In this document: positions 1 through 38,313 of the stretch, piece after piece | Position numbering within the stretch: the first letter of the stretch is position 1 | Layout: each line of letters begins with the position of its first letter | IMG/VR virus record: IMGVR_UViG_3300050021_000833 | Span: 1 to 38,313 of that record | Length of the DNA stretch: 38,313 nt | From: a virus | Strand: one strand, 5' to 3' | The notes under the pieces: model-generated | The model's database searches: none | What the model was told of the DNA's origin: nothing | The model's input: only the letters and a program-made list of their open reading frames with translations | Translations under genes and position numbers: made by a program

Positions 1-339
1 ATGAAGACAAGCCCCTCGTGCGAACCAGCACCGGTGACCGTGCACCAGGCCCGCATCATCCCCGCCCAAGGTCGGTTCGACGGACGGCGGAAGCACCATC
101 GTCGGGCCCGGCTGGTCCTTCGGTGGCAGCTCATCCTGTTCACCCTGGCCTACCTGGTGGTCCTGCTCACCTTCCCGGCGTACGCACCGCTCGACATCGC
201 CCTCATCCTCGTCGCCTGGTCCGTGCCGGCCCTGATCGGCGCCCTGGCCTACCGCCGATCCTTTGCGCGACGCCTGCGGCCGTCGAGCCGCTCCCTCTTG
301 ACCGCCATCCAGCTCGACCCACGAAGGGACATCGCGTGA
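1..339 (+). CDS. Small two-helix membrane protein, unknown function
   Basis: This 112-residue protein has a basic N-terminal third rich in Arg and His, followed by two hydrophobic segments at about residues 43-62 and 65-84 and a basic tail, so it is probably an inner-membrane hairpin. The ATG is the first base of the window, so a longer start upstream cannot be excluded. Its stop overlaps the GTG of the ParB-like gene (GTGA), which implies co-translation. I do not recognise the family. Its position ahead of the early genes could fit a regulatory or exclusion role, but nothing in the sequence shows that. Confidence 0.6.
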   Translation: MKTSPSCEPAPVTVHQARIIPAQGRFDGRRKHHRRARLVLRWQLILFTLAYLVVLLTFPAYAPLDIALILVAWSVPALIGALAYRRSFARRLRPSSRSLLTAIQLDPRRDIA

Positions 340-1907
340 CCACCACACCCACCACCCTCGTACCGGTCTCGATCGACCAGCTCGATCCCGCACCCGGCAA
401 CCGTGAGACGGGAGGCCTCGGAGATCTCGAAGGCCTCGCCGCTTCGATCAAAGAGGTCGGCATCATCCAGCCGATCATCGTGGCCGTCCAGGCAGCGGGG
501 GACCGGTTCACCATCGTCGCCGGCCACCGTCGCCACGCAGCCGCCCGCCTCGCCGGCTTCACCGAGGTCGAGGTCATCGTCCAGGCGGTCGACGACGACG
601 CCGACCAGCAGCGGATGATGCTCATCGAGAACCTGCATCGGGAGGACCTGACGGCGATCGACCTTGGCCATGGCTTCGCTACCCTCGCCGACCTCGGGAT
701 GGCCCAGCGGGAGATCGCCAAGAACGTTGGCGTCTCTCAGGCCACCGTGAGCAAGCACCTCTCCATGCTCAAGCTCCCGAAGTACGCCCAGGAGAAGATC
801 ATCACCGGCGAGATCGCCCAGGAGGACGCCGTCACCCTCGCCGGATTGCCGGCCGACCTCCGGGAGAAGGCGCTCGAGGGAGCAGGGATCGCATGGGCCA
901 AGCGTCAGGCCGACGCCCGCAAGGCACGCGAGGAGGAGGTCGCCCAACTGAAGAAGGACGGCGTGCTCCTCGTCGACATCGCCGACGTCGACACCCCCAA
1001 GGGCCCGAAGCGCCTCTCGTCGATGTTCTGGGTGAAGGCGAAGGACCACAAGACAGCGGATTGCCGAGCCGTGGCGCTCGGGCCCAACACGACCCCGGTC
1101 GAAGTGTGCACCAAGCCGAAGAACCACCCGAAGCCGAAGGCCGAGACGGTCGAGAAGGCGCCAGGAGCGAAGAAGGTTGCCGCCGGCCAGGGGGCCGGAA
1201 TGACCGCCGGCCAGCGCAAGGCATCCGATGCCTTCAACGTGCTGGCGGCCGAACTCGATCAGGCGAGCGACCGGCGTCGAGAGTGGTTGAAGGCGCTGAA
1301 GCCCAATCCGGCTGACGCTGTCCGGGGCACGCTCGAGGTCATGTTCGCCAGGGACGAGTGCGGGGTCGGCTTCAACGAGCTCCTGTCAGCCCTGGACCTG
1401 CAGGCCGATGATGGATTCAACAATGAGCCGAAGGCTCTGACGATCCTGGGCCGGCGCTGCAGGAGCGACGCCGACGTCGCCCGGGTGTTGTTCCTGTCCG
1501 TTGCTCTGATGTCCGAGCAGGCCTGCTTCGATGCCCATCCGGGCCCATTGATCACCTTCGCTGTCGACGGCTACTACGGCTCCGAGGCCGACGCCTACAT
1601 GAAGGCGCTGATCCGGCTCGGCTATGAGCCCAGCCATGTGGAGTGCACGTACCTCGGCCTGCCCTACGAGGAGCCTCAGATGCCGGGCACGGGGTCCCCG
1701 GCAGCTGAGGAAGGAGCCTCAGATGCCAAGGCCACCGTCCACGCCGCCGGCGAAGCGCCCACCGTCACCGTCAAAGAGAAGTCGGGCAAGCACTACGTGG
1801 ACTGCACCACGTGCGGGCGGATCGGGCACAACACCAACCCGGACTACGCCGAGACCCGCCGCAAGGTGCACCTCGAGGAGCACCGGACCGGGAAGGTGGC
1901 TGCGTGA
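336..1907 (+). CDS. ParB/Spo0J-like DNA-binding protein with C-terminal zinc finger
   Basis: The 523-residue product begins with a ParB N-terminal fold. It shows the CTP-binding-type boxes GHRRHAAAR (about residue 65) and ENLHREDL (about residue 97), then a helix-turn-helix with REIAKNVGVSQATVSKHLSML (about residues 125-147). ParB proteins bind parS-like DNA and spread as CTP-dependent clamps; phage members can act in partition or as regulators. The protein is much longer than a typical 280-330 residue ParB. After a Lys/Ala-rich linker it has an unrecognised domain of about 150 residues, and it ends with a CxxC...HxxxxH zinc-finger-like segment. I chose GTG 336 because AAGGGA lies 6 nt upstream and it overlaps the previous stop. 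The frame is open upstream to position 18, but that part is a shadow of the first gene. No ParA is present in the window. Confidence 0.9.
   Translation: MTTTPTTLVPVSIDQLDPAPGNRETGGLGDLEGLAASIKEVGIIQPIIVAVQAAGDRFTIVAGHRRHAAARLAGFTEVEVIVQAVDDDADQQRMMLIENLHREDLTAIDLGHGFATLADLGMAQREIAKNVGVSQATVSKHLSMLKLPKYAQEKIITGEIAQEDAVTLAGLPADLREKALEGAGIAWAKRQADARKAREEEVAQLKKDGVLLVDIADVDTPKGPKRLSSMFWVKAKDHKTADCRAVALGPNTTPVEVCTKPKNHPKPKAETVEKAPGAKKVAAGQGAGMTAGQRKASDAFNVLAAELDQASDRRREWLKALKPNPADAVRGTLEVMFARDECGVGFNELLSALDLQADDGFNNEPKALTILGRRCRSDADVARVLFLSVALMSEQACFDAHPGPLITFAVDGYYGSEADAYMKALIRLGYEPSHVECTYLGLPYEEPQMPGTGSPAAEEGASDAKATVHAAGEAPTVTVKEKSGKHYVDCTTCGRIGHNTNPDYAETRRKVHLEEHRTGKVAA
1669..1907 (+). other. 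Possible internal in-frame start giving the ParB-like zinc-finger tail (ATG 1680)
   Basis: Inside the ParB-like gene, AGGAG at 1669-1673 sits 6 nt before an in-frame ATG at 1680. Translation from there gives a 75-residue protein made of a flexible linker plus the terminal CxxC...HxxxxH segment. The 15-nt block GGAGCCTCAGATGCC (1670-1684) recurs at 1713-1727, where its ATG is out of frame. Glu-Glu codons make SD-like strings by chance, so this is only a candidate. It matters because the same arrangement recurs at three other domain boundaries in the window. Confidence 0.3.
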
Positions 1908-2569
1908 CCGTCGACCTCAAAGCGAAGTACGACGAGATCGAGGTGCAGCGACTGCTCCACATCGCCGGCCTCGACGCAGCCATCGAAGCGAAGAAGATGC
2001 TGCACGAGCTCGACGAGCACCTGGTGGCCAACGGATTCCAGAAGGAGCTCCAGCTTCCCCCTGTCAGCCCAGGACCGCCCAGGATGACTCTCGAGGAGAT
2101 CCGAGCTCAGAACCGGTCCGTCGCTGTCGTCGAGGCATCCGAACCGCCGGCGGCTGCCCGCGCCGAAGACCCCCCCCCAGTTCCTCAGGAGCCATCGGTG
2201 CCTGAGACGAAGACGACCAAGCTGGCGACCGGCAAGCGGTACACGGACCTCGAGAAGGCCGAAGCCGTACGCCTCGCTGACGAGCTTGGAAGCGATGCAG
2301 CAGCCGCCCGGCAGTTGGGAACCACGTCGCAATCGATCTGCAATTGGCGGAACACCGGCCATGGGAAGAAGCCGCAGTCGATCTCGGCCTCATCGAACGG
2401 CGGCAAATCGAAGGAGACGGCCACCGGTCCGTCCGTGCGCTGCCCGAATTGCAAGACGGGCGTGCCGATCGAAGGCGACATCGATGAAGTGAGCCGAGCC
2501 ACCGCCATGCGCGAGCACTACAAGACCTCTCCGAAGTGCCGCGAGGCCTTGGCCAAGGCGCGCCGATGA
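1904..2569 (+). CDS. HTH and zinc-finger DNA-binding protein
   Basis: The 221-residue protein starts with a helical segment (about 1-45) and a Pro/Glu-rich linker. A transposase/CENP-B-like helix-turn-helix follows at about residues 110-150 (RYTDLEKAEAVRLADELG, then SQSICNWRN). A C-terminal zinc site CPNC...H...C lies in the last 45 residues. It most likely binds DNA, perhaps as a regulator of early genes. The GTG start overlaps the ParB-like stop (GTGA), and the stop overlaps the next ATG (ATGA). The frame is open further upstream, but that part overlaps the well-supported zinc tail of the ParB-like protein. The two adjacent proteins share the plan of HTH plus terminal Cys/His motif. Confidence 0.75.
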   Translation: MTVDLKAKYDEIEVQRLLHIAGLDAAIEAKKMLHELDEHLVANGFQKELQLPPVSPGPPRMTLEEIRAQNRSVAVVEASEPPAAARAEDPPPVPQEPSVPETKTTKLATGKRYTDLEKAEAVRLADELGSDAAAARQLGTTSQSICNWRNTGHGKKPQSISASSNGGKSKETATGPSVRCPNCKTGVPIEGDIDEVSRATAMREHYKTSPKCREALAKARR

Positions 2570-2910
2570 GGACCGCTCCGCTGCCGCGACGCAAGTCGAA
2601 GAAGCTGTCCGCCTTCGGCCGTGAACTCGACAGGCTGACGCCGGCTCTGCTCGAGCGGGCCAACGGCCAGTGCGAGGTCCGCATCACCGGGGTGTGCCTC
2701 GGCGACCTCGGCTGGATCTTCAGCCGTCACCACCGACTACCTGTCGGCCAGGGCGGCAAGAACACGATGGAGAACGTCGTCATCGCCTGTGGCGACGGGA
2801 CCATCGGATGCCACGGCTACATCGAGCACCACCGCGCCGAGGCCTACGACAAGGGCTGGCTCGTGCGGATGGGCCTCGATCCTGCGGATGTTCCATGGGC
2901 GTCGGCATGA
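2566..2910 (+). CDS. HNH-type nuclease domain protein
   Basis: This 114-residue protein has paired zinc cysteines (C36, C44, C75, C82) and a beta-beta-alpha metal motif: H55-H56, then GQGGKNTMENVVIAC with N66/N70, then H83 and IEHH at 86-89. This matches small phage HNH endonucleases that nick or cut DNA. It lies far from the terminase, so a role in early DNA processing or homing is more likely than packaging. ATG 2566 overlaps the previous stop as ATGA; an upstream in-frame ATG at 2536 would overlap the HTH gene further and has no better ribosome site. A second, unrelated-looking HNH gene lies at 8021. Confidence 0.8.
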   Translation: MRTAPLPRRKSKKLSAFGRELDRLTPALLERANGQCEVRITGVCLGDLGWIFSRHHRLPVGQGGKNTMENVVIACGDGTIGCHGYIEHHRAEAYDKGWLVRMGLDPADVPWASA

Positions 2911-3086
2911 GGCGCCAGATCGAAGCGAAGCGGACCGACGGCACCAAGGGCCTGAGCCTCCGCGAGTTGAGCGACTTCGTGGCCGAATGTGGCCGAGCTG
3001 GCCTCGAGCCCAACCAGCTCCCTTCGGTGCGCTGTACGTGGGGCGGGAAGATCCTCAGCCTCAAGGCCGAAACAGGGGAGGGCTGA
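2907..3086 (+). CDS. Small unknown early protein (59 aa)
   Basis: The protein is short and hydrophilic. It has a basic N-terminus, a predicted helix (SLRELSDFVAECGRAGLEP) and a C-terminal part that may form two strands. The ATG overlaps the HNH stop (ATGA) and its own stop overlaps the next ATG (TGATG), so it belongs to the tightly coupled early operon. I do not recognise the family. Confidence 0.65.
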   Translation: MRRQIEAKRTDGTKGLSLRELSDFVAECGRAGLEPNQLPSVRCTWGGKILSLKAETGEG

Positions 3087-3253
3087 TGGAGCATCCCGCC
3101 GACATTCGACACCGCGCCGGGATGCTGTCCTCCCAATCGTGGGCCGACGACGAAGGCTTCACCCATTCGGGCGCCGATCCTGATGACGTGAAGTGGGCGA
3201 TGGATACCATCGTCGAGCTGCTCGACGAGCTCGAGCGGAGGCCGGCCAAATGA
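3086..3253 (+). CDS. Small unknown protein (55 aa), paralogue of the 3694 gene
   Basis: The protein begins MEHPADIRHRAGML and ends with a helix rich in Glu and Leu (DDVKWAMDTIVELLDELERR). The gene at 3694 has the same start block (LEHPSDIRHRADMI) and a matching C-terminal helix, so the two are diverged copies. The ATG overlaps the previous stop (TGATG), with GGGGAGGG just upstream. Function is unknown; the acidic helix suggests a protein-binding role, but that is a guess. Confidence 0.65.
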   Translation: MEHPADIRHRAGMLSSQSWADDEGFTHSGADPDDVKWAMDTIVELLDELERRPAK

Positions 3254-3486
3254 CCACCGGTCTGACCTTCACCGCCCGATGCCTTTTCTGCGCCGATCCG
3301 CCGATCCTTGAACCCGTCACCGAAGGTGTCCCGGCAGACGCCGGTACCTACGCCGCAGCCATCCTCAGATGCCCCTCGTGCGGCCGCGAGTTCCAGATCT
3401 CCGTCTACCTCCGGTCGGCTCCGACACCCAATGCCACGCGCCAGAAGAAGCACCGTCACAAGAAGAAGGCGAAGGCGTCCGCGTGA
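3250..3486 (+). CDS. Small zinc-ribbon-like protein
   Basis: The 78-residue protein contains two CxxC pairs (CLFC near residue 11 and CPSC near residue 41), arranged like a zinc ribbon, and a strongly basic Lys/His/Arg tail (about residues 62-78). The fold suggests nucleic-acid or protein binding. It is coupled by ATGA to the gene before and by GTGA to the gene after. The exact family is not recognised. Confidence 0.65.
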   Translation: MTTGLTFTARCLFCADPPILEPVTEGVPADAGTYAAAILRCPSCGREFQISVYLRSAPTPNATRQKKHRHKKKAKASA

Positions 3487-3710
3487 CCGACGAGCTCTGC
3501 ATCCACGACCTCACTCCCGAGAGCTGCACGATCTGCCTCCACGGAGTCGAGGACAAGCCGACCTTGACCATCGCCCACCAGTTCCGGGCCCGCTACGACG
3601 GCGACTGCTGGGGCTGTGACTTCCCCATCCGACCCGGCCAGCAGTGCTACCGCCTGTCCAACGAATCGAACGTCCACAGGGGGTGTGAGCCAGTTGGAAC
3701 ATCCTTCTGA
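3483..3710 (+). CDS. Small cysteine-rich protein
   Basis: The 75-residue protein carries repeated Cys and His (CIHD, CTICLH, CWGCDF, CYR, HRGC), which could make two small zinc knuckles. It starts at a GTG that overlaps the previous stop. Similar short Cys-rich ORFs are common in actinophage early regions, usually without a known role. Its 3' end overlaps the start of the next gene by 17 nt if the TTG start at 3694 is correct. Confidence 0.6.
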   Translation: MTDELCIHDLTPESCTICLHGVEDKPTLTIAHQFRARYDGDCWGCDFPIRPGQQCYRLSNESNVHRGCEPVGTSF

Positions 3711-3960
3711 CATCCGGCACCGGGCCGACATGATCATCACGGCGCCGACCCACACCGGATGGGATGCGGTCGCCCCTGCCGATCTCGAATGGCTGCTGAC
3801 GACGGTCAAGGATCTCGCCACGGAGGTCGAGCGGATCCGCAGACCTCCGGGCGCGGTTCGGTCCATGGCTCTTGCCGGCACCTCAGGACCTGGAGGGACC
3901 TTCGTCATCTCGAGCGAGCAGTGGGACGAGCTCCTCAGCGTTCCGAGGCGGACATCGTGA
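3694..3960 (+). CDS. Small unknown protein (88 aa), paralogue of the 3086 gene
   Basis: The start is set by comparison. A TTG at 3694 gives LEHPSDIRHRADM, which lines up residue for residue with the ATG-started MEHPADIRHRAGM of the gene at 3086. AGGGGG (3678-3683) lies 10 nt upstream of this TTG, but only 1 nt upstream of the alternative GTG 3685. The central part predicts a helix (DLEWLLTTVKDLATEVERIRR) like that of the paralogue, and the extra C-terminus is unique. The function is unknown. The pair encloses two zinc-type ORFs, consistent with duplication of a small cassette. Confidence 0.6.
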   Translation: MEHPSDIRHRADMIITAPTHTGWDAVAPADLEWLLTTVKDLATEVERIRRPPGAVRSMALAGTSGPGGTFVISSEQWDELLSVPRRTS

Positions 3961-4136
3961 CCCTGTTGGATGCCTGTCGAGAAGTGATGTCCGATGCCGT
4001 GGTCACCGCCAAATACCCGGAGGGACTGTCCTCGGTCGATGTGCTGACGGAGATCCGGGCGAAGCACGGCCCCACTGCCTTCCCCCTCTGCACCGTCATT
4101 GACGTGGCCGACGAAATGAGGAGCTTCTATGGCTGA
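3957..4136 (+). CDS. Small unknown protein (59 aa)
   Basis: GTG 3957 overlaps the previous stop (GTGA). The product has an N-terminal helix (LLDACREVMSDAVVTAKYPEG) followed by DVLTEIRAKHGP and a further helix. It has no cysteine pairs or membrane segment of note. I do not recognise the family. The gene sits in the continuous early operon, and its 3' end overlaps a possible 15-codon ORF. Confidence 0.55.
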   Translation: MTLLDACREVMSDAVVTAKYPEGLSSVDVLTEIRAKHGPTAFPLCTVIDVADEMRSFYG

Positions 4137-4176
4137 TCCCGCTGCCTCGCCAGAGCCGACCGGAGGAACGTCATGA
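4129..4176 (+). CDS. Possible 15-residue leader-type ORF
   Basis: AGGAG at 4119-4123 is 5 nt from ATG 4129. The ORF encodes MADPAASPEPTGGTS, and its stop overlaps the next ATG as ATGA. The peptide looks unstructured. It may only couple translation between its neighbours, or be chance. Confidence 0.3.
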   Translation: MADPAASPEPTGGTS

Positions 4177-4625
4177 AGTTTTGCGAGCCGCACTGGCAAT
4201 CCTTGCGCGAGGCGGTAGAGGCGACCGGCCTGGGTGCCCTGGTTGCTGAGTCCGGGCAGCAAGCCGCCCGCAACCTGGCATCGGAGGCAACCGAAGGGCC
4301 GACGTTCGACAACTTCGACCCGCTAATGACCGCCCACAACGCCATCCTGTCCGGAGCGATGAGTCTCATCAAGGAGCGATACAACCAGAACGCGCTCATG
4401 GTCATGGCCGACGACGAGGAACACCCCGAGTGGGCCTGTCCGATCTGCGCTCTCAACTGGTGCCACGCCGAGCACGACCGGCTCTGCGTGCAAGACGGCT
4501 GCAACTACCCCAAGGGCTACACCTACGACGAGGAGGCCATTGGTGAGGGGATCGCATCCGCACGACGGCAGTGGGATCACATCACCGGCGTCCCAGCCGA
4601 GCCCTCCGAGGTGTCCAAACCGTGA
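4173..4625 (+). CDS. Conserved-type phage protein with Cys/His cluster
   Basis: The 150-residue protein starts MKFCEPHWQSLREAVEATGL, a beginning I recognise from small hypothetical proteins of other phages. It has a helical middle and a C-terminal cluster CPIC, WCHAEH, C, C (about residues 89-112) that looks like a zinc site. The ATG is preceded by GGAGG (4161-4165), one of the clearer ribosome sites in this operon. The function is not known. It lies just before the replication genes, so a role in DNA metabolism is possible. Confidence 0.7.
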   Translation: MKFCEPHWQSLREAVEATGLGALVAESGQQAARNLASEATEGPTFDNFDPLMTAHNAILSGAMSLIKERYNQNALMVMADDEEHPEWACPICALNWCHAEHDRLCVQDGCNYPKGYTYDEEAIGEGIASARRQWDHITGVPAEPSEVSKP

Positions 4626-4975
4626 ACGCCCTCGTCCTCTACGACGCTGGCTTCGCCAAGAGTCAACCCGGCTGGTCGACCTACGCCGACGCCGTCAAAT
4701 GGCGCCCGTTGCGTGAGCTGTGCCAGCGCATCTGGGACGCCATCAAGGCCGCGGCCCAAGCGGTGGTCGAGGCGCTCGCTCCAATGGCTCGAGGGTTCTT
4801 CGATTTCGCCAGGACACTGACGGCGTCGGGGCTGCTGCCCCCGTCTCCCGCCGAGCTCCATGCCAGTGCCCGATGGACGAGCCCACTGACGGGCCAACGA
4901 TTCAGGGTTGCCGGCCGGCGGGGCGATAAGCACTGGATCCCGGTCGCCCCAACCCGGTATCGGAGGAAGTGGTGA
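4622..4975 (+). CDS. Unknown protein (117 aa)
   Basis: GTG 4622 overlaps the previous stop. The product has an amphipathic alanine-rich helix in its middle (about residues 33-62) and a basic, beta-prone C-terminus containing WTSPLTGQRFRVAGRRGDKHWIPV. No catalytic motif is visible. Its stop overlaps the GTG of the replication initiator, so it may be co-translated with it. I do not recognise the family. Confidence 0.55.
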   Translation: MNALVLYDAGFAKSQPGWSTYADAVKWRPLRELCQRIWDAIKAAAQAVVEALAPMARGFFDFARTLTASGLLPPSPAELHASARWTSPLTGQRFRVAGRRGDKHWIPVAPTRYRRKW

Positions 4976-5844
4976 GCGAACCAATTCGACCGGCAATGTC
5001 GCCGCTCTTCACCTGGCGGTCGGCGGTGTCTTCGAAGAACTGCCCGCTGCCGCCGACCGCGCGCCATGTCGCCTTGTCCATGTCGCTCTATATGAACGAA
5101 CGCGGCGGATCGGCATTCCCCGGCGCGGAGCGATTGGCGGCCGACACTGGCCTACACCTTCGGACAGTTCGGACTCAGCTGAAGCTCCTCGAGGAGACAG
5201 GATGGCTCGACGTGCGCGCCCGCGGCGGTTCGCCCGCTGGAGGCAAACGGGTGTCTACCGAGTACATCTCAGTCATCCCGCCGACCAGTGGCACAGCGCC
5301 ACCCGTGGCGGAGGATCACCGGTCACTCTCAGTGCACCGACCAGTGGCGGAGGATGCGTCGACCAGTGGCACAGCGCCACCCCAAGACGTCATGAAAGCG
5401 CCAGGGAACTCGCCAATTGCGCCGACTGCCGTCGACGCTGTGGATAACGCTTCGCTCCGTCAGGCAATCCTCGATGCCTGCCAGATCCATCCGTCGAAGA
5501 TCACGCTCTCAGCGCTCGGAGCAATCGACAAGGCCGTCCGGGATCTCAAAGCCGTCGGTGCGACCCCTGGCGAGGTGCCGGCCGCAGCCAACAACTTCCG
5601 GGCCCGATTCCCGACGGCGACGCTGACCCCGCCGGCCCTGGCCAAGCACTGGCCCCAGCTGGTCAGCACCAGCGTGGCCGCGTCGGCCACCGCAGCCGAG
5701 AGATTCGGGTTCGCCTTGGCCAATCGCATGATCGACCCGGACGAGGCCATGGACGAGATTCACAACCAGCTCGACGAGCCCGATCGGACCGCGGCCTGCC
5801 GAGCGTTCAATGAAGCCCGCCAACGACAGCTCGAGGCGGTGTGA
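4972..5844 (+). CDS. Replication initiation protein, HTH type
   Basis: The 290-residue protein has an N-terminal winged-helix domain (about residues 20-105) of the phage replication type. Motifs include LPPTARHVALSMSLYMNERG, AFPGAERLAADTGLHLRTVR and LEETGWLDVRARGG. A low-complexity linker follows, then a helical C-terminal domain (about 165-290). Proteins of this plan bind the phage origin and recruit the host helicase, often through a partner encoded just downstream. GTG 4972 is preferred over GTG 4969 because GGAGG (4962-4966) is 5 nt away rather than 2. The linker is encoded by repeated DNA (5282-5382), as in lambda O, whose gene holds the origin. Confidence 0.75.
   Translation: MSEPIRPAMSPLFTWRSAVSSKNCPLPPTARHVALSMSLYMNERGGSAFPGAERLAADTGLHLRTVRTQLKLLEETGWLDVRARGGSPAGGKRVSTEYISVIPPTSGTAPPVAEDHRSLSVHRPVAEDASTSGTAPPQDVMKAPGNSPIAPTAVDAVDNASLRQAILDACQIHPSKITLSALGAIDKAVRDLKAVGATPGEVPAAANNFRARFPTATLTPPALAKHWPQLVSTSVAASATAAERFGFALANRMIDPDEAMDEIHNQLDEPDRTAACRAFNEARQRQLEAV
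5282..5382 (+). repeat. Iteron-like repeats inside the initiator gene, candidate replication origin
   Basis: A 23-nt unit occurs identically at 5282-5304 and 5360-5382. Its first part (CGACCAGTGGC) recurs at 5338-5348. GTGGCGGAGGAT occurs at 5305-5316 and 5344-5355. The 23-nt unit contains the inverted repeat GTGGC-ACAGC-GCCAC. The repeats encode the low-complexity linker of the initiator, so they are not needed for a folded domain. By analogy with lambda ori inside gene O, they are a plausible initiator-binding array (inference). Confidence 0.5.
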
Positions 5845-6224
5845 TCGTGGACACCGAAACGCTCGACCTGCTCCTGACCAAGATTGCGGAGATCTGGAAG
5901 CGCCCGCTGGACGACTACGAGCTCGGCGTGTGGCGCCGGGCGCTGCAGCCGACCGTCGGACCCGCTGTCGATCCCGACCTCGCGGCCGAAGCGCTCATGG
6001 TGCTCAAAAACCGGCCGGAGTTCGAATTCAGCCGGCCCGACGTCGTGGCGTTCAAGTCCGCCTACGACCGGATCCACGAGTCGACCTTGCCGCCGGCCCC
6101 TGACCCCGAGGACAAGCTGGCCACCGCTGAGACCGTCACCGAAGTGCTTCAGAAGACACGGGCCGACCTGGCAGCGGCAGCCATCCCGAAACCAGATCCT
6201 GAGCCCTCTGGGCAGCTTCTGTGA
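5841..6224 (+). CDS. Possible helicase-loader-like replication partner
   Basis: The 127-residue, mostly helical protein overlaps the initiator stop by GTGA. Its N-terminal half (LLLTKIAEIWKRPLDDYELGVWRRAL, read in pieces; then DLAAEALMVLKNRPEF and RPDVVAFKSAY) resembles the layout of phage replisome-organiser partners such as the G40P-loader type: short helical proteins that follow a DNA-binding initiator gene. No Walker motif is present, so it is not a DnaC-type ATPase. The assignment rests on size, helical character and position and is tentative. Confidence 0.45.
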   Translation: MIVDTETLDLLLTKIAEIWKRPLDDYELGVWRRALQPTVGPAVDPDLAAEALMVLKNRPEFEFSRPDVVAFKSAYDRIHESTLPPAPDPEDKLATAETVTEVLQKTRADLAAAAIPKPDPEPSGQLL

Positions 6225-6415
6225 GCCGCCTGGTCCACGATCGGGTCATGGTGCGCACCACTGGCGGGGTAGAGGTCCACCGCCGCTCAGGGTGCACTAC
6301 GCGGCCCGATGGAACGCTCCGAATCCATGATTCGGCCGGAATCGATCGCCGGATCTACGCCGACGGCTACTGGCTGCAGGTGACCCTCGAAGGCGACAAG
6401 GCCCGAGCCAGCTGA
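6221..6415 (+). CDS. Small unknown protein (64 aa)
   Basis: The GTG start overlaps the previous stop (GTGA). The product is basic and predicted to be mainly beta: repeated short strands such as RVMVRTTGGVEVHRR, GTLRIHD and YWLQVTLEG could form a small barrel. The function is unknown. A 37-nt gap with its own ribosome site follows, so this is the last gene of the tightly overlapped block. Confidence 0.55.
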   Translation: MSRLVHDRVMVRTTGGVEVHRRSGCTTRPDGTLRIHDSAGIDRRIYADGYWLQVTLEGDKARAS

Positions 6416-6452
6416 TGTCCACCACCCAGATCCACCACACAGGAGAAAGACC

Positions 6453-6725
6453 ATGAAGCTGTTCAACCGCCCGCCAAAGATCAAAGCCCAAATGGTCGGG
6501 ATTCTGCGCGGCAGGATCGTCGCCACCGGTTCGTATTCGGCATTCCCGTTCAACCCGCTCGAGGCACGTCGCGTTCCGCCGTTCCGTGTGTGCATGAACG
6601 GCAAATGGCACGAGGTCGAAGTCGTCGACCATCGCGAGTCCTTCGGCTGGAGAGCGGAAAGCGTCATAGCGCTCAATGTGGACAAGGAAGTCGCCCCTGT
6701 GGTCGAGATCCGGTCACCTCGTTGA
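6453..6725 (+). CDS. Small unknown protein (90 aa)
   Basis: ATG 6453 has a good ribosome site (AGGAGAAAG) about 5 nt upstream. The 90-residue product is basic and beta-rich, with MVGILRGRIVATGSYSAFPF, then WHEVEVVDHRE and a final VVEIRSP strand. I see no catalytic motif and do not recognise the family. It is coupled by TTGA to the VRR-NUC-like gene, so the two may act together. Confidence 0.55.
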   Translation: MKLFNRPPKIKAQMVGILRGRIVATGSYSAFPFNPLEARRVPPFRVCMNGKWHEVEVVDHRESFGWRAESVIALNVDKEVAPVVEIRSPR

Positions 6726-7057
6726 ACACCAGATCACGCCAGCGACATCCCCGACCGAACGACCTTCGTCGGTGGATCGACGACGTCACTCGGTTCGCTC
6801 GGGCCCACGGATGGAAGGTCAGCGTCAACGCCGGGGCACATCAGGGCTTTCCTCAGCTCGTCATGGTCCGATCCATGCCAGACGGCGATCGGCGGCTGAT
6901 CTTCGTGCTCCTGCTCGATGATGACGCTCATCTGAAGAACTCGGAGCGGGAATGGCTGCACGGGATCGAGAACGTGTCGTTGATGTGCCATCCGCACGTG
7001 GTCGCCTATGGATGGAAGCGGGCCGACTGGCCAGAAGTCCAGCAGGTGCTGCTGTGA
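6722..7057 (+). CDS. VRR-NUC-fold protein lacking catalytic residues
   Basis: Starting at TTG 6722 (TTGA overlap with the previous stop), the 111-residue product follows the VRR-NUC pattern closely: helix, HGWKVSVNAGAHQGFPQLVMVR, a strand RLIFVLLL, then SEREWLHGI and VVAYGWKRADWPEV. VRR-NUC enzymes are PD-(D/E)XK nucleases that usually carry GFPDLV and AELK. Here the aspartate is Q45 and the E-x-K positions are L63 and L65, so cleavage activity is unlikely. It may bind branched DNA without cutting it, or be decaying. The frame opens further upstream at 6590, but that part is a shadow of the previous gene. Confidence 0.65.
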   Translation: MNTRSRQRHPRPNDLRRWIDDVTRFARAHGWKVSVNAGAHQGFPQLVMVRSMPDGDRRLIFVLLLDDDAHLKNSEREWLHGIENVSLMCHPHVVAYGWKRADWPEVQQVLL

Positions 7058-7074
7058 GTGACGAGAGGAAAGAC

Positions 7075-7326
7075 ATGCCCGATGAATCGAATCCCCAGGA
7101 ACCGGAGATCGTCGGACCGTCTCCAGCGCCGGTCACCACGATGGTGGGCAGCGCTGACGGTCCCACGGGCCCGCTGGTGGTGGTGCAGTTCGCCAGCGTG
7201 ACAGGGATGTCGGTCTACTTCCTGCCCGGAGATGTGGCGCTTCAGTTCGCCAGCAACATTCGCTCCGCTGCTCAGACCGGCCCGAAGCTCGTCACTGCGC
7301 CGCCCGGATTTGTGGTGCCTCGTTGA
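7075..7326 (+). CDS. Small unknown protein (83 aa)
   Basis: I chose ATG 7075 because AGAGG (7064-7068) lies 6 nt upstream. GTG 7054, which overlaps the previous stop, is the alternative and adds 7 residues. The N-terminus is acidic and Pro-rich; the C-terminal 50 residues form a compact strand-helix segment (LVVVQFASVTGMSVYF, then PGDVALQFASNIRSA). A short fragment at 27051-27131 encodes a similar DVVRFATNIRAV ending. The function is unknown. Confidence 0.55.
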   Translation: MPDESNPQEPEIVGPSPAPVTTMVGSADGPTGPLVVVQFASVTGMSVYFLPGDVALQFASNIRSAAQTGPKLVTAPPGFVVPR

Positions 7327-7772
7327 GCGCTCCAGATCCCTCGGTCATCGAACGACTGGCGGTCATCACTCAGGCCAACCTTCACAAGGCGGTGTTCGAC
7401 TACAGCTACCTCTACCCGAGCGCGTTCGACCGTGCGCGTCACGGTGGTGGCGAACGGGTATCCACCGGTGCCGAGCCCGACCTGAGTGACCTCATGGTGG
7501 GCAATGTCAGCGCGGTGCGACGAGATCTCGAACAGGCAGCGCGTGAGCTGTTCGAAGCGGTGCGGCGAATAGAGATCGCACAGGCCCGGCTCAACGACGC
7601 GGCGTCACGCCTCGATCAACAGATGCCGGTCGAAGCGGAACAACACGAGCGCGCTATCGCTCACCCAGCTGATCGTGGCGATGTGGAACGTGCCAAGAAA
7701 GCACAGGGACGTCGACTTGCTCGCATGGTCAACCGAGCGGCGCCGTGGTCGCGCGATGAAGTTGTTGGGTGA
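7323..7772 (+). CDS. Coiled-coil phage protein, unknown function
   Basis: The 149-residue protein starts at TTG 7323, overlapping the previous stop (TTGA). After a conserved-looking block (HKAVFDYSYLYPSAFDRARHGG, about residues 21-42) it has a long heptad-like helix (about 60-105: RRDLEQAARELFEAVRRIEIA and on) and a basic tail. It is probably an oligomeric DNA- or protein-binding factor. The start block resembles hypothetical proteins of actinophages, but I cannot name the family. It is the last gene of the left operon. Confidence 0.6.
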   Translation: MSAPDPSVIERLAVITQANLHKAVFDYSYLYPSAFDRARHGGGERVSTGAEPDLSDLMVGNVSAVRRDLEQAARELFEAVRRIEIAQARLNDAASRLDQQMPVEAEQHERAIAHPADRGDVERAKKAQGRRLARMVNRAAPWSRDEVVG

Positions 7773-7787
7773 TCTCAACGACAATGC

Positions 7788-7816
7788 TTGACTCTTGACG
7801 TGGTGTTCGTTACATT
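7788..7816 (+). promoter_or_regulatory. Promoter TTGACT-17-TACATT
   Basis: A -35 box TTGACT (7788-7793) and a -10 box TACATT (7811-7816) are separated by exactly 17 nt in a gene-free stretch after the left operon. The predicted start is near 7823-7824, where a GTG could begin a 14-codon leaderless ORF (7824-7868) ending just before the zinc-finger gene. It should drive the zinc-finger/HNH pair. Confidence 0.65.
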
Positions 7817-7874
7817 GCCATCAGTGTGGCCGTCCGAATGCGCGGCGGTCACTGTTCGCGTCCGGTGATCAGCA

Positions 7875-8024
7875 TTGACCTGTTGCGTCTGCTCGGATCC
7901 AGATCGACCGATTCACGCTCGGTTCCGTTGCTTCGTCTGCTACCAGTATCTGCGCCGGCACGGCTTCGACCGATCAGTGGAGATGACGGATCGGCAGCGA
8001 GTCCGGGATCAGGAACGGCGGTGA
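7875..8024 (+). CDS. Tiny zinc-finger protein coupled to HNH
   Basis: This 49-codon frame encodes CCVCSD...RCFVCYQYLRRHGFDRS and then a basic, charged helix. It has two CxxC pairs about 16 residues apart and an Arg-rich segment, as in small phage zinc fingers that precede HNH genes. The start is TTG 7875: GGTGATC at 7864-7870 matches the extended anti-Shine-Dalgarno sequence and lies 4 nt upstream. The stop overlaps the HNH GTG as GTGA. The alternative reading, an N-terminal extension of the HNH frame from GTG 7826, gives a low-complexity Arg/Ser/Leu protein without motifs and is less likely. Confidence 0.6.
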   Translation: MTCCVCSDPDRPIHARFRCFVCYQYLRRHGFDRSVEMTDRQRVRDQERR

Positions 8025-8332
8025 CGCTGAGGATCTGCCTGCATCCTGGTTGCGGTCGCCTCACCAATGCCAGCCGGTGCGAGGACCACGAGCGCGACCG
8101 GCAACGCAACCGATGGGCCGATCGCACTACGGCCCGACGGGTGGTGGCCCAGTCGCCCGTGTGTTCGTGCCAGGGCTGTGGCCTACATGCTGGGCGGTGC
8201 GGCTCGACCGAGGACCTGACAGCAGACCACGTGGTGCCGATTTCACGGGGGGGAACCAACGGCGGAAAGCGCGTCGTCCTGTGCAGGCCGTGCAACAGCA
8301 GCAAGGGCGCACGTCTGTCGGCTCGTCGGTGA
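8021..8332 (+). CDS. HNH endonuclease
   Basis: The 103-residue protein contains two N-terminal Cys pairs, a third CSCQGC cluster and the HNH core: DHVVPISRGGTNGGKR, then VLCRPCNSSKG. HNH nucleases next to terminase genes are required for cos cleavage in HK97-like phages, and this gene lies about 0.8 kb upstream of the small terminase subunit. AGGAA (8011-8015) is 5 nt before GTG 8021, and the start overlaps the zinc-finger stop. The open frame continues upstream to 7826, which I reject as a start because another convincing gene occupies that DNA. Confidence 0.85.
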   Translation: MTLRICLHPGCGRLTNASRCEDHERDRQRNRWADRTTARRVVAQSPVCSCQGCGLHAGRCGSTEDLTADHVVPISRGGTNGGKRVVLCRPCNSSKGARLSARR

Positions 8333-8494
8333 TTCTTCGCCAGCGAATGTATGGAACGAAATTCGTTTCGATCAGGGGGCCGCAGCGACCAGTGGTGTCG
8401 TTTTTTTTTCCGTACGGGTTCCGGGGTCGTTTGCCCAGGTCAGAGGCTTGTTCGACGGCCAAGCCCCCGGGCGCTCTTGCATCGTTCCTGGTAG
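8333..8494. other. Gene-free stretch with palindrome and T-tract
   Basis: About 160 nt between the HNH gene and the next promoter have no credible ORF. It holds the palindrome AACGAA-A-TTCGTT (8355-8367), which overlaps a perfect CGAAA-TTCG-TTTCG hairpin (8357-8370), and nine consecutive T at 8401-8409 behind only a weak CGAC/GTCG stem. The T-tract may end transcription from the 7788 promoter. Because HNH and terminase genes flank it, this is also the best place in the window for a cos or pac site (inference). Confidence 0.4.
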
Positions 8495-8523
8495 TTGACC
8501 TGTAGCCGTTACAAGCGCATAAT
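8495..8523 (+). promoter_or_regulatory. Promoter TTGACC-17-CATAAT for leaderless transcript
   Basis: The -35 box TTGACC (8495-8500) and -10 box CATAAT (8518-8523) are 17 nt apart. The ATG of the next gene begins at 8530, 7 nt after the -10 box, which is the expected transcription start. The mRNA would then have no 5' leader, and no Shine-Dalgarno is present. It is the only visible promoter upstream of the packaging and head genes. Confidence 0.75.
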
Positions 8524-8529
8524 GGAACC

Positions 8530-9114
8530 ATGGCGAATCGGAGGTGCGAGCACTGTGGCGGGGACCTTCCGTTCGCTGCTCGCGACGATGCACACTTCTG
8601 CTCCGGTCGCTGCCGGGTCGCCGCTCACCGCATGGGGACCCGGGTCCCGCCCCAGCTGCGCAGCAAGGCCCGGTGGGTGCGTCGCTCGAAGCGGAAGATC
8701 CCGCTCACCCCGACAGGCGCCCACGCAAGCTCCACCGACCCGACTACCTGGTCGACGCTTCCCGACGTCCTGGGCGCCAAGCGTGGCGCCGGCATCGGGT
8801 TCGTCCTCAACGGAGACGGCATCGTGTGCATCGACCTCGACCACTGCCTCGAGGCCGGCGAGCTGCTGCCCTGGGCGCAGCCGATCGTCGATGCGCTGCC
8901 GACTACCTGGATCGAGGTCTCACCTTCGGGTGACGGCCTGCACGTCTGGGGCCGAGGCGAAGCCGGTGCCGGACGCAAGTTGCCCGTCGAAGGCGGCCAG
9001 GTCGAGATCTACAGCCAGGACCGGTACATCACGGTGACCGAGACCCCCTGGCGCAGCTCGCCGATGCGCCTGGCCGACCTCCGGCCGACCATCCGCTCGC
9101 TCGTGGATGCCTGA
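8530..9114 (+). CDS. Stand-alone PrimPol-type (AEP) domain with zinc finger
   Basis: The 194-residue protein has an N-terminal zinc site (C6, C9, C24, C28). An archaeo-eukaryotic primase/PrimPol N-terminal domain follows: the IDLDH metal motif (D102, D104), SPSGDGLH (S133-H138) and E159-I-Y as the third acidic position. Family members synthesise primers or extend DNA, and are usually fused to a helicase. Here no helicase domain follows, and the gene is next to the terminase rather than the initiator. It probably starts translation at the 5' end of its mRNA (leaderless). Its stop overlaps the small terminase ATG (TGATG). Confidence 0.75.
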   Translation: MANRRCEHCGGDLPFAARDDAHFCSGRCRVAAHRMGTRVPPQLRSKARWVRRSKRKIPLTPTGAHASSTDPTTWSTLPDVLGAKRGAGIGFVLNGDGIVCIDLDHCLEAGELLPWAQPIVDALPTTWIEVSPSGDGLHVWGRGEAGAGRKLPVEGGQVEIYSQDRYITVTETPWRSSPMRLADLRPTIRSLVDA

Positions 9115-9677
9115 TGCCGGGCCCCCGCCCGAAATCTGAAGCCCAGCGTCAACGGCGGAACGCTCCGAAGAAACCGTCCGCCGGTCGAACCACGTTGCCG
9201 ACGCCACTGGCGACGTTGCCGGTCAAACCGCCGTCGGCTTCCCGGCACTGGCGAGCGAAGACGAAGTCGGACTGGCAGGCGGTCTGGGTTCACCCGATCA
9301 TGGCGGCCGTCGACCGGGCGCTGCATGAGCCCGAGCTCCGCCGGCTCTTCGACCTGCGCGACGAGCGCGAAGTGATCTCCGCAATCGTCCGGGCCTGCCC
9401 GGTCGTCGAGGGCTCCCAGGGCCAGGAACGCATGCACCCGCTCTACGGGCGCCTGTCCACGGTCGAAACCGAGCTGCGCAACCTCGAGGACCGCAACGGT
9501 CTGAACCCGAAGGCCATGGCCGACCTCGGAATCTCATTCGCAGGAGCGAAGAAGTCGCTCGACGATCTGGCAGCGGGGCTCGAAGATGGCACCTCCGAAG
9601 ACCTCGACGGCGAAGAAGAAGTCGACCCCCGCATCGTCGAGACCACGGCGACGTCGGCCCCCCGCAAGAAAACCTGA
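9114..9677 (+). CDS. terS: Terminase small subunit
   Basis: The 187-residue protein starts MPGPRPKSEAQRQRRNAPKK, a basic beginning typical of phage small terminases of the P27-like type. A helical core follows (about residues 45-150) with an acidic C-terminus (EDLDGEEEVDPR). Small subunits bind the packaging site and load the large subunit. Identity is supported mainly by its place directly before a clear large terminase. Its last 92 nt also encode the basic N-terminus of the large subunit in another frame. Confidence 0.75.
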   Translation: MPGPRPKSEAQRQRRNAPKKPSAGRTTLPTPLATLPVKPPSASRHWRAKTKSDWQAVWVHPIMAAVDRALHEPELRRLFDLRDEREVISAIVRACPVVEGSQGQERMHPLYGRLSTVETELRNLEDRNGLNPKAMADLGISFAGAKKSLDDLAAGLEDGTSEDLDGEEEVDPRIVETTATSAPRKKT

Positions 9678-11241
9678 GCTCGCCCCCACCCTCGGCCCGC
9701 TGATCGTTCGATGGATCGAGACCAACCTGGTCCACGGCCCCGGCGACTACCTCGGGCGGCCGTTCCGGCTGCGCAGGGACCAGAAGGCGTTCCTTTACCG
9801 GGCCTACGAGCTCCGACCCGACGGCACGCGCCGATGGAGACGTGTCGTTCGTGGCGTGCCGAAAGGCGACGGCAAGACCGAGCTGGCGGCCGCGGTCGCC
9901 CTGGTCGAGTTCGCCGGCCCGGTGATCTTCAACGGATGGACCGACAGCGGTCGCCCACGAGGACGACGTCGGCTCTCGCCCGACATCCCTGTCGCAGCGG
10001 CATCGTACGATCAGGCCGGTCGCCTCTATGAGGCAGCGAGTGCCCAGGTCAAGGAAGGCCCGCTCGCCGACTACATCGACGTCTTCGAGACGGAGATGCA
10101 GTTCAAGGACGGCACCGTCGGTCGCCTCTACCGGGTGGCCGCCGTCCAGGGCGCCAACGACGGGCGCCTTCCCAGCTTCGCCGTCTGTGACGAGACCCAC
10201 GAGTGGATCGCCAACAAGAAACGGGTGCACGTCGTCCTGAAGGGCGGGGTTTACAAGCGGGACCAGGCGTGGATGCTGGAGATCACCACTGCCGGAGCCA
10301 AGGGGATCGGCTCGGTCGCCGAGGATGCCTACGAGCTCAAGGGCATGATCGACGCCGGCCACTCGCCCGACGACGAGACGCTGATCGAATGGACCGAGGC
10401 CGACGAATCCTGGGACCTCGAGGATCCCGAGCAGCTCATCGCCGCCATCCGCCAGTCCAACCCGGCCGTCGACGTGCAGTTCCCGATCAAGAACCTGATC
10501 GCCCGCTACCACGACCCGGCCACTCCTCGGCACGAGTTCAAGCGGTACAACCTCAACCAATGGGTCGAGACCACCGGCGAGTCGTGGCTCGACGAATATC
10601 CCGAAGCGTGGAACCAATGCGCCGGCATCGTCGAGTTCGACACCGATCTCGTCGGCGAATCGGCAGCGGTGATGGCGATCGACTTCGCCCAGAAGCGTGA
10701 CGGCGTCGCCGTCGTCACCGCCCAGCTGCAGCCCGACGGCTCGATCCCGGTCTATGCACGGATCTGGAAGCTGGACGGCCAGCGCATCGACGTCGCCGGT
10801 GCCCTGCAGTACATCAGGGACGTCGCCGACATGCTGCCCCTGCGAGCCATCGGCTATGACCCGAGGTACTTCGAGTTCCCCGCCCAGAACCTCCAGGACG
10901 ACGGCCTTCCCATGGTCGAGTTCCCGCAGAACGGCTCCCGCATGGTGCCGGCCTGCACCAGCGCACTCGAGGTGATCAGGGACGGTCGGGTCGTCCACAA
11001 CGGCGACCGGATCCTTCGCCAGCACGTGCGCTCGGCGGTCTGGCGGGAGTCGGAAGAGGGCCCACGGCTCTCGAAGACCAAATCGAAGGAACGGATCGAC
11101 GGGTGCATCGCCCTGGTGATGGCCCTACAGCTCGCCGTCACGCCCGGGTCGTTCACCCCACCGGCTCCGGCCACCGCGAATTCGTCGCCACAGACGCCGA
11201 TCAAAGAGTTCTTCCGGCCATCGGGAAGGTTGAAAATCTGA
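9586..11241 (+). CDS. terL: Terminase large subunit
   Basis: The 551-residue protein has an ATPase domain with Walker A GVPKGDGKTE (K97) and Walker B FAVCDE (D202, E203), and a C-terminal RNase H-fold nuclease with acidic residues D366 (AIDFAQK), D425 (GYDPRY) and D505 (RIDGC). The length is normal for HK97-type large terminases. It pumps DNA into the prohead and cuts the concatemer. ATG 9586 is the only good start; it overlaps the small-subunit gene by 92 nt, and the first 30 residues are a Lys/Arg/Pro-rich tail. Its stop overlaps the next ATG. Confidence 0.95.
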   Translation: MAPPKTSTAKKKSTPASSRPRRRRPPARKPELAPTLGPLIVRWIETNLVHGPGDYLGRPFRLRRDQKAFLYRAYELRPDGTRRWRRVVRGVPKGDGKTELAAAVALVEFAGPVIFNGWTDSGRPRGRRRLSPDIPVAAASYDQAGRLYEAASAQVKEGPLADYIDVFETEMQFKDGTVGRLYRVAAVQGANDGRLPSFAVCDETHEWIANKKRVHVVLKGGVYKRDQAWMLEITTAGAKGIGSVAEDAYELKGMIDAGHSPDDETLIEWTEADESWDLEDPEQLIAAIRQSNPAVDVQFPIKNLIARYHDPATPRHEFKRYNLNQWVETTGESWLDEYPEAWNQCAGIVEFDTDLVGESAAVMAIDFAQKRDGVAVVTAQLQPDGSIPVYARIWKLDGQRIDVAGALQYIRDVADMLPLRAIGYDPRYFEFPAQNLQDDGLPMVEFPQNGSRMVPACTSALEVIRDGRVVHNGDRILRQHVRSAVWRESEEGPRLSKTKSKERIDGCIALVMALQLAVTPGSFTPPAPATANSSPQTPIKEFFRPSGRLKI

Positions 11242-11579
11242 TGCAGCCACGACTCCTCTCCAATCTCATCGGCATTCTGGCCATCGCCTGCCTGGTCACC
11301 GGCGTAGGCGGGCTCTTCGGCCTGTTCGTCGCCCTGGTGGTGCTCGGCATCCTGCTCGGCATCGTCGGCTATCTCCTGTCGACCCAGGAACAGCCCGTGA
11401 CGAGCGTCGCCGACGCCGTCGAGGCGGCGCTGCAGAAGGCACAGGTTCGCCACGAGATCGATCTCGCAGGGGCTGTGAGCCAGGCCGAGGAGCGGGGCCG
11501 CGAGGAGATCCGCCAGCAGCTCCGGGACGAGCGGCATGCACAGGCCGCTGCCGACGAGCTCTCTGCATCGTTGACCTGA
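11241..11579 (+). CDS. Membrane protein with C-terminal helix, between terminase and portal
   Basis: The 112-residue protein has two adjoining hydrophobic segments (about residues 6-27 and 29-48, LIGILAIACLVTGVGGLFGL and onward) and a charged, probably coiled-coil C-terminus (about 55-112). The ATG overlaps the terminase stop as TGATG, and the portal gene starts 2 nt after its stop. A membrane protein at this position is unusual; it might help anchor procapsid assembly at the membrane or act in exclusion. The function is unknown. Confidence 0.65.
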   Translation: MQPRLLSNLIGILAIACLVTGVGGLFGLFVALVVLGILLGIVGYLLSTQEQPVTSVADAVEAALQKAQVRHEIDLAGAVSQAEERGREEIRQQLRDERHAQAAADELSASLT

Positions 11580-11580
11580 C

Positions 11581-13032
11581 GTGAGGTCTCTGTTCCCGGT
11601 TCGCTCCACGGAGTCCGTGAGGGCCACCGAGGCGACGATCGACCAGCTCATCGCCACGGGCGCTGCCGGCACCTACGGTATCGACCCGATCGACGGGGAC
11701 GCCGGCTTCGTCCGCGTCGGCCAGACGGGCCGCCAGATCCCCATCTGGACCCGAGAGAAGATGCGGGCCTACTCCGTTTCGGCTTATCGGATGAACCCGA
11801 TGGCCCGGGCCATCATCGACACTTACATCGCCTTCGTGGTTGGCGACTCCGGCCTGACGATTCACGCCCTCGACCCGGCCGTGCAGCAGGTCATCGACGA
11901 CTTCTGGGACGACCCCCGGGTTGACCTCCGGAATCGCCAGGAAGCCTTCTTCCGGGAGCACCTGATCTACGGCGAAACGCTCCTGCAGATGCTCGTGGGG
12001 CCCACGACCGGGGTCTGTCGGATCAACCCCCTCGATCCGACCCGAATCACCGACGTCGAGCTGCTCAACGGCAACGTCCTCTGGCCCGCCAAGGTCCACA
12101 TCTCCCAGATGATGAGCGACGACAAGATCCTCAGCATCGCCCAGATGGACGATCTCACCGGCCTGCGGGACGGCGAAGCGGTCTACTGGAAGTCGTTCAA
12201 TACGCTCGTGTCGGACCAGCGCGGTGATCCCTTCCTCGGCCCGATTCTGGACGACCTCGACAGCTTCGACACGGTGCTCAACAACCTGGTCGACCGGACC
12301 TCGCTGATGCGGTACATGGTCTGGGACGTCGAGGTGGACGGCGATCAGAAGATGGTCGAGAAGTTCGTGAAGGACCGCGGTGGCACCCACGTCCCGCTCT
12401 CCGGCTCGGTCGAGGTGCACAACAAGTCGGTGCAGTGGAAGCCGCAGTTCGGCCAGGTCGGCGCGGCCGAGGATTCGATCACCTCGGGATCCCTGATGAC
12501 CAACATCGCCGGCGGAGCCGGCCTGGCGAAGACCTGGCTGGCCGAGCCCGACGGAGCCAACCGGGCCACGTCGCTGACCATGGCCGAGCCGGTCCGGCGA
12601 CGGGTGGGCAGCGTCCAGAACATGTGGCTCAACCATCAGACCGAGCTGTTGCGCTACGTCGTCGACCAGGCGGTGGCCGCCGGCCGGTTGCCGAAGACCG
12701 TGACGGTGCAGTCCGCTCCCGGAGCGTCTGCGATCACCATGCCCACGAGCCGCTGCGTACGGGTCCACGGGCCCGAGGTGGCGGCCGCTGACAGCGAAGT
12801 CACAGCGGCCGTCCTCGTCCAGCTCGCCCAGTCGTTGACCGCCCTGACCGTGGCCGGGGTCATGTCGCCCGGCGCCGCTCGCCTGGCCACGAAGAAGGCC
12901 TGGGAACAGTTCGTCGGCATCCCGTACACGGCGGATCTCGACCAGCCCGACGGCAGCAAGGCCGACGACCTCGCCGAGGTGGTCCAGAAGGCCCTCGACG
13001 ACGGCGCCCTGAAGGTCACCCTGAAGCTGTGA
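11581..13032 (+). CDS. Portal protein
   Basis: The 483-residue protein has the features of phage portals: early segments SAYRMNPMARAIIDTYIAFV and RNRQEAFFREHLIYGETLLQ, the RINPLDPTRITDVELL stretch, the conserved MVWDVEVDG region, and a clip/stem and crown-like C-terminus. Portals form the dodecameric DNA entry ring and connect head to tail. Position (after the terminase, before the protease/capsid) and length fit. The GTG at 11581 follows the previous stop by a single base. Confidence 0.85.
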   Translation: MRSLFPVRSTESVRATEATIDQLIATGAAGTYGIDPIDGDAGFVRVGQTGRQIPIWTREKMRAYSVSAYRMNPMARAIIDTYIAFVVGDSGLTIHALDPAVQQVIDDFWDDPRVDLRNRQEAFFREHLIYGETLLQMLVGPTTGVCRINPLDPTRITDVELLNGNVLWPAKVHISQMMSDDKILSIAQMDDLTGLRDGEAVYWKSFNTLVSDQRGDPFLGPILDDLDSFDTVLNNLVDRTSLMRYMVWDVEVDGDQKMVEKFVKDRGGTHVPLSGSVEVHNKSVQWKPQFGQVGAAEDSITSGSLMTNIAGGAGLAKTWLAEPDGANRATSLTMAEPVRRRVGSVQNMWLNHQTELLRYVVDQAVAAGRLPKTVTVQSAPGASAITMPTSRCVRVHGPEVAAADSEVTAAVLVQLAQSLTALTVAGVMSPGAARLATKKAWEQFVGIPYTADLDQPDGSKADDLAEVVQKALDDGALKVTLKL

Positions 13033-13139
13033 CGGACCGCCGCAAGCGACCGTCCGTGCCGAAGAAGCCGAGCCACAAGACGAAGCGCCCGCGCCCGCCC
13101 AAGAGCGCCCACCACCGAGCTCCGAGGAGGAAGAAATGA
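13029..13139 (+). CDS. 36-residue highly basic peptide
   Basis: GTG 13029 overlaps the portal stop (GTGA) and the stop overlaps the next ATG (ATGA), so the frame fills the gap exactly. About half of the 36 residues are Lys or Arg, with Pro and His (starts VTDRRKRPSVPKK). It looks like a small nucleic-acid-binding peptide, or a coupling ORF that carries the strong GAGGAGGAAG ribosome site of the next gene. Confidence 0.45.
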   Translation: MTDRRKRPSVPKKPSHKTKRPRPPKSAHHRAPRRKK

Positions 13140-13504
13140 CCATCACCAAGGAAGAGGCGGCCGTCAAGCTGGGCTGCCCTCACCACGAGGTCAGCGGGAC
13201 AGTCGACACGGCCACCGGCGACGTCATCGCCATGGCCGACGGTTCCTCCTACATCCTCGTTCCGGAGGACAACCCGGACGCCGGCGGCAAGACGGGGCTG
13301 ATGTACCACCGCCTGCCCCACGAGGACTACAGCGGGACGTTCCCGGTCTACGAGCTCACGGCCGAAGAGGCCGCGGCGATTCGGGCCGAATCGGCCGAGG
13401 TCGAGCCCGAGGAAGCCACCACCGAGCTCGAGGAAGCGGATCCGGCCGAGGCGGAGACGGCCTCTCCCGTCCCGGTGCGGGCGAAGGCTGGGAAGTCCGC
13501 CTGA
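13136..13504 (+). CDS. Small acidic protein in head region
   Basis: The 122-residue product has an N-terminal half predicted as beta (GSSYILVPEDNPDAGGK, TGLMYHRLPHEDYSGTFPVY) and an acidic, Ala/Glu-rich tail. The ribosome site GAGGAGGAAG just before the ATG is among the strongest in the window, so the protein may be abundant. It could be a head accessory or scaffolding-assisting protein. I do not recognise the family. Its stop overlaps the next start (TGATG). Confidence 0.6.
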   Translation: MTITKEEAAVKLGCPHHEVSGTVDTATGDVIAMADGSSYILVPEDNPDAGGKTGLMYHRLPHEDYSGTFPVYELTAEEAAAIRAESAEVEPEEATTELEEADPAEAETASPVPVRAKAGKSA

Positions 13505-16074
13505 TGACCTGGCTCGACCGGTGCCCGACCTGCGGCGGCCCCGCTGAGTTCGTGGATGGCTGCGTCCGCAGCACCGTCGCCGGATCTGAGCCCACCCGTC
13601 TCGTCGAGGCCGCGGTGCCCGACAGCTTCAACGACATCCGCCAGCGGGTCGAGCAGGCGCTGACCACCTGGTATGCGACCAACGACGCGGCCGAGGACGC
13701 CAAGAACGGCAACGACCCCACCGACGACGATGACGACTTCTCCGTCGACGTCTGGGTCTGCGACCTCGGTACCGACTGGGTGGTGTGGGAGTCGTACGGC
13801 TCGATGGGACCCGGGCCCGGCCAGTGGAAGATGACCTACACCCTCGATGCCGCCGGCACGGTCACCCTCGACGGCACTCCCACCAAGGTCGAGACGCTCA
13901 CCCAGTACGTGCCGGCCAAGGAAGCCCGGGACCGGATCCACGGCCGGGTGCTCGAGTCGAAGGGCACCGATACCGCCGGCGGGCGCATCTTCGACGTCCA
14001 GATCATCGCCTTCGGCGACTCCCGCAACGGACGGCGGTACCCCCAGCAGGTGATGACCGAGGCGGTCTCCAAGTACGAAGGCGCCAAGGCCTACGACCAC
14101 CACCGCACCGACGAGGAGCTCACCACCTCGACGATCAACGGCCTGGTCGGTGCCTACCAGAACGTGACGGCGACCACCGAAGGCCTCCAGGGCGACCTGC
14201 ACCTGCTGCCCTCGGCCACACACGCCGCCGAAGCGCTCGACGCCAGCCTCGTGGCCCAGTCCCAGGGACTGCCCCCGATCGTCGGCATCAGCCACGACGT
14301 GATGGCGCTGTACAAGCCCATCACCGTCGGTGGCAAGAGGTTCATGGAGGCGACCGAGATCCATTCGGTCAACTCCGCAGACGTTGTCGCTGACCCCGCC
14401 GCCGGCGGCAAGGCGACACGAATGGTGGCCGGAGGTTCCGGCGCCGATCCCGAGGAGGGAAACACCATGACGCTCAAGGAGCTGCTCGCTTCGCTGCGCG
14501 AGGCCACTCCCGAAAAGAGGACCGAGCTGCTTCAGGAGCACAAGGCCACTGTCGAGGAGTTCGGTTTGGACGAGGCCGCCATCGGCCGCATCCTGGCCGA
14601 GGACCCGCCTTCCCCTGTGACGCCCCCGGTCACCGATCCGGCGACCCCGCCGGCGCCGGCCGTGCCTCCCGTCACCGACCCCGCTGTGGCCCCCGCCGCC
14701 GGCGAGCTCGTGCTGGCCAAGGAGTCCGCCCTCGGTCGGATGCTGATCCGGGACGCCGTCACCTCGGTCGGACTCGACGCCAAGTTCGTCGAGTCGATCG
14801 CCGCCCGTCTGCCCGATCGGTTCAGCGAGTCGGTGCTGACCACGCACGTCGCTGCCTACCAGGACATGCGAGTGGAGCTCGAGAAGGAGCTGATGGTCCG
14901 CTCGCCCGAGGGGATCATCCCCCACGTCGCGGTCACCGGTGAGGAGCGGACCAAGAAGATCTCCGCCCTCGACGCCATGTTCGACGACAGCCCGGCCCGG
15001 ATGGGCGAGGGCTATCGCAGCCTGAAGCAGGCGTTCCTCGACATCACGGGGCTCAATACCCGTGGCATGGGCAATGCCGAGCTCAGCCAGGCGATCATGC
15101 GGGAGTCGATCGGCTCCCAGCAGTTCGACTCCGCGGCCACCCGGTCGACGGAGTCCGCCCAGTCCGGCACGTGGAACCTGATCCTGGGTGACTCGATCAC
15201 CCGGCGCATGGTGGCCATGTACGAACAGCCCAACCTGCAGACCTGGCGGTCGGTCGCCTCGTCGATCGTGCCGATCGTGGACTTCAGGCTGCAGCGCCTC
15301 GACCGTCTCGGTGGGTACGGCGTGCTGCCGGGCGTCAACCAGGGCGCCCCGTACCAGCCGCTCACCACGCCGGGCAACGAGGAGGCCACCTACCAGATCT
15401 CCAAGCTGGGCGGCACGGAAGACCTGACCCTGGAGACCATCGCCAACGACGACCTCCGAGCCGTGCAGCGCATCCCGACCCTCTTGGGCCTGGCCGCCGC
15501 GCAGACGCTCTACCGGTTCGTCTGGGGCATGCTGATCAACAACGTCATCTACACCCCCGACACCACGGCGCTTTTCGCAGCCGGCCACAACAACACGGCC
15601 GCCACTGCGCTGAGCAACGGGAACCTGTCGGCGGCCCGGGCGGCGATGCGTCAGCAGACCGCCTACGGCGACGCGAAGGACATCCTGTCCATCCTGCCGA
15701 AGTTCCTGGTGGTCAACTCCAGCCTCGAGCAGCTCGCCTACGAGCTCACCGAGTCCGCCGTTGCCGTGCCCACCACGGCGCCCGACGGCGGCGCGGCCGG
15801 CCCGATCCCCAACCTGCACCAGGGGATGCAGGCCATCGTGGTCGACTTCTTCACCGCGACCTCGACGACCAACTGGTTCGTCGTGGCCGATCCCAACCTG
15901 ATCCCCACCATCGAGCTGGGCTTCTACAACGGACAGGTCGACCCCGAGCTGTTCGTGCAGAACGACCCGACCGTCGGTTCGGTGTTCACCGCGGACAAGA
16001 TCACCTACAAGATCCGCCACATCTACGGCGGCACGGTGGTCGACTTCCGCGGCCTCTACCGAGGCAACAGCTGA
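13504..16074 (+). CDS. Prohead protease-scaffold-major capsid fusion protein
   Basis: This 856-residue protein joins three functions. Residues 1-30 hold a CxxC zinc-ribbon-like start. Residues about 140-315 resemble a prohead protease, with candidate His in AYDHH (199-200), Ser in VGISHD (263) and the closing block VVADPAAGG. Residues about 322-450 are helical and Pro-rich, like a scaffold or delta domain. Residues about 520-856 match major capsid proteins of the Mu gpT-like type (GDSITRRMVAMYEQPNL; GGTEDLTLETIANDDL). Protease and capsid are usually separate genes or are fused as here in some phages. A strong internal start at 14467 probably makes the scaffold-capsid part alone. A terminator follows. 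Confidence 0.85.
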   Translation: MTWLDRCPTCGGPAEFVDGCVRSTVAGSEPTRLVEAAVPDSFNDIRQRVEQALTTWYATNDAAEDAKNGNDPTDDDDDFSVDVWVCDLGTDWVVWESYGSMGPGPGQWKMTYTLDAAGTVTLDGTPTKVETLTQYVPAKEARDRIHGRVLESKGTDTAGGRIFDVQIIAFGDSRNGRRYPQQVMTEAVSKYEGAKAYDHHRTDEELTTSTINGLVGAYQNVTATTEGLQGDLHLLPSATHAAEALDASLVAQSQGLPPIVGISHDVMALYKPITVGGKRFMEATEIHSVNSADVVADPAAGGKATRMVAGGSGADPEEGNTMTLKELLASLREATPEKRTELLQEHKATVEEFGLDEAAIGRILAEDPPSPVTPPVTDPATPPAPAVPPVTDPAVAPAAGELVLAKESALGRMLIRDAVTSVGLDAKFVESIAARLPDRFSESVLTTHVAAYQDMRVELEKELMVRSPEGIIPHVAVTGEERTKKISALDAMFDDSPARMGEGYRSLKQAFLDITGLNTRGMGNAELSQAIMRESIGSQQFDSAATRSTESAQSGTWNLILGDSITRRMVAMYEQPNLQTWRSVASSIVPIVDFRLQRLDRLGGYGVLPGVNQGAPYQPLTTPGNEEATYQISKLGGTEDLTLETIANDDLRAVQRIPTLLGLAAAQTLYRFVWGMLINNVIYTPDTTALFAAGHNNTAATALSNGNLSAARAAMRQQTAYGDAKDILSILPKFLVVNSSLEQLAYELTESAVAVPTTAPDGGAAGPIPNLHQGMQAIVVDFFTATSTTNWFVVADPNLIPTIELGFYNGQVDPELFVQNDPTVGSVFTADKITYKIRHIYGGTVVDFRGLYRGNS
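14452..16074 (+). other. Internal in-frame start for scaffold-capsid product (ATG 14467)
   Basis: GAGGAGGGA (14452-14460) lies 6 nt before an ATG at 14467 that is in frame with the fused gene. Initiation here gives a 535-residue protein that starts exactly after the protease domain, with a scaffold-like helix (MTLKELLASLREATPEKR) followed by the capsid fold. This is the arrangement expected if capsid must greatly outnumber protease, as with nested lambda Nu3 inside C. Confidence 0.6.
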
Positions 16075-16086
16075 GCCTGCCCTGAT

Positions 16087-16123
16087 CTTGGGCCCGGACC
16101 GATCCTGACGGTCCGGGCCCAGG
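16087..16123 (+). terminator. Strong hairpin terminator after the capsid gene
   Basis: CTTGGGCCCGGACCG (16087-16101) pairs with CGGTCCGGGCCCAGG (16109-16123) across a 7-nt loop, giving a 15-bp stem with one G-T pair. It is followed by TTGTTCC, a weak U-tract. It probably ends or reduces transcription between head and tail genes, or protects the capsid mRNA 3' end. Confidence 0.75.
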
Positions 16124-16157
16124 TTGTTCCTGCACCATTCGAACCGAAGGAGGGCTC

Positions 16158-16556
16158 ATGCCCGGATTCATCGATCTACCCAACGACATCGTCGAGAACG
16201 TCAGCATCCCAGCGTTCGCCACCGCCGGTGAGACCCCGGTCTACCGGGCGCAGGCCAACGGCGTCGTGGTTGCCGCGTTCTGGGTGCCGTCGGCCGCGGT
16301 CAGCCACAACGCGACCAACTACTGCACCCTGGCCCTGCGCAACCGCACCACGGGAGCAGGAACGGCGCTGCCGGCCACCCGGTCGTACGCGGCCACCGAC
16401 TCCGTGGCGTTCGTGGCCGAGGCCATGACGCTCGACGCCACGCTGGCCAACACCCAGTTCGTCGCCGGCGACGTGCTGACGGCGCAGGTGACCGATGCGG
16501 GCGCCGGCCTCGCTCTGCCCGCCGGGTACCTGGACCTCCACATTCGGTGGCGCTGA
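16158..16556 (+). CDS. Probable head decoration or small virion protein
   Basis: The 132-residue protein is Ala/Thr/Val-rich and predicted all-beta, with no Lys-rich or membrane segment: typical of a virion surface protein. AAGGAGGGC gives a strong ribosome site about 4 nt before ATG 16158. Position right after the capsid gene suggests capsid decoration. The family is not recognised, and a head fibre is an alternative. Confidence 0.55.
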   Translation: MPGFIDLPNDIVENVSIPAFATAGETPVYRAQANGVVVAAFWVPSAAVSHNATNYCTLALRNRTTGAGTALPATRSYAATDSVAFVAEAMTLDATLANTQFVAGDVLTAQVTDAGAGLALPAGYLDLHIRWR

Positions 16557-16852
16557 TGGAGATCTACACCCCGCTCTCGGTCCCGGGAGCATCGGGTGCG
16601 ATCTCCGGCATCGGCGTCCCCGGCGGCATTTTCGGGGGCTACCTCGTCCATGCCGTCGGCGGCGCAGCCGTCGTGAAGTTCTACGACAACGCCTCGGCCG
16701 CTTCCGGCACGCTCCTCGGCGCAGCCGACCTGGCTGCGTCGGGCGTCGGCTCCTGGGCCTACGTGCAGTTGACCCCGCCGGTCCGCATCACCGCGGGGGT
16801 CTACTTCGAGATCGTCTCCGGAGCGGTCGAGGGCTCGATCCTCATCGCCTGA
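16556..16852 (+). CDS. Small beta-rich virion protein
   Basis: ATG 16556 overlaps the previous stop (TGATG); the in-frame GTG 16547 is less likely. The 98-residue product is Gly/Ala-rich and beta-prone (VVKFYDNASAASGTLLGAAD, SWAYVQLTPPVRITAGVYFE). Proteins of this kind in the head-tail junction region are usually minor head or decoration proteins. The family is not recognised. Confidence 0.55.
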   Translation: MEIYTPLSVPGASGAISGIGVPGGIFGGYLVHAVGGAAVVKFYDNASAASGTLLGAADLAASGVGSWAYVQLTPPVRITAGVYFEIVSGAVEGSILIA

Positions 16853-18066
16853 TGGCAGCAACCGTCCAGCGGCTCCTCGCCGGCAAGCCGGGGACGCTCA
16901 GCGTCACCATGGTCGACACCAACGGCGACCCGGCCGAGGCGGCAGGGGCCCTGACGGTCGGCGTCCAGTCGGTTTCGGGGCAGACCATCGTCGCCCCGGG
17001 CACCGCGACGACAGCGGGAAGCGCCACCGGCGTCTACACCGTGGCCGTCACGGCTGCTCAGGCGAACAGGCTGGACCAGTGGGTCGCCACCTGGTCCGAC
17101 GCCGGCAACGGCTCGAGCCAGACGTCGGACCATGAGGTCTGCGGCGGGTTCTTCTTCTCGCTGACCGACGCCCGCAACAGCGACGCGGTCCTGAAGGACA
17201 CGGCCAAGTACCCCGACTCGATGATCATGGCGAAGCGCCAGGCCGTCGAAGAGGAGTGCGAGTTCATCTGCGACGTGCCGTTCGTGCCTCGCTACCGGCG
17301 GGTGCTTCTGGACGGGACGGCGGAGCCGGAGATCTTCCTGCCCGACAGCAAGATCCGCACCGTCCGCTCGGCCATGATCATCACGGCGGACACCACCGGC
17401 GGGGCGTACGTCTACCTCCCGTCGGTGACCTCGATCACCTCGACGTCGGTGGCGTTCACCGTGACATTCGCCACGAATCACTCCCTGGGCCCGGGCGCCA
17501 ACCTGATCCTGTCCGGCTTCAACCCCTACGCCTACAACGGGAACTGGGTCGTAGCCTCCGTACCGGCCGCCAACCAGGTCGTGGTGAGCACCAACCTGAA
17601 CCCCGGGAACGCGGGCACCATCGGGACCGCCGTCGGAGCCACCGGCCAGGTCATCGTCTTCACCGCCGGCCAACTGGCCTCGATCGTCATCGACGACGAC
17701 TTCAAGATCCAGCGCAACGACGGCGGTGTGTGGGACGAAGGCCGCCGCAACGTGGTCATCGAATACGAGTGCGGTTGGGATGCTCCCCCCGGCGAGCTCG
17801 CCGACGCCTCGATGATCCGATTGCGATCGGTGCTCAACCGCCAGTTCTCCTCCGTGCCCGACCGGGCCACCTCGTTCGTCACCGAGGGCGGGACCACGTT
17901 CCGCCTCGACCTGCCCCACGCCTTCGCCACCGGGATCCCCGAGGTCGACGCCGTCTACAACCGCTACTCGACCCGCGAGTACGACGACGCCGATCCGATC
18001 CCGGCCTCGATGCAGGTCAACACCGACCCGTCGTGGTTCTCCGTCTACCACGGCGGCCGACGATGA
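16852..18066 (+). CDS. Head-tail adaptor (connector) protein with inserted beta domain
   Basis: The 404-residue protein has an N-terminal Ig-like beta domain (about 1-95). A connector-like part follows: DAVLKDTAKYPDSMIMAKRQ, the CDVPFVPRYRRVLLDG strand block, then VVIEYECGWDAPPGELADAS and a C-terminal helix (IRLRSVLNRQF). This is the plan of gp6/gp7-like adaptors that sit under the portal. A domain of about 75 residues (about 187-262, with GFNPYAYNGNW) interrupts it; a close relative occurs in the tail tube gene and a diverged one in the SGNH fibre. ATG 16852 overlaps the previous stop. Confidence 0.7.
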   Translation: MAATVQRLLAGKPGTLSVTMVDTNGDPAEAAGALTVGVQSVSGQTIVAPGTATTAGSATGVYTVAVTAAQANRLDQWVATWSDAGNGSSQTSDHEVCGGFFFSLTDARNSDAVLKDTAKYPDSMIMAKRQAVEEECEFICDVPFVPRYRRVLLDGTAEPEIFLPDSKIRTVRSAMIITADTTGGAYVYLPSVTSITSTSVAFTVTFATNHSLGPGANLILSGFNPYAYNGNWVVASVPAANQVVVSTNLNPGNAGTIGTAVGATGQVIVFTAGQLASIVIDDDFKIQRNDGGVWDEGRRNVVIEYECGWDAPPGELADASMIRLRSVLNRQFSSVPDRATSFVTEGGTTFRLDLPHAFATGIPEVDAVYNRYSTREYDDADPIPASMQVNTDPSWFSVYHGGRR

Positions 18067-18548
18067 GCACCGGCTCGACCTCTACGGCCCCGGTGGTCAT
18101 GGCCACCCTGGAAGACGCTCTCGCTGCCGAGCCCGAGCTCGCCGGCGTCCAGGTCCTCTACGGAGACACGGCCAAGGCCGATCGGGAGAACCTGATCATC
18201 ACCGGGAACATCCATTGGGCCGACGAGTCCTGGGCCGCCCTCGGCGCCCGCTCCCGGGAAGAGACCTACACGGTCGACGGGTACTGCCAGGTGCGCCGGC
18301 CCGGCGACACCCAACAGGCGGCCCTCGAGCGGTCCTTCGAGCTCGTCGCCGTCGTCGAGAACACGCTCCGCCAGCTGGTCCAGCCAGGCATGGGCTTCTC
18401 GACCGCGCTCAACGCCGCGTTCGGCGCGGCCAAGGCCCAGGTGACCAACGTCGAATTCAAACCGGGCAAGGGCGTCGGGTTCCCGAACGCCAACGAAGGC
18501 AAGGCCTACCAGCTCGACTTCGAGATCCGCATCACCGCCCGCATCTGA
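18063..18548 (+). CDS. Probable tail terminator or head-closure protein
   Basis: The 161-residue protein overlaps the adaptor stop (ATGA). It has the mixed alpha/beta pattern of neck proteins: an N-terminal helix (TLEDALAAEPELAGVQVLYG), central strands with REETYTVDGYCQVRR, a helix (LERSFELVAVVENTLRQLV) and final strands (YQLDFEIRITARI). Its size and its place between adaptor and tail tube fit a tail terminator of the gpU type. The exact family is inferred. Confidence 0.6.
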   Translation: MSTGSTSTAPVVMATLEDALAAEPELAGVQVLYGDTAKADRENLIITGNIHWADESWAALGARSREETYTVDGYCQVRRPGDTQQAALERSFELVAVVENTLRQLVQPGMGFSTALNAAFGAAKAQVTNVEFKPGKGVGFPNANEGKAYQLDFEIRITARI

Positions 18549-18558
18549 GGAGGCAGCA

Positions 18559-18825
18559 ATGAAGGTCCGCTATATCGGTCCGTTCGCGGACGACGGTGTC
18601 GAGCTGCACGACGGCACCTGGTTCGACGGGAATACCGATACCGAGGTCGAGGCGGAGCTCGTCGCCAGGTTGCTCGAGCAGACGTCCAACTGGGAGCCGG
18701 CTGACGACGAGGCCCGGGCGCTGCTCGGTATCGCTCCCACCGCGCCGCCGAAGCCCGCGCCCGCGCCAGCGCCGGCGGCTCCGGCCATCACGGAACCCGC
18801 ACCCAACACGGAGGCAACCCAATGA
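18559..18825 (+). CDS. Small protein with Pro/Ala-rich tail
   Basis: The 88-residue protein has a short beta N-terminus (MKVRYIGPFADDGVELHDG), a helix (EAELVARLLEQTSNWEP) and an unstructured Pro/Ala tail. GAGGAGGCAG gives a strong ribosome site. Similar small ORFs precede tail tube genes in many actinophages, but the role is unknown. The stop overlaps the tail tube ATG. Confidence 0.55.
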   Translation: MKVRYIGPFADDGVELHDGTWFDGNTDTEVEAELVARLLEQTSNWEPADDEARALLGIAPTAPPKPAPAPAPAAPAITEPAPNTEATQ

Positions 18826-20033
18826 GTGGAATCCTTTCGCAGTTCGGCCTGGCCGAGGAACTGCAGGTCAACACCCCGGCCATCACCGGCATCACCTCGG
18901 GGCCAACGGGATTCAACGTGACCTTCGCGTCCGCCCACGGCCTCCTGCCGGGAGATACCCTGGTGCTCGCCGGCTTCACCCCGTCGGCCTACAACGGCAC
19001 CTGGTCGATCGCCGTGGTGGCGACGACCACCACGGCGGCCGTGCTCATGACGGCCAACCCGGGCACCTCGACGGTGCAGGGCACCTACACGGCGTCGCTC
19101 TACGGACGGCCGCAGACGCCCACCCGCTTCTTCGACTTCAACACCGAGTCGCTGAAGCTGGCCATGAACCGCATCGAGTCGGCCGGCCTCCGTGCCAGCA
19201 CCCGGGTCCAACGCTCCGACCGCTGGGCGGTCAACAAGGAAGGCGGCGCCGGTGACACCACCGTCGAGGTGCAGTCCCGTGGCTTCGGCGTCCTGTTCAA
19301 GCAGATGCTCGGGACCATCGCCACGGCGGGCCCGACCGACTCCGCCTACACCCACACCGCGACCGTCGGGCCGCTGACCGGGCACTCGTTCACCACCCAG
19401 GTCGGAAAGCCGTTCACGCCCTCCCAGGTGGTGCAGCCGTTCACCCACCACGGGATGAAGATCGGCAAGTGGGAGCTCAGCTCCGCCCTCGACGGTCTCT
19501 GCGAGCTGAAGCTGACCTGGACCTACCAGGACGAGGACACGACCACCGCGCTGGCCGTGGCGTCCTACGCCGTCTCCGAGCTGTTCAGCTTCGCCGGGGC
19601 GACCATCACCATCGGCGGAATCTCCATCGACGTCACCAAGGTGACCATCACCGGCGACAACAAGCTGGCCGACAAGCGCCGGTACCTCCGGTCGTCGACC
19701 CTGATGAAGGAGCCGATCGAAGAGGGGATGCGGGACTACGCCTTCAGCGTCGACCTCGACTTCACCGATCTGTCCCACTACCAGCGGTACACCTCGATGA
19801 CCGCTGCCGGCGCCATGGCGGCTCTCACGGCAGCGTGGACGGCCCCGACCCTCATCGGTGCGACCACCTTCCCGTCGCTGGTTGTCACCTGCCCGGTGGG
19901 ACGCCAGGACGGCGAGACGCCCAATGTCACCGGGCCCAAGCTCCTCGTCCAGTCCCTGCCGTTCAAGGTGCTGAACAACGGGAGCACCTCACCGGTCAGC
20001 ATCGCCTACACCACGCTCGACGCGACTCCGTGA
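18822..20033 (+). CDS. Major tail tube protein
   Basis: The 403-residue protein sits before the chaperones and tape measure, as tail tube genes do. It shows the usual all-beta pattern (KIGKWELSSALDGLCELKLT; the region TKVTITGDNKLADKRRYLRS). Near its N-terminus (about residues 18-90) it carries an extra beta domain with GFTPSAYNGTWSIAVV, related to the insert in the adaptor at 16852. Tail tube subunits stack as hexamers around the tape measure. The extra domain likely decorates the tail surface (inference). ATG 18822 overlaps the previous stop. Confidence 0.75.
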   Translation: MSGILSQFGLAEELQVNTPAITGITSGPTGFNVTFASAHGLLPGDTLVLAGFTPSAYNGTWSIAVVATTTTAAVLMTANPGTSTVQGTYTASLYGRPQTPTRFFDFNTESLKLAMNRIESAGLRASTRVQRSDRWAVNKEGGAGDTTVEVQSRGFGVLFKQMLGTIATAGPTDSAYTHTATVGPLTGHSFTTQVGKPFTPSQVVQPFTHHGMKIGKWELSSALDGLCELKLTWTYQDEDTTTALAVASYAVSELFSFAGATITIGGISIDVTKVTITGDNKLADKRRYLRSSTLMKEPIEEGMRDYAFSVDLDFTDLSHYQRYTSMTAAGAMAALTAAWTAPTLIGATTFPSLVVTCPVGRQDGETPNVTGPKLLVQSLPFKVLNNGSTSPVSIAYTTLDATP

Positions 20034-20461
20034 CCGTCGTGATGCGCACGCAATCGCTGCGCGTCGACGGACTGAAGGAGTTCGTGGCAGCGCTGAAGGA
20101 AGTCGACCCGGCCTTTGCACGGGAGCTCAGCGCGGTGCACCGCGAGATAGCGAAGACGATTCGCGACGAATCGATCTCGATGGCCACGGGCGAGGGAAGC
20201 ACGGCGGCCCACGTCGCCCCGTCCATCCGGGCCAGCGGCACGCAGCGATCGGCATCGATCACCTTCGGCAGCGACGACTACCCGATGGCTTTGGGAGCCG
20301 AGTTCGGGTCGATCCGCTACCACCAGTTCAAGGCGTGGCGTGGCAACAGCGCGGACGCCGGCTACTTCATCTACCCGACGATCCGGGCCCACGAGGACGA
20401 CATCGAGAAGGCCGTCATGGACGGCTTCGAAAGGGTCGCAGCACACGCATTTCCCGAATGA
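20030..20461 (+). CDS. HK97 gp10-like tail-completion protein
   Basis: The 143-residue product resembles HK97 gp10-type proteins: helix VDGLKEFVAALKEVDPAFAR, a middle beta part, LGAEFGSIRYHQFKAW, and a C-terminal GYFIYPTIRAHEDDIEKAVM helix. Such proteins help join or complete the tail. It is usually encoded before the tail tube; here it comes after. The start is GTG 20030 (GTGA overlap) or ATG 20042. Confidence 0.65.
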   Translation: MTVVMRTQSLRVDGLKEFVAALKEVDPAFARELSAVHREIAKTIRDESISMATGEGSTAAHVAPSIRASGTQRSASITFGSDDYPMALGAEFGSIRYHQFKAWRGNSADAGYFIYPTIRAHEDDIEKAVMDGFERVAAHAFPE

Positions 20462-20475
20462 ACGGAGACCACCAC

Positions 20476-20874
20476 ATGCCCGCAACGACCAATCGAGAGC
20501 AACGCCGCAAGAGAGAACGGGCCAAGCCCAAGGGCGCGGTCATCCGCATCACCGTCGCCGACAAGACCTACACCCTCGACGTCGAATCGGCCATGAACGA
20601 GCTCACCGGCAGGGACGCCGCCCAGGTCCGACGGGCGACCGGCATGAGCCTTCGGGCCCTCTTCCAAGCGGCCAAGGACGACCCGGACCTCGACACCATC
20701 TCGGCGCTCGTCTTCCTCGCCCGCCGGCAGGACGATCCCCGGGTCACCTTCGACGAGGTGATCGACGACATCGGCTACAGGACCGAGATCGAGTTCGACG
20801 AGAGCGACATCGTCGAGGCCCGGGCCATCGAAGGCTCCGCCAAGGCGGTGGAGGACAACGACCCGGAAACGTGA
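20476..20874 (+). CDS. Tail assembly chaperone (gpG-like)
   Basis: The 132-residue protein has a basic N-terminus, a short beta section (AVIRITVADKTYTLDVESA) and a helical, acidic C-terminus (ISALVFLARRQDDPRVTFDE; then EIEFDESDIVEARAIEG). That is the layout of actinophage tail assembly chaperones encoded before the tape measure. ATG 20476 is chosen because GGAG (20464-20467) is 8 nt upstream; ATG 20458, overlapping the previous stop, adds 6 residues. The next ORF lies one base back in frame and may be reached by frameshifting or by its own GTG. Confidence 0.75.
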   Translation: MPATTNREQRRKRERAKPKGAVIRITVADKTYTLDVESAMNELTGRDAAQVRRATGMSLRALFQAAKDDPDLDTISALVFLARRQDDPRVTFDEVIDDIGYRTEIEFDESDIVEARAIEGSAKAVEDNDPET

Positions 20875-21005
20875 GGCGGACGCTGCGCAAGCAGTTGCCC
20901 GCCCTCTCGTACCACTTCGGCCTCCTCCCATGGGACATCGATCGCCTGCTCTTCGGTGAGGTGACCGTGTACCTCGAGGCGCTGAAAGCACTCTCCAAGG
21001 AGTAA
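20871..21005 (+). CDS. Second tail assembly chaperone segment (44 aa)
   Basis: The 44-codon frame overlaps the chaperone stop as GTGA and ends 5 nt before the tape measure. It encodes a compact helical segment (ALSYHFGLLPWDIDRLLFGE, then YLEALKAL) typical of the T part of gpG/gpGT chaperones. It is in the -1 frame relative to the first chaperone, so a fusion by -1 slippage is possible. I see no canonical slippery heptamer near the overlap, so independent start at GTG 20871 is also reasonable. Confidence 0.6.
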   Translation: MRRTLRKQLPALSYHFGLLPWDIDRLLFGEVTVYLEALKALSKE

Positions 21006-21010
21006 CCCCG

Positions 21011-23668
21011 ATGTCCGGTGACCGCAAGCTCAAGGTGGAGATCCTGGGCGACGGCTCCGGCGCCGAACGAGCTCTCGGCGACGTCGCCAAGAAGGGCGAG
21101 GAGTCCGGCGGCCGGTTGTCGTCCGCGCTCTCGAACGCCATGGGCCAGCTCGGCCTCCCGTTCACCGGTGCGCTCGACTCGTTCGGCAACCATCTCGACG
21201 GAACCGGGGCCAAGGCCAAAGGCTTCGGCTCCAAGGTCTCCGGCGTTGCCCGGGACATCTCGCTCGCCACGGTTGCCGGCCTGGGAGCGGCAGCGGTGGC
21301 GTGCACGGATCTCGCCATGAACTACCAGCAGACCGACGGGAAGATCGCCGCCTCGGCAGGCATTTCGATCAATGCGGCGACGAAGATCGGCGACGGCTTC
21401 CTGTCGATGGGCACGAGCACCACCTTCTCCGGTCAGCAGGTGGCCACCGCCTACGCCGCCGTCGCCGGCCAGCTCGGCAACACCGAGGGACATGCCCTGA
21501 CGGCAGGGCAGGCCCTCGAGGTGATGCGGGCTTCGACGGACCTGGCCGAGGCCTCGGGCAGCAGCCTCGGGAGCGCCACCTCCGATCTCTCGACGGTCAT
21601 GCAGGCCTACGGCATCCGTGTCCAGGGTGCAGGACAGGCTTCCGACGAGCTCTTCAACGCGGCCAACATCACCGGGCAGGGGCTCGATCAGGTCACCAAC
21701 GTGACCCAGCGGCTGCACAGCCAGCTCGGTGTGCTCGCCCCCAACCTCTCCGACACGGCCTCCCTGATGGTCGACCTCACCAAGCACGGAGAGACCGGCA
21801 GGGCCGCGGTGAGCGGCGTCTCGTCGGCGTTCTCGACCCTGCTCGGCAATTCGAAGCCGGTCGACAAGGCGATCTACGACCTCGGCATCCACACCTTCGA
21901 CTCCTCCGGGAAGTTCGTCGGCATGGGATCAGTGATGGCCCAGCTGCAGCCGAAGCTCGCCGGGATGACCCAGGCGCAGCAGATCCTCGCCATGCAGACG
22001 CTGTTCGGCAAGGGCGCCGCCGACAAGATGCTCACCACGGTGCTCGCCGGCCCCGCGGCCTTCGACGCGGCGTCCGCAGCGGTCAACCGATCAGGGTCCG
22101 CCCACGAGGCAGCCGGCCGGGCCACGGACAATCTCAGGGGCAACGCCGAGAAGCTCAAGGCCGGGATGCTCGACCTGGGTACCAAGGTCGGCGAGGCCCT
22201 GATCCCGAAGATCCAGTCCGCCATCGCGGTGACCAACCAGATCGTCCAATGGTTCGAAAAGAACAGGGGCGCGGCCGAGGCGCTGGGCATCGCCGTCGGC
22301 GTCGTGCTCGGCGGTGCCCTGCTCATCTACGTCACCAATCTGACCATCGCCGCGGCCAAGAGCGCCATCCAGTTCGGCCAGATGATCGTCAAGGCAGGGC
22401 TCTGGGTCGCGGCCGAGGCCGTCTCCGTCGCCCAGAGCGCTTCCCTCTGGCTCATGTACGCCGGCGAGTGGATCAGCGAGACCTCGGGCAACGTGGCCGC
22501 ATGGCTCGCCCTCCACGCCAGGGCCGCCGCAACCTGGGTGGCCGAGACGGCGGTCTCGATCGCCCGGAGCGTAGCCCTCTGGGCGATGTACGGAGCCGAA
22601 TGGCTGGCCACCTCCGCAGCCAGCGCCGCCCGGTGGCTCGCACAGAACGTCACGCACCTGGCCGAAATCGTGGCCGAGAACGTGACATCGGCGGCCGCCA
22701 CGGTGACCACCTGGGTGACCGCCAACGCCGCCATCGTGGCCTCGGCGGTCGCCGCCTACGTCGCCGAGAACGCAGCCACCCTGGGGATCATCGCCGTCAT
22801 CGCTCTCTTGGTCGGAGCGATCGTCTTCCTGGCCACCCACTGGCACCAGGTGTGGACCGATGTGAAGAACTGGACCCTCGACGCCTGGCATTTCATCAAG
22901 CCGGCAATCCAGCCGATCATCGACATCATCAAGGACGGACTGATCGTCTGGATCCGGGCCCTGCAGCTCGAGTGGAAGATCGCGTGGTCCCTGATCAAGG
23001 ACGCGCTGAACGTCGCCTGGTCGATCATGCGACCGGTCTTCAACTTCATCAAGTCCGTAATCGCGAACGATCTGACGGTGGCGATCCAGGGGTTCAAGCT
23101 CCTCTGGAACACCGCGTGGCCGGTGATCAGCGGGGCCGTCTCGACCGCTTGGAACATAGTCAAGCCCGTTTTCAACTTCGTGAAGACGGTGGTCGGCACC
23201 GACATCAAGCAGGCCATCCAGGACCTGAAGGACGCCTGGAACATCGCCTGGTCAGCCATTTCCGGTGCTGTGTCGGCCGCCTGGTCGATCATCTCGCCGA
23301 TCTTCGATGCCATCAAGTCGGCCGCCTCCTGGCTCGGCAGCGCCATCTCCGCCGTGACCGGCGGCGGCGGCTCGGCGCCGGCACCGGCACCGAAGCCCAA
23401 GGGCGGCACGCCGCACCGCGCCACCGGCGGTCCGGTCAAGGCCGGGTTCCCGTACATCATCAACGAAGTCGGCAAGGAGGGCTTCGTCCCGGACGTCAAC
23501 GGCACGATCATTCCGCACAACAAGCTCGCGCTCGCCGGCTCGGGCAACGGATCCAATGCGCTCCCCGGCTCGGGCCAATCGACCACCGAGATCAACGTCA
23601 ACGTCCAGACGAACGCCGACCCGCACGAGATCGCCTCGGAGCTCGCCTGGGCCATGAGAACCAAGTGA
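21011..23668 (+). CDS. Tape measure protein
   Basis: The 885-residue protein has a TMP core with TNL-type phage tail tape measure sequence (about 100-380: GQALEVMRASTDLAEASGSS, LFGKGAADKMLTTVLAGPAA). A hydrophobic stretch (about 415-620) contains membrane-like segments at about 426-446 and 590-612. An array of 44-residue Trp-rich repeats follows (three units beginning LEWKIAWSLI, LLWNTAWPVI and DAWNIAWSAI), then a C-terminal Gly/Pro-rich part with KAGFPYIINEVGKEGFVPDV. It sets tail length and helps DNA entry. The longest gene in the window, it follows the chaperones by 5 nt. Confidence 0.95.
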   Translation: MSGDRKLKVEILGDGSGAERALGDVAKKGEESGGRLSSALSNAMGQLGLPFTGALDSFGNHLDGTGAKAKGFGSKVSGVARDISLATVAGLGAAAVACTDLAMNYQQTDGKIAASAGISINAATKIGDGFLSMGTSTTFSGQQVATAYAAVAGQLGNTEGHALTAGQALEVMRASTDLAEASGSSLGSATSDLSTVMQAYGIRVQGAGQASDELFNAANITGQGLDQVTNVTQRLHSQLGVLAPNLSDTASLMVDLTKHGETGRAAVSGVSSAFSTLLGNSKPVDKAIYDLGIHTFDSSGKFVGMGSVMAQLQPKLAGMTQAQQILAMQTLFGKGAADKMLTTVLAGPAAFDAASAAVNRSGSAHEAAGRATDNLRGNAEKLKAGMLDLGTKVGEALIPKIQSAIAVTNQIVQWFEKNRGAAEALGIAVGVVLGGALLIYVTNLTIAAAKSAIQFGQMIVKAGLWVAAEAVSVAQSASLWLMYAGEWISETSGNVAAWLALHARAAATWVAETAVSIARSVALWAMYGAEWLATSAASAARWLAQNVTHLAEIVAENVTSAAATVTTWVTANAAIVASAVAAYVAENAATLGIIAVIALLVGAIVFLATHWHQVWTDVKNWTLDAWHFIKPAIQPIIDIIKDGLIVWIRALQLEWKIAWSLIKDALNVAWSIMRPVFNFIKSVIANDLTVAIQGFKLLWNTAWPVISGAVSTAWNIVKPVFNFVKTVVGTDIKQAIQDLKDAWNIAWSAISGAVSAAWSIISPIFDAIKSAASWLGSAISAVTGGGGSAPAPAPKPKGGTPHRATGGPVKAGFPYIINEVGKEGFVPDVNGTIIPHNKLALAGSGNGSNALPGSGQSTTEINVNVQTNADPHEIASELAWAMRTK

Positions 23669-24600
23669 GCTTCCCGGCAGCGGGACTGACCCCGCCGGCC
23701 CTCGGCCCCTGGCAGTTCTCGTTCAACGGCTACGTCTTCGGCGATGCCTGCACCTTCGACCCCGACACCATCACCGGTCTCGGCTCGCTGCCTCCCGTCA
23801 TCGGGTCCAACACCCAGCGGCCGCGGGACCACGGCGAGATGCTCGGCCTCAACTTCATGGCCGGTCGAGACGTGCTCTTCGATGGCCAGCTCGTCGCCAA
23901 TGACACGGGCATCGTCGCCACGTTGATGGCCATGGCCACCGCCACACGGACCTCCCAGACCGAGACGCCCCTGTGGTTCAACCTTCCCGGCTACGGCAAC
24001 CTCGCCGTGATGTGCCGAGTCAACAAGCGGGACGTCCCGATGGACCTGGCGTATTCGCTCGGGAGCGCCCAGGCCTCGCTCCAACTGCATGCCTCCGACC
24101 CCCGGATCTACGCAGCGCCGACCTCGTCGGCCATCGTCGGGCTCCCCACGCCGCTCGGAGGGCTCACGTTCCCGGTCACCTTCCCCGTCACGTTCGGCGG
24201 GGGCGGATCGTTCGGGTCGATCGCCGCCCCCAACGGCGGCAACCAGGAGATGCGCCCGACCTTCGTGATCACCGGGCCGTGCACCAACCCCGTCGTACAG
24301 AACTCCACGACCGGATGGATCCTGTCCTTCTCCAACCCCGCCCAGACCGGCTACACGCTGAACCCCGGCGACACCCTCGCCGTCGACACCGATGCCCGCT
24401 CGGTGATCTACACCGCCTCGGGCTCGACGGTGGGAGCACCTCGGCGCAACTGGATCGTGCCCGGCTCCTCCTGGCCGGATCCCGTGCAGGGCGTCGACGG
24501 GCTGACTCCCGGAGCCAACCTCATCGAGTTCTCCTCGGGCGACTCGACGGCCGTGGCCGGGACCCTGCAGCTCGCCTGGGCGAGCGCCTACCTGATCTAA
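23665..24600 (+). CDS. Distal tail / minor tail protein
   Basis: The 311-residue protein starts at GTG 23665, overlapping the tape measure stop. Its N-terminal half (PWQFSFNGYVFGDACTFDPD; RDHGEMLGLNFMAGRDVLFD) and its galectin-like C-terminal strands match actinophage distal tail proteins, the ring beneath the tail tube. The same frame stays open back to 21301 through the whole tape measure gene, but that part is a GC-rich shadow. Confidence 0.75.
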   Translation: MSFPAAGLTPPALGPWQFSFNGYVFGDACTFDPDTITGLGSLPPVIGSNTQRPRDHGEMLGLNFMAGRDVLFDGQLVANDTGIVATLMAMATATRTSQTETPLWFNLPGYGNLAVMCRVNKRDVPMDLAYSLGSAQASLQLHASDPRIYAAPTSSAIVGLPTPLGGLTFPVTFPVTFGGGGSFGSIAAPNGGNQEMRPTFVITGPCTNPVVQNSTTGWILSFSNPAQTGYTLNPGDTLAVDTDARSVIYTASGSTVGAPRRNWIVPGSSWPDPVQGVDGLTPGANLIEFSSGDSTAVAGTLQLAWASAYLI

Positions 24601-24610
24601 GGAGCGCACC

Positions 24611-25549
24611 GTGACCGCCGAGAATCCGCCCTATGGAGTCCAGGCCGACTCGCACTCGGCCGAGCTGTTCCGACGAGCGATCTCCACCCTGTTCGGCGGA
24701 GTAGGCGGCAACAACGGCGGCATCGTGGCGCCGGGCGACCTGCTGGTCTCGGCCGGATCCGGCAACTCGCTCAACGTGGCCGCCGGCGAGATCTGGATTC
24801 CGGGGAGCTCGGCCTCCCACATGGGGGCCTACTACGGGTACAACGACGCCCCGGTGACCGTGGGGGTCACACCGGACGGGTCGAACCCGCTCTACGCCAT
24901 CGTCACCGCCTCGGTGAACGACCAGGCGTACACCGGGAACCCGAGCGTCACGAACAACACGTGGAACCTGTTGGTCACCCAGGGGACCGCGGCGCCATCG
25001 CCCTCGGTCCCGGCCACGCCGGCCAACTCGCTCCTGCTCGCCACAGTCCTCGTGCCCGCCGGCGCCCCCTCGTCGGCGTCGTACACGATCGCTGACGATC
25101 GGATCGTCAGCGGGATCAGCCTCGCCGGCCAACCGGCCGGGAGGATCTACGCCACGGTCCAGACCGTCGTCGCCACGGTCACATGGGCGCAGATCGCCCT
25201 GGCGGCAACCGATTTCCTCAGGGGCGGCATGACCGTCGCGTCGAACTCGCTGATCATTCCGGCCACGGGCATCTACTCCGTGAGTGTCGGTCTGGGGTGG
25301 CAGTCCGGCGGCGGCGCGATTCAGACCAATCGGTGTAGCACCGCCATTCGAAAGAACGGCACTGAGATGAGGCACTGGGAGATGATGAACACCGCGGCCA
25401 CCTTCGCCGCTCCCGGCGGATGCGACCTCGTTCCGTGCATCGCCGGCGACGCCCTGGAGCTCTACGGATACCAATCGGCCAGCGGCGGCATGGGATCGAA
25501 TCCGGGTTCGGTCAACACCTTTCTCTCCGCCGCGCTCGTCTCGGCCTGA
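24611..25549 (+). CDS. Minor tail / upper baseplate protein
   Basis: The 312-residue product begins with a conserved-looking baseplate block (PPYGVQADSHSAELFRRAIS, then LNVAAGEIWIPGSSASHMGA and ATVLVPAGAPSSASYTIADDR in pieces). It ends with a C1q-like jelly-roll of about 125 residues (SNSLIIPATGIYSVSVGLGW). Such proteins are part of the tail tip and may bind the host surface. The start is GTG 24611 with AAGGAGCG about 4 nt upstream. Confidence 0.7.
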   Translation: MTAENPPYGVQADSHSAELFRRAISTLFGGVGGNNGGIVAPGDLLVSAGSGNSLNVAAGEIWIPGSSASHMGAYYGYNDAPVTVGVTPDGSNPLYAIVTASVNDQAYTGNPSVTNNTWNLLVTQGTAAPSPSVPATPANSLLLATVLVPAGAPSSASYTIADDRIVSGISLAGQPAGRIYATVQTVVATVTWAQIALAATDFLRGGMTVASNSLIIPATGIYSVSVGLGWQSGGGAIQTNRCSTAIRKNGTEMRHWEMMNTAATFAAPGGCDLVPCIAGDALELYGYQSASGGMGSNPGSVNTFLSAALVSA

Positions 25550-25552
25550 CCG

Positions 25553-26737
25553 GTGACCGGAGTCGTCACCTACTACTCCTACGACCTGCTGACCCTTACG
25601 CTTCTGGCCGAGCTCCCCTACACAGGCGTGGGCTTCTCGCAGCGCCTCAATTCGACGGGCAGCTTCTCGGGAGCCCTACTTCTCTCGGATCCGAAGGTGC
25701 AATCGCTCGGGCCCGTAGGAGCGACCAACCCGTCGAAGACCCTGACGATCATCGACCTCGACGGCCAGATCGTCTGGGGCGGTCCGAACTGGACCCGGTC
25801 CTTTGACTCGACATCGAGCGTCCTGTCCATCGGCGGCCAGGAAGCCTGGACCTACCTGGGGCATCGGCTGCAGGCCATGGACTACACGAAGCCCGCGCCC
25901 GGTGCCCACTACTGGTCGGCCAACCCCGCCGATGCCTGTTCGATCGCCGCTCAGCTGGTCTACGACGCATTGATCAACCCCGCCACACGGTCGCTGTTCG
26001 CCGGCTCAGCCTTCCAATCGTTGACGATCGCCATCACCGAGACGATCCCCAACCACAACGGGATCACCGTCTCCTACCCGTCCACCCAGCGCCAGGCCAT
26101 CGACCAGATCATCACCACACTTTCGGCCAGCGGGTACGAGACGGGCTTCGACTTCGGCATCGACTGGAGCTGGTCCGCCGGACAAGGATCGAAGCCGGTT
26201 CCGGTGCTCAACCTCTCCTATCCCCGCCGGGGGATGAAGGCCGGGCCCACCAGCCCGGTGATCCTGACGGGCGGCGACGCCTCAGTGTCGTACATCTGGC
26301 CGGAAGACGGCACCAAGCAGACCAACAGCGACTACGGCACCGCCTCGGGCTCGGGCGCACTCGCTGCCCATGCAGCCGACAACGCCGTGCTACGCGGCGG
26401 GTACCCGCTCCTCGAGAGCTTCACCTCCTGGGCCAACGTGAACACGAAATCCCAGCTGGCGACGATCGTCGACGGCGACCTCGCCCAAAGGGAGTGGCCG
26501 ATCGTGACGCCGCAGTTCACGATGCCCATGATGGGCGATCCAGCCCTTGGAGCCTTCCGGCTCGGCGATGACGAGCGGGTGATCATCACTCCCGACGAGC
26601 GCTTCCCCTCGGGAGCCGATTCGTTCCTCCGCGTGACCGGCCTCGACGTGCAGGTCGTCGAGAACGGGCTGAGCACCATGACCCACACGATGAACACGCC
26701 GCCCGGGCTGGCCCCCGTACCGGCGCCGCCCAACTGA
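25553..26737 (+). CDS. Minor tail protein, tail-tip hub-like (gp37-like)
   Basis: The 394-residue protein shows the pattern of siphovirus tail-associated hub proteins of actinophages (Gp37-like): FSQRLNSTGSFSGALLLSDP, the IDLDGQIVWGG strand, the RQAIDQIITTLSASGYETGF helix, and a C-terminal domain ending before a Pro-rich tail. Such hubs join the distal tail ring to the tip. The GTG start follows the previous stop by 3 nt. The stop overlaps the next ATG (TGATG). Confidence 0.65.
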   Translation: MTGVVTYYSYDLLTLTLLAELPYTGVGFSQRLNSTGSFSGALLLSDPKVQSLGPVGATNPSKTLTIIDLDGQIVWGGPNWTRSFDSTSSVLSIGGQEAWTYLGHRLQAMDYTKPAPGAHYWSANPADACSIAAQLVYDALINPATRSLFAGSAFQSLTIAITETIPNHNGITVSYPSTQRQAIDQIITTLSASGYETGFDFGIDWSWSAGQGSKPVPVLNLSYPRRGMKAGPTSPVILTGGDASVSYIWPEDGTKQTNSDYGTASGSGALAAHAADNAVLRGGYPLLESFTSWANVNTKSQLATIVDGDLAQREWPIVTPQFTMPMMGDPALGAFRLGDDERVIITPDERFPSGADSFLRVTGLDVQVVENGLSTMTHTMNTPPGLAPVPAPPN

Positions 26738-27024
26738 TGCCGGGAGTCAATCCGCCGGGCGGACCTCGCGGCGACAACATCTACCACGACCTCCGGGCCC
26801 TCGAGCAACGCGTCAGATCACTCGAGACCCAGCAGCTCTTCATCGTCACCGACTCGACCGGAGCCATCCGGGTCCAGCTCGGCGTCCAGGAGGACGGAAG
26901 CCTCGGCCTCTGGGTGTACGACACCTCCGGCAACGTCGTGGCCCAGCTCGGAGACCTCGGAGGTTCCTTCGGGATCTCGACCCTCAACAGCGGTGGCTCG
27001 CTGCAACAGGTCGTCGCTCCCTGA
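26737..27024 (+). CDS. Small trimeric tail-tip protein
   Basis: The 95-residue protein has a short coiled coil (YHDLRALEQRVRSLETQQ, about residues 17-34) followed by repeated small strands (VQLGVQEDGSLGLWVYDTSG, VVAQLGDLGGSFGI). This is a common design of small trimeric phage tail proteins that cap the tip. A start at ATG 26737 overlaps the previous stop. Confidence 0.6.
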   Translation: MPGVNPPGGPRGDNIYHDLRALEQRVRSLETQQLFIVTDSTGAIRVQLGVQEDGSLGLWVYDTSGNVVAQLGDLGGSFGISTLNSGGSLQQVVAP

Positions 27025-27050
27025 TCGTTGTCGGGGGCGCCGGTGCAGAT

Positions 27051-27131
27051 GTGGTGGTCGGTGCCGACGCCCTCGATGACGTTGTCCGATTCGCCACGAA
27101 TATCAGGGCGGTCGGCTCTGAGGAAGGTTGA
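27051..27131 (+). pseudogene. Gene fragment similar to the 7075 protein end
   Basis: In the 110-nt gap before the endolysin, one frame encodes VVVGADALDDVVRFATNIRAVGSEEG and a stop. It resembles the end of the 83-residue protein at 7075 (PGDVALQFASNIRSAAQTG). There is no ATG and no ribosome site, only GTG 27051, so a remnant or chance match is more likely than a working gene. Confidence 0.3.
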
Positions 27132-27134
27132 GCG

Positions 27135-28034
27135 ATGACCGCCACCGACTATGCGTGGGCCCGGCAGACCATCGCCGAGCTCCTGGCGGCATCCGTCACC
27201 GACGTCTTCCGGTATGTCGGTCCGCCCGGCTGGGGCAAGACCATCACCCAGGGGGAATACGACGAGCTCGTCGCCGCCGGCATCAGGGTGTGGCTCGTCT
27301 TCGAGTCCGGAACCGACGACAGCTCGGGCGGATTCAACGCCGGCGTGGCCAACGCCCACACCGCCCTGCAGTACACCCCGGCCGGGTACAGGGGCCCGAT
27401 CTGGTTCGCCTGTGATGAATCACTCACCGGCTCCGCTCTGGCCACCGCTCTCGACTACATCAGGGGCGCCTGCTCGGCCATGGGCGGTGCCCAGAGGACC
27501 GGTATCTACGGCGAGGGACTGCTGGTCCAGGAGGTCCACGACGCCGGCTGGGCGGACTTCTTCTGGCAGTCCGATTCGACCAGCTTCCCTGGCAACGCCG
27601 CCACGCTTCCGATCACCCAGGTGCAGCAGGGCCTCGCCGGGCCCTTGCCCGGCACCGATGTCGATCGGATCGTCCTACCGCTCGCCGGTCCGCAGGCCCC
27701 TCCGGCCCCGCCAGTTCCCTCAGAGGAGAGATCCATGCCAGTCTCGCAGCTCGTCCAGACCCACCCGGGCCAGCAGGAGTGCCTGCAGGTCAAGGACGGC
27801 ACACTTCACCACTACTGGCGCAACCAGCCGAATCCGGCGTGGAACACCGAGGTCGTTTGCGGTCCGCTCGGCGGGAGGGTTGGCAAGTTCGGCGTCACCT
27901 TCCCCAACCAGGTCCCGATGGTCAGCGTCATCAGCACGCAGTTGGAGTGCATGGTCGAGGATTCGGCGGGTGTCGTGTGGCACTTCGCTCAGAACCCTGG
28001 CGGTCCGTGGGGCGTGGACAAGCTGCCGGCGTGA
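27135..28034 (+). CDS. Endolysin: DUF1906 glycoside-hydrolase-like domain plus lectin-like domain
   Basis: The 299-residue protein starts with a DUF1906 (Rv2525c-like) TIM-barrel-type domain (about 1-185): VFRYVGPPGWGKTITQGEYD, WLVFESG and WFACDES carry likely catalytic acids. A Pro-rich linker leads to a C-terminal domain (about 205-299) with repeats like LQVKDGTLHHYWRNQPNPAW and LECMVEDSAGVVWHFAQNPG, the pattern of PLL-type lectin propellers that bind cell-wall sugars. AGGAAGG lies before the ATG. It should cut host peptidoglycan or linked glycan at lysis. A strong internal start marks the domain border. Confidence 0.8.
   Translation: MTATDYAWARQTIAELLAASVTDVFRYVGPPGWGKTITQGEYDELVAAGIRVWLVFESGTDDSSGGFNAGVANAHTALQYTPAGYRGPIWFACDESLTGSALATALDYIRGACSAMGGAQRTGIYGEGLLVQEVHDAGWADFFWQSDSTSFPGNAATLPITQVQQGLAGPLPGTDVDRIVLPLAGPQAPPAPPVPSEERSMPVSQLVQTHPGQQECLQVKDGTLHHYWRNQPNPAWNTEVVCGPLGGRVGKFGVTFPNQVPMVSVISTQLECMVEDSAGVVWHFAQNPGGPWGVDKLPA
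27724..28034 (+). other. Internal in-frame start for the endolysin cell-wall-binding domain (ATG 27735)
   Basis: AGGAG (27724-27728, within AGAGGAGAG) lies 6 nt before an in-frame ATG at 27735, exactly after the Pro-rich linker. The product would be a 99-residue free lectin-like domain. Several known endolysins make such a binding domain from an internal start and assemble it with the full-length enzyme, so this is a credible second product. Confidence 0.55.
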
Positions 28035-28630
28035 CCGCCGATGTCTTCCACGCCGTCGAGAGCCAGGCCCTCGGCATTGTCCTCGCCACGGTTTTGCTTG
28101 CAACCCCATTGGCTGTCTGGCGAGCCAGCAAATGGCTGAAGAAGCACATCGTGACACCACTCAAAACCTTGGTGGAGATGAAGCAGACCCAGGACGCGAA
28201 TGCCTCCTGTGTGGCCCAGCTCACCGTCGACGTGGACGTCCTCACCGTCGACGTGGCGGCCGTCAAGTACGAGGTCAATCCGAACAACGGATCGTCGCTC
28301 CGTGACTCGGTGGATCGGAACGAGACCGTTACCAACTCGATTGACACTCGGGTGGGCGCCGTCGAAGTCGCCCTCGCTGGACTGAAGACAGGTCAGGGCA
28401 ACGCGGCACAAACTGCCGAGGCCGTCGCGCACACGGCCGAGGACGTCGCTTCGGATCTGGCCCACACGAGAGTCGTCGATGCCGAGGACGTCGCTTCCAA
28501 GGCCCTCGACACCGCGGCGGGCCTCGCACGGAAGACCAAAGCCACGGCCAAGGCGCTGAGCGCCGCCCCAGCCAAACGACCTCAGGCCAAGCGGGCTGCC
28601 CCGAAGAAGCCGACGAAGGGACGAGCGTGA
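28031..28630 (+). CDS. Membrane protein with coiled coil and basic tail, holin-associated
   Basis: The 199-residue protein has one N-terminal membrane segment (about residues 11-30, QALGIVLATVLLATPLAVW). A helical region contains DVAAVKYEV..NNGSSLRDSVDR, resembling the LRD-D motif of DUF2746-type actinophage lysis-cassette proteins. It ends in a Lys/Pro/Ala-rich tail like histone H1. The GTG overlaps the endolysin stop. It may act with the holins or at the membrane. Confidence 0.6.
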   Translation: MTADVFHAVESQALGIVLATVLLATPLAVWRASKWLKKHIVTPLKTLVEMKQTQDANASCVAQLTVDVDVLTVDVAAVKYEVNPNNGSSLRDSVDRNETVTNSIDTRVGAVEVALAGLKTGQGNAAQTAEAVAHTAEDVASDLAHTRVVDAEDVASKALDTAAGLARKTKATAKALSAAPAKRPQAKRAAPKKPTKGRA

Positions 28631-29016
28631 ACGTCGCCCTCATCGCCGGCCTCGCCATGGTCGGCCAGGACATCCTCGGCGTCTGCATGGTCCAGGCCGA
28701 GAACCGGGGCCACGGCTGGCTCACGGGAGTACTCGATGCGGGCATGTTCCTCTTTGCCCTGGTCACCTACCACTACAGCCTCAACACCCTCAACGGCCAT
28801 TCGACCCGCGAGCGTGTATTGGTCCTCGTCCTGGTAACGATCGCCAACGTGGTCGGGTCGAAGAGCGGACAGGTGATCGGCGACCGGTTCATCAAGCCGA
28901 AGCGTGACGCGCTCTGGGGGCTGCTGATCACCAAGGGCCTCGTCACCGAGGCCGACTGGGTGGCGACCCAGCACCCGAAGAACCGCCATATCCGCCGGCT
29001 CAAGGAGGCAGCGTGA
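28627..29016 (+). CDS. Holin-like membrane protein
   Basis: The 129-residue protein has at least three hydrophobic segments (about residues 2-18, 32-52 and 63-80) and a charged C-terminus (KNRHIRRLKEA). It lies in the lysis cassette straight after the endolysin and a second membrane protein. Size, topology and position fit a holin. Starts at GTG 28627, overlapping the previous stop. Confidence 0.6.
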   Translation: MNVALIAGLAMVGQDILGVCMVQAENRGHGWLTGVLDAGMFLFALVTYHYSLNTLNGHSTRERVLVLVLVTIANVVGSKSGQVIGDRFIKPKRDALWGLLITKGLVTEADWVATQHPKNRHIRRLKEAA

Positions 29017-29870
29017 ACACCCTGATCGCCCTCTGGGCAGTTCCCGTCTTCCTCTGGCATCGGATCCACGACGATCTCTGGCCCCTCGATCGATCCTTCG
29101 TCGGGCCCAACATCTTCGCGAACCTGATCTGGATTCCCATTGCCGGCCTCGTCGCCTACATCCTCTGGCCGAGGTTTCGCACGAAGCTCAACGCCCTCCT
29201 GGCGAAGGCGCTCCACACCCATCACCTTCTCCACGTGCAACCGCACCACGACGCCGTCACCGACGAGCTCGCCCGATTGGGCAATCTCGTCGAATCCTGG
29301 CTCCGCCCTGCAGTTCATCCGATCTCACCACCACCACCAACCAATCAACCCACAACGAAGGAGCCCTACATGGGAACGCTGTCCGAACTCGCCGCCGACA
29401 TCGAGAAGCGGTTCGTCCATCACCCGCCCATCAATGACCTGGTGGCCGAGGCCCACACCAAGGTCCGTTCGATCCTCGAGACGGCCGCCAAGGACCTCCT
29501 CGAGGTCGCCGGCACGGTGGCACCACAGGCCCGCGAGGTCTCGCTGGGGCTCACCAAGCTGGAAGAGGCCATGATGTGGTTCAACGCCCACATCGCCCGC
29601 AACCAGACGGTCGCACCGATTCCGACCGAATCAACGCCGGCCTCGCCCGTCATCGACCCGGTGCAAGCGCCGGCCCCCGATCCGACACCCGTCACGGAGC
29701 CGACTGCGTGGCCCGTGGCCGACCCGACGCCGGCGGCCGATCCCGTCCCGGCCCCCGTCGACCCCACTCCGGTCGCTCCCGTCGATCCGGTTGCACCGCC
29801 GGTTCCCGAAGCAGACGCTCCGCCCGCGGCCACCTCGCCGGCCGACGTCGCCGCTCCGCCCACGGCCTGA
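29013..29870 (+). CDS. Holin-like membrane segment fused in frame to an Acb2-like module
   Basis: The 285-codon frame joins two different parts. Residues 1-118 have a hydrophobic N-terminus and a membrane segment (about 35-53, ANLIWIPIAGLVAYILWPRF), then a His-rich helix, like small actinophage holin-type proteins. Residues 120-197 match Acb2 (DUF7681) proteins, which bind cyclic nucleotides and block CBASS defence. Residues 200-285 are Pro/Ala/Asp repeats. A strong internal start at 29370 may make the Acb2-like part separately. GTG 29013 overlaps the previous stop. Confidence 0.7.
   Translation: MNTLIALWAVPVFLWHRIHDDLWPLDRSFVGPNIFANLIWIPIAGLVAYILWPRFRTKLNALLAKALHTHHLLHVQPHHDAVTDELARLGNLVESWLRPAVHPISPPPPTNQPTTKEPYMGTLSELAADIEKRFVHHPPINDLVAEAHTKVRSILETAAKDLLEVAGTVAPQAREVSLGLTKLEEAMMWFNAHIARNQTVAPIPTESTPASPVIDPVQAPAPDPTPVTEPTAWPVADPTPAADPVPAPVDPTPVAPVDPVAPPVPEADAPPAATSPADVAAPPTA
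29357..29870 (+). other. Acb2-like anti-CBASS sponge from internal ATG 29370
   Basis: AAGGAG (29358-29363) lies 6 nt before in-frame ATG 29370. The 166-residue product begins MGTLSELAADIEKRFVHHPP. It contains the Acb2-family signature REVSLGLTKLEEAMMWFNAH followed by IARN (residues 55-78). Acb2 proteins are small helical hexamers that soak up cyclic di- and trinucleotides and so stop CBASS effectors. In the usual F-x-Y-H-x-P block the tyrosine is His here (H17), which may alter ligand choice. A Pro-rich tail of about 85 residues, not part of known Acb2, follows. Confidence 0.7.
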
Positions 29871-29871
29871 C

Positions 29872-30369
29872 ATGACACCGCTCACCATCCCCCTCGAGGC
29901 GGCGACCGAGGGCGACCTCGTGTTCTTCGACTCGTCGGGGAAGGTGAGCTGGGTCATCAAGCTCGCTCAGCGCATCAAGTGGCACGGCGACAAGAACCAC
30001 GTCGCCTGGCTGGACCACCAGGACGAGCACGGCCAGTGGTTCATCGGCCAGGCCGAAGGCAGCGGGGTCACGATCGACAAGCCCCTCGTCCTCGGTCCGA
30101 ACGACGTGATCGTACGACCGCCGGCCTCGGTCGGTCGCGGGCGGATGCTCCAGTTCCTCCGGGCACAGGCGAGCTCGAAGTACGGGTTCCTGACCGACGT
30201 CTCCATCCTCATCACCATGCTGTCGCCGGGCTTCGTCAACGTGATGCGTGGCGGCACCTGGATCTGCAGCGCCGTGGTGGCCGAGGGCCTCCGCTTCGGC
30301 GGCTGGCTGCACAACTGGCCCGATATCTACCAAGTCGCACCCGACCCCCTTTGGGAGGCACTGTCATGA
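29872..30369 (+). CDS. Permuted papain-fold (NlpC/P60-YiiX-type) cysteine hydrolase
   Basis: The 165-residue protein has GDLVFFDS (residues 14-21), the catalytic His in KNHVAWL (H43) and the nucleophile in TWICSAVVAEGLR (C132). His before Cys is the circularly permuted order of YiiX/LRAT-type enzymes. Members cut amide or ester bonds in peptidoglycan, lipids or proteins. Its place next to the lysis genes suggests a second cell-wall or envelope hydrolase. No signal peptide is seen, so it would need holin pores or act in the cytoplasm. Confidence 0.7.
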   Translation: MTPLTIPLEAATEGDLVFFDSSGKVSWVIKLAQRIKWHGDKNHVAWLDHQDEHGQWFIGQAEGSGVTIDKPLVLGPNDVIVRPPASVGRGRMLQFLRAQASSKYGFLTDVSILITMLSPGFVNVMRGGTWICSAVVAEGLRFGGWLHNWPDIYQVAPDPLWEALS

Positions 30370-31388
30370 CCAGAGCCCGCCGCAACCTCATCGCCGCTGC
30401 AGTGGTCACCGTGGTGGCGATGGCCAGTCTCGTCGTGGGGACCCGGTCCGAAGGGCCGATCAGTTGTCACCCCGACCCGGCCGCTGCCATCGCTGCTACC
30501 CCGGCCGGTGGCAAATGGCAGGGGTCGGGGTGCTACACCACCAACGGAATCACGGTCACCAAGCCGATCACGATCTCCGGGGGCACGTTCAACGATCCGC
30601 TGACGGCCGTTCCGAAGGGCCAACGCATCCTCCCGCCGATCATCGACGTGAAGGACACCCACGGGGTCACGATCAAGAACGTCGTCCTCAAAGGGTCAGA
30701 TCCGTCCGGTTCGTTCAGCCAGAAGACAATCGCCCTGGTCAACAACGCCGGGATCGAGGTGCAGTCCTCCGACAGCGTGACCCTGACCAACGTCACCACC
30801 TCGCACACCTACGGTGACGGCCTCGAGCTCTGGACCGACTATCCGACCAGCGGCTTGCCCGTGACCAACCTCACGGTCAACGGCTACAACGTCCTCTCTT
30901 CTGGCCGATTCGCGATCAGTCCGTCCTTCGTCAAGCACGCCACGTTCAACGACGTCCATGCCAAGGCGTTGGACTTCGAGTCCGACACCGCGCACACCGG
31001 CAGCGGGTACGTGACGGTGACCAACTCCACGGTGTCCAAACTGATCTCCATCCCCGAGTATCTGACCGGCCCGATCACCTTCGATCACGTGACCGGATCC
31101 GCGCAGGTCTACTTCATGACCACGGGCAACACCTGGCCGGTCACCATCAGCGACTCGACCCTCGCCCTCCCGGCCACAGATCCGGGCTTCCCTCATGCTG
31201 CGATCTACGACAGCGGGGGAGTGCTGACGCTCTCGCACGATGTCTTCACCCGCCAGCCTTCGCCCAAGCCGCCGACCGGGCGGGGTTGGTCCGCCACCAA
31301 CGGCGCTCGCCTGACCTTCATCGGTTCCGTCGTGCCCGGCCCATCCGGCGGCCACGATCCCACGTCCACCGTCACCGTCATCCCCTAA
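30366..31388 (+). CDS. Exported right-handed beta-helix protein
   Basis: The 340-residue protein begins with a signal-type sequence: basic MTRARRNL, then a hydrophobic stretch to about residue 25 (IAAAVVTVVAMASLVVG). The rest shows the repeating short strands of a parallel beta-helix (IDVKDTHGVTIKNVVLKGSD; VTLTNVTTSHTYGDGLELWT). Such folds bind or cut polysaccharides, as in tailspikes and pectate lyases. An N-terminal signal is odd for a virion part, so secretion or membrane anchoring during infection or lysogeny is possible. It overlaps the previous stop (ATGA). Confidence 0.65.
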   Translation: MTRARRNLIAAAVVTVVAMASLVVGTRSEGPISCHPDPAAAIAATPAGGKWQGSGCYTTNGITVTKPITISGGTFNDPLTAVPKGQRILPPIIDVKDTHGVTIKNVVLKGSDPSGSFSQKTIALVNNAGIEVQSSDSVTLTNVTTSHTYGDGLELWTDYPTSGLPVTNLTVNGYNVLSSGRFAISPSFVKHATFNDVHAKALDFESDTAHTGSGYVTVTNSTVSKLISIPEYLTGPITFDHVTGSAQVYFMTTGNTWPVTISDSTLALPATDPGFPHAAIYDSGGVLTLSHDVFTRQPSPKPPTGRGWSATNGARLTFIGSVVPGPSGGHDPTSTVTVIP

Positions 31389-31398
31389 AGGAGCATCA

Positions 31399-32280
31399 AT
31401 GTCCCCACTGTGCGTCGTCACCGAAAAGGCCCTCCTCGGGCAAGAACTTGGGGACACCGGGCCCACGATCCCGGCCACCCACTACCTGGGCCTGCTCATG
31501 GCCAGCCAATGGGTCGCCAGCACCGTCATCGCCTCGGGCGCCTACTACATCTCGACAGCCTTCAACACCTTGCAGGCCGCGACCCCGAGCTCCACGGGCC
31601 GGGTGTTCAAATGCACGACGGGTGGCACCACGGGAGCGACTGAGCCAACGGGCTTCACGGCCGGGACCACGGCTGCCGGTGCAACCGTGACGGACGGCAC
31701 CGTGACCTGGACCGAGGTCTCCGGCCTGTTCGGAGCGGGCACCTTCACCGGAGCCGAGCCTGCCCTGTCCCGCACCGATGCCGGCTGTGGCACCACCAGC
31801 GGGTCCGCCACGGTGACCGACACCGCAATCGCCGCTGCCGACTTCGGCAAGGCGGTCACGGGCGCGGGCATCCCGGCCAACACCTTTGTCGGCACCGTGA
31901 CGGCAAGCACCTCGTTCCTGCTGTCCTCCTCGCCCACGTCGCAGGTGAACGTGAACGCCACGGCCACGGCATCGGTGTCGCTGACCATCGCCAACGGGTA
32001 CGCCCGGGAGGCCATCGTCAACAACACGACCAACTGGCCCGTCCCGACACAGACCGGTGCGGCACCCTCGCAGGTGGCGAACGGCGTTGCGGTCAGCTTC
32101 CCCACCTCGACGGCTGCCTGGGGTGCGTACATCGTGGGCCAGGTGCTCTTTGATGCCGCCACCGCCGGCAACGCCCGGTCATGGGGATGCACCCCCACCA
32201 AGTCGGGCGTCGTGGCCGTGGCGACCGGTGGCGTGACGCCGCAGTTCGCCATCTCCGCTCTCGTCGCCACGATGTCCTAA
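31399..32280 (+). CDS. Fibre-type virion protein
   Basis: The 293-residue protein is Thr/Ala/Gly-rich and beta-prone throughout. It contains a repeated surface-type motif (SATVTDTAIAAADFGKAVTG, then VGTVTASTSFLLSSSP) seen in phage fibre proteins. AAAGGAGCATCA gives a good ribosome site. Position between the beta-helix protein and the SGNH fibre supports a virion or receptor-binding role. Confidence 0.6.
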   Translation: MSPLCVVTEKALLGQELGDTGPTIPATHYLGLLMASQWVASTVIASGAYYISTAFNTLQAATPSSTGRVFKCTTGGTTGATEPTGFTAGTTAAGATVTDGTVTWTEVSGLFGAGTFTGAEPALSRTDAGCGTTSGSATVTDTAIAAADFGKAVTGAGIPANTFVGTVTASTSFLLSSSPTSQVNVNATATASVSLTIANGYAREAIVNNTTNWPVPTQTGAAPSQVANGVAVSFPTSTAAWGAYIVGQVLFDAATAGNARSWGCTPTKSGVVAVATGGVTPQFAISALVATMS

Positions 32281-32289
32281 GGCGCGCTC

Positions 32290-34617
32290 ATGGCGAACAT
32301 GCCAGCCATCCAGCAGTGCGGGGTAGGGAACACCTACCTCTACGACTGCATGTCGATTCCCGACCCGTTCGATAGGTTCGTGGACCGCGCCGCGGCCGAG
32401 GGGACCGGCGTCGTGTCGGGGATGGACTGCACCGCTGACGGGACCGACCTCACCCTGACCTTCGCGGCGGGGTACGTCTCGGTCAAGGGCACCCTCTACT
32501 CCTATGCCGGGGGCACGGTCGCGGTCGGCACCGGCTCGGCCTCGATGCGTCGGGATGCCGTCGTCTTCCGGGCCACCGGTCCGACCACCGGGTCCCTCGT
32601 GGTCATCCCTGGCACCCCGTGGGGCGTGGCAGCGGGCAAGGGCGGTGACTGGGACCGGAACAACAGGACCGATGTCGGACCGATCAAGCCCAACGCTGTC
32701 GGTGCGACCGACGTGCCTCTGCGAGAGGTGGTGGTCCCTGCCGGGGTGACGGCCATCACGACGGCGATGGTAGCGGCTGACAAGCGCGTCCTCCTCGGGC
32801 TCACCGCCCTGCAACTCCCCCCGAATATGTCGTTCGTATCGGGGTCAACGCCGCCCAACACCCGACGCTCGACGCTCGCGTGGGGGGGCGACGGCATATG
32901 GGGCCAGGCATCCGACCTCATGGACGTGTGTCAACGCCAGGGGTTCACACTGCCAGCGGCCCCGACCCGGTGTCGGTTGCGGATCAGAAATGCCAACAAT
33001 GTCGGCAGCGGTTTCGCCGTCACCCCTGCCCTCGGCCCCCCCATCGCCGTGTCCGGCGTGTGGTGGGGCACCCCGAACGCAGGCGTGTCCGGCTCGCCTG
33101 AGACGGCCTGGCAAGGTGACTTCACCGCGGCGCCGACGCAGGTGCTCTCCGGCTTCACCGTCGACCCGGCGTCGAACGGTGCCGAGTACGTCTCGCCGTG
33201 GTTCACGCCACCACCGGTCACTCCGTACCAGCCGCAGGCCCTCAGCATCGCGTGGCTGACCTCCTCGGGCGCGACCATCTACCAGGATCCATTCAACGCA
33301 CAGGGCCTCGTGTGGCACAGCGCGACCAACGTCGGGCTCAACGCCGTCGGGGGAGCCCAGGCCGCGCCGACGCTCGGCACGTCCAGCCCTGGCTACTCGA
33401 GCCTCGACGTCCGCATGGACTACGAACTCGTCGGGGTCAATCAGATCGGCCTCGTTCTCGGGGACTCGATGGGCAACGGCACCTACCCGTTTACCGGGGC
33501 CAAGTTCGGAATCAACGGCACTGACAACTGCTGGCCGCAGAAGCTCGGCCTGAAACTGGGGCACTGCATCATCAACGCTTCCGGTGCCGGAGCACAACTC
33601 GGCAACTACATGAACCTGTCGACGGGCCTGCTCAGTCGGTTCGACCTCGCGACTTGCCCGCCCGACTACGCCATCATCCAACTCGGGTACAACGACATCA
33701 ACTTCGGCGCACTGCCGGTCAAGGTGACCAACGTCTCGGTGACCGGGACGACGGCCACCGTCACCGCAGCGGGGCACGGCCTGTCCAACGGCGGCCTCAC
33801 CACGCTCTACACCATCATCGGTGCAAGCGGAGCCGGGGCCGGGACCATGGCCAACATCATGAACGGGAACACCTACGTCGTCTCGGGCGTGTCGGGCAAC
33901 AACTTCAACGTGACCGTCTCGGCCACCCCGAGCGATGCCTACAGCACCGGCGGGATGACCTGTGCATTCTTCTCGAACTACCAACAGAACATGCTCGCGG
34001 TCATCGAGAACCTGAACAGCCTCGGCATCCGGCGCATCTTCATCGGTACCATCGAAGGCGGGTGCAGCTACGGCCTGGCCAACTCCTGGGCGTCGGGCGT
34101 GCTCAACGCCGCTCTCACCGGTGGGAGTGCGGTCACGGCCTACACCCTCACCGGCAAGTTCGGCGGGGACCAGCCAGGCGGAGGACTGCCCGGACCCACG
34201 ACCAACTGGGTCACTTCTGGTGGTGCGAGCACGGCGTTCTGGCTCGACAGCCCGAACAGCGGCATCATGGACGGTCCATTCCTGGGGGCCGCCAGCGGGG
34301 CCACGGTCACCGGATCCGGTGTGACCACGGTCAACGGCAACCCGAGCTTCACCCCCCTCAGCAACCACGTGGTGGGCGCTCAGGTGCTCGGGCTCAACGA
34401 GGGATGGCGTCGGCTGCTCAACCGCTGGATCAAGCAGGGCGTCCCCGGGGTGTCCGGTGTGTTCGACTTCGCCAACGAAGCCCTCCAGCCGATGCAGGAG
34501 CCGCGCACCCTCAACTGGGACTACTACACGAACAACAACCCGGGACCGCACCCGTCCGACCCTGGTCTCTACGAGAAGTGGGCACAGCTCGCCACCGCCG
34601 GCCTGACCGGGAGTTGA
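32290..34617 (+). CDS. SGNH/GDSL esterase tail fibre
   Basis: The 775-residue protein has an N-terminal attachment-type region (about 1-240), a beta linker and a C-terminal SGNH hydrolase. Its blocks are GDSMGNG (nucleophile S393), GYND (N468) and PHPSDPG (H754). Such fibre domains remove acetyl groups from cell-surface glycans. The hydrolase fold is interrupted between the Asn block and the later blocks by an extra beta domain (about 475-557, with VTAAGHGL), which resembles the inserts in the adaptor and tail tube proteins. Confidence 0.8.
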   Translation: MANMPAIQQCGVGNTYLYDCMSIPDPFDRFVDRAAAEGTGVVSGMDCTADGTDLTLTFAAGYVSVKGTLYSYAGGTVAVGTGSASMRRDAVVFRATGPTTGSLVVIPGTPWGVAAGKGGDWDRNNRTDVGPIKPNAVGATDVPLREVVVPAGVTAITTAMVAADKRVLLGLTALQLPPNMSFVSGSTPPNTRRSTLAWGGDGIWGQASDLMDVCQRQGFTLPAAPTRCRLRIRNANNVGSGFAVTPALGPPIAVSGVWWGTPNAGVSGSPETAWQGDFTAAPTQVLSGFTVDPASNGAEYVSPWFTPPPVTPYQPQALSIAWLTSSGATIYQDPFNAQGLVWHSATNVGLNAVGGAQAAPTLGTSSPGYSSLDVRMDYELVGVNQIGLVLGDSMGNGTYPFTGAKFGINGTDNCWPQKLGLKLGHCIINASGAGAQLGNYMNLSTGLLSRFDLATCPPDYAIIQLGYNDINFGALPVKVTNVSVTGTTATVTAAGHGLSNGGLTTLYTIIGASGAGAGTMANIMNGNTYVVSGVSGNNFNVTVSATPSDAYSTGGMTCAFFSNYQQNMLAVIENLNSLGIRRIFIGTIEGGCSYGLANSWASGVLNAALTGGSAVTAYTLTGKFGGDQPGGGLPGPTTNWVTSGGASTAFWLDSPNSGIMDGPFLGAASGATVTGSGVTTVNGNPSFTPLSNHVVGAQVLGLNEGWRRLLNRWIKQGVPGVSGVFDFANEALQPMQEPRTLNWDYYTNNNPGPHPSDPGLYEKWAQLATAGLTGS

Positions 34618-34618
34618 C

Positions 34619-36415
34619 GTGGTAGCCCCACGCCAAGGTCTCACCACCGGCGGGACCGTCGTCGCCAGCGGCACGACCTACTACGTGCCCGCTTCGGGCG
34701 GAGCGCTGGTCACCAGCGCGCCCGGGACCCCCCGATGGGTCGCCTCTGCTGGCGACCTCCTCATCGTCACCCTGCACTCGGGAAACGCCTCGGCCTCCAA
34801 CGAGTTCACCTCTCCGTCTCTGGCCGACAACATCGGCACGAACGGCGGTCTCAACCCGTGGAACGTCCTCGTCCCACTCTCCACCTACTCCTCGGCGGCC
34901 AGCCCGAGGATCGGATCCGTCATCTCCTGGTGGAAGGTCGCGGTCGGTGGGGAGGATGCGTTCACCCCGACCTTCACGCAGACCACCCACACCCACAACA
35001 CCCTGACCGTCGACTGCTCGACCGGATGGATCGGCGCCCCGGCCCTCGACCCCGCCTGGACTGCCTCTGTCTTCCTCGGTACCCTCGGGCTCGCCGGGAC
35101 GGCCGCTACTAGCGCAGCGATGTACGCGTTGCCGGACACGCCCACAACGAGCTACGTCCCGCAAGAGTTCGTCTACGGGTGGGTTGGCCTCGCTAATGGC
35201 GTCACGGCCCCCACGATCTCGGCGACCGGGATCACCGGTTCGACGCCAGCGATCAGCGCGGCGGGCAGCCTGTCGATCAGCGCGTCCATGGTTAGCTCGG
35301 CTTCCTTCACCGGAGCGTTTCTCTCCACGGGGATCCTGAACTTTGGGTGGACGAACTCGCAAATCAACGTCGTCTATGGCGTGACCTTCTACGACACCGG
35401 CACCATCATCCCGGCGGCCACGATCACCGCCAAGACGAGCGGCACCCGGACCCTCACCGCGACGGCAGCCCTCACCTCGGAGACCGACAGCGTGAGCACC
35501 CTGGTCGGATCACCCGCCCTGCCCGTCTCTCCCATCGCCGGATCGATCGACACCACTTCGAGCCTCACCGGGACCATCTCCGCCATCGCTCCACTGGCCA
35601 CGGGCTCGAACGATCTGACGTCGGGCGTCCAGGGCCAGGGCGTCCAGGGCGGGCAGATCCAGGGCGGAGCCGGAGACCCCGGCAACCCGTCCACCATCAC
35701 CGCCTCCTTCGGGCTGACCGGCACTATCTCAGTCATCGCATTGCTCGGTGCCACGACCTCGGCCAATGCCGGGCTCTCGGGCACGGTGTCCGCCGGCGCG
35801 AGCCCACCCGGGGCGACCATGGCCGTCCGGTCGACCCTCACGGGCACGATCACCGCTGCCGCCGTGCTGCCCTCCACGACCATCGCCTCGACCACCGGTC
35901 TGTCCGGCACGCCCAACTGCATCGTGGCCCTCACGGGCTCGATCAGCGCCGCCACAGGGCTGTCGGGGACTCTCTCGACCGTCGTCTTCCTCACCGGCAC
36001 CATCGCGGCGTCGAGCGGACTGACGGGCGCCTCCTCGGCGTCGGCGAATCTGTCCGGCGCCACCATCGCCAGCACCTCGGGACTGGCCGGCGCCTCCTCG
36101 GCCACCGCTGTCATCCCGGGCGCCACCATCGGTGCGACCAGCGGGCTCACGGGCACGCCCAACTGCACCGCAGCCATGTCCGGGGTGATCGCGGCAGCCA
36201 GCGGTCAGGCCGGGACGCTCTCGGCCCTGGCGCCCCTCGTCACGGTCACCGTCGCCGCATCGACCTCGGTCTCGGGCACGGTGACTCGGGCCCTGTTCCT
36301 CACCGGAACCATCGGGGCATCGGCCGGCCTCGCCGGTGTCATCGAGGCCGAAACCTGGTCGATCGTCCCAGCCTTCAAGGCCCAGGTCCGTCCGTCCGTC
36401 TTCACTGCCTCCTGA
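34619..36415 (+). CDS. Repeat-rich tail fibre
   Basis: The 598-residue protein has a folded N-terminal half (about 1-265). A collagen-like Gly/Gln spacer (GVQGQGVQGGQIQGGAGDPG, about 338-357) interrupts a long array of short repeats of the type LTGTIAASSGLTGASSA, about 20-25 residues apart, which fill most of the rest. The repeats probably form an extended fibrous shaft. Codon-level similarity between units suggests recombination or slippage. GTG 34619 follows the previous stop by 1 nt. Confidence 0.65.
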   Translation: MVAPRQGLTTGGTVVASGTTYYVPASGGALVTSAPGTPRWVASAGDLLIVTLHSGNASASNEFTSPSLADNIGTNGGLNPWNVLVPLSTYSSAASPRIGSVISWWKVAVGGEDAFTPTFTQTTHTHNTLTVDCSTGWIGAPALDPAWTASVFLGTLGLAGTAATSAAMYALPDTPTTSYVPQEFVYGWVGLANGVTAPTISATGITGSTPAISAAGSLSISASMVSSASFTGAFLSTGILNFGWTNSQINVVYGVTFYDTGTIIPAATITAKTSGTRTLTATAALTSETDSVSTLVGSPALPVSPIAGSIDTTSSLTGTISAIAPLATGSNDLTSGVQGQGVQGGQIQGGAGDPGNPSTITASFGLTGTISVIALLGATTSANAGLSGTVSAGASPPGATMAVRSTLTGTITAAAVLPSTTIASTTGLSGTPNCIVALTGSISAATGLSGTLSTVVFLTGTIAASSGLTGASSASANLSGATIASTSGLAGASSATAVIPGATIGATSGLTGTPNCTAAMSGVIAAASGQAGTLSALAPLVTVTVAASTSVSGTVTRALFLTGTIGASAGLAGVIEAETWSIVPAFKAQVRPSVFTAS

Positions 36416-36423
36416 GGAGGAAC

Positions 36424-36747
36424 ATGGCCTCCCCTGCAACAGTCCCGCCCACCTACACGATGTCGGTGACCGAGACCTTCCGGCTGCCCTTCGACACGAC
36501 GAACGAACTGGCTCGAACCGGCGGGACAGCGCCGGCGGGTGTCGTCTGCACCTTGACCGACCTGGTGACCAATATCTCCGTCACACCGGCGGATCCCCCG
36601 GTGATCGAGGGAGTGATCGTTGTCCAGAAGATCACCGGGGCCGCCGAGCTCGTCGCCGGCCATCGGTTCCGAGTGACGGTCGACTTCACGGACTACCCGA
36701 CGGACAACGTCAGCGCCATGGAGCTCATCATCGTCGCCGTCCCCTGA
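36424..36747 (+). CDS. Small beta-rich fibre accessory protein
   Basis: The 107-residue protein is predicted all-beta (TYTMSVTETFRLPFDTTNEL; FRVTVDFTDYPTDNVSAMEL) and has a very good ribosome site (GAGGAGGAAC) before ATG 36424. It is the last plus-strand gene. Fibre cap, chaperone or small virion protein are all possible; the family is not recognised. Confidence 0.6.
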   Translation: MASPATVPPTYTMSVTETFRLPFDTTNELARTGGTAPAGVVCTLTDLVTNISVTPADPPVIEGVIVVQKITGAAELVAGHRFRVTVDFTDYPTDNVSAMELIIVAVP

Positions 36748-36770
36748 GACGGAGAAGCTGGAAATGACAG

Positions 36771-36798
36771 AGCCGGCCTGCCTTCGGGTGGGCCGGCT
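36771..36798. terminator. Bidirectional terminator between converging genes
   Basis: AGCCGGCCTGCC (36771-36782) pairs with GGTGGGCCGGCT (36787-36798) around a TTCG tetraloop, giving 12 bp with two G-T pairs, followed by TCTTCG. It lies between the end of the fibre operon and the end of the minus-strand moron and can serve both. Confidence 0.8.
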
Positions 36799-36812
36799 TC
36801 TTCGCGTCCGCT

Positions 36813-37484
36813 TCAGCCTGGAACGGTGACGGCCTTCTCGGTCCAATTGCACTCCGAATTCACATCGATGCTGAAGTCGCCGGTGTCGTAGTAGTGGTTC
36901 GTCCCTGACCCTCCGGGCCCGAGCTCGTTGGCGCCGGTATCGGTGGTGCCGCTCGCATCCCCGAAACCGTTGACCGACGTAATGAAATTGCCATTGCCGC
37001 CGAAGGCCGAGCAGTCGTAGGTCCAGACCTCATCCCATTCATTGGTGCCCGGAGGCACGGTGAACTTCTGACCGCTCTGGATCCCTGAACCCGAGGACTG
37101 CCAGAGGACGACGGGAACCGGAGGTGCGGTGGTCGTAGGAGGCACCGTGGTCGTGGGAGCTGTCGGCGGTGTCGCTGGAACCGCGGTCGTGGGCGTCGTG
37201 GCATTGGTTGCTGTCGGAGTCGACTTCTTGCTCGTGGCCGAAGCGATGATGATGATCAGGATGACGACGGCGACGATCGACGCAGCCACGATCCGGCCGG
37301 TCCGCTTCTTCTTGGGTTGGCCCGGGCCAGCGGGCGGCGGTGCGGCGTGGAAGTTCGGGTCGCTATCCGGCGCCGCCGGAGGAGCTGGCAGCGGCGACGG
37401 CTGGTGATTCGGGTGCAGCTCCGGCGAGTACCACTTGCCGTCGGATGCCTGCCACCAGCCCGGGCCCTGCGAAGCGTCGCTCAT
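36813..37484 (-). CDS. Host-like membrane-anchored moron protein
   Basis: The 223-residue protein starts with GPGWWQASDGKWYSPE (residues 7-22), a short motif common at the N-terminus of membrane proteins of Acidimicrobiia. It continues with a Pro-rich stretch, one membrane helix (about residues 64-83, RIVAASIVAVVILIIIIASA), a Thr/Pro-rich extracellular linker and a C-terminal beta domain with two Cys (DCSAFGG; NSECNWTEK). Topology suggests the last domain is outside the cell. Opposite strand, own ribosome site (GGGGGA) and position beside the integrase fit a gene expressed in lysogens, possibly for superinfection exclusion. Confidence 0.75.
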   Translation of the reverse strand: MSDASQGPGWWQASDGKWYSPELHPNHQPSPLPAPPAAPDSDPNFHAAPPPAGPGQPKKKRTGRIVAASIVAVVILIIIIASATSKKSTPTATNATTPTTAVPATPPTAPTTTVPPTTTAPPVPVVLWQSSGSGIQSGQKFTVPPGTNEWDEVWTYDCSAFGGNGNFITSVNGFGDASGTTDTGANELGPGGSGTNHYYDTGDFSIDVNSECNWTEKAVTVPG

Positions 37485-37502
37485 CGTTCCCCCGTATCCC
37501 GC

Positions 37503-37517
37503 CCGGCAATATGCCGG
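37503..37517. promoter_or_regulatory. Palindrome upstream of the moron gene
   Basis: CCGGCA-ATA-TGCCGG is a perfect 6-bp inverted repeat 19 nt upstream of the moron start. It could be an operator, or a small hairpin ending integrase transcription; no T-tract follows on the minus strand. Confidence 0.35.
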
Positions 37518-37542
37518 CCGCCACTGGACATCTCAGCACAGA

Positions 37543-38313
37543 TCACGCGGCGCGGTCGGGTTCCGGCTCGGCAGCGTCGTTCGGGTCAGAACCCAAGTGT
37601 TTTGACCCGAACGAGAGACTTCGCATCATCCCCGCCCCCGCCGGGTCGAATCCGGCATAGATGGCCGTGGTGGCGGGGCTCGAATGGCCGAGCAGCTCCT
37701 GGGTGAGCCGGAGGTCCTGGCTCAGCCGGTAGACGCCCGTGGCGAAGGCGTGCCGAAGACAGTGGGCGGAGGAGGCGATACCCAGCCCGACCAGGTGACT
37801 GCGGATGTGATGGCTGACATTGTGGGGCCGCATCGGCCGGCCGTCCGCCAGTCGGAACAGAGGCCCGGCGACGAGCTCGACCGGGAGCGCCTCATCGACG
37901 GCTGGATGCAGGGGCATGATCCGATCCCGGTCGCCCTTTCCGTGGCGGACCATCAGCACGCCGGCGTCTCGATCGACGTCCTCGCCAGCCAACCCGGCGA
38001 TCTCCTGGCAGCGAAGTCCCTGGTAGGCGGCCAGAAGGAGGAAGCACTTCAGATCACCGCCGGCCTCCTCGATGGCCCTGACCACGTCGGCGTCGCCGGT
38101 GGGTCTGGGAAGCCGCCTCCGCCGGCGGGGCCGCGTAATGCCGGCCGTGGGCGTCACGGTGAGGAGCGCCTCCTCGACGGCGAACTTGAACAGGGCGTGG
38201 AAGTGCGAAAGGTACCCGGCCCGGCTGGACGAGGTGATCTGGAGCTCGTCCAGATAGCTCTCGATGTCCTCCCTCGACGCCTCCAGGATCGGCCGGGGCT
38301 CCATCCAGCGCAT
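37543..38313 (-). CDS. int: Tyrosine integrase (possibly 5'-truncated by the window)
   Basis: The 256 visible residues contain the whole catalytic domain of a tyrosine recombinase: R101 (QGLRCQE), K126 (HGKGD), H184-x-x-R187 (HCLRHAFAT), H210 (LLGHSSPAT) and Y219. Before it is a core-binding SAM-like segment (REDIESYLDELQITSSSRAG and on). It integrates or excises the phage at att sites. The reading frame begins at the last base of the window, and typical XerC/D-like integrases have about 40 more N-terminal residues, so the true start may lie outside. The C-terminal 20 residues are encoded over a perfect inverted repeat. Confidence 0.95.
   Translation of the reverse strand: MRWMEPRPILEASREDIESYLDELQITSSSRAGYLSHFHALFKFAVEEALLTVTPTAGITRPRRRRRLPRPTGDADVVRAIEEAGGDLKCFLLLAAYQGLRCQEIAGLAGEDVDRDAGVLMVRHGKGDRDRIMPLHPAVDEALPVELVAGPLFRLADGRPMRPHNVSHHIRSHLVGLGIASSAHCLRHAFATGVYRLSQDLRLTQELLGHSSPATTAIYAGFDPAGAGMMRSLSFGSKHLGSDPNDAAEPEPDRAA
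37578..37613. repeat. Perfect inverted repeat at the integrase 3' end
   Basis: CGTTCGGGTCA (37578-37588) and TGACCCGAACG (37603-37613) are perfect 11-nt inverted arms around 14 nt. The repeat lies within the codons for the variable C-terminal tail after the catalytic tyrosine. It may be a binding site linked to attP, a hairpin affecting integrase mRNA, or chance. Confidence 0.55.

Follow-up and report, generated by a model that had tools for sequence, protein, structure and literature searches.

Gifsy-2 reportedly has a tripartite capsid gene that combines a protease, a presumed scaffold and an HK97-like capsid protein. In lambda and Mu, the scaffold is made from an in-frame start nested within the protease gene (Nu3 within C and Z within I, respectively), and the capsid protein is encoded separately. 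In herpesviruses, the protease/scaffold gene UL26 has a nested scaffold product, UL26.5, translated from a transcript of its own, and the capsid gene is distinct. Protease–capsid fusions are also known in Rhodobacter RcC phages (PMC8601537) and in Paracoccus prophages (PMC6536676), and for PaMx73, a Mu-like phage of P. aeruginosa, a nested scaffold start in the protease gene has been proposed (PMC4378225). The locus described here joins these two schemes, the protease–capsid fusion and the nested scaffold start within a protease gene. Neither tripartite capsid genes, as in Gifsy-2, nor nested scaffold starts, as in lambda and Mu, are new, which makes the idea less original than the first-pass annotation of this DNA implied. 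A literature search, outside which the Gifsy-2 paper of 2010 lay, returned no paper on a fused gene with a capsid start nested in it, and a marine Pseudoalteromonas proteomics paper does not mention protease, prohead or U35.

The window, by which we mean the whole stretch of DNA that was analysed, is a virus record of 38,313 bases. Positions 13504–16074 on the plus strand form one uninterrupted ORF of 856 amino acids. Its main ATG overlaps the stop codon of the preceding ORF as TGATG. The features of the gene and the gene that follows are:

13504–16074, plus strand: fusion ORF, comprising an N-terminal domain, the protease, a scaffold-like part and a capsid domain of HK97 fold
13504–13908, plus strand: N-terminal domain, residues 1–135, with a CPTC motif at its start; precedes the protease
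13987–14430, plus strand: protease domain, about residues 162–309, predicted to fold like T4 gp21 and herpesvirus assemblin
14434–14466, plus strand: linker, residues 311–321, of low confidence in the AlphaFold model; separates protease from scaffold and holds the internal Shine-Dalgarno sequence
14453–14458, plus strand: internal Shine-Dalgarno sequence (SD) AGGAGG in the protease–scaffold linker, duplex energy -11.8 kcal/mol
14467–15153, plus strand: presumed scaffold/delta region, about residues 322–550, mostly helical
14467–16074, plus strand: proposed nested product of 535 amino acids from the SD/ATG, scaffold plus capsid, N-terminus MTLKELL
15154–16062, plus strand: major capsid domain, PF25209, residues 551–853, HK97 fold, relative of Mu gpT
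16158–16556, plus strand: next gene, 132 amino acids, strong SD (-10.4), no family match

The position of the gene at 16158–16556 suggests a decoration protein. The preceding ORF, at 13136–13504 (plus strand, 122 amino acids), has a strong SD (-11.3) and no family match. An antisense ORF of 890 amino acids at 13348–16020 (minus strand) spans the fusion gene and is in all likelihood spurious, a result of high GC content. Elsewhere in the window, the 285-amino-acid product of 29013–29870 (plus strand) contains an Acb2/Tad1 hairpin domain (PF24729, E = 9.5e-12, residues 146–196), a domain of phage proteins that act by sequestering signal nucleotides of host immunity.

AlphaFold, run with 47 aligned sequences, divides the protein into the N-terminal domain, the protease, the linker, a helical region and the capsid domain. 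The N-terminal domain is partly common to Microcystis phage Mae-JY22. At the C-terminal end, the Pfam family PF25209 matches with E = 1.9e-43 and 150 bits against a gathering cut-off of 27, and Foldseek matches the capsid part to HK97-fold capsids, including HK97 itself (1ohg, E = 3.4e-8). The family profile aligns to that of Mu gpT with 95.6% probability and E = 1.2e-8 in hhalign, so that the label gpT-like, given to the capsid in the first-pass annotation, is right. The fusion of this capsid with a protease in one frame of 856 residues, also claimed there, is borne out by the ORF itself, by PF25209 and by the protease matches described below. Protease, scaffold-like region and capsid are thereby found in one ORF, the middle part being presumed to act as scaffold from its position and predicted helical content only. 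PHROG 29592 ('unknown function') matches residues 139–853 (13918–16062, plus strand) and could be annotated, as it spans the protease–capsid fusion.

By sequence, the window protein matches PHROG 15531 'head maturation protease' weakly (E = 3.5e-4). Of the 47 aligned proteins, among them that of the window, 42 hit the same PHROG, with a best E of 5.6e-16. Modelled alone, the protease domain reaches a pLDDT of 89 and is matched to T4 gp21 by Foldseek (5jbl, E = 3.7e-4) and by VIA-align (Z 10.8, rmsd 2.8 over 128 residues). Herpesvirus proteases rank after T4 gp21, with Z up to 8.9 for the VZV protease (rmsd 2.8 over 113 residues). By the fold shared with this model, the protease is predicted to be of the T4 gp21/herpesvirus assemblin type. 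It does not qualify as ClpP-like, the structural matches going to T4 gp21 and the herpesvirus proteases, and comparison of the family profile with the Mu gpI profile gave no match. Asp293 (codon 14380–14382) is kept in all 47 aligned proteins. As to the candidate catalytic residues, Ser263 (codon 14290–14292) is kept in 46, and the column of His200 holds His in just 23. The domain limits of the AlphaFold model, the fold matches and the matches to PHROG 15531 together place Met322 at the border between protease and scaffold. In the model, the protease strands run until residue 309 and the first scaffold helix begins at residue 324.

At this border, GAGGAGGGA is found at 14452–14460, and ATG 14467, in frame as codon 322, lies 8 nt past the last G of AGGAGG. 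The first-pass annotation had put an SD and an in-frame ATG exactly at the border, and they are indeed there, sited in the linker before the first scaffold helix. The SD at ATG 14467 is the strongest among the 106 internal in-frame ATGs of 16 window ORFs, and none of these 16 ORFs has an SD as strong at its own start. The main start at 13504 combines a weak SD (-4.8) with strong local structure (-17.5), compared with a structure of -10.9 at the nested start, a value that is only moderately weak (weaker than at 84% of ORF positions). The internal ATG that ranks second in the window by SD strength, at 30366, was set aside, being probably a gene's own start. It overlaps the stop of the ORF at 29791–30369 as ATGA and has an SD of -10.2, and 30366–31388 (plus strand) likely represents the true extent of the gene listed from 29979. 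The longer ORF from 29979 has a weak beta-helix match.

A search of IMG/VR with the single window protein gave no match, nor did a nucleotide search of the border sequence among phages; an alignment-based search gave the homologues. We collected 160 homologous loci, plus others from phage records, and grouped 148 complete ORFs at an identity limit of about 50%, which gave 53 clusters of approximate independence. Cultured relatives with a fused gene are Stenotrophomonas S1, Pseudomonas MD8 and Rhodobacter RcKemmy, among others. The border test covers the 45 clusters with the protease type of the window. As anchor we used the last conserved protease motif, ADPxAG, chosen independently of the Met, and scored the 70 amino acids beyond it for an in-frame ATG with an SD of at most -5.5 kcal/mol. 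The first-pass annotation had named homologues that keep the fusion and lack the internal SD/ATG as evidence against its proposal. We find the opposite, with such a site in 35 of 45 clusters compared with 73 of 337 (about 22%) other in-frame windows (p = 1.7e-15). In the other frames of the same border stretch, a site occurs in 6/45 clusters (+1) and 1/45 (+2). At a stricter cut-off (SD of at most -7), 20 of 45 clusters have a border site, against 21 of the 337 other windows. The mean SD is -5.96 at the first ATG past the anchor and -2.94 over 502 in-frame ATGs elsewhere (p = 4.9e-9). Local folding (-30 to +20) is also weaker at border ATGs (-8.8) than at other ATGs with an SD (-15.0, p = 2.4e-10) or in the flanking windows (-14.1, p = 1.6e-8); a lower GC content of the linker (54% vs 63%) adds to this openness. 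The cut-off of -5.5 is missed by 26 of 132 members, most of which have a weaker ATG with SD (-4 to -5) in the same stretch, and two, L146 and L066, have no ATG with SD at all in the border stretch.

Close relatives retain the site in detail. L086, the nearest relative retrieved (84% identity across the matched region, in an Acidimicrobiaceae MAG), and L007 keep a strong SD and ATG at the border, and L086 preserves GAGGAGGGA and ACCATGACG, with a different spacer between them. In L009, L010, L011 and L087, the border site has GTG, and the SD is kept (-7.4 to -11.3), which indicates that the retained feature is a start codon and not the Met. The border SD furthermore sits in either of two codon phases, 22 times in one and 10 times in the other, and is for this reason not one fixed amino-acid motif. 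These observations speak against a reading in which a conserved Glu-rich stretch with its Met serves the protein, as a protease cleavage site or linker, and is not an RNA signal. EE, KE or QE ahead of the Met is common among border sequences, as this reading would have it, but the two SD phases yield different residues, Met gives way to Val with the SD kept, and the openness of the mRNA is left unexplained. We consider it hardly credible. Border position, mRNA openness, the two SD phases and GTG with a kept SD instead argue for a translation start.

The same data bear on the simplest alternative, that the full-length fusion alone is made, every capsid subunit bringing a protease that cleaves itself, and that the SD/ATG is a by-product of the Glu-rich linker. 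HK97-type delta domains show that cleavage can remove N-terminal parts of a capsid protein (PMC3185693), and the SD of the main start is strong as well in the relatives L005, L167, L173 and L174. A synonymous-codon shuffle, moreover, detected no more SD strength than the protein sequence itself dictates (Fisher p = 0.82 over 53 clusters; p = 0.78 for the window). This shuffle is uninformative because EE/KE/GE residues before the Met encode an SD almost automatically, and its null result means that selection is visible in residues and position, not in codon choice. A full-length product alone is nevertheless unlikely, given that in-frame ATGs with SD are concentrated at the border and not in other frames or windows, that the SD persists where GTG replaces ATG, and that weak mRNA structure is found exactly at the border.

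A third possibility is that the border start is a relic of gene fusion, derived from the start of an ancestral scaffold gene and little used now. Mu has a nested scaffold start, and Methanoculleus virus Blf4 a candidate for one, inside a gene for protease and scaffold while the capsid is encoded apart, so that the signal may predate the capsid fusion. A relic would be expected to decay, yet dozens of clusters that share less than 50% identity still carry the signal, and the SD in the window beats all 16 scored ORF starts. We therefore regard a little-used relic as very improbable, and conclude that the nested start at the border is probably a real and conserved translation start.

The gene would then supply two co-terminal proteins from one mRNA region. 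Start 13504, with its weak SD, structured surroundings and a probable coupling, via TGATG, to termination of the upstream ORF, would give a low amount of the 856-amino-acid protease–scaffold–capsid fusion. Start 14467, with its strong SD in a more open region, would give a high amount of the scaffold–capsid protein of 535 amino acids and about 56 kDa. The two proteins are expected to co-assemble through their common scaffold and capsid parts, which would limit the number of proteases inside the prohead, and the protease may then cut away itself and the scaffold. That one gene provides few protease-bearing fusions and many scaffold–capsid copies is, in our judgement, likely; the sequence itself shows the ORF, its domains and the SD/ATG conserved at the border, and start use, ratio, co-assembly and cleavage are inferred. 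The contrast of a weak, structured main start with a strong, open nested start fits this reading for the window, but a strong SD at the main start of some relatives means that the low-to-high ratio is not general. The proposal offers a simple and testable answer to the question of how phages with a fused gene avoid a protease on each capsid subunit.

The overall fusion of the window is also described by the NCBIfam families NF045541 'prohead protease/major capsid protein fusion protein' and NF045540 (ClpP-like). Neither matches the protease part of the window, NF045541 covering residues 381–853 with 189 bits and NF045540 residues 520–853 with 142 bits, far below the curated cut-offs of 525 and 475. 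Gifsy-2 resembles the window in having protease, presumed scaffold and HK97-like capsid in one gene. As the Gifsy-2 protease is ClpP-like and the protease model of the window matches T4 gp21 and the herpesvirus proteases, the two are kin by layout and not by protease type. After its protease, Gifsy-2 contains a candidate internal SD/ATG, gttGAGGAGtttgagcatATG, at codon 250 of the stop-to-stop frame (SD -7.8). It seems reasonably probable to us that a conserved nested scaffold–capsid start is common to tripartite capsid genes as a class, whose protease domains show at least two folds and whose hosts range across Actinobacteria, Chloroflexi, Proteobacteria and cyanobacteria. The annotated fusion would then be the minor product, and the major product would be unannotated. 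Many annotated 'protease–capsid fusion' genes would in this case miss their main product.

Like lambda and Mu, the window has an SD and an in-frame start codon where protease and scaffold meet, in Mu at a similar position. The known nested starts of Mu Z (SD -7.4) and lambda Nu3 (SD -6.4) score similarly to the border sites. In the archaeal virus Blf4 (L170 1943), whose capsid gene is separate, a candidate nested scaffold start has an SD of -7.4. In contrast to the window, lambda has an S49-type protease and separate genes for decoration (D) and capsid (E), and the protease of Mu has no detectable profile relation to that of the window. In Mu, capsid protein T has a separate gene and the nested product is scaffold only, whereas the nested product predicted here includes the capsid domain, which would extend the trick of lambda Nu3 and Mu Z to the capsid itself. 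The herpesvirus protease/scaffold gene differs in its separate transcript for the nested product and in its separate capsid gene. It parallels the window in combining a nested scaffold product with a protease of matching fold.
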